DNA from: Nitratireductor arenosus
GTDB taxonomy: Bacteria; Pseudomonadota; Alphaproteobacteria; Rhizobiales; Rhizobiaceae
Length of the DNA: 64,000 nucleotides
Assembly: GCF_009742725.1 (NCBI RefSeq)
Contig: NZ_WPHG01000001.1
Coordinates: 780,001 to 844,000, forward strand
Reading direction: 5' to 3'
Shown: in pieces, positions 1 through 64,000 of the stretch
Position numbering within the stretch: the first letter of the stretch is position 1
Layout of the letters: each line of letters begins with the position of its first letter
Translations under genes and position numbers: made by a program
The notes under the pieces: model-generated
Database searches by the model: none
The model's input: only the letters and a program-made list of their open reading frames with translations
What the model was told of the DNA's origin: nothing

Positions 1-455
1 TCAATCCCGAACAGGTCAGCGAGATCGCGACCCGGCTCAACGTCAGCGAGGAAGAAGTCATCTCGATGAACCGCCGGCTCTCCGGCGACGCCTCGCTCAA
101 CGCGCCGATCCGCGCGACGGAAGGCGAATCGGGCGAGTGGCAGGACTGGCTGGTCGACACCAGCCGCTCGCAGGAGGAAATCCTGGTCGAGCAGGACGAA
201 CTCGAAAACCGGCGCGGCATGCTCGGCGAGGCGCTCGGCGTCCTCAACGAGCGCGAGAGGCGCATTTTCGAGGCCCGCCGGCTGTCGGAAGACCCGCTCA
301 CGCTTGAAGAGCTTTCGGGCGAATTCGACATCTCGCGCGAGCGCGTGCGTCAGATCGAGGTACGTGCTTTCGAGAAGGTACAGGAGGCCGTCAAGGCAGC
401 GGCGAAACGCAAGGATCAGGCAATCCGCACCATCGACGCCGGTGCCGAAGCCTGA
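1..455 (+). CDS. rpoH: RNA polymerase heat-shock sigma factor RpoH, 3' part only
   Basis: This is the C-terminal part of a sigma-32 family protein. The reading frame is open from base 3, so the gene begins before the window. The visible part runs from the end of sigma region 2/3 (NAPIR, then an acidic linker) into region 4, with the helix-turn-helix around LEELSGEFDISRERVRQIEV that contacts the -35 element. The last residues are lysine- and alanine-rich. It should direct RNA polymerase to heat-shock promoters. A second RpoH-type gene lies at 59.8-60.7 kb, so the organism has at least two. The downstream neighbour converges on it with a 40-base gap and I see no clear terminator there. Confidence 0.93.
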   Translation, partial: NPEQVSEIATRLNVSEEEVISMNRRLSGDASLNAPIRATEGESGEWQDWLVDTSRSQEEILVEQDELENRRGMLGEALGVLNERERRIFEARRLSEDPLTLEELSGEFDISRERVRQIEVRAFEKVQEAVKAAAKRKDQAIRTIDAGAEA

Positions 456-495
456 TCGAACGGCCGCGGTCGGCACGCGTTCCACGCTCCAAGAT

Positions 496-2058
496 CTAAC
501 CGCTGGAGGCGGCTTCCCACGCCTTCAGCGCTTCCTCGAAGATCTTCTCGCCCGGCAGGCCCTTTTCCATGGTGACCAGCGCCCGTCGTCCCGATTTGTA
601 GACGATCGGCAGGTCGATCCAGTTCTGGTCGCGCAGCATGCGCATGTTCTGCACGACCTCGGTGTCGGCATCGTTGAGCGCAACCAGGAAGAACCCGTCG
701 GCGATCTTGGCCGGAATCCCGCGCAACGGATTGCCGGCCGCCTGCTCGGTCTCCTTCATCGTCATCCTAAGCACATTGTCGATCGGACCGCTGGCGAAAT
801 TCTCCGGCGTCAGGAAAATCAGCTCCACGATATGACTTGCCGGAAGGGTCTGGTCGGCGTTGCGACGGATGGTCAGGCGCAGCTTCAGATCCTTGTCGGG
901 AATAATCGCCTCGGCGCGGATCGCCGGCTCCGGCGGCAGATCGTTGCCGGGCGATTCCTGCGCCAGTGACCACACCACCGTTCCCGAATCCGCGGTTCCT
1001 TCCGCGACGGCCGTGCGTTCCTCATAGAAGATCGCCTTCTGCGCCACCGGTATGCCCGCCTCGCCGGCCGCGCCCGGCTCGCCGCCATTGTCGCCGGCTT
1101 CCGCGGCCGCCTCGCCGGTGCCCGGCAACGGCTCGCCCTCGGGCTGCGTTGCCGCCGCCATCGACGTACCCTCGCCGATAGAGGTTTCCCCGCCGGCCGG
1201 GCCTTCGTCGATTTCGCTACCATCCGTGTTGAGACGCTGGGTGAATTTCTGCGGTTCCTCGGCCGCGGTTTCGGCCGGGGCGACCGGATCCGGCGCCGTT
1301 GCCGCTTCCTCCTCCGGTTCGGCTTCCGGCTGCGGTTCCTGCGTTTCGGCGACGGGCTCGCTAACTGCCTCCTCACCCGCGTCCTGCGCCGCGATTTCGG
1401 TTTGCCCTTCCCCGAACAGACCCGCGAACCCGTCCTTGTTCAACCACATCGCGTAGGCCGCGCCACCGACAAGAATCACCACCGCGGCGGCCGCGATCCA
1501 TCGACCGAATGACGGCCGCGCACCCCTGTCAGCGGGTGGCGGCGGCACGTCTTCCGGTGCGAATTCGGGGTCGGCCAGCGGCTGCTGATCCGCATTGTCC
1601 GCCGTCTGAAAATCGACGTCGACCTCCGGCCCTTGAACCGAGCTTGACGCAGGCGGCGAGGCGGGCGGGGTAGCGGGTGCGCCCTCGGCGACCGGCTTGA
1701 CACCCCCGGGCCTGGGGCTGGCTATCGGCGCCGCCGGCGTAACGGCGGCCGCCGGTTCGGATTTGGCCTTGTCCGGCTTCGGTTTGGAAAGGTCGGCAAA
1801 AAGCGCGTCCAGTTCCGCGAGTGGATCGGAAGGTTCTGCCGGCGCCTTTGCCTGGAATTCCCGCTCGATCTCGCGAATGGCGTTTTCGAGTTGCTGGCGT
1901 TGCCGCTCGGCGATGGCCTCAGGCGGCGGCGGATTCATGGCGGCCAGCTTGGCGCCAATCGTCGCGCGAGCCTTCTGATAGACCTTCTCGCGAATTTCGG
2001 GCGTGGTTTCGCCCAGATTCCCGATCGTTTTTTTCAGAACCGCTACGAAATCTGCCAT
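496..2058 (-). CDS. Conserved hypothetical single-pass membrane protein, Pro/Glu-rich
   Basis: A 520-residue protein of unknown function. Residues 1-75 form a charged helical region that looks cytoplasmic (KARATIGAKLAAMNPPPPEA, then IREIEREFQ). A proline- and acid-rich linker follows, then one transmembrane helix at about 186-206 (IAAAAVVILVGGAAYAMWL). Next is a very acidic Glu/Pro/Ala stretch and a C-terminal domain of about 170 residues (from KAIFYEERTAVAEG) that should face the periplasm. There is no signal peptidase site. It is 71 bases downstream of purA on the same strand. I recall similar proteins between rpoH and purA in other rhizobia, but I know of no assigned role. The low-complexity segments make remote similarity searches unreliable. 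Confidence 0.85.
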   Translation of the reverse strand: MADFVAVLKKTIGNLGETTPEIREKVYQKARATIGAKLAAMNPPPPEAIAERQRQQLENAIREIEREFQAKAPAEPSDPLAELDALFADLSKPKPDKAKSEPAAAVTPAAPIASPRPGGVKPVAEGAPATPPASPPASSSVQGPEVDVDFQTADNADQQPLADPEFAPEDVPPPPADRGARPSFGRWIAAAAVVILVGGAAYAMWLNKDGFAGLFGEGQTEIAAQDAGEEAVSEPVAETQEPQPEAEPEEEAATAPDPVAPAETAAEEPQKFTQRLNTDGSEIDEGPAGGETSIGEGTSMAAATQPEGEPLPGTGEAAAEAGDNGGEPGAAGEAGIPVAQKAIFYEERTAVAEGTADSGTVVWSLAQESPGNDLPPEPAIRAEAIIPDKDLKLRLTIRRNADQTLPASHIVELIFLTPENFASGPIDNVLRMTMKETEQAAGNPLRGIPAKIADGFFLVALNDADTEVVQNMRMLRDQNWIDLPIVYKSGRRALVTMEKGLPGEKIFEEALKAWEAASSG

Positions 2059-2129
2059 TCGTCGCCGACCTGTCCTTCCTTTTCGTGCGGCGAACCGGCC
2101 ATGTCCCCGCCCCGCGCCGGTGCGCCAAA

Positions 2130-3428
2130 CTAATCCTGAAACGGGTCCGTCACAAGTATGGTGTCGTCACGCTCCGGACTGGTTGAAAGCAACGCGACCG
2201 GCGCGCCGATCAGCTCTTCCACGTAGCGCACATATTTGACCGCCTGGGCCGGCAAATCGTTCCAGCTCCTGGCACCCCTGGTGCTGTCTTTCCATCCCTC
2301 GAGCGTCTCGTAGATCGGTTCGGCTCGCGCCTGCGCGCCCTGGCTGGCGGGCAGGTAGTCGATCTCACGACCGTCGAGCCGATAACCCGTGCATACTTTG
2401 ATTTCATCGAGACCGTCGAGGACGTCGAGCTTGGTCAAAGCGATGCCGTCCATGCCGTTCACAGCCACCGACTGACGCACCAGCAACGCGTCGAACCAGC
2501 CGCAGCGCCGTTTGCGGCCGGTCACGGTGCCGAATTCGTGCCCCTGCTGACCGAGGAAATCGCCAACCTCATTGTCCTGTTCGCTTGGGAAAGGTCCTTC
2601 CCCGACCCGCGTGGTATAGGCCTTGGTGATCCCCAGCACATAGCCGATCGAACCCGGACCCGTGCCCGAGCCGGTGGCGGCCTGACCGGCCACGGTGTTG
2701 GAGGAGGTCACGAACGGATAGGTGCCGTGGTCGATGTCGAGCAGGCTGCCCTGCGCGCCCTCGAACAGGATGCGGTCACCGGCCCGGCGGGCATCGTCGA
2801 GAATCTTCCAGACCCGGTCCATATAGGGCAGCACCTTATCTGCAACCTCCTGAAGCTCGGCCAGGATGACGCCGGGCTCGGCTTGCGGATGCCCCAGGCC
2901 GCGTCTGAGCGCGTTGTGGTGGGTCAGCAATCGATCGACCTTTTGTGCGAGCGTCGCCGGATCGGCGAGATCCATGACCCGGATGGCGCGACGACCGACC
3001 TTGTCCTCGTAGGCCGGGCCGATGCCCCTGCGGGTCGTTCCGATTTTCGTACCGGAATCCGAGGCGGCATCTTCGCGATAACCGTCGAGTTCCCTGTGCA
3101 AAGACAAGATTAGCGACGTGTTTTCGGCAATTTTCAGGCGCGACGGCCCGATATCGACACCCTGCTCGCGCAAACGTTCGATTTCGGCGACAAAAGCGTG
3201 CGGATCGAACACGACGCCATTGCCGATGACCGACAGCTTGCCCGGCCGTACGACCCCTGAAGGCAACAGCGACAGCTTGTAGACCTTGCTGTCGACGACG
3301 AGCGTGTGGCCGGCATTGTGCCCGCCCTGGAAACGCACGACGAGGTCGGCGCGCTCCGAGAGCCAGTCGACGATCTTGCCCTTGCCCTCGTCGCCCCATT
3401 GCGAGCCGACGACCACCACATTGGCCAT
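2130..3428 (-). CDS. purA: Adenylosuccinate synthetase
   Basis: PurA joins IMP and aspartate using GTP, the first step from IMP to AMP, in the cytoplasm. The 432-residue length matches the family (about 430). The N-terminal phosphate loop [14 protein letters not shown] is at residues 8-21 and is followed by [10 protein letters not shown], which carries the catalytic histidine. The NGVVFDP and [13 protein letters not shown] motifs and the C-terminal base-binding TKLDVLDGL segment are all present. The start ATG is preceded by GAGAGGAT. It lies downstream of ftsH with a 206-base gap, so it probably has its own promoter, and upstream of the membrane protein at 496-2058. Confidence 0.97.
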
Positions 3429-3634
3429 GTTAAATCCTCTCTTGAATTTAGGGCGCGAGCACCCGCCGGACGGGCGCGCTTCTAGCCGCTTTCATGGCTG
3501 AATGGAATGGCTATCGCGTGCCGGGCGACAAAACAGCCTCGCAATACGGCCGCACCGAGACTTCGGTACGGCCGCTGCCGGTTCAGTGATAGTCGACGAC
3601 CGGGAAAACCTGCGCCTCCCCTGCAGGGCAGGCG

Positions 3635-5575
3635 TCAGCCCTGCGGCTGCGGTTCCATGCCCCCTTCGGGTTCGTCGCCGCCCGTCTTCTTGCCTTCGCT
3701 GCGATGGCCCGCCTTCGGCACCGCCGACCCGCGCGACGGCGGCGTATCGTCGCCCTGGTCGCGCGACGGTTTCTGGCCGGCGATCAATTGCTTGATCTCG
3801 TCGCCTGACAGCGTTTCGTATTCCAAAAGCCCCTCGGCGATCGCGATCCAGGCCTTCTTCTTCTTGGTCAGGATGCTGCGCGCGGAATCGTAAGCCTCGT
3901 CGATCAGGCGCCGCACCTCGGCGTCGATGAGCTGCTGGGTTTCCTGCGACATGTTCTGCTGGCGCGCCACCGAATGGCCGAGGAAGACCTCTTCCTGGTT
4001 TTCGCCATAGGCGACCTGGCCGAGCTTGTCGGAAAAGCCCCAGCGCGTGACCATGGCGCGCGCCAGCTTGGTTGCCTGGTCGATGTCGGAAGCGGCGCCC
4101 GAGGTGATGTTTTCCTTGCCGAACTTGATTTCCTCGGCCACGCGGCCGCCCATCATGATCGCCAGCCGGGAGATCATGTATTTGTAGCTCATCGAGTAGC
4201 GGTCGCCCTCGGGCAACTGCATGACCATGCCCAGGGCACGGCCACGCGGGATGATCGTCGCCTTGTGCAGCGGGTCCGACGCCGGCACGTTGAGCGCCAC
4301 GATCGCATGGCCGGCCTCGTGAAAGGCGGTGAGCTCCTTTTCCTCCTGGGTCATGGCGTGCGAGCGCCGCTCCGCGCCCATCATCACCTTGTCCTTGGCG
4401 TCCTCGAACTCGGCCATGGTGACAAGCCGCTTGTTGCGCCGCGCGGCCAGCAAGGCCGCCTCGTTGACCAGGTTGGCGAGATCGGCGCCGGAAAAGCCGG
4501 GCGTGCCGCGCGCCAGGACCTTGAGGTCCACATTAGGCGCAAGCGGCACGTTGCGCACGTGTACTTTCAGGATCTTCTCGCGTCCGGAAACGTCCGGGTT
4601 GGGTACCACCACCTGCCGGTCGAAACGGCCCGGGCGCAGCAGCGCGGGGTCGAGAACGTCCGGCCGGTTGGTCGCCGCGATCAGGATGATGCCTTCGTTG
4701 GTCTCGAAACCGTCCATCTCGACCAGAAGCTGGTTGAGCGTCTGCTCGCGCTCGTCATTGCCGCCGCCCAGGCCGGCGCCGCGATGGCGGCCGACCGCGT
4801 CGATCTCGTCGATGAAGATGATGCAGGGAGCGTTCTTCTTGGCCTGCTCGAACATGTCGCGCACGCGGCTGGCGCCAACGCCGACGAACATTTCCACGAA
4901 GTCGGAGCCCGAAATGGTGAAGAAGGGCACATTGGCCTCGCCGGCAACTGAGCGCGCGAGCAGGGTCTTGCCGGTTCCGGGGGGACCGACGAGCAACACG
5001 CCACGCGGAATCTTGCCGCCGAGGCGCTGGAATTTCTGCGGATCGCGCAGGAACTCCACGATCTCCTCGAGATCTTCCTTGGCCTCGTCGACGCCCGCCA
5101 CATCGGCGAAGGTCACCCGGCCATGCGCCTCCGTCAAAAGCTTGGCCTTCGATTTGCCGAAGCCCATCGCGCGTCCGGATCCTGACTGCATCTGGCGCAT
5201 GAAGAATATCCACACACCGAGGATCAGGATCATCGGCAGCCAGGAAATCAGATAGCCGAACAAAGTATTCGTGCCGTCGGATTCGGGACGGGCATTAATG
5301 GTCACGCCACGCTCTTCAAGACGCGTCACCAGCGACGGATCGCCGGGAGAATAAGTCTGGAAGCCGCCGCCGCCATCATTGTAGGTGCCGGTGATGCGCT
5401 CGCCCGCAATCGTCACCGATTTGACACGGCCTGACGACACTTCCTGAATGAACTCGGAATAGGCGATCTCGCGTGAGCTGCCGCGCTGCTGCGGGGTCTG
5501 AAACAGATTGAACAGCGCGATCAGCAGGACGGCGATGATCGCCCACAGCGCGAGATTGCGATAATTAGGATTCAT
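3635..5575 (-). CDS. ftsH: ATP-dependent zinc metalloprotease FtsH
   Basis: FtsH is the membrane-anchored AAA+ protease that extracts and degrades membrane proteins and regulatory factors such as sigma-32. The 646 residues show TM1 at about 8-25, a short periplasmic loop, TM2 at about 107-126, Walker A GPPGTGKT at 197-204, Walker B IIFIDEID at 252-259, the second region of homology near [20 protein letters not shown], and the zinc-binding HEAGH at 419-423. The C-terminus ends in a glycine/proline-rich tail. It follows tilS after about 117 bases, the usual rhizobial order. In many rhizobia glmM comes next; here it is purA. Confidence 0.97.
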
Positions 5576-5692
5576 ACGTTGCGTCCCGTACGCGTCAGAT
5601 GCGGCGACGCGTGTGCCTCGCCCAGTGTTGGGCCTAACATAGGGTTGGGCTGCCCCGTTGCCAAGCGATTGGCTCCGGCTCGGTTAAGGAGT

Positions 5693-7024
5693 TTATGCGG
5701 CATTGTGACCGCGCAATGGCGGTGCCGGCAAAGGCGGGCAGCCGAACAGCGCGCCGAGCGCGGCGGCCGGCTCGAAATCGAACACCGGCAGGTAGCAGGC
5801 AAAGGGCGACACGACGCGCGCAAATCCGCTCGCGCCGTTATCGATGTCGCGCCCGTCCGCGTCCATGAAAACCGGCTCTCCCGCTAGCGCCGCGCGCTGC
5901 AACGCGGCCGGGCAGTCAGGGTCGGCGACCACCGGTCCGCCCGGGCGTCCACGGCCGCGCGTTTCCACCGCGACCGCGCCGGCAGGGATCGTTTCGATCC
6001 GGTAACGCTGGTCCCACAGCGCGCCGACGCGAGCCGGCACGGCGCCGGTCCAGCCCGCGCGTAGTTCGCGATAAAGGAAGATACCCGTCTTGCGGGCATC
6101 GATCACCGCGCCCGCGAGGGTCGCGCGAACCGGACCGCCGGCAAGCCGGGCAAACAGTTTGTCGGCCCGACCGTCCTCGACCAGTCGGGCACGCCCTCCC
6201 ACCACCGCAACCAGGGCGGACAAGGCAAGGCCGGCAGCGGACGCGTCGTCGGTCCGGGCGACATCGGGGTCGAGGCGAACGAGGCCCGGCGCCGGCATTC
6301 GCGCACGATCACGCACGACCGCCGCGGCGCGCAAGCCGAGCGCGACGCGCTCCCCCTGCGCCGCGCGGCCCGCCGATACCAGCGCATCCGCCAAGCCGGG
6401 ATCGGCGGCGAGACAAGAGCGCGCCCGCACCCGTTCATAGGCGCGATCCTGATTGCTGGGATCGTCGACCCAGGCGAGACCACGCCCGCGCAGCATATCA
6501 CGCAAGGTCGCGCGCGCTATGTCGAGCAGTGGGCGCATCACCCATACCCTGCCGCGCAACAGCGTCGCCGGCGCGATCCCGGCGAGGCCGCGGCCCGCCC
6601 CGCGCGCACGGCGCATGAAGACCGTCTCCGCCTGGTCGTCGCGCGTATGGGCGGTCATGATCATCGCCGCTCCGCTCTCCCGCGCCGCCTGGAAGATAAG
6701 GTCGTAACGCGCCTGGCGTGCCGCCGCCATCAGTCCGGTATCGGGCTTAGCGCCCTGCCAGGCGAGGATGCGATGAGCAATGCCGAGCCGCGCGCATATC
6801 GCGCCGACATGATGCGCTTCGCGGGCGGCTCCAGGGCGCAGTCCGTGATCGACAGTGACGGCGAGGATTGCCCGATCGCGCGCGTGTCGACTGAAATGGT
6901 CGTTGAGAAGCACAAGCAAGGCGAGCGAATCGCCGCCACCCGATACGGCAACCACGACCGGGCCGGCCGCAGGCAAGACGAGATCGGAAAAGAGTTGGTC
7001 GGGATCGATGCCGGCCGTGCTCAA
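5693..7024 (-). CDS. tilS: tRNA(Ile)-lysidine synthase
   Basis: TilS modifies cytidine-34 of the tRNA that reads AUA, using ATP and lysine. The PP-loop SGGGDS is at about residues 28-33. Further family motifs are VDHGLRPGA, AHTRDDQAETV, RGLAGI and RPLLDI, and the protein is 443 residues long. I chose the TTG at 7022-7024: it overlaps the cpoB stop (sequence TTGA), leaves a normal N-terminus, and implies translational coupling to cpoB. The frame is open much further upstream, but that part is an out-of-frame reading of cpoB. The C-terminal specificity domain is degenerate, as is common in alphaproteobacteria. Confidence 0.9.
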   Translation of the reverse strand: MSTAGIDPDQLFSDLVLPAAGPVVVAVSGGGDSLALLVLLNDHFSRHARDRAILAVTVDHGLRPGAAREAHHVGAICARLGIAHRILAWQGAKPDTGLMAAARQARYDLIFQAARESGAAMIMTAHTRDDQAETVFMRRARGAGRGLAGIAPATLLRGRVWVMRPLLDIARATLRDMLRGRGLAWVDDPSNQDRAYERVRARSCLAADPGLADALVSAGRAAQGERVALGLRAAAVVRDRARMPAPGLVRLDPDVARTDDASAAGLALSALVAVVGGRARLVEDGRADKLFARLAGGPVRATLAGAVIDARKTGIFLYRELRAGWTGAVPARVGALWDQRYRIETIPAGAVAVETRGRGRPGGPVVADPDCPAALQRAALAGEPVFMDADGRDIDNGASGFARVVSPFACYLPVFDFEPAAALGALFGCPPLPAPPLRGHNAA

Positions 7025-7941
7025 CAACCGGCGAGCGCCTGTTCGGCCTTCACCCGTTCCTTCAGCGCCGGCGAGATATTGCGGTAGCGCTTCCCGATCT
7101 CCAGATAGGTCGCGCAGGCAACATCGCGCTGGTTCAAAGCCGCCAGCGACACGCCGAGTTTCAGCAGCATGTCCGGCGCCTTGCGCGAATCGGTATAGTC
7201 GCGGCTGGCGTTCAAGAACACCTCCGCAGCACTGCGATATTGCTCCATGCCGAGCAGCGCCTCTCCGAGCCAGTAATGGGCGTCCGGTGCCTTGGCGTCG
7301 TTGGGAAAGCGCGCAATATGCTCGCGAAAGCCGGCCTCCGCCGTCGGGTAATCGCCCGAAAGAATGAAGGAATAGGCGTTGCGGTACAGCTCTTCGGGAT
7401 TGTTGGTGTCCGGCAGGGCGGCCACCACGGTGTCGTCGGTATCGCCGCCATCGGCCCTTGGAACCTCCACTCCGGGCAGAGCCCCGTCGTCCTTGGCGGC
7501 AACACCGCCGGTCGGATTGCCATCGGCGTCGAAGGTGATGGTGCCCAGCGTGCGTGGCGGTTCGGCGTGTTTGGGCGGGTCTGCATCGGCCGTCCGTCGT
7601 TCCGCCGAGGTCGCGCCGGCATCGGAGCGCTTTTCCTCGATTTGCTGGAAGCGGAACTCGTTGTCTTCCTGCATCTTGCGCACCTGATCCTGCATCTGCA
7701 GGATCATGAAGGTCAGTTCCTCGACCTTGCCGGTAAGCTGGCGCACCTGCTCCTCGAGTTGGCCGACGCGCGGCTCGGTCGCCTGGACCCGATGCAAGAG
7801 ACCCTGTTCCGGAGCCGTCCACTGCGTCGCGGCAAAAGTGAAGTCGGGTCGTGCCATGCCGGCCGGGGAGCCAGCGCTGGCGGGTCCGCTCAATAGGAAC
7901 GGCATGATAGCCGCCGCCCAGATTAGTCTATTCGGTTTCAT
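7021..7941 (-). CDS. cpoB: Cell division coordinator CpoB / YbgF, Tol-Pal associated
   Basis: A periplasmic protein that in E. coli links Tol-Pal to septal peptidoglycan synthesis. The ATG at 7939-7941 gives a clean signal peptide (IWAAAIMPFLLSGPASA), so I prefer it to the longer frame. A coiled coil follows (about residues 45-95, from VGQLEEQVRQLTGKVEEL to KMQEDNEFRFQQIEE), then a variable linker, then TolA-binding TPR repeats (GDYPTAEAGFREHIARFP and similar) to the C-terminus at residue 306. It is the seventh gene of the ybgC-tolQRAB-pal-cpoB-tilS run, and its stop codon overlaps the tilS start. Confidence 0.93.
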   Translation of the reverse strand: MKPNRLIWAAAIMPFLLSGPASAGSPAGMARPDFTFAATQWTAPEQGLLHRVQATEPRVGQLEEQVRQLTGKVEELTFMILQMQDQVRKMQEDNEFRFQQIEEKRSDAGATSAERRTADADPPKHAEPPRTLGTITFDADGNPTGGVAAKDDGALPGVEVPRADGGDTDDTVVAALPDTNNPEELYRNAYSFILSGDYPTAEAGFREHIARFPNDAKAPDAHYWLGEALLGMEQYRSAAEVFLNASRDYTDSRKAPDMLLKLGVSLAALNQRDVACATYLEIGKRYRNISPALKERVKAEQALAGC

Positions 7942-8087
7942 CCAATGTCTCGCTTCGGGGCAGAATTGCCAGGCTCGGAAAGCCCGTTCGAACAATATCA
8001 GTGCCCGCGAGTTCGGCCAAATTTTGATGATCGATCCCGAATGGCCGACGGCCTCGCGATCGATCATCGATTATGGCCCGGACCGGG

Positions 8088-8585
8088 TCAGCTTCCGGCG
8101 CCGTTCAGCACCGTGACCGCACGACGGTTCTGCGACCAGCAGGAAATGTCGTCGCAGACCGCCACCGGCCGCTCCTTGCCGTAGGTGATCGTCTTGATAC
8201 GGTTGGCCGCGACGCCGCGCGCCACCAGGAAGTCGCGTGCCGCCGCCGCGCGGCGAGCGCCGAGCGCGAGGTTGTATTCGCGCGTGCCGCGCTCGTCGGC
8301 ATGGCCCTCGACGGTGACGGCGAAAGAGCCGTACTGGTTCAGCCATTGCGCTTGCTTGGCTAGCGTCGCCTGGGCATCGGCCCTAATCAGCGTGGAATCG
8401 GTATCGAAGAAGATGCGGTCACCGACATTGACGGTGAAGTCTTGGGCCGAGCCGGGCGTGGCCGACCCAAGGCCGAGATCGGCCGGATTGTTGGGAACCT
8501 TCTTGGATGCGCAACCCGCGACGGCGAGCGCCATGAAAAGCGCGATGGCCGCCGGATTCCGTGTGAGCGCTGCGATACGGCGCAT
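8088..8585 (-). CDS. pal: Peptidoglycan-associated lipoprotein Pal
   Basis: Pal tethers the outer membrane to peptidoglycan and is pulled to division sites by Tol. The 165-residue form begins at the ATG at 8583-8585, preceded by AAGGAG at good spacing. A lipoprotein signal ends in AVAG with the lipidated cysteine at residue 25. The OmpA-type domain follows, with peptidoglycan-binding signatures VEGHADERGTREYNLALG and ARRAAAARDFL. The GC-rich frame extends 58 codons upstream without a ribosome binding site, and I discard that part. It is downstream of tolB (220-base gap) and upstream of cpoB. Confidence 0.95.
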   Translation of the reverse strand: MRRIAALTRNPAAIALFMALAVAGCASKKVPNNPADLGLGSATPGSAQDFTVNVGDRIFFDTDSTLIRADAQATLAKQAQWLNQYGSFAVTVEGHADERGTREYNLALGARRAAAARDFLVARGVAANRIKTITYGKERPVAVCDDISCWSQNRRAVTVLNGAGS

Positions 8586-8805
8586 GACCGCCACTCCTTC
8601 GCAAATGGATGGGTTTCTTTGACGCTCCAGTAACCACGTCGGGGTTAATCGGCAGCCAAGAAACGCGGTTAATTCTTCGTTACCCGATGGGCATGGCCGT
8701 CCGTCCAACGGCCCGTGGCAGCGCCAATGATGGCGAAATACGGCGGAAACACGACCCAATCGCCAGAAATCGCCGCATCCACGCCGAAATACGCGCGGAT
8801 CGCCC

Positions 8806-10119
8806 TCATTCCAGCAATGGCGACCAGGCCGGATCGGAGGCGAAATTGGGGCTGGCGATCGGCTGCTCGTTGCGTCCAGTCAGGTCGATCGAAAACAGCC
8901 GCGGCCCCGCCGAGCCGGCCGGCTGGCGGAAGAACATGATCACCCGGCCGTTCGGGGCCCAGGTCGGCCCTTCCTGGCTGAAGCCGCTCGACAGGATCCG
9001 TTCGCCGGACCCGTCGGTGCGCATCACGCCGATCTGGAATTCGCCGCCCGACTGCTTGGTGAAGGCGACCAGATCGCCGCGCGGCGACCAGACCGGGGTC
9101 GAATAGGAGCCGTCGCCGAACGAGATGCGGCGCTGATTGGAGCCGTCGGCGTTCATGACATAGATCTGCGCCCGGCCGCCGCGGTCGGAGGTGAACACGA
9201 TCTGCGTGCCGTCGGGCGAATAGGACGGCGAGGTGTCGATCGCGCTCGAATCGGTCAGCCTGGTGGTCGTGCGGCTGCGCAGATCCAGCGTGTAGATGTT
9301 GGAATTGCCGTCGTCGCGCAGCAGGCTCATGATCACCTTTTGCCCGTCGGGCGAGAAGCGCGGCGCAAACGTCATGCCCGGGAAATTGCCGACCAGTTCG
9401 CGCTGCCCGGTCTCGATCTGCAGCAGGTAGACCTGCGGTTGGCCGCTCTCGTACGACATATAGGTGATTTCCTGCCGGTTGGGCGAAAAGCGCGGCGTCA
9501 GCGCGATCGCCCGGCCGTCGGACAAATAGCGCGCATTGGCGCCGTCCTGGTCCATGATCGCCAGCCTTTTCTTGCGCTGGTTCTTTGGGCCGGACTCGTC
9601 GATGAAGACGATGCGGGTGTCGAAATAGCCCTTTTCCCCGGTTAGGCGCTCGTAGATCGCGTCGGCGATGATATGGGCGACCCGGCGCGTATTGGCCTTG
9701 GAGGCGAAGAACTGCTCGCCGACCAGTTGCTGGCCGGCGAACGTGTCCCAGAGCCGGAATTCGGCCCGCACGCGACCGTCGCTTTCCTGGGTGACGCGGC
9801 CGGTGACGAGCGCCTGGGCGTTGATCACCTTCCAGTCCTCGAAACGGGGTGCAGCGTCGGGGTTGGAAATCTTCTCGATGAAGGCGCCACGATCGATCGG
9901 CGCGAACAGCCCGGAGCGTTGAAGGTCGGCCGCGACGATGTCGGAAATCTCCTTGCCGAGCGTGTCGCCGGACAGGAATTCGGTGATGGCGATCGGCAGC
10001 GGCTCGATCACGCCCTTGTTGACGTCGATCTCGACCAGCGCGCGCGCCGGCTGCGTCGTCAGGACGCCGGCGACGGCCAGCGTCACGGCAAGCATCACGG
10101 ATTTGAAGATAGCTGTCAT
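8806..10119 (-). CDS. tolB: Tol-Pal system periplasmic protein TolB
   Basis: TolB is the periplasmic beta-propeller that binds Pal and is released by TolA. The 437 residues start with a signal peptide ([20 protein letters not shown]). The N-terminal TolB domain follows, then repeated WD40-like PD40 blades with the recurring RFSPDGQ/SYSPDGT pattern (for example [15 protein letters not shown] and [17 protein letters not shown]). The ribosome binding site AAGGGA lies before the ATG. It starts 65 bases after tolA ends, which fits one transcript from tolQ or ybgC. Confidence 0.96.
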
Positions 10120-10184
10120 GTCGGTCCCTTCATCAGGATCGGTGGCCTGGCGCCCTTGCGATGTCGGTCACGCCAGCAAAGAGT

Positions 10185-11246
10185 CTAGAACATATCGGTT
10201 GGATCGAAGTGAACAATGACTTCGGACCATGTCTCGTATTTGTCGTTCGGCAGGTTGAACGGCGCGCATTTCTGCACCGCCCGCAGTGCCGATTCGGCAG
10301 CGGTGCGGCCAGGTCCAGAACTGGCGCCACCCTTGATCAGTTCCGGCGGCCCGTCGAGATTTCCCGCTCGGTCGAGCCGGAAGCGTACCGACACCTTGAG
10401 CAGTTCGTAGTCGACGATACCGGCCGGGAGCGACCAGCATCCGCCCAGCCGCTGGCGCAGCGCGTCCATTTCGCTGCGCGACAACTTTTCGGCCGGACGT
10501 TTGGTTTCCGCGCCGAGCGAGGCTTCGCGGTTCGAGCGCTTGGCACCGCCGCCGGACGGTTTTTCCTTGTTGAGCAGCGCCGCCACGTCGTCGAGCAGGT
10601 TTTCCGTGCTCTCCGATTGCGGCTTGCGCGCCTGTTCGGCCTTCGGCTTGTCGGCGTCCTTGCGATCCGGCGCCTTGGCCGTCTGCGCCTCGGGCGGGGT
10701 CGGCCGCGCCTGCGGCGCGGGCGCGGAGTCCGGCAATTCGGCCGCATCCGCCTCGGGGCTCTCCGCCGCTATGGCCTCGGGCGCCGGGTCGGGCTTGACG
10801 TCCTGTTTCGGCTGCGGCTCGGGCCGGATTTCGGTTGCCGGAACCGGGGCCGGCGCGGCCTCGTCGGGCTGGGTCGGAGCCGGGTCCGGCGTCGGATCGG
10901 GTTCAGGTTCGGGTTCCGGCTGCGGTTCGGGCAGAGCGGCCGTCTCGACCGGTTTCGGCTTGGCCTCCGGCACGGGTGGTGCGTCGGTGTCGACGGAATT
11001 CTCGCCGACCCTTTCGGCATTCTCGACCACGTCAGGCCGCTCCGTCGGCAACGGCGCCGGCTTGTCCTCGGCTGGCGCGTCCTTGTCGCCGGTCTGCAGA
11101 CGGGTCCATTCCTCGACCGGAATGGTGTCGACCATCACCGCCTGTTCCTCGGCAACTTCATAGGCGCGCGGCGCCGACAGCGTCACCAGGCCGAAACCCA
11201 GCAACACGGCATGCAGCGCCGTCGAAGTGACGAGGCCCGTTCTCAT
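10185..11246 (-). CDS. tolA: Cell envelope integrity protein TolA (energy transducer)
   Basis: TolA spans the periplasm and transmits the proton-motive force sensed by TolQR to TolB-Pal. I place the start at the ATG at 11244-11246, giving MRTGLVTSTALHAVLL, a typical rhizobial TolA amino terminus with one signal anchor; an ATG nine codons earlier is also possible. The middle (about residues 80-220) is a proline- and glutamate-rich rod with PEPEPEPDPTPDP-type repeats rather than the Lys/Ala helix of enterobacteria. The C-terminal TonB-like domain ends near VIVHFDPTDMF. Length is 353 residues. It lies 32 bases after tolR. Confidence 0.93.
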   Translation of the reverse strand: MRTGLVTSTALHAVLLGFGLVTLSAPRAYEVAEEQAVMVDTIPVEEWTRLQTGDKDAPAEDKPAPLPTERPDVVENAERVGENSVDTDAPPVPEAKPKPVETAALPEPQPEPEPEPDPTPDPAPTQPDEAAPAPVPATEIRPEPQPKQDVKPDPAPEAIAAESPEADAAELPDSAPAPQARPTPPEAQTAKAPDRKDADKPKAEQARKPQSESTENLLDDVAALLNKEKPSGGGAKRSNREASLGAETKRPAEKLSRSEMDALRQRLGGCWSLPAGIVDYELLKVSVRFRLDRAGNLDGPPELIKGGASSGPGRTAAESALRAVQKCAPFNLPNDKYETWSEVIVHFDPTDMF

Positions 11247-11278
11247 GATCCGCCAGAACCTACAGCGCCACACATGGG

Positions 11279-11734
11279 CTAGCTGTCCTGTTCCTGCAGC
11301 GTCACCAGACCGAGATTGCGGAAGCCGGCCGCCGAGATACGGGCCATCACCTTCATCACCGTGCCGTAATCGGCGGCCTTGTCGCCGCGCACATAGATGC
11401 GCTCGTCATAGCCGGTGCGCGCGATCGCCTCGAGCTTGGCGACGACCTCGTCGATCGGAACCTCGGTTTCCTGAAGATAGATCTGGCCCTTGTCGTTGAC
11501 CGACACCGTGATCGGCTGCGTATCCGCATTGAGTGCATTGGCCTCGGTTTCGGGCAGGTCGATCGGCACGCCGACGGTCAACAGCGGCGCCGCGACCATG
11601 AAGATGATCAACAGCACCAGCATCACGTCGACGAACGGCGTGACGTTGATTTCCGACATCAAGGCGTGGTGACGACCGCGGCGCCGGTGTCCGCGTCCGC
11701 CGCGCCCACCTGATTGCACTACCGACATGGCCAT
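11279..11734 (-). CDS. tolR: Tol-Pal system protein TolR (ExbD family)
   Basis: TolR forms the proton channel with TolQ in the inner membrane. The protein has 151 residues. A short Gly/Arg-rich cytoplasmic tail is followed by INVTPFVDVMLVLLIIFMVA, in which the channel aspartate (VDVMLVLL) is conserved. A periplasmic domain of about 100 residues follows. An AGGAG lies seven bases before the chosen ATG at 11734; a second ATG two codons in is possible. It is 17 bases after tolQ and 32 before tolA, clearly one operon. Confidence 0.95.
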   Translation of the reverse strand: MAMSVVQSGGRGGRGHRRRGRHHALMSEINVTPFVDVMLVLLIIFMVAAPLLTVGVPIDLPETEANALNADTQPITVSVNDKGQIYLQETEVPIDEVVAKLEAIARTGYDERIYVRGDKAADYGTVMKVMARISAAGFRNLGLVTLQEQDS

Positions 11735-11751
11735 GGTGCTGCTCCTGCCGT

Positions 11752-12462
11752 TCAGGCTTTCTGCGGAATTCTTTCATCGATTTGGCGCGAGAGTATGGCG
11801 GAGAACTCGTCCGCGAACCCTTCCATGCGCATGGCAAGCCTGCCCGCGTCGGAGGACAACTTGTTGTAGGCGACGACCGCGGGAATGGCGGCCAGAAGGC
11901 CGATCGCGGTGGCCAGCAGCGCCTCGGCGATGCCGGGCGCGACAACGGCGAGGCTTGTCGACTTCGACCCGGCGATCGCCTGGAAAGAGGTCATGATGCC
12001 GACCACCGTACCGAACAGGCCGATAAACGGCGCCGACGAGCCGATCGTGGCGAGGAAGCCGAGCCTTCCTTCCAGCCCTTCCATCTCGCGCGTCAGCGCC
12101 AGGTCCATCGCCTTGTCGATCCGCGTCTGCAGGCCGATCGGCGAACGCGCCCCTTTTTCGAAACTCTTCTTCCACTCCGCCATGGCCGCGACGAAGATCG
12201 CGCCCATCCCGGCGGTCGTGCGCTCCGACAAGGAGCGATAGAGTTCTTCGAGCGACTGCCCCGACCAGAAATTCTCCTCGAAGCGATCGAGCGTCGCGCG
12301 CATGCGGCGATAGGCGATCAGCTTGTCGATGATGATCGCCCAGGTCCAGATCGACGCCACCAGCAGGCCGATCATCACCAGCTTGACGATCCAGCCCGCC
12401 TGCCAGAAGAGCGACCACACAGAAAGGCTGGTGGCAAGCTCGGGAAGAGCTGAAGATTCCAT
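11752..12462 (-). CDS. tolQ: Tol-Pal system protein TolQ (ExbB/MotA family)
   Basis: TolQ is the three-helix inner-membrane partner of TolR that couples proton flow to TolA motion. The 236 residues show TM1 near 24-46 (WIVKLVMIGLLVASIWTWAI), a long cytoplasmic loop, TM2 with FLATIGSSAPFIGLFGTVVG, and TM3 with EALLATAIGLLAAIPAVV, all typical of the family. The ATG is preceded by AAGGAC. The gap to ybgC upstream is 240 bases and contains TTAAGGTTAAGG-type runs, so a second promoter for tolQ is possible. Confidence 0.96.
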   Translation of the reverse strand: MESSALPELATSLSVWSLFWQAGWIVKLVMIGLLVASIWTWAIIIDKLIAYRRMRATLDRFEENFWSGQSLEELYRSLSERTTAGMGAIFVAAMAEWKKSFEKGARSPIGLQTRIDKAMDLALTREMEGLEGRLGFLATIGSSAPFIGLFGTVVGIMTSFQAIAGSKSTSLAVVAPGIAEALLATAIGLLAAIPAVVAYNKLSSDAGRLAMRMEGFADEFSAILSRQIDERIPQKA

Positions 12463-12702
12463 GGATATCCTGTCCTTAAGAATGGGGCGCCGGACGCGGC
12501 CGGCCCGCGCCTGTCTCCCGCCGGTCCGGTCGAACGCAGTCTCCCCGACATCACCCCACGCGCTGTCGCGGCCTTTTCCGTAGGAATCTTGGTAAAACCA
12601 AGGCGCGCCGGGACGTGACGATCCGATCAGTTCGATTCATGATGGGTTAAGGTTAAGGAGCGGTTAGGATTCGCCCCATCTCCGCGTGGATCGGCCGTCG
12701 GC

Positions 12703-13167
12703 TCAGGCTTCGCGCCCCGGCATGAAGGCGGAGATCCATTCTTTGGGAAAGCGGCGCGGCCGCCCCCCTTCGCCCACGATCGCCGCCTCCACCCTTGCCG
12801 TCACCAGCACGTCGTCGCCGCGTTTCAGCTCCTGGTCCATGAAAATCCGCGCGCCGGATATCTCGGCCGTACGGGTGTCGATGGTCAGAATATCGTCGAT
12901 CTTCGCCGGCGCCTTGAACTCGATCGCCATCTTGCGCACCACCCAGACCAGCCTTTCGCCATGCTTGCCGTCGGCAAGCTCGGTATGATGCACCCCGGCA
13001 AGCCGCAGGAAATCGGACCGTCCGCGCTCGAAGAATTCCAGATAACGCGCGTGGTAGACCACGCCGGAAAAATCCGTATCGGCATAATAGACCCGGGCGT
13101 GCAGCCGGTGGCCGACATCGGTCATTTCCCCGGCAATGCCCGCCGGCCGTTCACCATGATCCGCCAT
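12703..13167 (-). CDS. ybgC: Tol-Pal associated acyl-CoA thioesterase YbgC
   Basis: A hot-dog-fold thioesterase that usually opens the tol-pal operon; the E. coli enzyme hydrolyses acyl-CoA and interacts with acyl carrier protein. The signature YYADTDFSGVVYHARYLEFF carries the catalytic aspartate and is at about residues 27-46. I start at the ATG at 13165-13167, with AGGAAAG upstream, giving 154 residues. The open frame extends a further 115 codons into the divergent glycosidase gene and is not real there. The 40-base gap to the plus-strand gene at 13208 must hold the upstream promoter elements. Confidence 0.93.
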   Translation of the reverse strand: MADHGERPAGIAGEMTDVGHRLHARVYYADTDFSGVVYHARYLEFFERGRSDFLRLAGVHHTELADGKHGERLVWVVRKMAIEFKAPAKIDDILTIDTRTAEISGARIFMDQELKRGDDVLVTARVEAAIVGEGGRPRRFPKEWISAFMPGREA

Positions 13168-13207
13168 CCCGCTTTCCTTCGTCCGATCCGTCTGGCAAGG
13201 AGCCCGC

Positions 13208-14482
13208 ATGGGGCGCGCGCGCAAATCGATGGCATTCCTGGCCGTATTGTTCAAGCATGGCCTTGCCGGTCTGGTGCTTGTGCTGGCCGCGAGCAGTTGG
13301 ACGAACGCGGCGACCTTTTCGGCCCAGCGCGGCCTCAATCTCGACATTTGGGTCACCTGGCCCGACGAAAGCCGCTGGAGCGAAGAAGACGCGCTGCTGC
13401 CCTTTCCCGAATGGCGCCGCACCGTCAACCATGCCGCCCTGACACGCCTCAAACAGGCCGGCTTCGACTTCGTGCGCATGCCGGTCGATCCCTCGCCCTT
13501 CCTGTCCGACAAATCGGCCCGTTTCCACGACCGGCTCTATGGCGAAGTGTCGGACGCCGTACGCGCCGTCACGGCGGCCGGGCTGAAGGTCATTGTCGAC
13601 ATGCATCTGTTTCCCGCCGGCGGCAACCGCGCCATCGGCATGAGCCAGGTGATGGACGATGCGGCGCTGTTCGAGCGTTACGTCGAGACGGTCCGGCGCA
13701 TGGCACGCACGCTCGCGCGCGAAAACCCGTCCATGGTCGCCTTCGAACTGATGAACGAGCCGATCGTGGACTGCGCGCCCGGTACGACGGCCTGGCCCGA
13801 CCGGCTCGGGCGGCTGTTTGCCGCCGCACGCGCCTCCGCGACGCGGCTGACGCTGGTACTTTCGGGCGGATGCTGGGGCTCGGCCGAGGGTCTCGCCGCG
13901 CTCGACCCGGCAACGATCCCCGACGACAATGTGCTGTGGTCGTTTCATTCATACGCTCCCTTCCTGTTGACCCATCAGGGCGCGGGCTGGGCCGGCGACT
14001 TCATCCGCTATGTCACCGGACTGCCCTACCCGCCGCACGCCGTGCCGCGCGCCGAACTCGACGCCGCGCTCGAAAAAGTCCGCGCACGGATTCGCGCCGA
14101 CGCGCCCTGGGCGCGCCAGGCCGGCATGCTGGCCTATCTCGACGAGGAGACCGCCAAGCTGGACACCGCCGACGAACTCGCCGCCGTGATGGCCGCCCCC
14201 TTCGTCCAGGTCGCCGATTGGGTGCGCCGGCACGGCATCGCGCCGCAGGACATCCTGCTCGGCGAGTTCGGCATGATCCGCCAGGAATACGACAGCCAGG
14301 CCGTCATGCCGGCCGAATGGCGGGCCGCCTATGTCGGCGACATGATCGGGCTTGCCGAAGAAAACGGCTTCGCCTGGTCTATCTGGGGCTATGGCGGCGC
14401 CTTCGGCGTGGTCGAGGCCTTCGAGGGAGAGCCGACCGAGGGCGCGATACTTCGGGCGGTGGCAAGATTGCCGAAGCCTTAG
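13208..14482 (+). CDS. Secreted glycoside hydrolase family 5 protein (endoglucanase-like)
   Basis: A 424-residue GH5-type beta-glycosidase. Residues 10-35 are a signal peptide (GLAGLVLVLAASSWTNAA). The barrel follows, with N183-E184-P185 supplying the acid/base glutamate, FHSYAP at 246-251 supplying the conserved His and Tyr, and LLGEFG, whose glutamate (about 353) is the nucleophile. Early strands carry GLNLDIW and FVRMPVDP. The substrate cannot be read from sequence; beta-1,4 or beta-1,3 glucans are likely. It is divergent from ybgC and flanked by housekeeping genes. It could serve extracellular polysaccharide turnover. A second ATG seven codons in (MAFLAVLF) is an alternative start. Confidence 0.85.
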   Translation: MGRARKSMAFLAVLFKHGLAGLVLVLAASSWTNAATFSAQRGLNLDIWVTWPDESRWSEEDALLPFPEWRRTVNHAALTRLKQAGFDFVRMPVDPSPFLSDKSARFHDRLYGEVSDAVRAVTAAGLKVIVDMHLFPAGGNRAIGMSQVMDDAALFERYVETVRRMARTLARENPSMVAFELMNEPIVDCAPGTTAWPDRLGRLFAAARASATRLTLVLSGGCWGSAEGLAALDPATIPDDNVLWSFHSYAPFLLTHQGAGWAGDFIRYVTGLPYPPHAVPRAELDAALEKVRARIRADAPWARQAGMLAYLDEETAKLDTADELAAVMAAPFVQVADWVRRHGIAPQDILLGEFGMIRQEYDSQAVMPAEWRAAYVGDMIGLAEENGFAWSIWGYGGAFGVVEAFEGEPTEGAILRAVARLPKP

Positions 14483-14537
14483 ATCCGTCTTGCCGGCAGC
14501 CGCGTCGATCCCGCACGGGCTGCTTGCACCGTCGACC

Positions 14538-15092
14538 TCATTCGTCCGCACCGAACAGGCCCGTCGGCCTGCCGTCGATGCTGGTCAGGTTCTTGCGGCG
14601 CCAGTAGTCGCGCACGCCTTCCGTGCCCATCGCCTCGTAAAACGGCAAAAGTTCCTCCGGGCCCCTTTGTCCGGCAAACCGCATCAGCGGCACGCCGGTC
14701 CCGCACGACGTTTGAACGAGGTCGATCGTCAGATCGAAAATCTGCCTGCTGCCGGCCATCTCCGAGAAACGTTCGACATGCTCGCGCCAGGCGTCGTCGC
14801 GCGGATGCACCACCCCAGCCTGACCATAGACCCGCAGAATCAGCGGCGCATCCTCGAACGCAGCGAACATCAGCGTCATCCGTGGCGTGTCGCTGAGATG
14901 GGCCGCCGTCTCGTTGCCGCTTCCCGAAAGGTTGAGCCACACGATCCGCCTGTCGCCGAGGATGCGCAAACTGTCCAGGCCCTTCGGCGAGACGTTCACC
15001 CTGCCGTCGCGTGCTGCCGTGGCGACGAAGAACAGCGGTTGCCTTTCGATAAAGGCGCGCAGGGTGGCGTTAAGCTTGGTCGAAACGGGCAT
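14538..15092 (-). CDS. Pyridoxamine 5'-phosphate oxidase-fold family protein
   Basis: A 184-residue protein of the split-barrel FMN-binding fold. Recognisable parts are QPLFFVATAARDGRVNVSPKG near the N-terminus, VWLNLSGSGNETAAHL with the flavin-contact region, and MTLMFAAFEDAPLILRVYG. The family includes flavin-dependent oxidoreductases of unknown substrate, and it is not PdxH itself. It stands alone downstream of ruvB, and its start codon is 42 bases from a perfect inverted repeat (15134-15157). The same repeat half-sites occur near a VOC gene at 26.5 kb, so the gene is probably under a dedicated regulator. Confidence 0.85.
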   Translation of the reverse strand: MPVSTKLNATLRAFIERQPLFFVATAARDGRVNVSPKGLDSLRILGDRRIVWLNLSGSGNETAAHLSDTPRMTLMFAAFEDAPLILRVYGQAGVVHPRDDAWREHVERFSEMAGSRQIFDLTIDLVQTSCGTGVPLMRFAGQRGPEELLPFYEAMGTEGVRDYWRRKNLTSIDGRPTGLFGADE

Positions 15093-15133
15093 GGCGACTC
15101 GGATCTCGGATCAGTCGCCACGCTAGTGCCTGC

Positions 15134-15157
15134 GTACTGACACCGTTGTGTCAGTAC
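15134..15157. promoter_or_regulatory. Operator candidate: CTGACA-N6-TGTCAG inside a 10-bp-arm palindrome
   Basis: The arms GTACTGACAC and GTGTCAGTAC are perfect complements around a CGTT centre. The repeat is 42-65 bases upstream of the flavin-fold gene start (15092) and 8 bases beyond the ruvB stop. It has no T-run on either side, so it is not an intrinsic terminator. The core CTGACA-N6-TGTCAG is identical in half-sites and spacing to that at 26495-26512. Confidence 0.65.
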
Positions 15158-15164
15158 ATCGCCG

Positions 15165-16202
15165 TCACTCTTCTTCGAATAGCCGCCCCTGCATCTCGGC
15201 CAGGTTGCGCGGCGCTTCGAGCCCGAGATGACGCCAGGCATTGCCCGTCAACAGCCGCCCGCGAGGCGTGCGCTGGATAAAGCCCTGCTGGATCAGGAAC
15301 GGCTCGATGATGTCCTCGATGGCATCGCGCGGCTCCGAGAGCCCCGCGGCGATGGTCTCGATCCCCACCGGGCCGCCACCGAAATTCCGCGCAATCATGG
15401 TCAAATAACGCCGGTCGAGCTGGTCGAGGCCGAGCGCGTCGACCTCCAGCCGCGACAGCGCCTCGTCGGCGATCTTGCGGTCGACCACCTCGACGCCGGC
15501 AACGGAGGCGAAATCGCGTACCCGGCGCAGCAATCGCCCGGCGATTCGCGGCGTGCCGCGCGCCCGGCGGGCGATTTCCGTGGCGCCCTCCTCGGCCATC
15601 GGCAGGCTGAGGATGCGCGCCCCGCGATGCACGATCTTCTCCAGTTCCCCGACCTCGTAGAAATTGAGCCGCACGGGAATGCCGAAACGGTCGCGCAGGG
15701 GATTGGTGATCAGCCCGAGCCGCGTGGTGGCGGCCACCAGCGTGAAGCGCGCGAGATCAATCTTGACCGAACGTGCCGCCGGCCCCTCGCCGATGATCAG
15801 GTCGAGCTGGAAATCCTCCATCGCCGGATAGAGGATTTCCTCCACCGCCGGCGTCAGACGGTGGATCTCGTCGATGAACAGAACGTCGCGATCCTCGAGA
15901 TTGGTGAGCAGCGCCGCCAGATCGCCCGCCTTGGCGATCACCGGTCCGGAGGTGGAGCGGAAATTCACTCCCAGCTCCTTGGCCATGATCTGGGCCAGCG
16001 TGGTCTTGCCAAGCCCCGGCGGGCCGACGAAAAGCACGTGGTCGAGCGCCTCGCCACGCGCCTTGGCCGCTTCGATGAAAACTTTCAGGTTGGCGCGCGC
16101 GGCCGCCTGGCCGACGAAATCGTCCAGCGATTGCGGTCGCAGCGAGACGTCGACGTCCTCGCCACGCTTGTCGGAGGAAATCAGCCGGGGGGCGGTGTTC
16201 AT
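15165..16202 (-). CDS. ruvB: Holliday junction branch migration helicase RuvB
   Basis: RuvB is the AAA+ hexameric motor that drives branch migration with RuvA. The 345 residues contain Walker [13 protein letters not shown], Walker [10 protein letters not shown], sensor 1 AATTRLG and the winged-helix C-terminal domain ([15 protein letters not shown]). Length agrees with the family. It starts 43 bases after ruvA stops and is the last gene of ruvC-ruvA-ruvB. Confidence 0.97.
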
Positions 16203-16245
16203 GAAGACCTCATCGCACGCCGGCCGGAACCCGGCAAGCCGACGA

Positions 16246-16866
16246 TCATCTCGCCAGCTCCTTCAGCCCGAGCCGGATCAGCCTGGCCGAATCGGCATCC
16301 TCGCCGGCCTCCTTCATCGCAGCGGCGACGGCGCTTGCGGCCACGTCGCGACCATAGCCGAGATTGGTAAGTGCCGACACGGCGTCGGCGACCGGCGCCG
16401 GCGCCACGCCTTCGCCGAGTTCCTGCTTCAGTCCGATCGTGCCCGACGCCGCGCCGGCATGGGCCGGCGCCTTGTCGCGCAGTTCGGTGACGATGCGTTC
16501 GGCGACCTTCTTGCCGACGCCCGGCGCGCGGCTGACCATGGCGATATCGCGCAGCGCCACCGCATTGGCCAAATCCGCCGCCGACAGCGTCGACAACACG
16601 GCGAGCGCCACTTTGGCCCCCACGCCCTGGACATTGTTCTGCAGCAGCCGGAACCATTCGCGCTCGAGCGCGGAGGTGAAGCCGTAGAGCCTGATCATGT
16701 CCTCGCGCACATAGGTCTCGATATAGAGCGTCACCGCCTCGCCAGGCCCCGGCAGGCCGGCAAGCACGCGGGCGGGGCAAAAGGCGACGTAACCGACGCC
16801 GTGCACGTCGACCACGCAATAGTCCTCGCCAACCTCGTCGAGCGTTCCCTTGAGCTTGCCGATCAT
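16246..16866 (-). CDS. ruvA: Holliday junction branch migration protein RuvA
   Basis: RuvA binds the four-way junction and loads RuvB. The 206-residue form begins at the ATG at 16864-16866 ([20 protein letters not shown]), overlapping the ruvC stop as ATGA. Domain I carries VHGVGYVAF, domain II has helix-hairpin-helix motifs ([18 protein letters not shown] and [13 protein letters not shown]), and the C-terminal domain III that contacts RuvB is linked by an Ala/Gly-rich hinge. Some frame remains open upstream inside ruvC; that extension is spurious. Confidence 0.96.
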
Positions 16867-17387
16867 GCCCGCGCGCCCGCATAGGCTGCAGCCAGCCGCG
16901 CCGGCACGCTTTGGCGATGATGGGCATGGCAAATTGCGATCGCGAGCGCGTCGGCGGCGTCCTCACTGTCGAAAGTCGCCTTGGGCATCAACACCTTGAC
17001 CATCATGTGGATCTGCTTCTTGTCGCCGTGACCGACCCCGATCACCGTCTTTTTGACCGCGTTCGGCGCATATTCGGCGACCGAAAGGCCCGAAAGCGCC
17101 GGCACAAGCATGGCCACGCCACGCGCCTGGCCGAGCTTCAGCGTCGCCGTGGCATCGCGGTTGACGAAAGTCTGCTCCACCGCTGCCTCGTCCGGCTCGA
17201 GCGCACGCATCACCTCCGTGAGCCCGTCATGCAACTGGCGAAGGCGAACCGCGAGCGCCGCCGAGGCATCCGAGCGCACGGTGCCGGCGGCAACGAACCG
17301 CAGCGCGTTGCCCGCCGCCTCGACCAGCCCCCAGCCGGTGCGGCGCAGCCCCGGATCGATACCGATGATACGAATCGTGCTAGCCAT
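16863..17387 (-). CDS. ruvC: Crossover junction endodeoxyribonuclease RuvC
   Basis: RuvC cuts Holliday junctions after branch migration. The 174 residues begin with the RNase-H-like strand [16 protein letters not shown], whose aspartate is catalytic. [23 protein letters not shown] supplies the glutamate, and the C-terminal [15 protein letters not shown] the last acidic pair. AAGGTGGGG precedes the ATG. Its stop overlaps the ruvA start by four bases, so the two are translationally coupled. The divergent TauE-type gene begins about 115 bases away. Confidence 0.97.
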
Positions 17388-17502
17388 GGCCCCACCTTAA
17401 TCTGACGCAGGACCATTGCCAGCCGAATGTGAACAAACGAGAAACGAAATTGCCGCCTTCGCTGCGATTCCCGCATCCACACCCACAGCACCGGAACGCC
17501 AC

Positions 17503-18279
17503 TTGCCCCTCCCCGACTTCGACCTGTCGCTCGCCATTCTGCTTGGCACCGTGCTTGTCGGCGGCATTGCCCGCGGAATGTCCGGCTTCGGCACCGGCAT
17601 GATCGTAGTGCCCGTCGCTGCCGCGCTCTATGGGCCGAAGGCAGCGCTGGTCATCGTTGTGCTGATCGACACGCTGCCGATCGTCCCGGTGACGATCCCC
17701 GCGCTCAAGATCGCGCGCTGGCGCGAGGTCTTGCCGGTTCTGGCCGGGCTCAGCCTGCTGTTGCCGGTCGGGATCCAGATCTTGAAATGGGGCGACCCCA
17801 CGATGCTACGCTGGCTGATCTGCGTGGCGATCCTGCTATGCGCGACGGCCTTGGTGAAGGGGTGGCGCTACGCCGGCCCGCGCACCACCGTCACGTCGCT
17901 GCTGGTCGGGTCGGTGGCCGGGTTGTTGTCGGGAATCGCGTCTATTCCCGGGCCGCCGGTCATCATCTATTGGCTCGCCTCGCACCTGCCGCGCTTGATC
18001 GTGCGCGCCAATCTGATGGCCCTGTTTTTCCTTACGGAAGCCCTCTCGATCGCCAATATCTGGGTGGCCGGCCTGTTCGAGCGTCAAGCGGTGTTGCTGA
18101 GCATCGCCGCCGCCGGCCCCTATTTCGTCGGCCTCTTGATCGGTTCGCGCCTCTTCGGCCTGGCAAACGACAAGATTTACCGCCGCGTGACCTTCGTCCT
18201 GATCGCAGCCGCCGCCCTGCTGGCGCTGCCGGCCGCCGATCCGCTTTTTGCCGCTCTCGGCCGGCCGGTCGCGGACTGA
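17503..18279 (+). CDS. TauE/SafE family sulfite/anion exporter-like membrane protein
   Basis: An inner-membrane protein with about eight transmembrane segments in two halves. Each half opens with a glycine-rich signature: GIARGMSGFGTGMIVVPVAA in the first and GLLSGIASIPGPPVIIYW in the second. The family exports sulfite, sulfoacetate or other small anions, but the substrate here is unknown. I prefer the TTG at 17503, which is preceded by GGAA and puts the first helix near the N-terminus (258 residues). A TTG at 17416 would add 29 non-membrane residues. Its stop is only four bases from the convergent rcdA stop. Confidence 0.8.
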   Translation: MPLPDFDLSLAILLGTVLVGGIARGMSGFGTGMIVVPVAAALYGPKAALVIVVLIDTLPIVPVTIPALKIARWREVLPVLAGLSLLLPVGIQILKWGDPTMLRWLICVAILLCATALVKGWRYAGPRTTVTSLLVGSVAGLLSGIASIPGPPVIIYWLASHLPRLIVRANLMALFFLTEALSIANIWVAGLFERQAVLLSIAAAGPYFVGLLIGSRLFGLANDKIYRRVTFVLIAAAALLALPAADPLFAALGRPVAD

Positions 18280-18283
18280 CCAA

Positions 18284-18811
18284 TCAACCGCGGGCGAACG
18301 CGGTGTTCAGGAGCGTGATCTGGTCGGAAACCGGATTGGTCATGCCGGCACCGGCGAGCGGGTCGGCGCCGCCGCCATAAATTTCATCGTCGAGCCGACG
18401 CACCCGTCCCTGCAGATTAAGCGAATGCGAAACCAGCGCGCGGAAATCCTCCGGCAGTTCGCACCAGCCTTCCGCCTGATCGTGGGCCGAAGCAGTATCG
18501 AGCCGGACCTTCGACTTTTCCGAGGCAACCTGTTCGCGCGTCATCTCGCCGGAATTGGCCGCCCGCTGCAACAATAGCCAGGACGCGATCTGCATCAGCC
18601 GTGTCGTCAGCCGCATCGATTCGGCGGCATAGAGCGTGGCCGCCAGCCGCGACAGCTTCTTGGCCTCGGCCCGGCCCGGCCCGTCGAGATATTCCGCTGT
18701 CTTTTCGACGAGCCCCATGCCTTCGTCGTAAAGCGGCTTGAACGACGGCGAAAACAGCCTGCGTTCGGCGAGATTGATGGTATTCTCGTCGCCTCTTACC
18801 GCTTTACTCAT
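18284..18811 (-). CDS. rcdA: DUF1465 family protein, RcdA-like (regulator of CtrA degradation)
   Basis: A 175-residue helical protein of the DUF1465 family, whose Caulobacter member RcdA is an adaptor for ClpXP-dependent removal of the cell-cycle regulator CtrA. Visible features are an N-terminal segment NLAERRLFSPSFKPLYDEGM, a helical core TLYAAESMRLTTRLMQIASWLLLQRA, and a C-terminal disordered tail, which in Caulobacter matters for function. I start at the ATG at 18809-18811; 16 further codons upstream are open. A perfect CtrA box (18938-18952) lies in the upstream region, consistent with feedback control. In Caulobacter rcdA is known to be CtrA-regulated. Confidence 0.82.
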   Translation of the reverse strand: MSKAVRGDENTINLAERRLFSPSFKPLYDEGMGLVEKTAEYLDGPGRAEAKKLSRLAATLYAAESMRLTTRLMQIASWLLLQRAANSGEMTREQVASEKSKVRLDTASAHDQAEGWCELPEDFRALVSHSLNLQGRVRRLDDEIYGGGADPLAGAGMTNPVSDQITLLNTAFARG

Positions 18812-18937
18812 GGATGTCACCCCGTACGCTCGACTGCTTCCGACCAGTGGCCAATGCATATAGCCCGATCAGGTCGGCGACCTAACGGTCCCGGAGGCAG
18901 AAATTGCGCGTTCTCCCCGGCGAACGCAAGGCGATGT

Positions 18938-18953
18938 TTAACAAAGGGTTAAC
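18938..18953 (-). promoter_or_regulatory. Perfect CtrA box (TTAA-N7-TTAAC) upstream of rcdA
   Basis: TTAA at 18938-18941 and TTAAC at 18949-18953 are separated by seven bases, the exact consensus for the cell-cycle regulator CtrA. TTAA is rare in this GC-rich window. The box lies about 127 bases upstream of the rcdA start and about 32 bases past the terminator of the candidate small RNA. Binding here would make rcdA a CtrA target. Confidence 0.65.
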
Positions 18954-18983
18954 GCCGAAGCCCGCGCCAGTCCCGAAATCGGA

Positions 18984-19011
18984 CAAAAAAAGAGCCGCGT
19001 AAAGCGGCTCT
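18984..19011 (-). terminator. Intrinsic terminator of the candidate sRNA
   Basis: Read on the minus strand, AGAGCCGC, a five-base loop and GCGGCTCT form a perfect 8-bp stem followed directly by seven T residues. It is about 180 bases past the acyl-CoA synthetase stop, with a separate promoter-like sequence in between, so it more likely ends a small RNA than that mRNA. Confidence 0.85.
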
Positions 19012-19080
19012 CAGGAGTTTAACAGGGAGGCGTCAAACAGAGCAGACCCAGCCGCTCGGTAAGAATCCAGCAAAACTGGA
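18985..19080 (-). ncRNA. Candidate trans-acting small RNA with anti-SD loop (alpha-r15/AbcR-like)
   Basis: A ~96-nt RNA inferred from structure. Minus strand, 5' to 3': a hairpin TCCAG-loop-CTGGA (19066-19080); a GAGC/GCTC stem; then a hairpin with arms GTTTGAC and GTTAAAC (7 bp with one G-U pair) holding the 8-base loop GCCTCCCT (19017-19038); and last the intrinsic terminator. An exposed CUCCC loop is how alphaproteobacterial AbcR/alpha-r15 and alpha-r14 RNAs reach ribosome binding sites, and the hairpin looks like that family from memory. The family call is not verified. No ORF covers this interval. The putative promoter lies inside a CtrA box. Confidence 0.6.
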
Positions 19081-19085
19081 TGAAT

Positions 19086-19121
19086 TTAGTAAACACCTAT
19101 AAAGCTTAACGTCAGGTTAAC
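19086..19121 (-). promoter_or_regulatory. Promoter with embedded perfect CtrA box for the sRNA
   Basis: A TTAA-N7-TTAAC box (19106-19121) sits where the -35 element of the sRNA promoter should be: -35-like CTGACG at 19110-19115, then 18 bases, then -10-like TACTAA at 19086-19091. Transcription would start near 19079-19080. CtrA boxes overlapping -35 are typical of CtrA-activated promoters in Caulobacter. The only other gene nearby on this side ends convergently, so a different target is unlikely. Confidence 0.55.
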
Positions 19122-19190
19122 GGAGAAGGGAAAGTCCTATATTGGACGCAGGCGCCTGAACGGCGCGCGGCTTTGGGCCGCGGCTGCCCG

Positions 19191-20831
19191 TCACAACGAC
19201 TTCGCCATCTCGCGCAGGCGGAATTTCTGGATCTTGCCGGTCGAGGTTTTCGGAATCTCGGCGAAAACCACCATTTTTGGGCATTTGAAGCGCGCGAGCA
19301 GCGTCCGGCAATGCGCGAGTATCTCCGCCTCGCTCGCCGTCTTGCCCGGCTTCAATTCGACATAGGCGACCGGCGTCTCGCCCCATTTGTCGTCCGCCCT
19401 GGCCACGACACCGCAGGACGCGACGGCCGCGTGTTTGTAGAGCGCATCCTCGACCTCGATCGAGGAGATGTTCTCGCCGCCGGAAATGATGATGTCCTTC
19501 GACCGGTCCTTGAGCTGGATGTAGCCGTCCGGATGCATCACGCCGAGATCGCCGGAATGGAACCAGCCGCCGGCCAGCGCCTCGTCGGTCGCCTGCCTGT
19601 TTTTCAGATAACCCTTCATCACGATATTGCCGCGAAACATCACCTCGCCGATCGTCTCGCCATCGGCCGGCGTCTTGTCCATCGTCTGCGGATCCATCAC
19701 GGTCAGGTTTTCCAGCGCGGCGTAGCGCACGCCCTGCCGGGCCTTTTTGGATGTGCGCCCGCCCTTGTCGAGCGCGTCCCATTCCCGCTTCCATTCGTTG
19801 ACGACCGCCGGACCGTAGGTCTCGGTCAGCCCGTAGAGATGGTTGACGACGAAACCCGCATCGGCCATGCCCGACAGCACCGCCTCGGGCGGCGGCGCGG
19901 CGGCGGTGTTGAAGGTGACTGTTTGCGAAAACGCGCGCTTTTCCGCGTCGGGCGCATTGAGCAGGCTCGACATCACCACCGGCGCCCCGCACAGATGGGT
20001 CACGCCATGGTCGGCGATCGCGTCATACATCGCCCCGGCACGCACCCAGCGCAGGCACACATGGGTTCCCGCCTGAACGGCCAGCGTCCAGGGAAAGCAC
20101 CAGCCGTTGCAGTGAAACATCGGCAGCGTCCACAGATAGACCGGATGTTGCCCCATGCCGGCATGGATGGTGTTGGCATAAGCCATCAGCGCCGCGCCGC
20201 GATGATGATAGACCACGCCCTTGGGATTGCCGGTGGTGCCGGACGTGTAGTTGAGCGAGATCGCGTCCCATTCGTCATCCGGCATCGACCAGGCGAACTC
20301 GGGGTCGCCCGAAGCGACGAACGCCTCGTAATCGAGCGCGCCGATGCACTCACCCTTGGGATGCGGCGCGTCGGCGCCGTGCTCGGGATCGTCATAGTCG
20401 ATGACCAGGGGCTTCACCTCGGTCCGGGCGAGCGCGTCCTTCACCACCGACGAGAATTCCCGGTCGACGATCAGCACTTTGGTTTCGGCATGGTCGAGCT
20501 GGAAGGCGACGATGGCGGCGTCGAGCCTCGTATTGAGCGAATGCAGCACCGCCTTGACCATCGGCACGCCGAAATGGGCTTCCAGCATCGCCGGCGTGTT
20601 TGACAACATCACCGAGACAGTGTCGCCCTTGCCGATGCCGTGCGTCGCCAGCGCCGCGGCCAACCGGCGCGAACGGGCGAAGAAGTCGCGGTAGCTCGTA
20701 CGCACGGCACCATGAATGATCGCGGTCTGGTCGGGAAAAGTCATCGCCGCGCGTTCCAGATAGGAAAGCGGCGTCAGCGGCTGAAAATTGGCCGCGTTGC
20801 GGTCAAGGCCGGTCTCGAAAATGCCTGGCAC
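19191..20831 (-). CDS. AMP-forming acyl-CoA synthetase
   Basis: A 546-residue adenylate-forming ligase that activates a fatty or other carboxylic acid to its CoA thioester. Key motifs are the P-loop YTSGTTGNPKGVVYHHRG (about 190-207), the A5 motif LYGLTETYGP, the A7/A8 region GWFHSGDLGVMHPDGYIQLKDRSKDIIISGGENIS, and the C-terminal catalytic lysine in KTSTGKIQK. The MPMFHCNGWCFPW segment is typical of the medium-chain/DmdB-like subgroup, so 3-methylmercaptopropionate is a possible substrate alongside medium-chain acids. It starts at GTG (20829-20831) with GGGGAG upstream. It stands as a single gene. Confidence 0.88.
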   Translation of the reverse strand: MPGIFETGLDRNAANFQPLTPLSYLERAAMTFPDQTAIIHGAVRTSYRDFFARSRRLAAALATHGIGKGDTVSVMLSNTPAMLEAHFGVPMVKAVLHSLNTRLDAAIVAFQLDHAETKVLIVDREFSSVVKDALARTEVKPLVIDYDDPEHGADAPHPKGECIGALDYEAFVASGDPEFAWSMPDDEWDAISLNYTSGTTGNPKGVVYHHRGAALMAYANTIHAGMGQHPVYLWTLPMFHCNGWCFPWTLAVQAGTHVCLRWVRAGAMYDAIADHGVTHLCGAPVVMSSLLNAPDAEKRAFSQTVTFNTAAAPPPEAVLSGMADAGFVVNHLYGLTETYGPAVVNEWKREWDALDKGGRTSKKARQGVRYAALENLTVMDPQTMDKTPADGETIGEVMFRGNIVMKGYLKNRQATDEALAGGWFHSGDLGVMHPDGYIQLKDRSKDIIISGGENISSIEVEDALYKHAAVASCGVVARADDKWGETPVAYVELKPGKTASEAEILAHCRTLLARFKCPKMVVFAEIPKTSTGKIQKFRLREMAKSL

Positions 20832-21293
20832 GTCGATCTCCCCGATTTGTCGTTGCCGAGAGATTAGTGCCGTTCATTGTTAAATGGAATCGCTTGACCG
20901 CCGGGATTTCGTGGTCTGGCGAGGAGCGCGCAGCGATGCGGTACAGACACCGTGAGGCGGGCGCGAACCGCCCAGGGTGAGAACGTCCCAGGTCGGCCGA
21001 TCGCGGCTTGACAGGCGAAATCAGAAGCCTGCCGCGCCCCCGGCTGAGACACCTTTCCGCCTCGGCCCTTCGGGCGGCTGGCTGGCGAAGCGGCGACCCC
21101 AACGTTTCGTCGGGCAAGCTTGATAAACCAGACCGCAACTTCGAAATCCGCCGCGTCTCGAATAGACAGGACCAAAATCGACCACGTCTGCGCCGCAAAG
21201 CCTCCACGACGGGCAGTTCCATTTTCGGCCGGGCTCCTGAAGCTGAATGATTTCGCCTCATACCATGCGCCAATGCATAACAGTCCACCAGGC
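20832..21293. other. 462-base intergenic stretch with no supported gene
   Basis: This lies between the starts of the acyl-CoA synthetase transcript and the end of fau. Several short frames are open on both strands but none has a ribosome binding site, a recognisable family or normal amino acid composition. It must contain the acyl-CoA synthetase promoter. There is a small CATT/AATG hairpin near 20874-20885. I see no terminator, repeat or RNA gene. Confidence 0.5.
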
Positions 21294-21878
21294 CTAGGGA
21301 GAGGACATCACGGTGTGCAAGCCGGTTTCGGTCAGGATGTCGGGGATGATGATATCGTGAGGCTCGTCCGGTACGGCCTCGACCTGTTGGCAGTCGAAGG
21401 CGATTCCGACCAGACGCGACGCGACGCCGCTCTCCCGCAGCCGGGCGATCACCCGATCGTAATGGCCCGCGCCGTAGCCGATCCGATGGCCGCGGCGATC
21501 GAAGGCGGCAAGCGGGACGAGCAAGACTGTGGGATCCAGAACCACCGCCTCCGCGCCGGGCCCGATCGTGCCGAAACCTGTCTCGATAAGCGGTACGCCG
21601 CGCAGCAATTCGCGAAATGCGATCGTGGTTTCGCCCAGAACGACCGGCAGGCAAAGCCGCGCATGTCTTTCGCGCAAGCCGAACATCAGCGGCCGCACGT
21701 CGACTTCCGAGCGCATCGGCCAGTAACCGGCAACGACATCGCCGGCCGAGACCGGGAGCGCCGCGCCGAGTTCTGCGATGCGCAACGATGCCTCCACGCG
21801 ATAGACCGGGTCGAGCGCATCGCGCCGCGCGAGCGCGGCCGTTCGAAGAGCCTGCTTTTGTTCCTGTGGCGAAGCCAT
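21294..21878 (-). CDS. fau: 5-formyltetrahydrofolate cyclo-ligase
   Basis: This enzyme (YgfA/Fau/MTHFS) converts 5-formyl-THF to 5,10-methenyl-THF with ATP. The protein has 194 residues. Signatures are the N-terminal KQALRTAALARRDAL, the folate-site YWPMRSEVDVRPL, and the GHRIGYGAGHYDR loop that binds ATP phosphates. The ATG at 21876-21878 follows GGAGG at good spacing, so the longer open frame is discarded. In proteobacteria fau typically lies just downstream of the 6S RNA gene, and a structured RNA region is upstream here too. Confidence 0.93.
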   Translation of the reverse strand: MASPQEQKQALRTAALARRDALDPVYRVEASLRIAELGAALPVSAGDVVAGYWPMRSEVDVRPLMFGLRERHARLCLPVVLGETTIAFRELLRGVPLIETGFGTIGPGAEAVVLDPTVLLVPLAAFDRRGHRIGYGAGHYDRVIARLRESGVASRLVGIAFDCQQVEAVPDEPHDIIIPDILTETGLHTVMSSP

Positions 21879-22019
21879 GCTCGTCCACCTCCGGCACAGC
21901 CAAACTGACGGCCCGCCGACGGTCAAGACCGGATAGGCGTACCGGGACATGTCGGGGAGGGCCGGAGAGTTTGCACCAGCACGTAGCCAGCCTTGGCCGG
22001 CAGCGTTGGGGCGTCGCGA

Positions 22020-22175
22020 CGATCCACACACACCGGTGGAGAGGTTGATCCCGGGTGCCTACAAAGTAGGTGGGCGCCGTATGAAAGGACCCACGGGTCC
22101 AAACAGGGACAGCTCCCTTGGGATCAATAAGGCCCCGGGGAATGTTACTCCTGCCGCGAGGCGCAGACCGTCACG
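22020..22175 (-). ncRNA. ssrS: Probable 6S RNA (ssrS), boundaries approximate
   Basis: The call rests on position directly upstream of fau, on the lack of an ORF with a start site, and on dense pairing. On the minus strand TTGATCCC (22118-22125) pairs with GGGATCAA further down, enclosing GGGA/TCCC, GGACCC/GGGTCC and CCTAC/GTAGG hairpins. A CTATAT-like -10 element lies near 22183-22190 on that strand. 6S RNA binds the housekeeping RNA polymerase holoenzyme in stationary phase. In many alphaproteobacteria the order is zapA, 6S, fau; here zapA is 17 kb away. Covariance scoring would decide. Confidence 0.55.
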
Positions 22176-22308
22176 GGCGAATATAGGCCTCGGGCCCCGG
22201 TTCCGCCAGAGCCGTTGCATCGCATTTCCCTCATTACCGGACCTTGCGCCAAAACCCATGTCTCCGTACGGTTTGCGTCAAACCTGAACAATCATCCGGG
22301 AAGACAAT

Positions 22309-23148
22309 ATGCGTTTCGAAGGTACGTCGGCCTATGTCGCCGACAAGGATCTGATGGTGGCCGTCAACGCGGCGATTGCGCTCGAGCGGCCGCTGCTCGT
22401 CAAGGGCGAGCCGGGCACTGGCAAGACCGAGCTGGCGCGCCAGATGGCGGCCGCCCTCGGCCTCGACCTGATCGAGTGGCACGTCAAATCGACCACCAAG
22501 GCACAACAGGGCCTTTACGAATACGACGCCGTCTCGCGCCTGCGCGACAGCCAGCTCGGCGACACGCGCTTCAACGACATCGCCAACTACATCAAGCGCG
22601 GCAAGCTGTGGGAGGCCTTCGCCGCCGACAAGAAGGTCGTGCTGTTGATCGACGAGGTCGACAAGGCCGATATCGAGTTTCCCAACGACCTGCTGCAGGA
22701 ACTCGATCGTATGGAGTTCTTCGTCTACGAGACCGGCGAAACCGTGCGCGCTAGGCATCGGCCGATCGTCGTCATCACTTCCAACAACGAGAAGGAGCTG
22801 CCCGACGCCTTTCTGCGCCGCTGCTTTTTCCACTATATCCGCTTCCCCGAGGCCGAGACGCTGGCCCGGATCGTCGACGTGCATTATCCGGGCATCAAGC
22901 AGAACCTGGTGCGCGCCGCGCTCAACCAGTTCTACGAGATCCGCGACGTGCCCGGCCTGAAGAAAAAACCGTCGACCTCCGAGGCGCTCGACTGGATCAG
23001 GCTGCTGGTCGCCGACGACGTCGACCCGGCCGATCTGCGCGCCGACCCAAAAAACGCGCTGCCGAAACTGCACGGCGCCTTGCTGAAAAACGAGCAGGAC
23101 GTGCATCTGTTCGAACGGCTGGCCTTCATGGCGCGCCGGCAGGGTTAG
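22309..23148 (+). CDS. MoxR family AAA+ ATPase
   Basis: A 279-residue MoxR-type ATPase. Walker A GEPGTGKT is at 33-40, Walker B VVLLIDEVDKA near 109-119, sensor 1 VITSNNEKELPDAFLRRCFF with the arginine finger, and a C-terminal lid follows. MoxR ATPases act as chaperones with von Willebrand factor A partner proteins, and a VWA/CoxE-like gene is 656 bases downstream on the same strand. Substrate unknown. A GNAT gene separates the two. It is divergent from the 6S RNA/fau unit. Confidence 0.92.
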   Translation: MRFEGTSAYVADKDLMVAVNAAIALERPLLVKGEPGTGKTELARQMAAALGLDLIEWHVKSTTKAQQGLYEYDAVSRLRDSQLGDTRFNDIANYIKRGKLWEAFAADKKVVLLIDEVDKADIEFPNDLLQELDRMEFFVYETGETVRARHRPIVVITSNNEKELPDAFLRRCFFHYIRFPEAETLARIVDVHYPGIKQNLVRAALNQFYEIRDVPGLKKKPSTSEALDWIRLLVADDVDPADLRADPKNALPKLHGALLKNEQDVHLFERLAFMARRQG

Positions 23149-23248
23149 GCCCGGCCGCACAGGCGCAAGCATCGCCGCGCGGCTGGATCTTTCCCACCCC
23201 GACAGGTGGCGGGAAACTACCGCAAAACGGGCAGGGAGAAGATCGACC

Positions 23249-23692
23249 GTGACAGACATTGCCATTCGCCCGCTGCAACAATCCGACCATGCCGACTGGC
23301 GGCGTCTGTGGACCGCCTATCTCGCTTTTTATGAAACCACGGTGCCAGAGGCGGTCTATGCCGCGACCTGGAAGCGCCTGTTCGATCCCGGCGCATTCGA
23401 ACCCAACGGCCTGCTCGCGCTTTGCGACGGCAAGCCGGTCGGGCTGGTCCATTACATTTTCCACCGCACCTGCTGGTCCGACAAGAACACCTGCTATCTG
23501 CAGGACCTTTTCGCCGATCCGGATATGCGCGGCAAAGGCGTCGGCCGAGCGCTAATCGAAGCGGTCTACGCCGAGGCCGACCGGCGCGACGCCGCCGCCG
23601 TCTACTGGATGACGCAGGATTTCAACGAGACGGCACGCAAACTCTACGACCGCATCGCCAGGCAGACCCCATTCATAAAATATCAGCGCTGA
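23249..23692 (+). CDS. GNAT family N-acetyltransferase
   Basis: A 147-residue GNAT enzyme using acetyl-CoA to acetylate an unknown amine. Motif A is LQDLFADPDMRGKGVGRALIEAVYAEA, with the pyrophosphate loop RGKGVGRA, and the C-terminal NETARKLYDRIA is the usual motif B. It starts at GTG (23249) with GGGAG upstream, 100 bases after the MoxR gene and 111 before the VWA gene, so a three-gene transcript is possible. Whether it belongs functionally to the MoxR/VWA pair is not shown by the sequence. Confidence 0.88.
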   Translation: MTDIAIRPLQQSDHADWRRLWTAYLAFYETTVPEAVYAATWKRLFDPGAFEPNGLLALCDGKPVGLVHYIFHRTCWSDKNTCYLQDLFADPDMRGKGVGRALIEAVYAEADRRDAAAVYWMTQDFNETARKLYDRIARQTPFIKYQR

Positions 23693-23803
23693 GACGAGAC
23701 CTGCCCGTACGGCGGCCACCCGCGGAACCGGGCATGTCCGAAGAAGGCGCCTTCGGCACGTTTGCGGGCTGACAACACGGTCAAGGCACACTATTTTCAC
23801 GCC

Positions 23804-24994
23804 ATGTTCATCCCCTTTTTCCTCGAATTGAAAGCCGCGCGCGTGCCGGTCTCGCTGCGCGAATATCTCACCCTTCTGGAGGGCATGGACGCCCGTCTCG
23901 TCGACTACGATGTCGAAGGGTTTTATTACCTGGCCCGCGCGACACTGGTGAAGGACGAGCGCCATATCGACCGCTTCGACAAGGTGTTTTCACATGTCTT
24001 CAAGGGCGTCGAGGCGGTCTCGGGCGAAGGCGCGGTCGATGTCGCAAACATCCCCGAGGAATGGCTGCACAGGCTCGCCGAAAAGCATCTGACAGAAGAG
24101 GAAAGGAAGCTGGTCGAGGCGATGGGGGGCTTCGACAAGCTGATGGAAACGCTGAAAAAGCGGCTGGCGGAGCAGACGGGCCGCCACCAGGGCGGCTCGA
24201 AATGGATCGGCACCGCCGGCACGTCGCCGTTCGGCGCCTATGGTTACAATCCCGAGGGCGTCAGGATCGGCCAGCACGAATCGCGCCACCGCCGCGCGGT
24301 CAAGGTCTGGGACAAGCGCGAATTCAGGAATTTCGACGATTCGGTCGAGATCGGCACGCGCAACATCAAGGTGGCGCTCAAGCGGCTCAGGCGCTGGGTA
24401 CGCGAGGGCGCCGACGAAGAACTCGACCTTCCCGGCACGATCCACGCCACCGCCGAGCACGGCTATCTCGACGTCCAGACCCGGCCGGAACGCCGCAACG
24501 CGGTCAAGCTGTTGATGTTTTTCGACGCGGGCGGTTCGATGGACGACCACATCAAGGTGGTCGAGGAATTGTTTTCGGCCGCGCGCGCCGAATTCCGCCA
24601 GCTCGAATATTTCTACTTCCACAACTGCCTCTACGAGGGCGTGTGGAAGGACAATCGCCGCCGTCATTCCCAAGTGTTGCCCACCCACGACGTGCTCAAC
24701 AAATACGGTCATGACTACAAGGTGATCTTCGTCGGCGACGCCTCGATGAGCCCCTATGAAATCGCCTATCCGGGCGGCTCAGTGGAGCATTGGAACGAGG
24801 AAGCCGGGATCGTGTGGTTGCAGCGTGTGCTCAACCAATGGCCGAATGCCGTCTGGATCAACCCGGTTACGCAGAAGCACTGGGGCTTCACGCATTCGAT
24901 CCAGATGATCCGCGAGATCTTTTCCGAGCGCATGTATCCGCTGACGCTCGCCGGGTTGGAATCCGCGACGAGGGAGCTCTCGCGCAAACACTGA
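23804..24994 (+). CDS. VWA domain protein, CoxE-like, partner of MoxR ATPase
   Basis: A 396-residue cytoplasmic protein. The N-terminal half is helical (FFLELKAARVPVSLREYLTLLEGM, a common start for this family). The C-terminal half is a von Willebrand factor A fold from LLMFFDAGGSMDDHIKVVE. Its metal site reads D-x-G-x-S instead of the usual D-x-S-x-S, as in other CoxE-like proteins, and VGDASMSPYE gives the later acidic residue. I chose the ATG at 23804 over one 14 codons upstream. With the MoxR protein it would form a RavA-ViaA or MoxR-CoxE type metal-insertion or chaperone machine of unknown target. Confidence 0.88.
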   Translation: MFIPFFLELKAARVPVSLREYLTLLEGMDARLVDYDVEGFYYLARATLVKDERHIDRFDKVFSHVFKGVEAVSGEGAVDVANIPEEWLHRLAEKHLTEEERKLVEAMGGFDKLMETLKKRLAEQTGRHQGGSKWIGTAGTSPFGAYGYNPEGVRIGQHESRHRRAVKVWDKREFRNFDDSVEIGTRNIKVALKRLRRWVREGADEELDLPGTIHATAEHGYLDVQTRPERRNAVKLLMFFDAGGSMDDHIKVVEELFSAARAEFRQLEYFYFHNCLYEGVWKDNRRRHSQVLPTHDVLNKYGHDYKVIFVGDASMSPYEIAYPGGSVEHWNEEAGIVWLQRVLNQWPNAVWINPVTQKHWGFTHSIQMIREIFSERMYPLTLAGLESATRELSRKH

Positions 24995-25054
24995 TCGTCC
25001 GGCAGCGGCCCCCGTCGGGGATCTTCCAATGCGACGCTCAGGTCCATGGAACGC

Positions 25055-25774
25055 TCAGGCCGGCTTCTTCTCGTCGATGCTGCGCGGCATCCCCTCGCGC
25101 ACCTCGATGGTGCGGTAGAAATCGGCAAGCTGTTTGCCGCGCTCGGGCTTGAAAGTGCGGCCGCCGGCGTTAAGGCTCGCGATTCGGTCGATGCGGAAAG
25201 CCCTGAAATCACCGCGCATCTCGCACCATGCGACAAGCGTCCATACCTTGCCCCAGAACCACAGACCGAGCGGACGCACGTCGCGCATGGTGCCGCGGCC
25301 GGCCTCGTCGCGATAATCCAGCGTCAGCACCGAACGCGCCTCGATCGCGCGCTCGACCACGTCGATTGATTCGCGGTCGTTCTGGCTCACCACGTAGAGC
25401 GGTGCGTGAATTTCGGTGCGTGCGATACGTTCGCGCTCATTATCGGGCAGCACCGCGCCGATCTTGACCAGAGCCTCCTCGGCCGAGCGCGCCATGGCCG
25501 CTCCGCCGAAGGCGCGCACCATGCGCGCCCCGGCGACAAGCGCCACGATTTCGTCGCGCGTGAACATCAGCGGCGGCAGTTCATAGCCCGACCGCATGAT
25601 GTAGCCGACACCAGCTTCGCCATCGATGGGCACACCGGTCGACTGCAGGTCGGCGATGTCGCGGTAAATCGTACGTTCGGACACTTCAAGCCACTCTCCC
25701 AGCATGCGGGCGGTGACAAGCCGGCCACCGCGCAAATGTTGGACGATCTGGAACAGGCGGTCGGCACGTCTCAT
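25055..25774 (-). CDS. YafY-type transcriptional regulator (HTH plus WYL domain)
   Basis: A 239-residue DNA-binding regulator. The N-terminal winged helix-turn-helix is RADRLFQIVQHLRGGRLVTARMLGEWLEVSERTIYRDIADL (quoted only for its ends RADRLF and TIYRDIADL). A linker leads to a WYL domain with LTLDYRDEAG and RPLGLWFWGKVWTLVAWCE, in which the aromatic motif binds small or nucleic acid ligands. Genes for such regulators often neighbour VOC or similar small enzymes, as here. It is the likely owner of the CTGACA-N6-TGTCAG operators at 26493, 27398 and 15134. It is separated from the VOC gene by 307 bases. Confidence 0.9.
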   Translation of the reverse strand: MRRADRLFQIVQHLRGGRLVTARMLGEWLEVSERTIYRDIADLQSTGVPIDGEAGVGYIMRSGYELPPLMFTRDEIVALVAGARMVRAFGGAAMARSAEEALVKIGAVLPDNERERIARTEIHAPLYVVSQNDRESIDVVERAIEARSVLTLDYRDEAGRGTMRDVRPLGLWFWGKVWTLVAWCEMRGDFRAFRIDRIASLNAGGRTFKPERGKQLADFYRTIEVREGMPRSIDEKKPA

Positions 25775-26081
25775 GCGGGCAGGCCCTCTTGGCTGCAGCG
25801 TCCGCCGATAGGACAGAACCCTGAGCCGGGCCGCCTCATCGCGAACGTCTTCATCTCGATCACGCGCCGCAATGACGCGACCTTACCGATCGGAGCCCCC
25901 CGTTCCGGCGCGTCATACGCGATCCCGGCAACGGCAGGCCGATGATAGCCGGGATCGGCCGGTCCTGTCACCTGCGCGCCGGACGCGATCACCGACCCTA
26001 GGGAACCGGCCTCGCATGCGACTATCCTGACCACTCGATCGAAACCGCCCATGCGATCCGCCGCCATTCCTCGATTGTTGC
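25775..26081. other. 307-base intergenic stretch, no supported gene
   Basis: It lies between the VOC stop and the WYL regulator start. A minus-strand frame is open across part of it but has no ribosome binding site or recognisable content. It should hold the regulator's promoter. I found no copy of the CTGACA-N6-TGTCAG operator here, so autoregulation through that site is not suggested. Confidence 0.45.
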
Positions 26082-26456
26082 CTAGGCGCAAAAAATGCCG
26101 ATGCTGTTGCCGTCGGGATCGAGACAATAAGCGAAACGGCCGGCCGGAATGTCGATCACCGGCGACACCACCGTACCGCCATTGTCGGCGACACGCTTGA
26201 GCGCGTCCTCGAGCGGCGCCGCGGCAGCCAGATGGATCGTGTTTCCGCTGCCCGAGGCGGCGGGCTTGCCCGGATAGAGATGGCCGGCAACCGCGCTCTG
26301 CTGTTTCGACACGAATACCGCCACCGGGTTGGGGCCGTCGTTCTGGTCGGCCGGCATATTGTCCAGAACCGCGCCGTAAAAAGCCTTGGCACGATCCATG
26401 TCTGTAACCGGGATTTCAGCCCACACCACGGCGTTTTCGGGGACAAAGCTTGTCAT
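26082..26456 (-). CDS. VOC superfamily (glyoxalase/bleomycin resistance-like) protein
   Basis: A 124-residue vicinal-oxygen-chelate fold protein. It begins with VWAEIPVTDMDRAKAFYGAVL and ends with AGRFAYCLDPDGNSIGIF, the two halves of the paired beta-alpha-beta-beta-beta modules. No function can be assigned from sequence. A good AAGGAAAG binding site precedes the ATG. An exact palindrome (26493-26516) lies 37-60 bases upstream. It is between the DJ-1 gene and the WYL regulator, all on the minus strand. Confidence 0.88.
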   Translation of the reverse strand: MTSFVPENAVVWAEIPVTDMDRAKAFYGAVLDNMPADQNDGPNPVAVFVSKQQSAVAGHLYPGKPAASGSGNTIHLAAAAPLEDALKRVADNGGTVVSPVIDIPAGRFAYCLDPDGNSIGIFCA

Positions 26457-26492
26457 GGTCTTTCCTTTCGGTTGGGGGAGAATGCCACGTTC

Positions 26493-26516
26493 CTCCTGAC
26501 AACATCATGTCAGGAG
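26493..26516. promoter_or_regulatory. Operator candidate upstream of the VOC gene
   Basis: CTCCTGACA and TGTCAGGAG are perfect 9-base arms around ACATCA. The core CTGACA-N6-TGTCAG (26495-26512) has the same half-sites and spacing as that at 15134-15157. It overlaps the stop codon of the upstream DJ-1 gene, and there is no T-run, so an operator is more likely than a terminator. Confidence 0.65.
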
Positions 26517-27121
26517 AGCGGGGCCATGTGATCGTCGCCATGCAGATGTTCGCGTGCGAATATCGCCCGCATGGCGGCGAGTTGTTCATGGGCCTGTGGA
26601 TAGAGCGCCCCGAGCATGGCGAGCGCGAAACTCGCCGGCGCCGCGCCGGGCGCCGACACGATTTTGCCATGCGCCACCGCAAGCGGCACATCCTGATAAA
26701 GTTCCTCGCCGGGATAATGAGGCAGATGATCGGCGATCCAGACCCGGCCATTGCTGGTGTGGCGGTGGCCTTCGAAAAGTCCGGCGCGCGCCAGAGCCAG
26801 CGTGCCGCCACAAATGCCGCCGACCACTCCGTCTCCTCGGGCAACGGCGGTCATGAGCGCGCGGAGATCGGGAGCGTCTGCGTCCATCCAGCGGTCCGAA
26901 CCGACGATGACGAGCGCGTCGAGTCCTTGCGCGTCGGCTTGGTCGAGCCCGCGCTCGCAGCAAACGCGAAAGCCCGAGATCGAACGCACGGCCTTACCGC
27001 CGGGGCTCATCGCGACCGCGCTGGCGCCGAACCACTCGACCGCCGAAGCCGCCAGCAGCCCGTACTCCCAGTCGGCAAAGCGCTCGACGAACACGAAGCC
27101 GATCGTCTTTTCGCCGCTCAT
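26510..27121 (-). CDS. DJ-1/PfpI family (type 1 glutamine amidotransferase-like) protein
   Basis: A 203-residue flavodoxin-like fold protein. The nucleophile elbow GGICGGTLALA puts the conserved cysteine at residue 104. The N-terminal strand is IGFVFVERFADWEYGLL, and GLDALVIVGS precedes a helix before the elbow. The family includes chaperones, deglycases and proteases, and the activity here is not assignable. It is 36 bases downstream of the DUF1127 gene and 53 before the VOC gene. The operator palindrome overlaps its stop codon. Confidence 0.87.
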   Translation of the reverse strand: MSGEKTIGFVFVERFADWEYGLLAASAVEWFGASAVAMSPGGKAVRSISGFRVCCERGLDQADAQGLDALVIVGSDRWMDADAPDLRALMTAVARGDGVVGGICGGTLALARAGLFEGHRHTSNGRVWIADHLPHYPGEELYQDVPLAVAHGKIVSAPGAAPASFALAMLGALYPQAHEQLAAMRAIFAREHLHGDDHMAPLS

Positions 27122-27157
27122 GCCGCCCTCACCCGCACCGTCCGGTTTCGCCTGCCG

Positions 27158-27349
27158 TCAGAACCGGGACGGTCCATCGCCGTCGTGGCGGATGAAATCG
27201 GCGAGCGGGATGTCGAGCCAGCCGATATCCTTGCGGATATGCTGCGGCAATGCAGCGATCAGACGCGTCGTGCGGGCACGATCGCGCATGGCGCGCCAGC
27301 GGTTCGCATAGTGGCCGACCCTGTGGACGAGTGCGTTGGAGATGGACAT
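27158..27349 (-). CDS. Small DUF1127 (YjiS-like) protein
   Basis: A 63-residue basic protein of the DUF1127 family. The core RTTRLIAALPQHIRKDIGWLDI matches the family pattern of a helix ending in a DIG motif. GGAGG precedes the ATG at proper spacing. Small DUF1127 proteins act in RNA-related, phosphate and stress responses in alphaproteobacteria. It opens the cluster with the DJ-1 gene. A near-perfect copy of the shared operator lies 49 bases upstream. Confidence 0.8.
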   Translation of the reverse strand: MSISNALVHRVGHYANRWRAMRDRARTTRLIAALPQHIRKDIGWLDIPLADFIRHDGDGPSRF

Positions 27350-27397
27350 GGCGTGCCTCCGTCGAGTGTTCGATGGAGGTATGATCGCACAGGGCTG

Positions 27398-27415
27398 CTG
27401 ACAGCCTAGCGTCAG
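27398..27415. promoter_or_regulatory. Operator candidate (one mismatch) upstream of the DUF1127 gene
   Basis: CTGACA-GCCTAG-CGTCAG has the same N6 spacing as the two exact sites and differs in one half-site base. It lies 49-66 bases upstream of the DUF1127 start, within the same distance range as the other two sites from their genes. Confidence 0.5.
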
Positions 27416-27450
27416 GATCCTCTAGGCGACCGCCGGGTCGGCACGGCCGG

Positions 27451-28239
27451 TCAGTCGGAGGCGACCGGCACCGTATAGTTGAGCGGCAACCGCCCGCCAT
27501 CGGCGTAGAGCGTCTGCCCGGTGATGTAGCTGGCGTCGTCGGATACCAGGAAGGCGGCGACCGAAGCGATTTCGGACGGCTCGCCGATCCGGCCGAGCGG
27601 CGTGCGCGACAAAATACGGTTCCTTGCCGCCGGATCGGCGTTCACGCTGGAAAGCATATCGGTCATGATCGAACCCGGTCCGATCGCGTTGACGCGGATG
27701 CCGTAGGGCGCAAGCGACAACGCCATCACCTTGGTAAGCTGGTTCACGCCGCCCTTGGATACCGAATAAGGCACCTGATTGGCGATCGCGAACACCGCGT
27801 TGATGGACGACATGTTGACGATCGCGCCAGGAGCGCCGCCGCTCTTGACCTTGTCCACCATGTGGCGCGCGACGGCCTGTCCGACGAGGAAGGAGCCTTT
27901 CAAATTCACGTCAAGCACGCGATCGAAATCCTCTTCGCTGAGGTCGAGGAAGTCGGCGCCGTGGGCGATGCCGGCATTATTGATCAGGATGTCTATGTCG
28001 CCGAACCCGTCGATCGCCGCGGCGACCAGATTGTGCACGTCGAGCCGCTTGCCGACATCGGATTTCACGAAGCGAACCCCGCCGAGCGGCGACAGGTCCT
28101 TTTCCGCCTTTTCGCCCTTTTCGGGATCGATGTCGGCGATCACCACTTTTGCCTTTTCACGCAGGAAGCGCTCGGCGATGGCGTAGCCGATTCCCCCGGC
28201 GGCGCCGGTCACGATCGCGATTTTCCCGTCAAGCGGCAT
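27451..28239 (-). CDS. Short-chain dehydrogenase/reductase (FabG-like)
   Basis: A 262-residue NAD(P)-dependent oxidoreductase. The coenzyme loop TGAAGGIG is at 11-18, followed by VVIADIDPEKG, in which the aspartate favours NAD(H). NNAG, the catalytic serine in IVNMSSINA, and YSVSK are present. The C-terminal DGGRLPLNYTVPVASD is the usual substrate-loop end. AAGGAG precedes the ATG. It follows the propionyl-CoA synthetase gene by 85 bases and may be co-transcribed. Substrate unknown. Confidence 0.9.
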   Translation of the reverse strand: MPLDGKIAIVTGAAGGIGYAIAERFLREKAKVVIADIDPEKGEKAEKDLSPLGGVRFVKSDVGKRLDVHNLVAAAIDGFGDIDILINNAGIAHGADFLDLSEEDFDRVLDVNLKGSFLVGQAVARHMVDKVKSGGAPGAIVNMSSINAVFAIANQVPYSVSKGGVNQLTKVMALSLAPYGIRVNAIGPGSIMTDMLSSVNADPAARNRILSRTPLGRIGEPSEIASVAAFLVSDDASYITGQTLYADGGRLPLNYTVPVASD

Positions 28240-28324
28240 GATGCGCTCCTTGCAATTCGTCAGCCGGCCTTATAATCGCCGACACCGCGCCCGGCCAGAG
28301 GCCCGCACGACCGGACGCGTCCAG

Positions 28325-30232
28325 TCAAATGCCGATGCCACGCTCGTTGAGCGCTGCGGTGATTTCGTCGAGGATCGCGGGATCGTCGATCGTGGCCGGC
28401 ATCATCCAGGCCTGCCTGTCGGCAATCTTTTGCATCGTGCCGCGCAGGATCTTGCCCGAACGTGTCTTCGGCAGCCTCTTCACGACGACCACCGACTTGA
28501 ACGCGGCGACCGGACCGACCCTGTCGCGCACCAGCCTGACGACCTCGCTTTCGATATCGCCCGCCCCGCGCGCGACACCAGAGTTGAGGACGACGAAACC
28601 ACACGGCACTTGGCCCTTCATCGCATCCGCGATGCCGATCACCGCGCATTCGGCGACGTCGGGATGTTCGGCTACCACTTCCTCCATGCCGCCGGTGGAC
28701 AGCCGGTGACCGGCGACATTGATGATGTCGTCGGTGCGCGCCATGATGAACAGATAGCCATCCTCGTCGATATAACCGGCGTCGGCCGTCTTGTAGTAAC
28801 CGGGAAACTCATCGAGATAGGCGCTTCTGAAACGATCGTCCGCGTTCCACAGCGTCGGCAGGCAACCGGGCGGCAGCGGCAGCTTGACCACCACATTGCC
28901 GAGCGTGCCGGCTTCCAACTCGTGGCCGGCATCGTCGAGCACGCGCATGTCGTAGCCCGGCATCGGCACGGCCGGAGACCCATATTTGACCGGCAATTGC
29001 CCGAGTCCGATCGGGTTGTTGGAGATCGGCGCCCCGGTTTCGGTCTGCCACCAATGATCGATCACCGGCACGCCAAGCTTCTGCTCGGCCCATTTGATGG
29101 TTTCGGGATCGGCTCGTTCGCCGGCCAGAAACAGCGTGCGGAACTTCGACAGATCGTATTTGCCGACATGTTCGCCCTTCGGATCCTGTCCCTTGATCGC
29201 CCTGAAGGCGGTCGGCGCGGTAAACAGCGCAACGACGCCATGCTCGGCGATGACGCGCCAGAACGTGCCGGCGTCCGGCGTACCCACCGGCTTGCCTTCG
29301 AAGAGCACCGTCGTGCAGCCATGCAGGAGCGGTGCATAGACGATGTAGGAATGACCGACCACCCAGCCGACATCCGAGGCCGCCCAGAACACCTCCCCCG
29401 GCTCGATGCCGTATTCATGGCCCATCGACCATTCCAGCATGACCATGTGGCCGCCATTGTCGCGCACCACCCCCTTGGGCTGGCCGGTCGTGCCGGACGT
29501 GTAGAGCACGTAGAGCGGATCGGCTGCCGCCAGTTCGACGCAGGGCACCGTGCGCCCCGATGCCTTGGCCGCGGCAACCGCGTCGGCGAAATCGACATCG
29601 CGCCCTTCGACAAGCGCGCAGCCCTGCTCGGGTCGCTGCAGCACGATGCAGCGCTCCACCGTGTGACGCGCCATCGCGATCGCGCCGTCGAGCAGCGGTT
29701 TGTAGGCCACGATGCGCCCCGGCTCGACGCCGCAGGAGGCCGAAACGATCAGCCTCGGCTGCGAATCCTCGATGCGGGTCGCCAGTTCCTTCGCCGCGAA
29801 GCCGCCGAACACCACGGAATGGACGGCGCCCAGCCGCGCACAGGCGAGCATGGCGAAAACCGCCTCGGGCACCATCGGCATATAGATGATGACGCGGTCG
29901 CCCTTCTTCACGCCCTGGTCGGCGATGACGGCGGCGAGCGCCTCCACCTCGGCCTTCAGTTCGCCGTATGTGAAGGTTTTTTTCCGGCCGGTGATCGGGC
30001 TGTCATAGATCAGCGCGGCCTGGTCGGCGCGCCCGCCCGCGACGTGCCGGTCGACGGCGTTGTAACAGGTGTTGCAGGTGGCGTCCGGGAACCACTGGCC
30101 GTAGACGCCGGCCTCGGCGTCGAAAATCCTGTCCGGCGCCGAAAACCAATCGATCGCCGCGGCCGCATCGGCCCAGAAGCCGTCCGGATCCTGTTTCCAG
30201 CCTGCATAGACCGCGTGATAGCGCGAAGCCAT
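28325..30232 (-). CDS. prpE: Propionate--CoA ligase (propionyl-CoA synthetase)
   Basis: A 635-residue acetyl-CoA synthetase-family enzyme that activates propionate for the methylcitrate or methylmalonyl route. The adenylation motifs YTSGTTGQPKGVVRDNGG, WWQTETGAP and YYKTADAGYIDEDGYLFIMARTDDIINVAGHR are present. The catalytic C-terminal KTRSGKILRG carries the lysine that is regulated by acetylation in this family. The N-terminal WKQDPDGFWADAAAAIDWF matches PrpE better than Acs. The ribosome binding site is GGGAGG. Confidence 0.9.
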   Translation of the reverse strand: MASRYHAVYAGWKQDPDGFWADAAAAIDWFSAPDRIFDAEAGVYGQWFPDATCNTCYNAVDRHVAGGRADQAALIYDSPITGRKKTFTYGELKAEVEALAAVIADQGVKKGDRVIIYMPMVPEAVFAMLACARLGAVHSVVFGGFAAKELATRIEDSQPRLIVSASCGVEPGRIVAYKPLLDGAIAMARHTVERCIVLQRPEQGCALVEGRDVDFADAVAAAKASGRTVPCVELAAADPLYVLYTSGTTGQPKGVVRDNGGHMVMLEWSMGHEYGIEPGEVFWAASDVGWVVGHSYIVYAPLLHGCTTVLFEGKPVGTPDAGTFWRVIAEHGVVALFTAPTAFRAIKGQDPKGEHVGKYDLSKFRTLFLAGERADPETIKWAEQKLGVPVIDHWWQTETGAPISNNPIGLGQLPVKYGSPAVPMPGYDMRVLDDAGHELEAGTLGNVVVKLPLPPGCLPTLWNADDRFRSAYLDEFPGYYKTADAGYIDEDGYLFIMARTDDIINVAGHRLSTGGMEEVVAEHPDVAECAVIGIADAMKGQVPCGFVVLNSGVARGAGDIESEVVRLVRDRVGPVAAFKSVVVVKRLPKTRSGKILRGTMQKIADRQAWMMPATIDDPAILDEITAALNERGIGI

Positions 30233-30417
30233 TGTTCACCTCCCGATCGAGCCACGCCCGTTTGCCGACTTTTAGCCGGGCCCCGCCGCTCGCGTCCATT
30301 TGACTATGATCTAACAGCGTGTGGACGCGTCACGATGGCGCGGGCTTTGACATGGTGCCTTGATACTGGTCAAAGGTCGAGACAAGCGCCGCACCGACAG
30401 CGCGTCGCGGAGGTCCG

Positions 30418-30579
30418 ATGACGAAAATCCTCTCGCTGGTGATCGTGTTGATGATGGTGGTTCAGCTCATCAAGCCGCTCGGCCTGCCCGGCCTACGCCA
30501 CCGCCGCGATTTCTGGAAGCTGGCGCTACTGGCGCTGGCCGCGATCTCGCTCACCGTCGCGCTGAGCCACGGCCGCTGA
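30418..30579 (+). CDS. Small membrane protein, two predicted helices
   Basis: A 53-residue open frame with a strong GGAGG eight bases before the ATG. It encodes two hydrophobic segments (IVLMMVVQLIKPLGLPGL and FWKLALLALAAISLTVAL) separated by the charged RHRRD. I do not recognise the family. Its last 18 codons overlap the 3' end of the convergent SGNH hydrolase. It is divergent from prpE. The helix-loop-helix form suggests an inner-membrane hairpin. Confidence 0.6.
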   Translation: MTKILSLVIVLMMVVQLIKPLGLPGLRHRRDFWKLALLALAAISLTVALSHGR

Positions 30580-31311
30580 GGCTGCGACTTCTGCCTCGGT
30601 AAGCGCGATCAGCGGCAGGAGATGATCGGCCCATGCTTGGTAACCCGCCACAGAGGCGTGGAAACCGTCGCGCGAGAACCCGGCGGACGGATCGACGACC
30701 GGCAGCGGTGCCGCCGGCACCGCGCCGCGCTCGAGACACAGTTCCGTTCCCACACGGTTGATCGCGTTGGCCCGGATTTCCAGGATGCGTCCGAGCAAAG
30801 CTGGCAGCGCGGGAACCAGCGTCATGTCGATCACCGGCGACCACACGATCCGCGCCAGCGGCCATTTCGCCTTGACGGCGTAGAGTAGGCCGCCGAACTC
30901 CTTCTTGAAACGCAAAACGGAATGAAAGTTCTTGGTGTCGTTGGTACCCACCGAGAGCACGATATGGGTCCAGGGCTCAGGCGCAAGGTTCGGCACGACA
31001 TGGTCGCGCAACTGGCCCGAGGTCGCGGAATTGAAGCCGGCCGCACGCCAGGCGACCGGCCGGCCGGTGTCGCGGTTGAGCGCGTGAGCCAGCCGCGCGG
31101 CCAGCCCTTTCTCGCTGTCGTCGATGCCGACCGAAGCCGCCGAGGAATCACCGAGCACCAGAAGCCGTACCGGCTCGCCGCGCCCGGCAAGCGTGTGCAG
31201 CATCGGCCCCTCCGGCGGCGTCAAACGTTCCGTCCGACGCCTGACCGCGAGCCCTTGCCAGACATAGATTGGAAAGGCGAGCCAGGAAAGCAGGGGCAGC
31301 AAACGTGACAT
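30526..31311 (-). CDS. SGNH/GDSL-type hydrolase
   Basis: A 261-residue protein with an N-terminal hydrophobic anchor or signal (LLPLLSWLAFPIYVWQGLAV) and the SGNH core. Block I is LLVLGDSSAASVG with the nucleophile serine, block III is VLSVGTNDTKNFHS, and block V is GFSRDGFHASVAGYQAWADHL with the Asp-His pair. It probably acts as a lipase, esterase or carbohydrate deacetylase outside the cytoplasm. The start at 31309-31311 is the most likely of several. The 3' end runs 54 bases into the convergent small membrane protein gene. Confidence 0.85.
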   Translation of the reverse strand: MSRLLPLLSWLAFPIYVWQGLAVRRRTERLTPPEGPMLHTLAGRGEPVRLLVLGDSSAASVGIDDSEKGLAARLAHALNRDTGRPVAWRAAGFNSATSGQLRDHVVPNLAPEPWTHIVLSVGTNDTKNFHSVLRFKKEFGGLLYAVKAKWPLARIVWSPVIDMTLVPALPALLGRILEIRANAINRVGTELCLERGAVPAAPLPVVDPSAGFSRDGFHASVAGYQAWADHLLPLIALTEAEVAASAAVAQRDGERDRGQRQ

Positions 31312-31360
31312 GGCGCGGGTCCGTTGGGTCTCGCATCCCGAATAGTGCGCCGCGGCCAAA

Positions 31361-31392
31361 AGAAAAAGCCCGAACGCTGTCGTCCGGACTTT
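31361..31392 (-). terminator. Intrinsic terminator downstream of fba
   Basis: On the minus strand a 10-bp stem (AGTCCGGACG pairing with CGTTCGGGCT, including two G-U pairs) has the loop ACAG and is followed by TTTTTC. It lies 55 bases past the fructose-bisphosphate aldolase stop and ends that transcript before the SGNH gene. Confidence 0.8.
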
Positions 31393-31446
31393 TCAGGTGT
31401 TTGCCTTTTCATTTGGAACCCGGCGCGTTCCCCGCGGCGCTGAACG

Positions 31447-32358
31447 TCAGTTGCTGCGCGACGCCTCGAAGATGCTGTCGATCGCCGAAGCCAGCGCCGC
31501 GTCGAACTCGGCATCGCTCTGGCGCACGGAAAGCCCCTCCGTCAGGGCGCGCGAAAAGCTGGCGATCATGCCCGTGTTCTGCGCCAGCTTTTCATTCGCT
31601 TCCTCGCGCGAATAGCCGCCGGACAGCGCCACCACCCGCATGATGCGCGGATCGTCGATCAGCGACTCGTAGAGGTTCGCCTTCGTCGGCAGTGTCAGCT
31701 TGAGCATGACCTGCTTGCCCGCCGGCACGCTGTCGAGATGCTTGCGGATTTCCGACAGCAGAATCTCCTCTGCTTGCGCCTTGTCCGCGATCGAGATCGT
31801 GACCTCGGGTTCGATGATCGGCACAAGGCCATGGCCCAGGATCTGTCTGGCGACCTCGAATTGCTGGGCAACGATCGCCGCGATACCGTCGGCATTGGCC
31901 GCGTCGATAACCGACCGCATCTTGGTGCCGAAGACTCCTTTCGCGACGGCGCGTTCCAAAAGCGCGTCGAGGTTCGGCATCGGCTTCATAAGCTTGACCC
32001 CGTCCTTCTCATCGGCAAGGCCCTTGTCGACCTTCAGGAACGGAACGACGCTGCGCTTTTCCCAGAGATACTGAGCGGTCGGCGTACCGTCGATGTCGCG
32101 GTCCATCGTTTGCTCGAACAGGATCGCACCCATCACCTTGTCGCCGGTGAAGGCGGGCGACTTGATGATCCTGGCGCGCATCTGGTGAATGAGGTCGAAC
32201 ATCTCGGCATCGCTCGACCAGGCCCCCTCATCGATCCCGTAGAGCTTGAGCGCCTTCGGCGTGGAGCCGCCCGACTGATCGAGCGCCGCGATGAAGCCGT
32301 CCTTGTTCTCGGCCTGTGCGGCCATGGCCTGCACGTTGTCTTTCAGACGCTCACTCAT
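31447..32358 (-). CDS. fba: Fructose-bisphosphate aldolase, class I
   Basis: A Schiff-base aldolase that splits fructose-1,6-bisphosphate into the two triose phosphates, in glycolysis and the reverse direction. Visible motifs are [33 protein letters not shown] and VMLKLTLPT, the last carrying the active-site lysine. The C-terminal [10 protein letters not shown] is typical of this bacterial class I group. I start at the second ATG (MSERLKDN), giving 303 residues; the first adds four residues. It follows pgk on the same strand. A palindrome upstream (32438-32465) suggests carbon-responsive control. Confidence 0.92.
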
Positions 32359-32437
32359 TATCCGTCTCATCCTGTCTCTTCAACTGGATTGGCGCTCTAG
32401 CAGAGCGGGCGCGGAAACGGAACTGTGCCGTCAGCGC

Positions 32438-32465
32438 TTTGAATCGATTGAAAGAATTTCAATCG
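32438..32465. promoter_or_regulatory. Palindromic operator upstream of fba (TTTNAATCGATTNAAA)
   Basis: The sequence TTTGAATCGATTGAAA (32438-32453) is symmetric about CGAT. It overlaps a second perfect repeat CGATTGAAA-GAA-TTTCAATCG (32445-32465). From memory the first resembles the LacI-family PckR site of Sinorhizobium, which controls glycolytic and gluconeogenic genes. It lies about 80-107 bases upstream of fba, where a promoter is expected. Confidence 0.55.
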
Positions 32466-32527
32466 GTTTAGCCCGCCGGCATTTTGCCTCAGCCTTAACG
32501 CGCCGTCGTACCCGCCCTGGCGGCGGG

Positions 32528-33730
32528 TCAACCGCTCTTCTTGAGCGCGTCCACCCCCGGCAGCACCTTGCCTTCCATCCATTCCAAGAAGGCGCCGCCG
32601 GCGGTCGAGACATAGGTGAAAGCGTCGGCCACCCCGGCATGGTTGAGGGCCGCAACCGTATCGCCGCCACCGGCCACCGAGATCAGCCGACCGTCGACGG
32701 TCTGCGCCGCGGCGAATTTGGCGGCCGCCACGGTGGCGGCGTCGAACGGCGCGATCTCGAACGCGCCCAGCGGTCCGTTCCACACCAGCGTCGCAGCACG
32801 GTCGATGCGGTCGGTCACCGTCTCGACCGTCTTCGGACCGACATCGAGGATCATCGCATCGGCCGGCACCGAATCGATAGCGACGGTTTCGTTGTCCGCG
32901 CCCGCCTTGAATTCGCGCGCCACCACCGCGTCGACCGGCAACACGATCGCGCAGCCCGCCGAAGCGGCTTCGGTCATGATCTGCTTGGCCGTTTGGGCAA
33001 GGTCGTGTTCGCACAAGGATTTACCGACCTGCGTGCCGCGCGCGGCCAAAAACGTGTTAGCCATGCCCCCGCCGATCACCAGCGCGTCGACCTTGCCGAC
33101 CAGATTCATCAACAGGTCGATCTTGGTCGAGACCTTGGCCCCGCCGACGATCGCCACAACCGGCCGGGCGGGATCGCCGAGCCCCTGTTCGAGCGCAACC
33201 AGCTCGGCCTGCATGGTTCGCCCGGCATAGGCCGGCAGCATATGCGCGAGCCCCTCCGTGGAAGCGTGGGCGCGGTGCGCGGCCGAAAAGGCGTCGTTGA
33301 CGAAAAGATCGCCGTTTTCGGCCAGCGCCGCAACGAATCCGGGTTCGTTGGCCTCTTCGCCCTTGTGGAACCGCGTGTTCTCCAGAACCAGAATATCGCC
33401 GGCGGCCATCGCGTTCACCGCCGCCGCCGCGACCGGGCCGATGCAGTCGGCCGCGAAATGAACCCGACGGTCCAGCACCGCTTCGGTCGCGGTCGCGATC
33501 GGCGCAAGCGACAGGGCCGGCTCCGGACCGTTCTTGGGCCGGCCGAAATGCGCCAGCAAAATCACCTTCGCGCCCCGGTCCGACAGCTCGATGAGTGTCG
33601 GCGCAACACGCTCGATACGCGTGATATCGCCAACCTTGCCGTCCTTCATCGGCACGTTGAGGTCGACGCGCACAAGCACCCGCTTGCCCGAAACGTCGCC
33701 GATGTCATCGAGTGTCTTGAAAGCCGGCAT
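32528..33730 (-). CDS. pgk: Phosphoglycerate kinase
   Basis: Transfers phosphate between 1,3-bisphosphoglycerate and ADP in glycolysis and gluconeogenesis. The 400 residues match the family length. [17 protein letters not shown] opens the N-lobe, and HFGRPKNGP and [16 protein letters not shown] are substrate-binding segments. The C-lobe has [12 protein letters not shown] and the nucleotide loop [11 protein letters not shown]. It is upstream of fba (157-base gap) and downstream of the antiporter gene. Confidence 0.97.
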
Positions 33731-33805
33731 CGCCGCGATTCTCCCGTGCAGAAATCGCGCCGGACCATAACGATTGCCGGCCCGGGCGCAAGCTGCCCGG
33801 CCGTC

Positions 33806-35701
33806 TTATTGCGGCAAACCCATTTGTGGCGGTTCGTCGTCCTTGCCGGACGTGTCCTTCCGTGGCTTGTCCGCCGCCCGCAACCGCTTTTCACGGCGTC
33901 GCTGACGCCAGGACCGCACGGCCTCCACCAGGCGATCGTGGATCTCACCCGCGCTCAGGAAAACCGGAATTTTCGGTGCTTCGAGATGCGGCTCGAAGGA
34001 AAGCCCGACCTCGGCGATCCTCGCTTTGTCGTCGACGTCGCGCACGATCAACTCGACCGAACCGATCGTGACCCGGTCGGCATATTCGGCCTTGCCGCCG
34101 AGCCGCTCCACCATCAGTTCCACGATCGGCTTTGCCGCGTCGGTTTCCGACAGGCCGAGACCGTAGGCCGCGTCGAGATCGGCGGCGGGCCGCGTCGCGT
34201 CGATGGCGAACGCACCGAAGAAGTCGGCATCCTCCGGGTCGAGTTCGGCCCGGCTTGCAAACAGCCGGTCGAGCAGCCTCGGATAACGGTCGGAGACGAA
34301 GATGTAGACGTGGTCCTCAGCCTCCAGCCGGCCGGCATACTGATAGGTCATCGAACGCCCGTCGCGCACCACCAGCGAGGGCCGCGCCCAGCGCGGTATG
34401 CGTACGCCGGTCGCGACCGGGCTGCCGGCGACGACGCGATAGGCGAGCAGTTCGTGGTGGGCCGCGCCGGGCAGTTCGAGTTCGACCTTGTCGAGCGGCC
34501 CAATCCGTGGTGGCACCACGAGGCCGAGCCGGCGGGCCAGCGGCCCGATCGTCCAACCCTGCACGATCAGCGAGACAAGCACGATGATGAAGGCGGCATT
34601 GAAGATGATGCCGCCGACAGCGAGATTCTCCAGCAGCGGCGTCAGCGCGAGCAGGATGGAGACCGCGCCGCGCAGGCCCACCCAGGACACAAAGGCCGTC
34701 TCGGCGCGGGTGAAGCGGAACGGCGCCAGGCATAGCCACACAGCGATCGGGCGCGCCACGAAGATCAGGAACAGGCCGAGCGCGACCGCCGGCAGCGCGA
34801 TGGCGGGGAATTGCGACGGCGTGGCGAAAAGCCCGAGCACCAGAAACATGATGATCTGCGCCAGCCAGGTAAGCCCATCCTGGAACTGCTTCAGATGCGC
34901 GGCCGAGCGCACGCCGGAATTGCCGGCGATCAGTCCGGCCACGTAGACCGCAAGGAACCCTGAACCGCCGATCGCACCGGCGAGGCCGAACAGAAGCAAC
35001 GACAAGGTTATGGTGAAGATCGGCAGCAGACCGCGATCGAGCTTCAGCCGCTCCACCAGCCGCGCGATCACGAAGCCGCCGGTGACGCCGGCAGCAAGGC
35101 CGAGCCCCATCTGGACGGCGAATCCGGTCAGAATATCGACGAACAGCACTTCGGCCTTCGGATCGCTGCCAGTGGCGATCAGCGTGACGAAGGTGATGGT
35201 CAGGAAGATGGCGATCGGATCGTTCGAGCCCGATTCGACCTCCAGCGTGGAGCGGACCCGGTCGCGGATGTTGAGATTGCCGGCCCTGAGCAGGAAAAAT
35301 ACCGCCGCCGCGTCGGTGGAAGCCACGGCCGCCCCGAGCAGAAAGGATTCCATCCAGCCGAGCCCGGTGAGATAACGGGCTGCGACGCCGAAAAGCGCCG
35401 TCGTCAGCGCCACGCCAAATGTGGCCAAGGACAGCGCCGGGCCCGCCGCCTGGCGAAACGAGGCCAGCCGGGTGCCGAAGCCCGAATCGAACAGGATCAC
35501 CGCCAGCGCCAGCGAACCGACGAAATAGGCGACCGGGGCGTTGTCGAAAAAAATCCCGAGACCATCGACGCCGGCGACAAGACCTATGCCCAGGAAAAGA
35601 AGCAGCAGCGGCGCGCCAAAGCGGAAAGCAATGAGGCTGGAAAAGGCGGCGGCGAGGATCAGCGCCGTACCGACCAGAACCACCACATAAATGCCTTCCA
35701 T
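33806..35701 (-). CDS. Cation/proton antiporter of the CPA1 (CvrA/NhaP2) family
   Basis: A 631-residue membrane protein. Residues 1-400 form about 12 helices of the Na+/H+ or K+/H+ exchanger fold. VAVSSTDAAAVFF-like sequence (GAAVASTDAAAVFFLLR) and the acidic ESGSNDPIAIFLT supply the ion-exchange residues. The C-terminal part has a TrkA_C-like regulatory domain and a further cytoplasmic domain ending in a basic, disordered tail. CvrA/NhaP2 proteins mostly exchange potassium for protons and help volume and pH control. It is on the same strand as gap and pgk and separates them. Confidence 0.88.
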   Translation of the reverse strand: MEGIYVVVLVGTALILAAAFSSLIAFRFGAPLLLLFLGIGLVAGVDGLGIFFDNAPVAYFVGSLALAVILFDSGFGTRLASFRQAAGPALSLATFGVALTTALFGVAARYLTGLGWMESFLLGAAVASTDAAAVFFLLRAGNLNIRDRVRSTLEVESGSNDPIAIFLTITFVTLIATGSDPKAEVLFVDILTGFAVQMGLGLAAGVTGGFVIARLVERLKLDRGLLPIFTITLSLLLFGLAGAIGGSGFLAVYVAGLIAGNSGVRSAAHLKQFQDGLTWLAQIIMFLVLGLFATPSQFPAIALPAVALGLFLIFVARPIAVWLCLAPFRFTRAETAFVSWVGLRGAVSILLALTPLLENLAVGGIIFNAAFIIVLVSLIVQGWTIGPLARRLGLVVPPRIGPLDKVELELPGAAHHELLAYRVVAGSPVATGVRIPRWARPSLVVRDGRSMTYQYAGRLEAEDHVYIFVSDRYPRLLDRLFASRAELDPEDADFFGAFAIDATRPAADLDAAYGLGLSETDAAKPIVELMVERLGGKAEYADRVTIGSVELIVRDVDDKARIAEVGLSFEPHLEAPKIPVFLSAGEIHDRLVEAVRSWRQRRREKRLRAADKPRKDTSGKDDEPPQMGLPQ

Positions 35702-35810
35702 ACGCCCGCTCCGCTCGACCTCCCGGATAACTTCAGCGCACAGAGTGCGGCGAAGGCGGGGAAGGACGCAAGCCGCAAGTCGGTTTTTTCAAGGCGCGCG
35801 AACGAATTAC

Positions 35811-35842
35811 GCAAAAAAAACGCCCGGGCAAGCCCGGGCGCC
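35811..35842 (-). terminator. Intrinsic terminator downstream of gap
   Basis: A near-perfect GC stem (CGCCCGGGC and GCCCGGGCG with a two-base turn) is followed on the minus strand by eight T residues. It lies 31 bases beyond the gap stop, so the antiporter and pgk downstream need their own promoters. Confidence 0.9.
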
Positions 35843-35872
35843 GATCGGCTTGTCTGGTGCGACGATGCGCGC

Positions 35873-36883
35873 TCAGGCCATGGTTTTGGCGAGCGCGACC
35901 GTAGTGTCGGCCATGCGGTTGGAGAAACCCCACTCATTGTCGTACCACGACATCACCCGCACCAGATTGCCCTCGACGACCTTGGTCTGGTCGAGCGCAA
36001 AGGTGGAGGACGCCGGATTGTGGTTGAGATCGATCGAGACCAGCGGTTCGTTGGTGTAGGCGAGAATGCCCTTCAACGGCCCGTCCGCCGCCGCAACCAG
36101 CGCCTGGTTCACCTCCTCTACGGTGACATCGCGCTTGGGAATGAACTTGAAGTCGATCACCGATACATTCGGCGTCGGCACGCGGATCGACACGCCGTCA
36201 AGCTTACCCTTGAGCTCGGGCAGCACGAGGCCGACGGCCTTGGCCGCGCCGGTTGATGTCGGGATCATCGACACTGCCGCGGCGCGCGCGCGATAGAGAT
36301 CCTTGTGCATCGTGTCGAGCGTCGGCTGGTCGCCCGTATAGGCGTGTACCGTCGTCATGAAACCCTTTTCGATGCCGAAAGCGTCGTTGAGCACCTTGGC
36401 CACCGGCGCCAGACAGTTGGTGGTGCACGAGGCGTTGGAGATGACGATGTGGTCCTTGGTCAGCTTGTCGTGATTGACGCCGTAGACCACTGTCAGGTCG
36501 GCGCCGTCGGCGGGCGCCGATACCACGACCCGTTTCGCGCCAGCGGTCAGATGCGCGGAAGCCTTCTCCTTGGACGCGAAGATACCCGTGCATTCGAGCA
36601 CGATGTCGACGCCGAGCTCCTTCCAGGGCAGTTTCGACGGGTCGCGTTCCGACGTCACTTTGAAGCTGTCGCTGCCGACCGAGATCGTGTCGCCGGAAAC
36701 CTTCACCTCGGAGGGGAAACGCCCGTGCACGCTGTCATAGCGCAAAAGATGGGCGTTGGTCTCCACCGGCCCGAGGTCGTTCACAGCCACGACGTCGATA
36801 TCCTTGCGACCCGATTCGTAGATGGCCCGGACAATGTTCCGGCCGATGCGGCCAAATCCGTTGATGGCGACTTTTACGGTCAT
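35873..36883 (-). CDS. gap: Glyceraldehyde-3-phosphate dehydrogenase, type I
   Basis: The phosphorylating, NAD-linked enzyme of glycolysis and gluconeogenesis. The 336 residues begin with [12 protein letters not shown], the Rossmann dinucleotide loop. The active-site cysteine is residue 153 in [12 protein letters not shown], and the later [11 protein letters not shown] and [12 protein letters not shown] motifs are intact. The start at 36881-36883 has AAGGAAAT upstream; 38 further open codons are not part of it. It lies 211 bases after tkt and ends in a strong terminator. Confidence 0.96.
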
Positions 36884-37094
36884 CGATATTTCCTTCAGGA
36901 GCTCTTGCGCGGAGGGCACGCCGGTGATCGTTCGAACGCCGCCGACCCGGACGGCGCGCAGCGATCGCGCCCAAGGCCTGCGGACGAGGCGCTTCATAGC
37001 GGCGGTACGGCAAAGAATCCAGCCGCAACCGCGTCTGGACCGGTGGATTCAACGCCTGTGCCGCGTCGGCAGGGCCGATTTTTGCCGGCCGCAC

Positions 37095-39089
37095 TCAGTC
37101 CCGGTCGGCGAGACGCGCCTCGACGGCCTGCACCACCGCTTCGGCGGTGATGCCGAAATGGGTATAGAGTTGTTCGTAGGGAGCACTCGCGCCGAAACCG
37201 CCCATCCCGACAAAAATACCGTCGGATCCGATCAGCCGGTCCCAGCTTTGGCGGACGCCGGCTTCGATCGCCACCTTCACCGCCGCCGATCCGACGATTG
37301 CGGCATGATATTCCGCGCTCTGCATGGCGAAGCGCTCCATCGACGGCACCGACACGACACGCGCGGGATGTCCCTTCGCCTCCAGCAGGCGCCGCGCCGC
37401 GAGCGCGATCTCGATTTCCGACCCGGTGGCGAACAGCGTCACCACCTCATTGTCGCTGGCCGGCGCCAGATCGTAGGCGCCGAAACGGCACAGATTTTCT
37501 TCCGTGTGATCGGTTCGCACCGCCGGCAGGTTCTGGCGCGTCAGGGCAAGGACAGAAGGCGCCTTGGTGTCCTCGAGCGCCAGTTGCCAGCACTCGGCGG
37601 TTTCGACCGCGTCCGCCGGGCGATAGACGCGCAGATTGGGGATTGTCCTGAGAGCCGACAGGTGCTCGACCGGCTGATGGGTCGGCCCGTCTTCGCCGAG
37701 CCCGATCGAATCATGCGTCATCACGTAGATGACACGCTGGCCCATCAGCGCCGACAGCCGGATCGCCGGACGGCAATAGTCGGTGAAGACGAGGAAGGTG
37801 CCGCCATAGGGGATGATACCGCCGTGCAACGCCATGCCGTTCATCGCCGCCGCCATGCCGTGTTCGCGAATGCCGTAATAGATGTAGCGGCCGGAATAGT
37901 CGCCGGGCGCTATCGGGGCGGTCTGGCTGGTCTTGGTATTGTTGGATCCGGTCAGGTCGGCCGAACCGCCGATCGTTTCCGACAGCGCCGCATTGATGAT
38001 TTCGAGCGCCATCTCCGAAGATTTCCGGGTCGCGACTTTCGGCTTGTCCTTGGCGAGCGCCTTCTTGTAGTCGGCGATCGCCGCCTCGAAACCGCCCGGC
38101 AGCTCGCCGCGCATGCGCCGTTCGAACTCGCTGCGGATCTCGGCCTCGGCTTCGGCCAACCGACCCTCCCACTCCTTGCGCTCCTTGACCGAACGAAGGC
38201 CGGCCAGGCGCCACATGTCGAGAATGTCGGACGGCACCTCGAAGGGTGCAGCGTCCCATCCGAGCGCGGCGCGCGCGCCGGCGATCTCCTCGGCGCCGAG
38301 CGGCGAGCCATGCGCCTTGCTGGTGCCGGCCCGGTTGGGTGCGCCGAAGCCGATCGTCGTCTTGCAAGCGATCATGCTCGGCCGGTCGGAGGCCCGCGCG
38401 GCCTCGATCGCCTCGGCGATCGCGTCGGGATCGTGACCGTCGCAACGCTGGGTGTGCCAGCCGGACGCCTCGAAGCGGGCGCACTGGTCGGTCGAATCGG
38501 AAAGCGACACCGCCCCGTCGATAGAAATCCCGTTATCGTCGAAGAAGACGATCAGCTTACCGAGCTCGAGATGGCCGGCCAGCGCGATCGCCTCCTGGCT
38601 GATGCCTTCCATCAGGCAGCCGTCCCCGGCCAGCACATAGGTGTGATGATCGACCAGAGCGTCGCCGAACCGCGCGTTGAGGATGCGCTCGGCCAGCGCC
38701 ATGCCGACCGCGTTGGCCAGCCCCTGGCCGAGCGGGCCTGTGGTGGTCTCGATGCCGGCGGCGTGGCCGAATTCGGGATGCCCCGCCGTCTTGGAGCCGA
38801 GTTGGCGGAAATTCTTGATCTCGTCGATCGTGATGTCTTCGTAGCCGGTCAGGTAGAGCAGCGAATAAAGCAGCATCGAGCCGTGTCCGGCCGACAGCAC
38901 GAAGCGGTCGCGGTCGGGCCAGCCGGGATGATGCGGGTCATGTTTCAGAAACTTCTTGTACAGAACGGTCGCGATGTCAGCTGCGCCCATCGGCAGGCCC
39001 GGATGGCCGGATTTCGCTTTCTCGACCGCATCGGCGGACAGGAACCGGATCGCGTTCGCCATACGGTCGTGTTTATCGCGTGAAGACAT
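37095..39089 (-). CDS. tkt: Transketolase
   Basis: The thiamine diphosphate enzyme of the pentose phosphate pathway that moves two-carbon units between sugar phosphates. The 664 residues show the substrate-channel histidine in [13 protein letters not shown], the ThDP/metal motif [13 protein letters not shown], and the pyrimidine domain [16 protein letters not shown]. The C-terminal domain is complete. It is transcribed first in the tkt-gap order and diverges from DUF4164-zapA. A CTATGT/GTTGAC promoter-like pair is upstream. Confidence 0.96.
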
Positions 39090-39171
39090 GTTTGCTCTCT
39101 AGTTCGTGAAGCCGCCGCGCAATGGGGGCGGGAAAATCCCCAAAAACCACCCCTGGTGAAAGGCAGGCTCC

Positions 39172-39199
39172 ACATAGCAGGTGGCAACCGGGAGTCAAC
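39172..39199 (-). promoter_or_regulatory. Candidate housekeeping promoter for tkt
   Basis: On the minus strand GTTGAC and CTATGT are separated by 16 bases. This is close to the rhizobial sigma-70 consensus CTTGAC-N17-CTATAT. The pair lies about 83-110 bases upstream of the tkt start, and no other gene starts there on that strand. Confidence 0.5.
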
Positions 39200-39278
39200 A
39201 AACCCGCCCCATCCGGCCACCGCGACGCCGGATTCCGCGCCTTTCGGGCCAATAGCTGGGGAGGCCGGTCGGTCTTTG

Positions 39279-39308
39279 TTGACGCACCATTCACGCGCCG
39301 TCTAATCT
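39279..39308 (+). promoter_or_regulatory. Candidate housekeeping promoter for DUF4164-zapA
   Basis: TTGACG at 39279-39284 and TAATCT at 39303-39308 are 18 bases apart, so CTAATC with 17 bases is an equally good reading. The pair ends 28 bases before the TTG start of the DUF4164 gene and faces it. Confidence 0.5.
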
Positions 39309-39336
39309 TTCGACGATAAGGCGTTAGGAATACGCC

Positions 39337-39633
39337 TTGATTCGGGATTGTCCCAAGGGAATGACCGGCGAAGCCACATTGAAAGAGGTTCTGGCGCGTC
39401 TCGCGAGAGCGATGGACTCGCTTGAAAACGCTGCCGCGGCCCGTCTCGAACAGGACCAGGACTATGCCGAGGCTGAAGCCGAGGTTCAGCGCATGAATGC
39501 CGATCGCTCGCGCCTGGCCCAGGAGCTGGACGCCTCCGAAGCGCGCGCCGAACGCCTCGCGGACGCCAACAAGGAGGTGTCGCGGCGCCTCGTCACGGCG
39601 ATGGAAACGATCCGCGCCGTGCTTGACCGATAA
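39337..39633 (+). CDS. DUF4164 family coiled-coil protein
   Basis: A 98-residue, mostly helical protein, with a heptad-rich core from ATLKEVLARLARAMDSLE to ASEARAERLADANKEVSRRL. The family is found next to zapA in Hyphomicrobiales and may function with it in division, but no activity is known. The TTG at 39337 has AGGAA six bases upstream. The ATG at 39361 is an alternative, with its ribosome site touching the start codon. It ends 13 bases before zapA, so they form one unit. Confidence 0.82.
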   Translation: MIRDCPKGMTGEATLKEVLARLARAMDSLENAAAARLEQDQDYAEAEAEVQRMNADRSRLAQELDASEARAERLADANKEVSRRLVTAMETIRAVLDR

Positions 39634-39646
39634 CGGATGGCGAGAG

Positions 39647-40021
39647 ATGGCGCAGGTCACCGTCACGATCGATGGAAAATCCTACCGGATGGCCTGCGAC
39701 GAGGGCCAGGAGGAGCATCTCGTCGAGCTCGCCCGCCGCTTCGACCGCTATATCGGCCATCTGAGGGGCTCCTTCGGCGAGATCGGCGATCACCGGCTGG
39801 CGGTTATGGCCGGCATCATGGTGATGGACGAACTTTCCGAACTGCAGCGACGCATGAAGGGACTGGAGAGCGAGGTCGGCACCTTACGCAAGACCCGCGA
39901 CGACGCTCTGGTAAAGGCCGACAAGAACGACGCCGCCCTGATCGGCACGCTGGCCGAACTGGCCGAGCGCATCGAGGCGCTGTCTGCGCGCCTGTCCGTC
40001 AAGACCAAGGCTGAAGGTTAG
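39647..40021 (+). CDS. zapA: Cell division protein ZapA
   Basis: ZapA bundles FtsZ filaments at the division ring. The 124 residues start with VTVTIDGKSYRMACDEGQEEHLVELARRFD (family head region), followed by AVMAGIMVMDELSELQRRM and a long C-terminal coiled coil. The ATG at 39647 is in the right frame; the nearby ATG at 39637 is out of frame. In related genomes the 6S RNA and fau follow directly; here they are 17 kb away and gapR follows instead. Confidence 0.9.
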   Translation: MAQVTVTIDGKSYRMACDEGQEEHLVELARRFDRYIGHLRGSFGEIGDHRLAVMAGIMVMDELSELQRRMKGLESEVGTLRKTRDDALVKADKNDAALIGTLAELAERIEALSARLSVKTKAEG

Positions 40022-40212
40022 TTTCACTCACGCTTTTAACGGACCCGTGATCCCGCCGGATCTTCGCGTCCCGCGCGATACGGATTCCGTGATCGGCGTG
40101 GCGGTTACATCGCGACAGACCGCTTGACCCGCGCGCCCGGCTGGGGCATCCACGCGCCCGACCCGTGCCGGCATCCCCGGCGGCACGTTTGCGAATCGTT
40201 GCGGAGATCGAC

Positions 40213-40476
40213 ATGGCCGACGACATCACCGAGCCCACCACCGAAACCGTCGCTGCGGGTCAGTTGCGGGCCTTCATCGAGCGCATCGAGCGTCTGGAGG
40301 AGGAGAAAAAGACCATCGCCGACGACATCAAGGAAGTTTATGCCGAGATGAAGGGCACGGGCTTCGACACCAAGGCTGTGCGCACGCTGGTGCGGCTGCG
40401 CAAGCAGGATCAGGCCGAACGCCAGGAAGCCGAAGCGATCCTCGACCTCTACAAGGCCGCCCTCGGCATGGCCTGA
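40213..40476 (+). CDS. gapR: GapR-like DUF2312/UPF0335 chromosome-structuring protein
   Basis: An 87-residue basic, coiled-coil protein. [30 protein letters not shown] begins the dimer/tetramer helices, and [21 protein letters not shown] supplies the basic DNA-binding surface. The Caulobacter homologue GapR encircles overtwisted DNA ahead of forks and RNA polymerase and stimulates gyrase. GGAG lies before the ATG. It is 191 bases downstream of zapA, and the interval contains GANTC sites (40083 and 40195 region), which in this lineage are CcrM methylation targets. Confidence 0.9.
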
Positions 40477-40590
40477 GGCGCCCGTGATCGACAGTGTGGG
40501 CGTGCCGCGCCGGCGCGCCGGCCCGCACTTCCTCCAAAAATAGAGGCCGGCGTCTTCCGAAAACCGGTATCCGCCTTTCCGCATCGTGCG

Positions 40591-41595
40591 CTATTCCACA
40601 TCGAGCACGATCTTGCCGATATGCTGGCCTTCCTCCATCCGCTCATGCGCGCGCCAGGCGTCGCGTAGCGGAAAGATCATGTCCATGACCGGTGCGACCC
40701 GCCTTTCGGCCAGAAGCGGCCACACCTGGCGTTCCAGCGCCGCCGCGATCGCGCCCTTGAATTCTGCCGTTCTCGGCCGCAAGGTCGAGCCGGTATGGAC
40801 CAGCCGCTTGAGCATCAGCCTGGAGAAATCCGCGCTGGCGACAGCACCGTTCAGGAAGGCGATCTGAACGATCCGGCCGTCGATCGCCGCCGCCTGGTAA
40901 TTGCGCCCGATATAGTCGCCTCCGACCATGTCGAGGATCACGTCGACCCCCTTGGCCTGCGTCGCCTCGGCCACGACGGCCACGAAATCCTCGTTGCGGT
41001 AGTTGACGGCACGGTCGGCGCCGAGTTCAAGGCACGCCGCGCATTTTTCGTCGGATCCCGCCGTGGTGATGACATAGGCGCCAAAGGCCGAGGCAAGCTG
41101 GATCGCGGTAGTGCCGATCCCCGACGAGCCGCCATGCACCAGGAACCGCTCGCCCCCCTTCAACCCGCCGCGCTCGAAGACATTGTGCCACACGGTAAAG
41201 AAGGTCTCCGGTAACGCCGCCGCCTCCGTCAGCGTGAAGCCATGCGGCACCGGCAGGGCGTTGCTTGCCGGCACCACGCAATATTGCGCATAGCCGCCGC
41301 CGGGTGCCAGCGCACAGATCGGGTCGCCCGCCGACCAGCGTGTCGCCCCCTCGCCGAGCGCGACGACCTCCCCGGCAACTTCCAGGCCCGGCAGATCGGA
41401 GGCGCCCGGCGGTGGTGGATAGGCGCCCTTGCGTTGCAGGATATCGGGCCGGTTGACGCCCGCGGCGCGGACCCTGATCAGGATCTCGCCGGCGGCCGGC
41501 CGCGGCACGGCTCGCTTTTCCGGCTTCAGCACCATCGGCCCGCCGGGTTCCGTGATGGCGATCGCCGTCATGGTTTCGGGAATCTTGCTCGACAT
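40591..41595 (-). CDS. NAD(P)H quinone oxidoreductase (PIG3/QOR type, MDR superfamily)
   Basis: A 334-residue zinc-free medium-chain reductase that probably reduces quinones or enones with NADPH. It has GEILIRVRAAGVNRPDILQRKGAYPPPPG, GLEVAGEV, the nucleotide loop VHGGSSGIGTTAIQLA, and the C-terminal AHERMEEGQHIGKIVL. This matches the PIG3 type closely. It converges on gapR. DUF1192 follows divergently, 99 bases from its start. Confidence 0.9.
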   Translation of the reverse strand: MSSKIPETMTAIAITEPGGPMVLKPEKRAVPRPAAGEILIRVRAAGVNRPDILQRKGAYPPPPGASDLPGLEVAGEVVALGEGATRWSAGDPICALAPGGGYAQYCVVPASNALPVPHGFTLTEAAALPETFFTVWHNVFERGGLKGGERFLVHGGSSGIGTTAIQLASAFGAYVITTAGSDEKCAACLELGADRAVNYRNEDFVAVVAEATQAKGVDVILDMVGGDYIGRNYQAAAIDGRIVQIAFLNGAVASADFSRLMLKRLVHTGSTLRPRTAEFKGAIAAALERQVWPLLAERRVAPVMDMIFPLRDAWRAHERMEEGQHIGKIVLDVE

Positions 41596-41694
41596 GTCCG
41601 ATTTCGCCTCCTGCCGGCGCGCACGGCGCGAATTGATTCTCCAGCGTCAGCGAATGTATCCTCCAATCGCCGCCCGGCCAATCAGGAGAGGACG

Positions 41695-41886
41695 ATGATC
41701 TTCGCGGACGACGAACCGAAAAAGGCACGACCCCACGCGATCGGACAGGATGTGTCGCTGCTGTCGGAAGACGAACTTGCCGAACGTGTGGAGATACTGC
41801 GCGGCGAAATCGCGCGGCTCGAGGCTGAAATGAAGGAGCGGGGCTCGACCAAGGCGGCGGCCGAGGCGCTTTTCCGGCGCGGCTGA
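41695..41886 (+). CDS. DUF1192 family small protein
   Basis: A 63-residue acidic protein with the DUF1192 core LSEDELAERVEILRGEIARLEAEM, a predicted coiled coil, and a C-terminal AAAEALFRR. AGGAGAGG is seven bases before the ATG. Function unknown. It is common in Hyphomicrobiales. It diverges from the quinone oxidoreductase gene. Confidence 0.88.
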   Translation: MIFADDEPKKARPHAIGQDVSLLSEDELAERVEILRGEIARLEAEMKERGSTKAAAEALFRRG

Positions 41887-42022
41887 GCCGCTTTGACGCA
41901 AACCGGGCGCACAGTTGAAAAGGAGGGGCGCGGCGGGCGCGCGGCGAGGCCGGCCGAGGCCCCAAATCCGCCGCAATCATCCCTGTTCAACCGACACCCG
42001 CCAGCCCTTCGTGGAGCCCGCC

Positions 42023-43294
42023 ATGTTTGCCAGTTTCGGACCGATCCTCGCCCTGCTCGGCGGCACCGCCTTTCTGCTGATCGGCTCGGGGCTGCACGGC
42101 CTGCTGCTGCCGCTGCGCGGCCAGATGGAGGGGTTCTCCACCGCATCGCTCGGCCTGCTCGGCACGGCCTGGGCAGGCGGCTTCGTCGCCGGCTGCATCG
42201 TCGCCCCGCATCTCGTGCGCCGTGTCGGCCACGTGCGCTCCTTCGGTGCCTTTGCCGCCACCGGAGCCATCATCGCGCTTCTGACCGGACTGGTGGTGCA
42301 GGAATATTTTTGGATATTCCTGCGCGTTTTCACCGGATTCGCGATGGCCGGCGCTTTCATGGTCATCGAAAGCTGGCTCAACGAGCGCGCCACCAACGAA
42401 AACCGCGGCACGGTGTTCGGCCTCTACATGATGGTCACCTACGCCTCGCTAATGGCCGGGCAGATAATGCTGGCGAGCGGAACCGTCGCCACACCGACCT
42501 TTTTCATGATCACCGGCATTTTCTTCTGCCTGGCGCTGATCCCCACGACCGTGTCGGTGCAGGCCAGCCCGAGCCCGCTGCACAACGTCTCGCTCGACCT
42601 CAAGGGGCTCTACCGAAATTCGCCGGTCGCCTTCGCCGGCTGCCTGCTGATCGGCGTCGCCAACGGCGCCTGGGGCACGCTCGGCGCTGTCTACGGCGCG
42701 CGTATCGGCATTTCCACGGCCGAAATCGCGCTGATGATGAGCATCGCGGTGATCGCCGGCGCCACACTGCAGATGCCGGCGGGGCGTCTGTCGGACCGCA
42801 CCGACCGCCGCTTCGTTCTGGCCGGCGCCTCCTGTGGGGCGGCCGCGATCGGACTGGTGATCTTCCTTTTGGCCGCGCGCACCGGCACGGTCGTGATCGC
42901 ACTCACCGCCGCTTACGGCGCTCTCGCCTACACGCTCTATTCGATCGCCGTCGCTCACGCCAACGACCACGCCGATGCCGAGGATTTCGTCAAGGTGTCG
43001 GGTGGGTTGCTGCTGCTTTACGGCTTCGGCACCATGATCGGCCCGGTTCTGGGCGCCGTCTTGATGGCCGCCTGGCGGCCCGAAAGCCTGTTTCTGGCCA
43101 CCGGCCTCGCCCATCTGGCGCTCGCCGGCTACACGATGCTGCGCATCAGCCGCCGCGCGCCAATCCCCGTCGAGGAGCGCGAGACCTTCACCTCACATCC
43201 CTCCGAGCGCGCGCTGACCCCGGAAGGACTGCATCTCGATCCGCGCAGCGAAGCAGGCGCGGAAGCGGGAGCGGCAGCCGCGTCAAACCCGTAG
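42023..43294 (+). CDS. MFS transporter (YcaD-like)
   Basis: A 423-residue transporter with 12 predicted helices. ILALLGGTAFLLIGSGLHGLLLPLRG opens helix 1, and RMVIESWLNERATNENRGTVFG-type sequence (MVIESWLNERATNENRGTVF) is the loop 4-5 signature of the YcaD group. RLSDRTDRR is the loop 8-9 motif of the second half. The C-terminal tail is acidic and alanine-rich. Substrate not known. The ATG at 42023 has GGAG upstream; the frame is open for 36 more codons. Confidence 0.88.
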   Translation: MFASFGPILALLGGTAFLLIGSGLHGLLLPLRGQMEGFSTASLGLLGTAWAGGFVAGCIVAPHLVRRVGHVRSFGAFAATGAIIALLTGLVVQEYFWIFLRVFTGFAMAGAFMVIESWLNERATNENRGTVFGLYMMVTYASLMAGQIMLASGTVATPTFFMITGIFFCLALIPTTVSVQASPSPLHNVSLDLKGLYRNSPVAFAGCLLIGVANGAWGTLGAVYGARIGISTAEIALMMSIAVIAGATLQMPAGRLSDRTDRRFVLAGASCGAAAIGLVIFLLAARTGTVVIALTAAYGALAYTLYSIAVAHANDHADAEDFVKVSGGLLLLYGFGTMIGPVLGAVLMAAWRPESLFLATGLAHLALAGYTMLRISRRAPIPVEERETFTSHPSERALTPEGLHLDPRSEAGAEAGAAAASNP

Positions 43295-43465
43295 GTCGGC
43301 GCGCCGCCCGCCGAACGAAGCCGATATTTTTGGTCGAGAGTGCCGTCGAATGAAGGAGCTATGAATTCGCTTCACGGTCCGGGGTATGTCGCCAAAGCGC
43401 GAACCGCCACCCCGGCACCGTCAATCTCCCAAGCCGGCTCCCACTTTTTCGTTCAATGTTCTACC

Positions 43466-43738
43466 ATGATGGCGATGAGCACACCCGATGCCTTTGCCGC
43501 GATCGCTGATCCGAACCGGCGCCATCTGCTGGAAGAACTGCGCCGCGGTCCCAGAACGGTCGGCGAGTTGGCGGCCGGATTGCCGATTTCGCGACCGGCC
43601 GTTTCACAGCACCTGAAAATCCTGCTCGATGCCGGGCTGGTCGTGGCTCGGGCAGCGGGAACGAAACGCGTCTATACCGTCGACTATAACGGTTTTCTCG
43701 GGCTGAACCTGTGGCTCGATCAATTCTGGGAAGGATAG
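43466..43738 (+). CDS. ArsR/SmtB family transcriptional regulator
   Basis: A small winged-helix regulator, 90 residues from the ATG at 43466. The core is AAIADPNRRHLLEELRRGPRTVGELAAGLPISRPAVSQHLKILLDAGLV, which I cite only by its ends (AIADPNRR and LKILLDAGLV). It lacks the metal-binding CXC of ArsR/SmtB sensors, so it may sense something else. The ribosome binding site is weak, and ATGs at 43466, 43469 and 43475 are all possible starts. Such regulators usually control a neighbouring gene, but none is obvious here. Confidence 0.8.
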   Translation: MMAMSTPDAFAAIADPNRRHLLEELRRGPRTVGELAAGLPISRPAVSQHLKILLDAGLVVARAAGTKRVYTVDYNGFLGLNLWLDQFWEG

Positions 43739-43798
43739 GCGGTTGCCGAGGATGGGGCCACGGGCCTGCGGGTCACGCCGGCCCGCGGCACACGTCAA

Positions 43799-43978
43799 TC
43801 AGTGCCTAGTCGGCGGCGATTCCATCTTTTCGATTTCGTCTTTCAGCGCCAATTTCCTGCGCTTCAACCTGTTGATTTCAAGGTCGTCGACCGACGGATG
43901 GGCCAGAGCCTCGTCGATCGCGCGTTCGAGCTCTCCATGCTTGCGCCGCAATTCCTCAAGATGGGATGCTAGAGACAT
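43799..43978 (-). CDS. Small DUF465 (YdcH-type) protein
   Basis: A 59-residue charged helical protein: SHLEELRRKHGELERAIDEA, then DDLEINRLKRRKLALKDEIEKME, which is the DUF465 pattern. It is too short for many gene callers. GGGAA precedes the ATG. It diverges from a second DUF465 gene (44196) across 217 bases. Function unknown; the helical hairpin suggests a protein-protein or nucleic acid contact. Confidence 0.8.
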   Translation of the reverse strand: MSLASHLEELRRKHGELERAIDEALAHPSVDDLEINRLKRRKLALKDEIEKMESPPTRH

Positions 43979-44195
43979 GTGTATCGTTCCCTTTCATCTG
44001 GTCCTCGAAGCGTCCGTCTCGGGTGCTTTTTGAGCGACTCGTGACGGTGCCATGACAGTGTGCCACCTGATTGCCGACAAGTCGAATGCCGGGTAGTAGC
44101 ATTTTCTGAACGGGTGAAATGTGCTATGGCCGGAAGGCGATGCGGCGCCCGTCGGGCTCGCCGGAAAGGCGGGAATTCAGCGCCGGGAGCCTTTG

Positions 44196-44399
44196 ATGCA
44201 AGATCAGGAACAAGCCGAAATTCGCCTCGAATTTGCGCGCTTGAAGCAGGAACACGCCGATTTCGATGCCGCGATACAAGCCATGATCTCCACGGGCTGC
44301 GACCCCCTGCAGGTGCAGCGCATGAAAAAGAAGAAGCTGTCGCTCAAGGATCGCCTGCGCGAGCTTGAAGACTGCATCATTCCCGATATCATCGCTTAA
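44196..44399 (+). CDS. Small DUF465 (YdcH-type) protein
   Basis: A 67-residue helical protein: [20 protein letters not shown], and in the second half [21 protein letters not shown]. The LK(R)KKL.LKDR block matches the divergent DUF465 protein (RLKRRKLALKDEI). The ATG at 44196 follows GGGAG. The frame is open 25 codons further upstream, but the extension is proline/glycine-rich and not helical. It is followed 66 bases later by purE. Confidence 0.82.
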
Positions 44400-44464
44400 C
44401 CGGCGCGGGCACCCGCCGGGCGGCGCGCGGCGTCCCTCGCTTGCGGCGACGGGGCGTTTCGGCT

Positions 44465-44998
44465 ATGGCGCCTTTTGCCTTCTTCACACGGGACCAGCCC
44501 TTGCAAAGCCCCGCTCGCGACGTCGCCATCATCATGGGAAGCCAGTCGGACTGGCCGACCATGCGTCATGCCGCCGACACATTGGCGAAGCTCGACATCG
44601 GCCACGACGCGCTGATCGTCTCGGCGCACCGCACGCCGGAGCGGCTTTACGAGTTCGCCCGCACGGCACGCGACAAGGGTTATCGCATCATCATCGCCGG
44701 CGCCGGCGGCGCGGCCCACCTGCCCGGCATGACGGCGTCGATGACGCCCTTGCCCGTCTTCGGCGTGCCGATTGAATCGAAGGCGCTTTCGGGTCAGGAT
44801 TCGCTGCTTTCCATCGTCCAGATGCCGGCCGGCATCCCGGTCGGAACGCTGGCGATCGGACGCGCCGGCGCCGTCAACGCGGCGCTGCTTGCGGCCGCCG
44901 TGCTTGCCCTCGGCGATACCGACCTCGCCGCCAGGCTCGACCACTACCGCAGCCAGCAAAGCGAGCAGGTCGCGGCGCGTCCCGCCGACGACGCATGA
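44465..44998 (+). CDS. purE: 5-(carboxyamino)imidazole ribonucleotide mutase, PurE class I
   Basis: PurE moves the carboxyl group of N5-CAIR to give CAIR in purine synthesis. The fold motifs are [50 protein letters not shown] and [20 protein letters not shown]. The start is uncertain between ATG 44465 (177 residues) and TTG 44501; I use the ATG. Its stop overlaps the purK start as ATGA (44995-44998), so both are coupled. Confidence 0.93.
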
Positions 44999-46086
44999 CA
45001 GCGCCGCTTTCCCCGGGCGCGACCATCGGCATTATCGGCGGCGGCCAGCTTGGCCGTATGCTCGCGGCGGCGGCCGCGCGATTGGGCTACGAGACGGTGG
45101 TCCTCGACCCGCAACCCGACTGCCCGGCCGCGCAACTGGCATCAAGCCAGATCGTCGGCGCCTATGACGACCGGGCAGCCCTTGCCGCCCTCGCCGACCG
45201 CGCCGACGTCGTCACCTACGAGTTCGAAAACGTGCCCGTCGCGGCCGCCCGCGCGCTGGCTGAGCGGCTTGCCGTGCTACCTCCGCCCAAGGCGCTGGAA
45301 ATCGCCCAGGACCGGCTTACGGAAAAAACCTTCCTCAACGGCGCCGGCATATCCACAGCCCGCCATTTTGCTGTGGACAGCGACGCCGACCTCGCCGCCG
45401 CCCTCGACAGGCTCGGCGGAAGCGGAGTGCTCAAGACGCGCCGCCTCGGTTACGACGGCAAGGGTCAACGGGTGCTGCGCGGCCTCGCCGCAGCCGATTG
45501 CCGGGGCCTGTTCGACGCAATGGGCGGCGTACCGCTGATCCTGGAGCAGCTCGTCGATTTCAGCTTCGAATTTTCGGTGATCGCGGCGCGCGGCGCCGAC
45601 GGCACGGGACACGCCTACGATCCCCCCCGCAACGAACACCGAAACGGCATCCTGCGCCGTTCCATAGTTCCCGCCGGCCTCGATCCGTCCACCCTTGCAG
45701 GCGCGCGCAAAGCGGCATTCGCTCTGATGGACGCGCTCGACTATGTCGGCGTCGTCGGCGTCGAGTTCTTCGCGATCGCCGATGGCGGTTTCCTCGTCAA
45801 CGAATTCGCGCCGCGCGTCCACAATACCGGCCACTGGACCGACGCCGCCTGCGCCGTCTCGCAGTTCGAACAACACATCCGCGCCGTGGCCGGCCTGCCG
45901 CTCGGCAACCCCGGCCGGCATTCAAACGCCGTCATGGAAAACCTCATCGGGGCGGAGATCGACGACGCGACCGACCTTATGCGTCAGCCGGGCGCGGTGC
46001 TAACGCTTTACGGCAAGGCCGAAACGCGGCCCGGCCGCAAGATGGGCCACGTCACCCGGCTAGCGCCGCTGTCGGCGAAAGGTTGA
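44995..46086 (+). CDS. purK: 5-(carboxyamino)imidazole ribonucleotide synthase
   Basis: PurK carboxylates AIR with bicarbonate and ATP to form N5-CAIR, the PurE substrate. The 363 residues show the ATP-grasp fold. [17 protein letters not shown] opens, TYEFENVPV is the family motif, and the ATP-binding [18 protein letters not shown] and [15 protein letters not shown] are intact. The translation start overlaps the purE stop. A putative terminator follows about 40 bases after the stop. Confidence 0.95.
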
Positions 46087-46126
46087 CACGGCGCCGCAGG
46101 ATCGTTTAAGGACCGCCCGAGTTTAC

Positions 46127-46151
46127 GGCGCGCCTTTCCGGCGCGCCTTTC
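46127..46151 (+). terminator. Weak terminator candidate after purK
   Basis: Two copies of GGCGCGCC separated by TTTCC form an 8-bp stem, followed by TTTC. The T-run is short, so efficiency is uncertain. The next gene, rpmJ, starts 40 bases later. Confidence 0.4.
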
Positions 46152-46190
46152 ACGTTAGACCCTTTCGGGTCGGCATGACGGACCGGAACA

Positions 46191-46316
46191 ATGAAGATCA
46201 AGAACTCGCTCAAGGCGTTGAAGAGCCGTCACCGCGACAACCGCATGGTTCGTCGCAAGGGTCGGATTTACATCATCAACAAGTCCAATCCGCGCTTCAA
46301 GGCGCGCCAGGGCTGA
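46191..46316 (+). CDS. rpmJ: 50S ribosomal protein L36
   Basis: A 41-residue basic protein that I recognise as bL36 of the alphaproteobacterial, cysteine-free type: [18 protein letters not shown], then [17 protein letters not shown]. It lacks the zinc-binding cysteines of the C+ form, which ties it to zinc-independent ribosomes. Too short for many gene callers. A GACCC-TTTC-GGGTC hairpin (46158-46171) precedes the start and might be a leader element. Confidence 0.93.
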
Positions 46317-46426
46317 AGCCGAGGCATCGAACCGAAGGGCGAAGCCGCCTTCCGGACAGATGCACCGTCGCGCCATCACGGTTTTTTCAGTTTGACGTTC
46401 CGCGGCTGAGGGCTAGATTCCCAGCC

Positions 46427-47017
46427 ATGCGGAGCGTTTTTCGATTCTTTGGACCTCATTTCCTCTTCCTGGGCGCTTCACTGCTGCTCGCTGTCCCGGC
46501 CGCGGCCACAGAACCAGCGCCGCTGGACAAGGTCGAGACTTCACGTCTCGACACGCTGTTTTTGGAACTGAAGCGCGAACGCAACGAAAAGGCGGCCGAG
46601 CGCATCGCCCAGCGCATCTGGGACGAATGGATGAAATCCGGCAGCGCCACCGTCGATCTTCTGCTGAAATGGTCGAGTGAGGCGACACGCAAGCAGGATT
46701 TCGCCGTCGCGCTCGATTTCCTCGACCAGATCGTCATGCTCGAACCCGGCTACGCCGAAGGCTGGAACAGGCGGGCGACCGTTCACTATATGATGAACAG
46801 CTATTCTAAATCGATGGCCGATATCGAACGCGCGCTCAATCTGGAGCCGCGCCATTTCGGCGCCCTGTCCGGCATGGGCGCGATTCTTAAGGCGACCGGA
46901 CGCAAGAAGCTGGCCCTGCGCGCCTACGAACGCGTGCTCGCGGTCTATCCGATGATGCGCAACGCGCAGAACGAAGTTGTCACTTTAACCGAAGAACTGG
47001 CCGGCGAAGGCATTTGA
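46427..47017 (+). CDS. TPR-repeat protein with signal peptide
   Basis: A 196-residue exported protein. The N-terminus FRFFGPHFLFLGASLLLAVPAAA is a signal peptide. TPR-like helix pairs follow: DFAVALDFLDQIVMLEPGYAEG, SKSMADIERALNLEPRHFGA and KLALRAYERVLAVYPMM. It may scaffold periplasmic partners, but no partner is visible. It is 110 bases downstream of rpmJ. Confidence 0.85.
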   Translation: MRSVFRFFGPHFLFLGASLLLAVPAAATEPAPLDKVETSRLDTLFLELKRERNEKAAERIAQRIWDEWMKSGSATVDLLLKWSSEATRKQDFAVALDFLDQIVMLEPGYAEGWNRRATVHYMMNSYSKSMADIERALNLEPRHFGALSGMGAILKATGRKKLALRAYERVLAVYPMMRNAQNEVVTLTEELAGEGI

Positions 47018-47088
47018 CCGACGCTCGGCCTCGCCCGCTTCCACCGGCAAGGCACTCCCGTCCACACCTACGGTGAATTTTGCTTGCG

Positions 47089-48156
47089 ATGAACCTCGTC
47101 TACGCGTTCTGCGCCTTCTTGCTGGCCCTGATCCTGGTCGCCGCCGGCGTCACCCGCGTCGGCGTGTGGATGACGGAGAGAAAGAACCCGCCATCGGGGA
47201 CTTTTGCCACGATCGACAACACGCGCATGCATTTCGTCCATGTGCCGGCCGCCGCCGATGCGCCGCTTCCGCCGGTGGTTTTTATCCACGGCGCCAGTGG
47301 CAATCTGCGTGACACGATGCTGCCCCTGCGCGGGCTTCTGGAGGGTCGGGCCGAGATGCTGTTCGTCGACCGCCCCGGTCACGGCTGGTCGGCGCGCGGG
47401 CCGGCGGAAAACGCCACGCCGGCCGGTCAGGCGAAAACCATCGCGGCGTTGATGGACCATCTCGGGATCGGCCGGGCGATCATGGTCGGCCATTCCTTCG
47501 GCGGCGCGGTTACCGCCACATTCGCCCTCGATCATCCGCGAAAGGCAGCCGGCCTGGTGTTTTTGGCGGCGGTGTCGCATCCATGGCCGGGCGCCGGCAC
47601 CTCCTGGTATTATGAACTGACCGCCACCCCTCTGATCGGCCGTCTGTTTTCCGAAACGCTCGCGCTTCCGGGCGGAGCCCTGCGCATGACGGCCGCGACA
47701 TCCTGCGTCTTCGCCCCCAACCGCGTCCCGGACGACTACGCAAGCAAGGTCGGCATCGGCCTTGTCCTGCGGCCAGGGACCTTCCGCGCCAATGCCCGCG
47801 ACGTCGCCGGTCTCTACGATTACGTCACGCGGGTGGCCCCCCGTTATAGCGAGATCGACGTCCCGGCCGTTGTGATATCGGGCACACGCGACACCGTCGT
47901 CTACGAAGAGATTCATTCGGCCGGGCTCGCGCGCGACATTCCCGGCGCGGAAGCGGTATGGATCGACACTCTCGGTCACAAACCCGACTGGATCGCGCCC
48001 GATCTCACCCTGGCGGCGATCGAAAAGGTCGCCGGCCTAGACCGCGACCTCGATGCGGTCGCACGCCAGGTCGAAGCCCGCATCGCCGGCGACGCGTTCG
48101 GCCCGATTGAGAACTGTCCCGACGAGAAACCGCCTTTGAACGCCGCGAATCGGTAG
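47089..48156 (+). CDS. Alpha/beta hydrolase, membrane-anchored
   Basis: A 355-residue alpha/beta-hydrolase fold protein. The N-terminal helix (VYAFCAFLLALILVAAGV) is a membrane anchor or signal. VVFIHGASGNLRDTM is the oxyanion-hole loop. MVGHSFGGAVT supplies the nucleophile serine, AVVISGTRDTVV the aspartate region and LGHKPDWI the histidine. Substrate unknown. The ATG at 47089 is favoured over a TTG at 47080. It converges on pyk with a 21-base gap. Confidence 0.87.
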   Translation: MNLVYAFCAFLLALILVAAGVTRVGVWMTERKNPPSGTFATIDNTRMHFVHVPAAADAPLPPVVFIHGASGNLRDTMLPLRGLLEGRAEMLFVDRPGHGWSARGPAENATPAGQAKTIAALMDHLGIGRAIMVGHSFGGAVTATFALDHPRKAAGLVFLAAVSHPWPGAGTSWYYELTATPLIGRLFSETLALPGGALRMTAATSCVFAPNRVPDDYASKVGIGLVLRPGTFRANARDVAGLYDYVTRVAPRYSEIDVPAVVISGTRDTVVYEEIHSAGLARDIPGAEAVWIDTLGHKPDWIAPDLTLAAIEKVAGLDRDLDAVARQVEARIAGDAFGPIENCPDEKPPLNAANR

Positions 48157-48177
48157 AACTGAGCGATCCCGTGCGGA

Positions 48178-49614
48178 TCAGATGCCGCTCAGCCCGTCCG
48201 AGCCGATATAGGCGATCCTGAGCATATTGGTGGCGCCGGGCGTCCTGAGCGGCACGCCGGCGGTGACGATGATACGGTCGCCAGGACGGCAGAAGCCTTC
48301 GGAAAAGGCGATCCGGCAGGCGCGGTCGACCATGTCGTCGAGATCGGTCGCATCCGGCGTGACCACGCAATGCGTGCCCCACACGAGCGACAGGCGGCGC
48401 GCCGTCTCGACCACCGGCGACAGCGCGATGATCGGCACTTGCGGCCGCTCGCGCGCCGCGCGCAGTCCCGTCGTCCCTGACGAAGTGTAGCACACGATCG
48501 CCGACAGCTTAAGCGTCTCGGCGATCTGGCGCGCGGCCAGCGAGATCGCATCCGCGCCGGTCGCTTCCGGCTCGGCGCGCTGGGCATGGACGATGCCGGC
48601 ATAGGTCGGATCCTTCTCGACCTGTTCGGCGATGGCATTCATCATTCCCACCGCCTCGACCGGATAGTCGCCGGCAGCGGATTCGGCCGACAGCATGATG
48701 GCGTCCGCGCCCTCGAAGACCGCGGTGGCAACGTCCGACACTTCCGCCCGGGTCGGCGCCGGGGCTGAAATCATCGATTCCAGCATCTGCGTGGCGACCA
48801 CCACCGGTTTGCCGGCGCGCCGCGCCGCGCGGGTGAGTTGCTTCTGGATGCCGGGTACCGCCTCGATCGGCATTTCCACCCCAAGATCGCCACGCGCCAC
48901 CATCAGCGCGTCCGAAAGCTCGATGATTTCAGCCAGCCGTGCGACCGCCTGGGGCTTTTCGATCTTCGACATCAGCGCCGCGCGACCGCGCGCCACCTTG
49001 CGCACCTCGGCGAGGTCCTCGGGCCGCTGGATGAAGGACAGCGCGATCCAGTCGACGCCGGCCTGCAACACGGCGTCGAGGTCGCGCCGGTCCTTGTCGG
49101 TAAGCGCCCCGACGGGCAGATCGGTATCGGGCAGGCTCACGCCTTTACGGTCGGATATTCTCGTGCCCGCGACCACCTCGGCTTCGATCGCGGTTCCGGT
49201 CGTCTTGACCGCCTTGAGCTGCAGCCGGCCGTCATCGATCAGCAGCCGGTCGCCTTTTTTGACCGAGCGCAGGATTTCTGGGTGTGGCAGCTCGACACGC
49301 TTGGCGTTGCCCGGTTCCGGATTATCGTCGAAGATGAACGTCTGGCCGACTTCCAGCTCGACCGCGCCGTCGGCGAACTTGCCGACCCGCAATTTCGGTC
49401 CCTGCAGGTCCGCCAGAATGCCTATCGGCCGGCTGACGGCCTTTTCGACCGAACGGATACGCTCGACAAGCGTGCGCATCAGCGGATGGTCGGCATGACT
49501 CATATTGATGCGGAAAACGTCCGCGCCCGCCTCGTAGAGCTTGCGGATCATGACCTCGTCGGAGGAGGCCGGGCCGAGTGTCGCGAGGATCCGGACCTTG
49601 CGGCTGCGTTTCAT
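48178..49614 (-). CDS. pyk: Pyruvate kinase
   Basis: Converts phosphoenolpyruvate and ADP to pyruvate and ATP, the last step of glycolysis. The 478 residues contain RRVRILATLGPASS-type opening (KVRILATLGPASSDEVM), the PEP and metal site FRINMSHADHPL, GVEMPIEAVPGIQKQ, and a complete C-terminal domain to residue 478. The start ATG overlaps the stop of the upstream DUF1036 gene (TCAT on the plus strand), so translation is coupled. Confidence 0.96.
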   Translation of the reverse strand: MKRSRKVRILATLGPASSDEVMIRKLYEAGADVFRINMSHADHPLMRTLVERIRSVEKAVSRPIGILADLQGPKLRVGKFADGAVELEVGQTFIFDDNPEPGNAKRVELPHPEILRSVKKGDRLLIDDGRLQLKAVKTTGTAIEAEVVAGTRISDRKGVSLPDTDLPVGALTDKDRRDLDAVLQAGVDWIALSFIQRPEDLAEVRKVARGRAALMSKIEKPQAVARLAEIIELSDALMVARGDLGVEMPIEAVPGIQKQLTRAARRAGKPVVVATQMLESMISAPAPTRAEVSDVATAVFEGADAIMLSAESAAGDYPVEAVGMMNAIAEQVEKDPTYAGIVHAQRAEPEATGADAISLAARQIAETLKLSAIVCYTSSGTTGLRAARERPQVPIIALSPVVETARRLSLVWGTHCVVTPDATDLDDMVDRACRIAFSEGFCRPGDRIIVTAGVPLRTPGATNMLRIAYIGSDGLSGI

Positions 49615-50126
49615 TGGTTACCCGTTCCCGTGACGGCGGCGGTACCGTCGGTTGCCGGTTCGTCGGTGAGCTGGACCATCCAGCTCGCCTGCTGACCGGT
49701 ATCATATTCCTGGAACCCGGCCCGCTGAAAACCGCGCGGGATGCAGTCGCGCACGCCGACGATTTTGAATTCCTTGTCGGCGATGCACATGTTGATCGGC
49801 CCGTCCCAGCGTCCGCCCCGTTCGGCATCTTCCGCATAAAGATAATAATAGCGTGACGACAGCCGTCCCTCGATCAGGGTTTTGCAGGTCGAGCCCTCGA
49901 TATGCCACCACCCCTCGGTGATCCAGCCCGCGCTGGCGCGATAGCCGATGGCCACGCCGACGAGGTTCTGCGTGGCGTTGCAAACGCGGAAATCGGCCCT
50001 CGCCGATTGCGTGGTGCCCGCGAGAAAAAGGAAAACCAGAACGGGAAGCGACATGCTTGCGCAGCGGACTGCAGATCGAACGCCTGCAAAATCCATAAAG
50101 CTGCCCCTCACCCGTGAACGAAACAT
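49611..50126 (-). CDS. DUF1036 family exported protein
   Basis: A 171-residue protein. The N-terminal signal (LPVLVFLFLAGTTQSARA) is followed by the DUF1036 domain FRVCNATQNLVGVAIGYRAS and GRLSSRYYYLYAEDAERGG, with conserved cysteines that suggest a disulfide in the periplasm. AAGGAGG gives a strong start at 50126. Its stop overlaps the pyk start. The link to pyruvate kinase is conserved as I recall in rhizobia but is not explained by any known function. Confidence 0.83.
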   Translation of the reverse strand: MFRSRVRGSFMDFAGVRSAVRCASMSLPVLVFLFLAGTTQSARADFRVCNATQNLVGVAIGYRASAGWITEGWWHIEGSTCKTLIEGRLSSRYYYLYAEDAERGGRWDGPINMCIADKEFKIVGVRDCIPRGFQRAGFQEYDTGQQASWMVQLTDEPATDGTAAVTGTGNQ

Positions 50127-50337
50127 TGTCCGTTCCTCCTTTTCGGAAAACTGTACGCCCGTGTCAACGCGGCTGCGCCGCCATCGGTCGCCCCATGGCG
50201 GCACGATCGCCTTTGGCATCAGCCACAACAGTGTCGAAACAACGGCATTGCCATCCGCCACCGGTCGTGAAAGGACATGCACCGCCTCTTCCATTCGGTC
50301 AATCGGACAGGTTCCCACTTTTCGGTTTGCTACGCCC

Positions 50338-51135
50338 ATGACCCGCTCCGCCCTCTTTTCCCCCGTCGAGATCGTAGACGGCCCGCGCGACCGCGGCATC
50401 GTCCTGATCGGCGACCATGCCCGCAACGCCGTGCCCGACGAATATGGCGATCTCGGTCTTGCGGCCGCCGAATTCGAACGCCACATCGCCTACGATATCG
50501 GCGTGGAATGGGTGGTGCGGCGCCTTGCCGCCCTGATCGGCGCTCCGGCCGTTCTGGCCGGCTTCTCGCGGCTGCTGATCGATCCCAATCGCGGCGAGGA
50601 CGACCCGACACTGATTCGCCAGCTCTATGACGGCACCGTCATAACCGGCAATTATCCGATGAGCCGGCGGGAACGCGAACAGCGGCTCGACCGGTTCTAC
50701 CGTCCCTACCACGACGCCGTCGCCGCGATGACGGCCTCGGTCGCCGCGGCAAGCGGCCGAGCGCCCTTCATCGTCTCGATCCACTCTTTCACCCCTGCCA
50801 TGCAGGGTCGGCGCCGGCCATGGCATGTCGGCATTCTGTGGGACAGCGACGACCGCGCGGTCAAACCGGTGCTGGAGGCGCTGCGCGCCGAGAACGACCT
50901 CGTGGTCGGCGACAACGAGCCTTACGACGGCGCGTTGCGCGGCGACACGATGTTCCGCCATGCCATCGTCAACGGCTACGCGCATGTGCTGATCGAGCTG
51001 CGCCAGGACCTGATCGCGACCGAGGTCAGCGCGGCGCGCTGGGCCGAGCGGCTGGCTCCTATCCTTGACGCGGTCGACAGCCGGGCCGATATCCATCAGG
51101 TGAAGCAGTTCGGTTCACGAACCGGCCCAGTCTGA
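50338..51135 (+). CDS. N-formylglutamate amidohydrolase family protein
   Basis: A 265-residue hydrolase of the HutG-like family, which removes the formyl group of N-formylglutamate in histidine catabolism. Conserved segments include IGDHARNAVP, HIAYDIGVEWVVRRLA, SRLLIDPNRGEDDPT (the metal or substrate loop), VSIHSFTPAMQG and VLIELRQDLI. The rest of the hut pathway is absent here, so the substrate may differ. It diverges from the DUF1036-pyk operon. DUF1244 follows 14 bases later. Confidence 0.86.
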   Translation: MTRSALFSPVEIVDGPRDRGIVLIGDHARNAVPDEYGDLGLAAAEFERHIAYDIGVEWVVRRLAALIGAPAVLAGFSRLLIDPNRGEDDPTLIRQLYDGTVITGNYPMSRREREQRLDRFYRPYHDAVAAMTASVAAASGRAPFIVSIHSFTPAMQGRRRPWHVGILWDSDDRAVKPVLEALRAENDLVVGDNEPYDGALRGDTMFRHAIVNGYAHVLIELRQDLIATEVSAARWAERLAPILDAVDSRADIHQVKQFGSRTGPV

Positions 51136-51149
51136 CAGGGAGCGATCAC

Positions 51150-51458
51150 ATGAATAAATTGACGCCAGAACAACAGCGCGACTTCGAGGCCGCCGCGTTC
51201 CGCGCCTTGCGCGATCATCTGCGCGCGCGCACCGATGTGCAGAATATCGACTTGATGAATCTGGCCGGCTTCTGCCGCAACTGCCTGTCGAACTGGTACC
51301 GCGACGCGGCCGAGGCCGACGGCGTCACGCTGTCGAAGGAAGACGCGCGCGAGATCGTCTACGGCATGCCCTACGAGGAATGGCGCGCGAAACACCAGAC
51401 CGAGGCGTCCGCCGGTCAGAAGGCCGCTTTCAAAAAAAGCCACCCACGGCACGATTAG
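51150..51458 (+). CDS. DUF1244 family protein
   Basis: A 102-residue protein with the family motif NLAGFCRNCLSNWYRDAAEADG, in which the two cysteines may bind metal, and the C-terminal EIVYGMPYEEWRAKHQ. GGGAG precedes the ATG. It follows the amidohydrolase closely, suggesting co-transcription. Function unknown. Its stop overlaps the convergent GNAT gene by four bases. Confidence 0.88.
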   Translation: MNKLTPEQQRDFEAAAFRALRDHLRARTDVQNIDLMNLAGFCRNCLSNWYRDAAEADGVTLSKEDAREIVYGMPYEEWRAKHQTEASAGQKAAFKKSHPRHD

Positions 51459-51925
51459 AAGTCAAGCACCAGGCGCGGCAGGAACCGGCCGGGGATCGAG
51501 CCCGAGGGCGACTGGCCGGCGTCGCGCGCGCCGTGCCTGCGGTAAAAGGCCGCCGCATCGGGGTCGGCCTCGATGATCATGCGCCGGGCGCCGCCTTGCC
51601 GGCACGCCGCCACCGCCCATGCGAACAGCATGCCTCCCACACCGCAGCCCATCGCCTCGGGAGCGACAAACAGTTTTTCCAGATCCGCCTCGTCATCGGC
51701 AAGCGCGATCTCGGCAACGCCGACGATCGCGCCGTCGCGCAGGGCAACCTGCAGCCGGTTCATTTCGAGGTCTGCCTCCGTCAGCGTGAGTTCCGCGCGG
51801 CAGGCCTCCATGAACGCCCGGTCATAGCCCCAATGCGCCTTGGACCGCAGGCACACAGCCGTCAGCAATCCGACCTCGCCCGGTCGCGGCGGCCGCAACG
51901 TCACCGCGGAGGCCGACCCGCGCAC
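51455..51925 (-). CDS. GNAT family N-acetyltransferase
   Basis: A GNAT protein with the acetyl-CoA loop EAMGCGVGGMLFAWA and the C-terminal DPDAAAFYRRHGARDAG. I start at GTG 51925, which has AAGGG eight bases upstream and is six bases past the upstream ABC-F stop (156 residues). The ATG at 51974-51976 would overlap that gene; the GTG at 51904 has no ribosome site. Its substrate is unknown. Confidence 0.8.
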   Translation of the reverse strand: MRGSASAVTLRPPRPGEVGLLTAVCLRSKAHWGYDRAFMEACRAELTLTEADLEMNRLQVALRDGAIVGVAEIALADDEADLEKLFVAPEAMGCGVGGMLFAWAVAACRQGGARRMIIEADPDAAAFYRRHGARDAGQSPSGSIPGRFLPRLVLDF

Positions 51926-51930
51926 CGGCC

Positions 51931-53760
51931 TTACCCTTGCTCGACCGTCTCGCGCAGCATCTCCAGTTCCAGCCATTCCTCCTCCATGGCGGCCAGTTCC
52001 GCCTTCTTACCATCGAGCTTTGCGGCAATCCTGGCAAATCCTTCCGGATCGCGCACATAAAACTCCGGATCGGCGAGCCGGACTTCCAGTTTTTCGATCT
52101 CACTTTCGGCCTGATCGATCTTGCCCGGCAAGGTCTCGAGTGCGAATTTCTGCTTGTAGGAGAGTTTCCGGGCCGGTTGCCTGGCCGGCTGTGAACGCAC
52201 GGCGGGAGACGTCGGACTGCTCTCGGATTTGGTTCCGCCTTTCTTGTCGGCGGCGCGAAGCGAAAAGCGCGCGCTACCGCGCTGGGCAAGCATGTCGGTG
52301 TAGCCGCCGGCATAGTCGACCCAGCGGCCGCTTCCCTCCGGGGCGATCGTGCTGGTCACCGTACGGTCGAGGAAGTCGCGATCGTGGGAGACCAGGATAA
52401 CCGTGCCCGGGAAGCCGGCGACGAGTTCCTGCAATAGGTCGAGCGTCTCCATGTCGAGATCGTTGGTCGGCTCGTCGAGCACCAGCAGATTAGCCGGCCG
52501 CGCCAGAAGCCGCGCCAGGATGAGCCGCGCCTTCTCGCCGCCCGAGAGTTCCTGCACCGGCGTGCGCGCCTGTTCCGGCTTGAACAGGAAATCCTTCATA
52601 TAGGAAACGACGTGGCGTTCCTCGCCATTGACGGAGACCGTCTCGCCGCGACCGTCAGTCAGAAAATGCGCCAGGGTCTCGTCCGGGTCGAGCGCGTCGC
52701 GCCGCTGGTCGAGCGTGGCGATCTCCAGATTGACCCCGAGCCGGACCGTGCCGCTGTCCGGCGCGAGGTCTCCGATCAGCATCTTCAGGAGCGTGGTCTT
52801 GCCGGCCCCGTTCGGGCCGACCAGGCCGATCCGATCGCCGCGCTGGATGCGGATCGAGAAATTGTCGACCACGGCCGGGCCTTCGAAGCGTTTGGCGATC
52901 GCCTTGGCCTCGATGACGAGCTTGCCCGAATCCGCCGCGTCGCTGGCGACCAGCTTGGCGGCGCCCTCCGCGCCGTGATGACTGCGAAACCGCTCGCGCA
53001 GCGTGGTCAATTCGCCAAGGCGGCGCATATTGCGCTTGCGCCGCGCGGTCACGCCGTAGCGCAGCCAATGCTCCTCGCGCACGATCTGGCGGCCAAGCTT
53101 GTGCTGCTCACGCTCCTCCTCCTCCAGGAGCGTGTCGCGCCAGGCCTCGAAATGGGCGAACCCCTTGTCGAGGCGCCGCGCCGCGCCCCGGTCGAGCCAC
53201 ACGGTCGCGCGCGTCACCGTCTCCAGGAAACGCCGGTCGTGCGAGATCACGACCGCCGCCGAAGTGGTCCGCGACAGCTCGTCTTCCAGCCATTCGATCG
53301 TCGACAGGTCGAGATGGTTGGTCGGCTCGTCGAGCAGGAGAATGTCCGGTTCGGGTGCAAGAACCCGGGCAAGCGCGGCCCGGCGCGCCTCACCGCCCGA
53401 AAGCCGCTGCGGATCCGCACCCGCCTCAAGGCCCAGACTTTCGATCAGATAGGCCGCGCGATACGGATCATCCGCCGGGCCGAGCCCAGCCTCGACATAG
53501 GCCTCGACGGTAGAAAATCCTTCGAAATCCGGCGCCTGCGGCAGGTAACGGACCGTCACTGCGGGGTGGCGAAACACCTCGCCGTCCTGCGGCTCTACCA
53601 GGCCGGCCGCGATCTTCAGCAAGGTCGACTTGCCCGAACCGTTGCGCCCGACAAGCGCAATCTTTTCGCCCGGCGCGACCGAAAGCGTCACATCGTCGAG
53701 CAGCGGCGTGCCGCCGAAGGTAAGTCGGATTGCGTCGAGGCGCAGCAGCGGTGGAGCCAT
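51931..53760 (-). CDS. ABC-F family ATPase (Uup-like)
   Basis: A 609-residue soluble double ABC ATPase. Walker A sequences are [11 protein letters not shown] and GPNGAGKTTLL, signatures LSGGEARR and LSGGEKAR, and Walker B blocks each have a DEPTNHLD or DEPTNDLD. A linker between domains and the C-terminal coiled coil (KIDQAESEIEKLEVRL) make it Uup-like, a family acting on ribosomes or DNA replication intermediates. It starts six bases after thiN ends. Confidence 0.9.
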   Translation of the reverse strand: MAPPLLRLDAIRLTFGGTPLLDDVTLSVAPGEKIALVGRNGSGKSTLLKIAAGLVEPQDGEVFRHPAVTVRYLPQAPDFEGFSTVEAYVEAGLGPADDPYRAAYLIESLGLEAGADPQRLSGGEARRAALARVLAPEPDILLLDEPTNHLDLSTIEWLEDELSRTTSAAVVISHDRRFLETVTRATVWLDRGAARRLDKGFAHFEAWRDTLLEEEEREQHKLGRQIVREEHWLRYGVTARRKRNMRRLGELTTLRERFRSHHGAEGAAKLVASDAADSGKLVIEAKAIAKRFEGPAVVDNFSIRIQRGDRIGLVGPNGAGKTTLLKMLIGDLAPDSGTVRLGVNLEIATLDQRRDALDPDETLAHFLTDGRGETVSVNGEERHVVSYMKDFLFKPEQARTPVQELSGGEKARLILARLLARPANLLVLDEPTNDLDMETLDLLQELVAGFPGTVILVSHDRDFLDRTVTSTIAPEGSGRWVDYAGGYTDMLAQRGSARFSLRAADKKGGTKSESSPTSPAVRSQPARQPARKLSYKQKFALETLPGKIDQAESEIEKLEVRLADPEFYVRDPEGFARIAAKLDGKKAELAAMEEEWLELEMLRETVEQG

Positions 53761-53766
53761 GAGTGG

Positions 53767-54414
53767 TCAGTCCGCCTTTGTCGATTGCGGATGGGCGAGC
53801 AGCATCGCGCGCCCCGTGTCGAGGCAAAGGCGAAGCGGCCCGGCCACCTCGTTCGACAGGGTCAATGAAGACCCGAACGCGATCTCGACATCGTCGAGCG
53901 GCCATTTCGCGCCCTTGACGCTGAGACCCGACAACCCGGAAAAGGCGAGGATGCTGAACAGCGTACCGGGCGCGTAGTCGTAATGCGCCTCCGCCCCGGC
54001 AAGAAGCGGATGGCCCTCCTCAACGCCGCTTGTAAGCATGGTCGCCACGCCGCGTTCGGCCAGCCTGATCGCCGCCGTCATGTGCAGGAAAGCGTGGTCG
54101 GCGCGCGGACCGCCGAACGCACCCACCAGAACCAGCGCGGTCGCGCCCCTGGCCAGCGCCGCCTCGATGGCGAGTTCGCCGTCGGTCTGGTCCTTGTCCG
54201 GCGGAAAGACCTCGCGCGCAACCGCGCCGTGGCGGGCGATCTCGGCTTGCGAGACCGAATCGAAATCGCCGACCCACAGTTCCGGCTCGATCCCGAGCCG
54301 GGCCGCGTGGCGCATGCCGGAATCGGCTGCGAGCACGCGCGTGCCGGCAAGCGCGGCGTCGAGGCGCGGCGTGCGAACGACGTCGCCGCCGAGAAGGATG
54401 GCAAATCGGCTCAT
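53767..54414 (-). CDS. thiN: Thiamine diphosphokinase
   Basis: Phosphorylates thiamine directly to thiamine diphosphate. The 215 residues start at ATG 54412-54414 (MSRFAILLGGDVVRTP). ADSGMRHA, WVGDFDSV, FPPDKDQTDGELAIE and the GAFGGPRADHAFLH loop are the family motifs that bind ATP and thiamine. It diverges from thiBPQ, whose TPP riboswitch is 138 bases away, so imported thiamine can be used locally. It is the first gene of a thiN-ABC-F-GNAT run. Confidence 0.9.
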   Translation of the reverse strand: MSRFAILLGGDVVRTPRLDAALAGTRVLAADSGMRHAARLGIEPELWVGDFDSVSQAEIARHGAVAREVFPPDKDQTDGELAIEAALARGATALVLVGAFGGPRADHAFLHMTAAIRLAERGVATMLTSGVEEGHPLLAGAEAHYDYAPGTLFSILAFSGLSGLSVKGAKWPLDDVEIAFGSSLTLSNEVAGPLRLCLDTGRAMLLAHPQSTKAD

Positions 54415-54551
54415 GCCGAGCCCCAGTATCAAGGACCGGTGCCGAGAGGAAGCCCACGCGGGTCAACTCGACTGTTTCGGAGCGACCAAACCGCGCGTGC
54501 GGTTTTCCCGGCCGGCTTGCAAGGGGTCTCGCGACGTCTTATGAAGCCGGT

Positions 54552-54712
54552 GCTCTAACGGGGTGCCACGGCATGTTTTGCCGGGGCTGAGAGGCATTCG
54601 GGTACGTCCCGGCCAACCCGCCGAACCTGATCCGGTTTGTACCGGCGGAGGGATTAGACGCTCGTTGCAAAGCGCCTGATTTCCCTTTCAACACGAACGA
54701 GAGGAGGCGCTC
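54552..54712 (+). promoter_or_regulatory. TPP (THI-box) riboswitch controlling thiBPQ
   Basis: The conserved elements GGGGTGCC, GGCTGAGAG, then CCGAACCTGATCCGG and the closing GGCGGAGGGA form a TPP aptamer at about 54559-54656. Downstream AGCGCCT (54671-54677) is complementary to AGGCGCT (54705-54711), which overlaps the thiB ribosome binding site AGGAGG (54702-54707). TPP binding would favour that helix, giving translational repression of the thiamine transporter when TPP is plentiful. Confidence 0.9.
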
Positions 54713-55732
54713 ATGCGCGCACTAAGACCCATGACGATGTTGACAACCGGCCTGACCGCCCTGCTGCTTGCCCAGCCGGCAGCCGCGCAGGACGTCAAAA
54801 ACAAGGTCACCGTTTACACCTATGAGAGCTTCACCGCCGAGTGGGGGCCCGGCCCGCTGGTGGAAAATGCCTTCGAGGCCGAATGCGCCTGTGATCTGGA
54901 ATTCGTCTCGGTCGCCGACGGCGTCGCCCTGCTGAACCGGCTGCGCCTGGAAGGCGACGCCGCCAGGGCCGACATCGTGCTCGGGCTCGATACCAATCTC
55001 GTCGTCGACGCCAAGCAGACTGGACTGTTCGCCCCGCACGGGATCGACACCGCGGCCGTCTCGGTTCCCGGCGGTTATACCGACGAATTTTTCGTGCCCT
55101 ATGATTACGGTTATTTCGCCGTCGTCTACGACAGCGAGGTGATCCAGGATCCGCCCGCGAGCCTGAAGGCGCTGGTCGAGGGCGACAGCGAGGAAAAGAT
55201 CGTCATCCAGGATCCGCGCACCTCCACACCCGGCCTTGGCCTGTTGTTATGGGTGAAGTCGGTCTATGGCGAAGACGCCGCCGCGGCCTGGGAGAAGCTC
55301 TCCGACCGCGTTCTGACCGTGACGCCCGGCTGGAGCGAGGCCTATGGGCTGTTCACCAGCGGCGAAGCGCCGATGGTGCTGTCCTACACGACCTCGCCCG
55401 CCTATCACATGATCGCCGAAGACGCCGACCGCTACCGGGCCGCAGCGTTCTCTGAAGGCCATTATCTGCAGATCGAGATCGCCGGCCTGACCCGTAAAGG
55501 AGCGGAAAACCCGCTCGCGCGTGCGTTTCTTTCCTTCATGACCGGGCCCGCCTTCCAGGATGTCATTCCCGAGACCAACTGGATGTTTCCGGCCGGAGAG
55601 ACCTCGAAACCGCTCGATCCGGCCTTCGATAAGCTGGTTCAGCCGCAAGAGAGCCTGCTGTTCAGCCCCGAGGACGTGGCCGAAAACCGCGACGCGTGGG
55701 TCGATGAGTGGCTCGCCGTCATGAGCCGCTGA
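54713..55732 (+). CDS. thiB: Thiamine/TPP ABC transporter substrate-binding protein ThiB
   Basis: Periplasmic binding protein of 339 residues. The N-terminal [17 protein letters not shown] is a signal peptide. The mature part has [18 protein letters not shown] and [12 protein letters not shown], strongly like ThiB, and [19 protein letters not shown] and [27 protein letters not shown] of the second lobe. AGGAGG precedes the ATG and is masked by the riboswitch helix. It overlaps thiP by one base. Confidence 0.95.
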
Positions 55733-57333
55733 TGACAGCCGGCCCTCCCCGGGCCGGCTTCGCCGCGCTCGCCTTCATCGCGCTGCTGGTGGCGGGCGCG
55801 GGCGCCGGTCTGCTGTTAGAGGCGATGCGCGCGCCACAGGCGCTTGTCGCCGCGCCCGACGCCTATCTGCTGCGCGTTGTGCGCTTCACGCTGTGGCAAG
55901 CCCTACTGTCGACCGTGCTGTCGGTCGTGCCGGCGATCTTCGTGGCGCGCGCGCTGGCACGTCATCCAGCCTTTCCCGGCCGCACCCTAGTGCTGCGGCT
56001 GTTCGCGCTGCCGCTGGCCTTGCCGCCGCTGGTCGCCGCTCTCGGCATTCTGGCGCTGTTCGGCCGTTCGGGCCTGATCGCCGATCTTTATGCCGCGCTG
56101 GGCGTCGGGCGCTGGCCGGGCGCCTACGGTCTGGCCGGGATCCTGGTGGCCCATACCTTCTTCAACCTACCGCTCGCCACCCGTTTCCTGTTGCAGGCGC
56201 TCGACACCGTGCCGGCCGACCAGTGGCGGCTGGCCAGTCAGCTCGGCATGAACGCCCGCGCCCGTTTTCGCTTCATCGAATGGCCGGCGATCCGCGCCAG
56301 CCTCGGCGGCGTTGCGGGCATCGTCTTCATGCTATGCGTCACCTCCTTCACCATCGTCCTGGTACTGGGTGGCGGGCCGGCCGCGACCACGCTCGAAGTG
56401 GCGATCTACCAGGCGCTGCGCTTCGATTTCGATCCCGCGCGCGCTCTGGTCCTGACCGCGCTGCAACTCGCCCTGACCGGATTTGCCCTCTATTTGCTTT
56501 TCCGCCTCGGCGCGGACCTGACCGCCGAGGCCAATCCTTCGGTTTCAGCGCGGCGCTTCTCCGCGCCCGGAACCGGCGAACGCCTCGCCAATCTCTGCCT
56601 GATCGCGCTCGCCGCCACCTATGTCGCCGCGCCGCTGGCGGCTGTTCTGGTCGCCGGGCTGCGGGCCGACCTGCCGCGCCTGGCCGGCGAGGCAGCCGTT
56701 CATCGTGCCGCCGCGACCAGCCTCGTCCTGGCGGTCTGCGCTGCGGTCTTATGCCTGATGCTGACTTACGCGCTCGTCAGGACGCGCCACGCGCTGGCAG
56801 GCGCGCGCGCGGCAAACCCGGCCTCGCTCGCCGAACGCGCCATGGACCAGGGCGCCAGCCTGGTGCTTGTCGTGCCGCCGATCGTCCTGGGCGCGGGTTG
56901 GTTCGTCCTGTTGCGCCACTTCGCCAACGCCTTCGCCATCGCTCCGATCATGGTGATCACCGTCAATGCGGTGATGGCGATACCGTTCGCGCTCAGGGCG
57001 CTGCGCCCGGCCCACGATGCGGCGGCCGAAAGCCACGACCGGCTCTGCGCCAGTCTGGGCATCACCGGCTTCACCCGGTTGCGGCTGATCGACTGGCCCG
57101 CGCTGAGACGCCCGCTTCTGACCGCCTTCGCCTTCGCCATGGCACTGTCGCTCGGCGACCTCGGCGTGATCGCGCTGTTCGGCAGCGACCAGGTGCAGAC
57201 ATTGCCCTATCTGCTGTTCGCGCGTCTGGGCAGTTACCGCACCGCCGACGCGGCCGGGCTCGCGCTGGTGCTGGCGGTATTGTGCTTCGCTCTAATGCTG
57301 CTGGTCGACCAGCGCGGGAGGACATCACCCTGA
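55732..57333 (+). CDS. thiP: Thiamine/TPP ABC transporter permease ThiP
   Basis: A 533-residue permease made of two fused halves, about 12 helices in total. The first half contains EAA loop-like sequence [22 protein letters not shown], the second [20 protein letters not shown], both of which dock with ThiQ. The ATG at 55732-55734 overlaps the thiB stop (TGATG). The stop overlaps the apparent thiQ start, so all three subunits are coupled. Confidence 0.94.
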
Positions 57334-58073
57334 CCCGTACCGACACCGGTCCCCCCACCGACATCGTTCTCGACCGGGTGGGCTTCGCCTATCCCGGCGG
57401 TACGGAGATGATTTTCGATCTTAACGTGCCCGCCGGGCAGGTTCTCGCCCTGATGGGCCCCAGCGGGTCGGGCAAGTCGACGCTGTTGTCGCTGATTGCC
57501 GGCTTCGAGACGCCGCGATCCGGCCGCATCCTGATCGGCGGCCGCGATGTCACGGCATTGTCGCCGGCCGCGCGGCCGGTCACGATGGTGTTTCAGGAAA
57601 ACAACCTGTTCGCCCATCTCGACGTCGCCGCGAATGTCGGGCTCGGCCGCGCGCCCAATCTGCGCCTCACCGAGTCTGACCACGTCGACGTGGCCGCGGC
57701 CCTTGCCCAGGTCGGCCTTGCCGGCAAGGAAAAGCGCCTGCCGCGCGAGCTGTCGGGCGGCGAACGGCAGCGCGTCGCGCTCGCCCGGGTTTTCGTACGC
57801 AATCGCCCCGTCCTGCTGCTCGACGAGCCCTTCGCCTCGCTGGGACCGGCCCTGCGCCAGGATATGCTCGCGATCGTGGCCGACCTTCAGCGAAAAACCG
57901 GCATGACAGTGGTCATGGTGACCCACAATCCCGACGACGCGCGCGCCATCGCGCCGCATCTCGCCTTCCTCGAGCATGGCCAGGTGGTTGAAACCGGCGC
58001 GACCGACCACATGTTTTCACACAAAGGCGGCGCGGCGCTGGGACGTTATCTCGGCGATACGCCGTCAAAATGA
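57330..58073 (+). CDS. thiQ: Thiamine/TPP ABC transporter ATPase ThiQ, apparent CTG start
   Basis: The ATPase of the ThiBPQ importer, 247 residues. Walker [10 protein letters not shown] is at 43-51, Q-loop VFQENNLF, signature [13 protein letters not shown], Walker [14 protein letters not shown], and H-loop VTHNPDD. The D-loop reads SLGP where most ABC proteins have SALD. No ATG, GTG or TTG precedes the first beta-strand. The CTG at 57330 fits best: GGGAGG lies eight bases before it and CTGA overlaps the thiP stop. An ATC at 57324 would be even rarer. Confidence 0.85.
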
Positions 58074-58124
58074 CGAATATCGGCCTCCGGTAACGGAAAG
58101 TTGCCCGCATGCCGCCAAAATTGT

Positions 58125-58142
58125 ACGCCACATATGTGGCGT
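58125..58142. promoter_or_regulatory. 18-base perfect palindrome in the M48 gene leader
   Basis: ACGCCACAT and ATGTGGCGT are perfect complements without a central gap. It is about 180-197 bases upstream of the M48 start and 51-69 bases past the thiQ stop. There is an A7 on the plus strand after it, not T, so it is not a terminator. A dimeric regulator could bind here. Confidence 0.45.
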
Positions 58143-58321
58143 TGCAAAAAAAGCGCTGGCGATATCGTTGATCATGGCGCATGGCCGAAACGGGTATGAC
58201 CCGCACCGGGCATCGCATATCGTTTGAAAGCGCCGCGTTTCGCCAGGCCAGGAAAGGGATCGTTCTGTCCACGACATGTCAGCCAACCCTAGCGGGGCAT
58301 CTGCCGGTGTTCCCCGCCCGC

Positions 58322-59782
58322 ATGGCGCGCCGTCTCGCCGGCGTGCTCGCGCTTGCACTGTGGGTTGGCGGCTGCCAGAGCCTGGATGGCGGCATAAGCG
58401 AGCAGGCTTTCGTTCCTTCCACCAATCCGGTGACCGTCGACACGGTAACGCGCAACGACCGGATGGTGGAATTGGCGCGCGCCCAGCACCCCCGCATCCT
58501 GGCGACCTATGGCGGCGAATATTCCGACCCGAAGCTCGAGCGTATGGTCGCCAAGGTTGTCGGCAGCCTGACGCTGGTTTCCGGCAGCCCCGACCAAACC
58601 TATCAGATCACTATCCTGAACTCTCCCAACGTCAACGCCTTCGCCTTGCCTGGAGGCTTCCTCTACGTGACGCGCGGGCTGCTGGCGCTCGCCAATGATT
58701 CGGCCGAGCTAGCCGCCGTCATCGCACACGAAATGGGTCATGTTACCGCCAATCACGGTCTTCAGCGACAGCAGAAGGAAGCCGAAGAACTGTTGGCTTC
58801 CAAGGTTGTCAGCGACGTTCTCGGCGGCAATCAGGTCGCCAAGGCCGCCCTGGTGCGCGGCAAGCTGCGTCTGGCACAATTCTCGCGCAACCAGGAACTG
58901 GAGGCCGACAAGATCGGCATCGGCATGATCGCTGAAGCCGGGTACGACCCCTATGCGGCCGCGCGCTTTCTACAGTCGATGGCTTCCTATTCCGATTTCC
59001 GCAGCATAAGCGGCGCCACCGACGCCAGCCTCGACTTCCTCGCCTCGCATCCGAACGCACCCCAACGCATCGATCTGGCGCGCGGCCATGCGCAGCGCCA
59101 GGCGCAGGCCGGCGCCGACGGCCGTGATCGCGATTCCTTCCTCGACGGGATCGACGGCATGCTGTTCGGCGATACACCCGAAGAAGGGTTCGTGCGCGGC
59201 AGTGACTTCCTGCATCCGCGCCTCGGCATAGCCTTCACCGTTCCCGACGGCTTCGTTATCGACAATTCTGCCACCGCCGTCACCGCTGCCGGTCCGGGTG
59301 ATGTCGCCATCCGCTTCGACGGCGTGACGCTTAAGCGCAGCGTTTCGCTCGAGGATTATCTGAAATCCGGCTGGGTCACCGGACTCGATCAAGGCAGCAT
59401 CCGCTCGATCAAAATCAATGGCAACGAGGCCGCGACCGCCCGTGCGCGCGCCGAGGGCTGGCAGTTCCACATCGCAGTCTTCCGCGCCGGCGGTCAGGCA
59501 TACCGCCTGCTGACGGCCGCACCGCAGGCAAGCAGCGCCCTGCTGCCGACGGCGAACACCGTGGCCGGTAGCTTCCGGATTCTCAGCGCCTCCGAACGGC
59601 GCAACCTCAAGCCTCTGCGCGTGCGGGTGGTGACGGTCAAGCCCGGAGAGACGGCGGGAACGCTCGCCGCGGGCATGAACGGTGTGGGGCGTGCGCTTGA
59701 GATGTTCCGACTGTTGAACGCGATGCCGCCCGGCGCCGGCGTTTCGGCCGGCGACCGGGTGAAGATCATCACCGACCGCTGA
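58322..59782 (+). CDS. M48 family metalloprotease lipoprotein (BepA-like)
   Basis: A 486-residue periplasmic zinc protease of the outer-membrane quality-control type. The start at 58322 gives a lipoprotein signal with cysteine 18 after LWVGG. The zinc motif HEMGH is at 136-140, with the third ligand in NQELEADKIG. The C-terminal part (PLRVRVVTVKPGETAGTLAAGM) resembles a LysM-like or BepA tail that touches peptidoglycan or partners. The frame is open 47 codons upstream without a signal. It converges on rpoH2. Confidence 0.88.
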   Translation: MARRLAGVLALALWVGGCQSLDGGISEQAFVPSTNPVTVDTVTRNDRMVELARAQHPRILATYGGEYSDPKLERMVAKVVGSLTLVSGSPDQTYQITILNSPNVNAFALPGGFLYVTRGLLALANDSAELAAVIAHEMGHVTANHGLQRQQKEAEELLASKVVSDVLGGNQVAKAALVRGKLRLAQFSRNQELEADKIGIGMIAEAGYDPYAAARFLQSMASYSDFRSISGATDASLDFLASHPNAPQRIDLARGHAQRQAQAGADGRDRDSFLDGIDGMLFGDTPEEGFVRGSDFLHPRLGIAFTVPDGFVIDNSATAVTAAGPGDVAIRFDGVTLKRSVSLEDYLKSGWVTGLDQGSIRSIKINGNEAATARARAEGWQFHIAVFRAGGQAYRLLTAAPQASSALLPTANTVAGSFRILSASERRNLKPLRVRVVTVKPGETAGTLAAGMNGVGRALEMFRLLNAMPPGAGVSAGDRVKIITDR

Positions 59783-59793
59783 TATTGTCTTAT

Positions 59794-59812
59794 CGGCCCC
59801 GGAGCTGGGCCG
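59794..59812. terminator. Hairpin between convergent M48 and rpoH2 genes
   Basis: CGGCCC and GGGCCG pair perfectly around a seven-base loop, eight to eleven bases from each stop codon. No T-run follows in either direction, so it may be a Rho-dependent or mRNA-stabilising structure rather than a true intrinsic terminator. Confidence 0.35.
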
Positions 59813-59821
59813 CCGAGAACT

Positions 59822-60691
59822 TTACGTCACGAATGGCGCTGCATCCGGATGGCGCTCAAGCAAGGCGATCTTCAGTTTCGCCAGCGCCCGGTTTTCGATC
59901 TGACGCACGCGCTCCTTGGAAACGCCGAGCCTGTCTCCGAGGCTTTCCAGCGTCGCTCCGCTCTCTCGCAGGCGACGCCTTTCGATGATCTCGCGCTCGC
60001 GCGGGTCCAGAAACTCCATCGCCTCACGGAGCCAACGGCTGCGGCGCTCGCCGTCAATCGTGCCGCCGACGGTTTGATCCTGCAAAGGCGCGTCCGAAAC
60101 CAGAAGATCCTGACGCTCCCCGCTCGGCCCGTCATCCCTGTCGCCAACAGGCGTGTTGAGCGATTGGTCCGGGGCGGAAAGCCGCGCATCCATCAGCGCC
60201 ACATCCGCCGACGACACGCCGATCGTACTCGCGATTCGATCGAACAGGACCCTGTCGGGCGCGCCGGGGACCAGGCGCGCGAGCTTGGCGCGCAAACGTC
60301 TGAGGCCAAAAAACAGGGCCTTTTGCGAGGAGCTGGTGCCGCCGCGCACGATCGACCAGTTGCGCAGGATGAAGTCCTGCATCGACGCGCGGATCCACCA
60401 CGCCGCGTAGGTCGAAAAGCGTACGCCTCGACCGGGATCGAACCTGGCGGCGGCCTCCAGCAACCCAACGTGCCCCTCCTGGATGAGTTCGCTCATCGGC
60501 AGCCCGTAGCGGCGAAACTTGGCGGCCATCGAGATGACGAGGCGCATATGCGCCACGACCACCTCGTGCAGCGCCTCTTGGTCCTGCCGTTCCTTCCAGC
60601 GCACCGTGAGCGCGTGTTCGTGTTCGCGCTGAAGATAGGGTGCCTTCATCGCCGCCCGCACCAGGCTGTTGTTCGCGATCTGTCTGCTCAT
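59822..60691 (-). CDS. rpoH: Second RpoH-type sigma factor
   Basis: A 289-residue sigma factor. Region 2 is MRLVISMAAKFRRYGLPMSELIQEGHVGLLEAAARFDPGRGVRFSTYAAWWIRA (given only in part as MSELIQEGHVGLL and FSTYAAWWIRA). The heat-shock box FILRNWSIVRGGTSSSQKALFF is intact, and region 4 ends RLGVSKERVRQIENRALAKL. It is more like rhizobial RpoH2 than RpoH1 in the QKALFFGLRRLR context. GGAGGG precedes the ATG at 60689-60691. Confidence 0.93.
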   Translation of the reverse strand: MSRQIANNSLVRAAMKAPYLQREHEHALTVRWKERQDQEALHEVVVAHMRLVISMAAKFRRYGLPMSELIQEGHVGLLEAAARFDPGRGVRFSTYAAWWIRASMQDFILRNWSIVRGGTSSSQKALFFGLRRLRAKLARLVPGAPDRVLFDRIASTIGVSSADVALMDARLSAPDQSLNTPVGDRDDGPSGERQDLLVSDAPLQDQTVGGTIDGERRSRWLREAMEFLDPREREIIERRRLRESGATLESLGDRLGVSKERVRQIENRALAKLKIALLERHPDAAPFVT

Positions 60692-60856
60692 GCGGCCCTC
60701 CGCTTGCGATGGCATACGCCACGTTCTACGCTTCCGCGGCCAGTCTGGATCAGCCGAACGCGGCGCGTTTAGAGAGCGTTGCCCTTGCCGGGATTATTGG
60801 TGCCAGGGGCGAGCCGGTCGGTTTGTGGTAAAACGCGGAAAAACGGCATTCGTTGC

Positions 60857-62647
60857 ATGATCACCATCGACCGGACCGACCTCGCCTTTCAACTGCACGA
60901 CCTGCTCGACACGGCGCGGCTTGCCGCGCATTCGCGTTTCGCCGACTATGATCGCGCCGCGATCGATGGCGTCCTCGACACGGCGGAACGGATCGCGATC
61001 AACCATTTCCTACCGCACGCGGCCTTGCTCGACGAAAACGAACCCGCCTTCGTCGACGGCAAGGTGGTCATGGATGACGCGGTGGGCGAAGCGTTACGGC
61101 ATTTTCGCGAGGCCGGCTTCTTCGGCGCCGCCTTCGACCGTGAATGGGGCGGGATGCAAATGCCGGAGACGGTCCGCCAAGCGGCCTCGTTCATATTCAT
61201 GATGGCCAATATAGGCACCTCCGGCTATCCCTTTCTGACCGCGGGCGCCGCCAATCTGCTCGCCAGTTTCGGAACCGTCGAGCAGAAAGAGCGGTTTCTG
61301 CGCCCGATGGTCGAGGGCCGCTTCTACGGAACGATGTGCCTGTCCGAGCCGCAAGCCGGCTCCTCGCTTGGCGACATCGTCACCAGCGCGTCGCCGGCCG
61401 ACGACGGCAGCTACCGGATTTCCGGCCGCAAGATGTGGATTTCGGGCGGCGACCAGGAGATTTCGGACAATATCGTCCACATGGTGCTCGCCCGCATCGA
61501 GGGCGCACCGCCCGGCGTGAAGGGCATATCCCTGTTCATCGTACCCAAATATCGTCTCGACCCCGATGGCATGGCCAGTGAGCGCAATGGCGTCGTCTTG
61601 GCCGGCCTCAATCACAAGATGGGGTATCGCGGCACGACCAACACCCTGCTTCATTTTGGCGAGGACGAGCCCGCGATCGGCTATCTGCTCGGCGAACCGC
61701 ATCGCGGCCTCGCCTACATGTTCCAGATGATGAACGAGGCGCGGATCGGCGTCGGCCTCGGCGCGGTGGCGCTGGCCGCGGCGGGATATCGCGCATCGCT
61801 TGCTTACGCCCGCGAGCGCCCGCAAGGACGCCATCCCGACGGCAAGGATCCATCCGGCCCGCCAGTGGCGATCATCGAGCACGCCGACATCAAACGCCTG
61901 CTTCTGGCCCAGAAGGCGGCCGTCGAAGGCGCGCTCGCGCTGGTGCTCTATTCGGCCGACCTGGTCGACCGTATCCGCGAGGCCGAGGATGAGCAGGCCC
62001 GCCGCGAGGACGAACTCCTGCTCGACCTCTTGACGCCGCTCGTGAAATCCTGGCCCTCCGAATATTGTCTTGAGGCCAACAAACACGCGATCCAGGTGCT
62101 GGGTGGTTATGGCTATACGCGCGACTATCCGGTCGAGCGGCTTTATCGCGACAACCGGCTGAACCCGATTCACGAAGGCACGCACGGGATCCAGGGCATG
62201 GATCTCCTTGGCCGCAAGATCACGCAAGCCGGTGGTGCCGGCGTCAGGACGCTGGCCGAGCGCGTCATGGCCGACATTAAGATGGCGCATACGCTGGACG
62301 GGCTCGCCGGCTTCGCCGAGACGCTGGCCACTCATCTCTCCGAAACGGTCGCCACCACCGGCAGACTTGCCCACGCCGTCGGGAAAAATCCGCGGCTGGG
62401 GCTTGCCAATGCGACGATCTATCTCGACATGCTCGGTCATGTCGTGATCGCCTGGATGTGGCTGAGGCAGGCGGTGGCCGCCGTCGGAAAGCGCGCGAAC
62501 GGCGACGGCGATCCCGACTTCCTCGACGGCAAACTCGCCGCCTGCCGTTATTTCTTCGCGCATGAACTGCCGGCCACGCGCGTCAAGCGCGACCTTCTCG
62601 ACAGTCTCGACGACACGACGCTGTCAATGAAACCCGACTGGTTCTGA
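60857..62647 (+). CDS. Acyl-CoA dehydrogenase with extra C-terminal domain (FadE/DmdC-like)
   Basis: A 596-residue flavoprotein. The first 400 residues are the usual dehydrogenase fold: GGMQMPETVRQAASF, YGTMCLSEPQAGSSLGDI for FAD/acyl contacts and YGYTRDYPVERLYRDNRLNPIHEGTHGIQ with the catalytic-base region. The remaining C-terminal domain (from RTLAERVMADIKM) is the family-specific extension. 3-methylmercaptopropionyl-CoA dehydrogenase (DmdC) has this architecture, as do others, so the substrate is open. It diverges from rpoH2. Confidence 0.88.
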   Translation: MITIDRTDLAFQLHDLLDTARLAAHSRFADYDRAAIDGVLDTAERIAINHFLPHAALLDENEPAFVDGKVVMDDAVGEALRHFREAGFFGAAFDREWGGMQMPETVRQAASFIFMMANIGTSGYPFLTAGAANLLASFGTVEQKERFLRPMVEGRFYGTMCLSEPQAGSSLGDIVTSASPADDGSYRISGRKMWISGGDQEISDNIVHMVLARIEGAPPGVKGISLFIVPKYRLDPDGMASERNGVVLAGLNHKMGYRGTTNTLLHFGEDEPAIGYLLGEPHRGLAYMFQMMNEARIGVGLGAVALAAAGYRASLAYARERPQGRHPDGKDPSGPPVAIIEHADIKRLLLAQKAAVEGALALVLYSADLVDRIREAEDEQARREDELLLDLLTPLVKSWPSEYCLEANKHAIQVLGGYGYTRDYPVERLYRDNRLNPIHEGTHGIQGMDLLGRKITQAGGAGVRTLAERVMADIKMAHTLDGLAGFAETLATHLSETVATTGRLAHAVGKNPRLGLANATIYLDMLGHVVIAWMWLRQAVAAVGKRANGDGDPDFLDGKLAACRYFFAHELPATRVKRDLLDSLDDTTLSMKPDWF

Positions 62648-62696
62648 ACGTCTTGGCCGAGCGCCCGTAGGAGCCGCCTCAAAACCCGCCTCGGCG

Positions 62697-63944
62697 TTAC
62701 GCCCGATGCGGGAAGTCCACCACGAACCGCGCCCCGCCGCCCTCCGGCGTTTCGAGCCGCACGCTCGCGCCGTGATGATTCGCGATCTGGCGCACGAGCG
62801 ACAGACCGAGCCCCCAGCCGCCCGCCGTCTCGCTGCGGCCGGCCGGCCGGTAGAACGGCTCGAACACCCTTGCGCTTTCGCTCTCCGGAACGCCCTTGCC
62901 ATGATCCTCGACGCTCAACCGGACAAACTCCGGCGTCTGCACCACACTGGCCGTCACCGGGCGGGCGCCGTGACGCAGCGCGTTCTGCATAAGATTGCGC
63001 ACCAGACGAGTGATCAGGCGCGGCTCGCCGGTGATCTGCGCCGGCCGGCCGCCGACCGAAACCTGCTGGCGCGCGCCCTCTTCCGTGACCAGTGCCAGCA
63101 GATCCAGCGTCTGGCTGTTTTCCAGCCGCTCGAGATGGGCGAGCCGGCTTGCCAGCAGAATCTCGTCGACCAGTTCGTCGACCTCGGCCAGGTTGCGAAC
63201 GATTTCCTGCTTGGTGGTCTCTGCCGGCGAACGCTCGTAAAGGTCGATTGCCATGCGCAGCCGGGCGAGCGGCGAGCGCAGTTCATGACTGGCATTGGCG
63301 AGCAGGCTGCGGTGGGCGAGGATCAGACGCTCGATCTGGGCCGCTGCGCGGTTGAAGCTTTTTGCCACGGCGGCGACCTCGTCGCGGCCGCGATCGTCGA
63401 CGCGCGTCATCAGCGCCCCCTCGCCCCAGGCGTCGACCCCCCGTCGCAGCCGTTCCAGACGCCGCGTCAATTGCCGCACGACCGGGTAGGCAGCGATACC
63501 GATCACGCCGGCGATCAATGCCAGATAGGCGATCGGATTACGGCCGGAAGGTCCGAACGGCCTGTCCATGCGCGCGGCCAGCGCGCGCCCGTCAGGAAGC
63601 CGCATGACGAAGACATGTCCATCCTCGCGCCGCGCGTGCCGACCGTGCCGGTCCAGCACCACCGCGTCGATCGGCGCGCCGGCGCGAGCCAGAACGAGGC
63701 CGTCCCGGTCGAACAGGGTAAGATCGGTATCGAACGTCTCGGAAAGACGTCTTAGCGTCGCCGCGATTTCCTCCGGCCTGCCGTCGGCTGGCAGGATCGC
63801 CGCCACGAACAGGTCACGCTGGGCGCGCCAGCCAGTGTCGCGTTCGTCCAGGCCGATACGCACAACGACGGCGCCAACGACCGCCACGACCGCGAGGCTC
63901 GCCAGCAAGGTCAGGTATATCTTGAGAAAAAGACTGCCGCGCAT
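62697..63944 (-). CDS. Sensor histidine kinase
   Basis: A 415-residue two-component kinase. TM1 at about 9-30, a periplasmic segment to about 138, TM2 at 139-157, then a HAMP-like linker, HisKA with the phospho-accepting histidine at 220 (ANASHELRSPLARLRMAI), and HATPase boxes NLMQNALRHGARP, DHGKGVPESE and GGWGLGLSLVRQ. It should pair with a response regulator just upstream, whose last codons may be at 63975-64000. Stimulus not inferable from sequence. Confidence 0.93.
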   Translation of the reverse strand: MRGSLFLKIYLTLLASLAVVAVVGAVVVRIGLDERDTGWRAQRDLFVAAILPADGRPEEIAATLRRLSETFDTDLTLFDRDGLVLARAGAPIDAVVLDRHGRHARREDGHVFVMRLPDGRALAARMDRPFGPSGRNPIAYLALIAGVIGIAAYPVVRQLTRRLERLRRGVDAWGEGALMTRVDDRGRDEVAAVAKSFNRAAAQIERLILAHRSLLANASHELRSPLARLRMAIDLYERSPAETTKQEIVRNLAEVDELVDEILLASRLAHLERLENSQTLDLLALVTEEGARQQVSVGGRPAQITGEPRLITRLVRNLMQNALRHGARPVTASVVQTPEFVRLSVEDHGKGVPESESARVFEPFYRPAGRSETAGGWGLGLSLVRQIANHHGASVRLETPEGGGARFVVDFPHRA

Positions 63945-63974
63945 GAGCCGATTCCGGTCGAGACAACGAGAAAA

Positions 63975-64000
63975 CTAGATATCGTCCTGGTAGCGCGCGA
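63975..64000 (-). CDS. Possible end of a response regulator gene, cut by the window
   Basis: The minus strand reads in frame ARYQDDI then a TAG stop, 31 bases upstream of the kinase start. Response regulator genes usually precede their kinases closely, so this is a guess based on position. Only eight codons are visible. Confidence 0.3.

Follow-up and report, generated by a model that had tools for sequence, protein, structure and literature searches.

The question raised by this locus of Nitratireductor arenosus is whether the interval between an acyl-CoA synthetase gene and rcdA, the latter encoding an adaptor for CtrA proteolysis, houses a genuine small RNA gene and, if so, whether that gene is placed under the control of CtrA. 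The window referred to throughout is the whole stretch of DNA analysed, of 64,000 nucleotides. A sequence-only reading of it had predicted a minus-strand RNA of about 96 nt, with three hairpins and a terminator, whose -35 region falls within a CtrA box.

The small RNA gene and its family

The candidate is a genuine small RNA gene with conserved structure, and the RNA is a new Nitratireductor member of the already known family BjrC1505. The predicted gene was recovered, on the strand and at the position proposed, with two covariance models. The Rfam model for BjrC1505 (RF02356) matches positions 18985-19127 of the minus strand with 71.8 bits, against a cut-off of 50 (E 1.7e-11). Because circularity was to be avoided, a further model, R1, was trained on 33 sequences from other families, with the promoter left out and Rhizobiaceae excluded; this model recovers 18983-19081(-) with 69.5 bits (E 2.1e-15), which is its sole significant match in the window. 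The features of the RNA are as follows.

18983-19081, minus strand: small RNA gene of about 95-100 nt, as delimited by the promoter-free model R1, with the 5' end inferred
18985-19127, minus strand: match to RF02356 (BjrC1505) in Rfam, the first ~45 positions (19127-19083) being read as promoter DNA
19065-19081, minus strand: hairpin 1 (ATCCAG/CTGGAT), paired in 96.4% of cells, with two of six pairs changed on both sides
19040-19057, minus strand: hairpin 2 (GAGCGG/CTGCTC), paired in 97.7% of cells, with five of six pairs changed on both sides
19017-19038, minus strand: hairpin 3, GUUUGAC / loop GCCUCCCU (19031-19024) / GUUAAAC, 7 bp
18984-19011, minus strand: intrinsic terminator, AGAGCCGC-UUUAC-GCGGCUCU followed by a T tract

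The 96-nt RNA has a folding energy of -37.6 kcal/mol (z = -4.9 versus shuffles). In an alignment of 58 sequences the four helices, that is the three hairpins and the terminator, are paired in 93.9% of cells, and 13 of the 27 pairs show changes on both sides, compared with 3.9 in shuffles. The loop region of hairpin 3, which reads GCCTCCCT on its 7-bp stem in the window, is the most rigid part of the alignment in that GACGCCTCCCTGT is invariant in 58/58 sequences; the inner pairs of the stem are likewise invariant and the outer pairs variable. Both the invariant GACGCCUCCCUGU hairpin and the intrinsic terminator, by which membership of BjrC1505 can be recognised, are present in the candidate. 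The likeness to AbcR/alpha-r15 RNAs that the sequence-only reading had drawn was not borne out, since the corresponding covariance check gave no match up to E = 10. The suhB/MmgR model (RF00519), also proposed as a check, scored 22.3 bits, under its cut-off of 41, and SorX membership was similarly rejected at 16.2 bits against a cut-off of 46.6.

The 5' stems of RF02356 (positions 1-46) behave differently from the rest of the structure, being paired in 45.8% of cells versus 43.3% in shuffled sequences. Since these positions hold the CtrA box described below, the 5' part of the model is best read as promoter DNA. RF02356 thus appears to take in approximately 45 nt of promoter, and a correction of its 5' boundary is suggested.

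RF02356 detects the RNA in 157 of 200 genomes at the family level, in 287 of 348 at the order level and in 30 of 289 across the class; these counts are lower bounds because diverged copies upstream of rcdA in many Rhizobiaceae (L421-L428, L430-L432) scored negative. None of 14 control genomes, Caulobacter vibrioides among them, gave a match. A search of 385 genomes of the class for the exact core TTGACGCCTCCCTGTT gave hits in 23, with none in the reversed control. The core is altered to UUUUUCUCCCUG in the Rhizobium and Sinorhizobium-type orthologues, which means that the complete loop is not shared by all members.

Two other structured RNAs were found in the window. A 6S RNA (RF00013, 72.2 bits) lies at 22017-22172(-), ~3 kb upstream of the small RNA; in Sinorhizobium meliloti Ak57 the 6S RNA is ~13 kb off and on the other strand. 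A TPP riboswitch (RF00059, 59.9 bits) is located at 54549-54670(+).

The CtrA-type box and the rcdA neighbour

The placing of the -35 region within a CtrA box holds, with an exact GTTAACCTGACGTTAA at 19121-19106 and strong comparative backing. So too does the adjacency to rcdA, the product of which matches PF07323 (E 6e-55) and is 93% identical to its N. alexandrii counterpart; the start at 18811 is favoured over 18859 from the start positions of homologues. The neighbouring genes, acyl-CoA synthetase upstream (19191-20831) and rcdA downstream, are on the same strand as the RNA. The relevant features are these.

19106-19121, minus strand: CtrA-type box GTTAACCTGACGTTAA, an exact TTAA-N7-TTAA, overlapping the putative -35
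19110-19115, minus strand: putative -35, CTGACG, within the box, assigned by its position and by the -10-like block downstream
19088-19093, minus strand: putative -10, TTTACT (TATRACT, TATAAAT and similar elsewhere), a conserved block 12 nt past the second half-site
18938-18953, plus strand: second exact CtrA-type box, TTAACAAAGGGTTAAC, in the gap that separates the terminator from rcdA, and assigned to the rcdA promoter
18284-18811, minus strand: rcdA (DUF1465), PF07323

CTGACG and TTTACT make up a weak sigma-70-like pair, and a generic promoter scan listed no promoter at the small RNA. Exact TTAA-N7-TTAA sites number two in the 64-kb window, against 0.04 expected, and both fall in the intergenic region of the small RNA and rcdA. 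Across the genome there are 14 distinct TTAAC-N6-TTAAC sites, and CtrA itself is encoded at C9:663518-664189, with 94% identity to the query.

Conservation of the box was scored in the 50-nt stretch upstream of the RNA at 120 loci. At least seven of the eight half-site bases are present at 114 loci (64 perfect), compared with 11% of dinucleotide shuffles (1.1% perfect). Since the shuffles take no account of relatedness, the pattern of half-sites and spacer is the stronger argument: when the sequences were aligned without using the box as an anchor, each half-site column held 1.3-2.0 bits and each spacer column 0.02-0.64 bits, except for the C after the first half-site. Nearly invariant half-sites around a free spacer look like a protein footprint. 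The position of the box is nearly fixed, being mostly 84-97 nt before CTCC in the 120 loci, and since the -10-like block follows at a fixed distance downstream, the box overlaps the -35. Boxes of the Bradyrhizobium type read TTTA-N7-TTAA (7/8). The conserved block at 19105-19100 and orthologous positions extends beyond the second half-site as TTAAGCTTT, exceeding the CtrA consensus. Taken as a sequence feature, the conserved box suggests that BjrC1505 is controlled by CtrA, and hence that it has a place in the alphaproteobacterial cell-cycle circuit.

At 109 of the 120 loci rcdA directly follows the RNA in the same orientation, and the ownership of the boxes can be judged from how they are distributed. 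The rcdA-proximal box is perfect at 37 of these 109 loci (0.4% in shuffles), mostly in Rhizobiaceae; most members of that family have it, and outside the family it is usually absent, leaving the small RNA box alone. Among 80 named Mesorhizobium, Aminobacter and Nitratireductor loci, the RNA core lies upstream of rcdA in all 80, with the small RNA box perfect in 77 and at 7/8 in three, and the proximal box perfect in 80/80. The RNA is a tandem duplicate at loci L266 and L265, with copies 200 bp apart. At L266 each tandem copy has its own CtrA-type box, and the box is also kept at both copies where one genome carries two (L263, L278). Five loci (L065-L067, L069, L077) keep the RNA and the box with a Cys/Met PLP enzyme gene, not rcdA, coming next, so that the RNA is not always found upstream of rcdA among the 120 loci. 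Conversely, a 1.5-Mb Rhizobiaceae genome (L429, 1501-1965) has kept rcdA and the proximal box and lost the RNA. Judged by these arrangements, the upstream box travels with the RNA and not with rcdA. The box accompanies the RNA in duplicates and without rcdA, and rcdA occurs at L429 without the RNA; the RNA is therefore not simply an rcdA leader.

Sinorhizobium meliloti and the competing readings

In S. meliloti Ak57 (CP090106.1, L437) the gene order is DUF1192, RNA, DUF1465, and R1 matches at L437:15714-15810 with 22.8 bits (E 5e-4); RF02356 does not detect this RNA. The 3.7-Mb record is labelled plasmid pSymB and bears chromosomal rcdA, tkt, gap, zapA and 6S RNA genes; the label seems wrong. 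The intergenic region contains two perfect boxes, TTAACCGCAAATTAA before the RNA and TTAACCCTTTCTTAA before rcdA, ~174 bp apart. From synteny, size and distance to the 6S RNA, as opposed to sequence, the orthologue is probably sm84/SmelC671, with the caveat that the 6S RNA distance differs by ~1.3 kb between strains Ak57 and 1021. That RNA, at 2986421-2986520 of the strain 1021 chromosome, lies between the co-oriented SMc03988 and SMc03989, was detected as a discrete RNA of ~80 nt and at 100 nt by sequencing, was given an ordinary sigma-70 promoter in an older study (PMC2573895), and ranked among the most widely distributed small RNAs in a 2011 survey. A CtrA ChIP-seq site has been reported at the rcdA promoter in S. 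meliloti, with rcdA mRNA unchanged on CtrA depletion (PMC4433202). Given two boxes ~174 bp apart, this site could belong to the promoter of the RNA, to that of rcdA or to the two together, and is suggestive for CtrA control of the RNA promoter. Such control would also offer a testable account of why CtrA is bound at rcdA without an effect on its mRNA.

We consider it probable that the locus is the Nitratireductor copy of BjrC1505, a trans-acting small RNA with a sigma-70-type promoter controlled by CtrA. A quite different arrangement, in which the RNA is the terminated 5' leader of rcdA, transcribed from the upstream box with the terminator setting the flow into rcdA, would accord with the same-strand order at 109 of 120 loci and with the scarcity of the proximal box outside Rhizobiaceae, where read-through from the small RNA promoter could feed rcdA; several start sites and a candidate CtrA site, moreover, have been described for agrobacterial rcdA (PMC10469942). 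Such an attenuator is nevertheless improbable, given that RNA, box and terminator are kept where rcdA is not adjacent and in tandem copies, that L429 has rcdA and its own box with no RNA, and that the probable S. meliloti orthologue is seen as a discrete RNA. The terminator, furthermore, is strong and near-invariant, and the conservation of the RNA exceeds what an attenuator needs.

The direction of control is a separate matter. A box positioned over the -35 fits repression as well as activation, in which case the RNA would be made when CtrA is low, in S phase or under stress. CTGACG is, however, a poor sigma-70 element at which the generic scan lists no promoter, and CtrA-activated promoters often have the box over a poor -35; repression is on these grounds unlikely, if a better prospect than the attenuator. 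Least plausible of all, and very doubtful in our view, is that the TTAA repeats are the site of another regulator or an AT-rich upstream element in which CtrA is uninvolved. The reach of the conserved block to TTAAGCTTT, past the CtrA consensus, speaks for it; the exact CtrA spacing and free spacer, kept across many families, speak against it, as does the CtrA ChIP signal from the corresponding intergenic region of S. meliloti.

Under CtrA activation, the preferred reading, phosphorylated CtrA would bind the TTAA-N7-TTAA box over the -35 region and turn on transcription, the usual outcome at promoters whose box is so placed, yielding the ~100-nt self-terminated RNA at high CtrA levels. The three hairpins and terminator would present the invariant loop, which could pair with GGGAGG-type Shine-Dalgarno sequences and so lower translation of targets. 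With rcdA equipped with its own CtrA box, CtrA would then switch on an RNA regulator together with a protein that promotes the breakdown of CtrA. CtrA binding, activation and anti-Shine-Dalgarno action of BjrC1505 are steps that we infer. The compact feedback module that had been envisaged here runs ahead of the evidence.

Loop function and comparison with known systems

The proposed complementarity of the loop to ribosome binding sites is sound to the extent that many Shine-Dalgarno sites match: 82 AGGGAGG-type sites complementary to GCCUCCCU precede ATG in the genome, against 6 in the reversed control. An excess is expected for any Shine-Dalgarno-like word, so the anti-Shine-Dalgarno mode is supported only in general. 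The further idea of a riboregulator of many mRNAs went beyond this, as the loop fits many such sites, yet none could be singled out as a specific or conserved target. Duplex energies with the ctrA leaders (14) and the gcrA leaders (10) almost always fell within the range of shuffles. In a search of its own genome for extended core complementarity, the sole mismatch-free match was the small RNA gene itself, and matches with three mismatches were as common as in the reversed control. Comparison of the CAGGGAGGC start sites across 14 genomes yielded no conserved target: the recurring case, thiG, follows a small frame that is read as thiS and ends in Gly-Gly, and reflects coding constraint, and the remaining clusters consist of paralogues from ABC, dehydrogenase and oxidoreductase families.

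In the open-licence literature searched, no mention of CtrA control of BjrC1505 was found, and a phrase search for CtrA-regulated small RNAs found no paper; the conserved CtrA box beside rcdA, with the proposed control of the RNA, was likewise not found there. If CtrA does control the RNA, this would provide the first proposed regulator, and a cell-cycle role, for one of the most widespread small RNAs of Rhizobiales.

BjrC1505 of Bradyrhizobium and Rhodopseudomonas agrees with the candidate in covariance model, core loop and terminator and in having rcdA as a neighbour; unlike the candidate RNA, its Rfam version includes the promoter. The probable S. meliloti orthologue, sm84/SmelC671, has the same gene order and orientation, is ~100 nt long and sits ahead of rcdA, accompanied by a CtrA box, but its loop is UUCUCCCU and RF02356 is blind to it; BjrC1505 and the probable sm84 are here joined in one family. 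AbcR/alpha-r15, MmgR (suhB, alpha-r8), the cuckoo RNAs and SorX also expose a single-stranded CCUCC-type anti-Shine-Dalgarno segment; the loop of the candidate is GCCUCCCU and not CCUCCUCCC. GspR and EcpR1 of S. meliloti are rhizobial small RNAs acting on cell-cycle mRNAs (ctrA, and dnaA and gcrA, respectively), but belong to other loci and families and have no reported CtrA box. Identity with GspR is ruled out by the different locus of GspR, between SMc03844 and SMc03845; GspR also has no known promoter signature.

A further comparison is with CcnA of Caulobacter crescentus, a non-coding RNA whose promoter contains a CtrA site and for which loop pairing is proposed near the ribosome-binding sites of ctrA and gcrA (PMC8959179). 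The candidate resembles it in being a non-coding RNA with such a promoter site and differs in locus and pairing: the CcnA gene is at the replication origin, whereas the candidate is at rcdA and is without notable ctrA or gcrA pairing. A broader proposal, which we offer tentatively and rate at slightly under an even chance, is that BjrC1505 is an ancient CtrA-activated small RNA arm of the alphaproteobacterial cell cycle, expressed alongside rcdA from a two-box CtrA locus common to both, such that the S. meliloti 'rcdA' CtrA site would at least partly belong to the RNA; BjrC1505 would then be the counterpart of CcnA in Rhizobiales, in function and not by descent.
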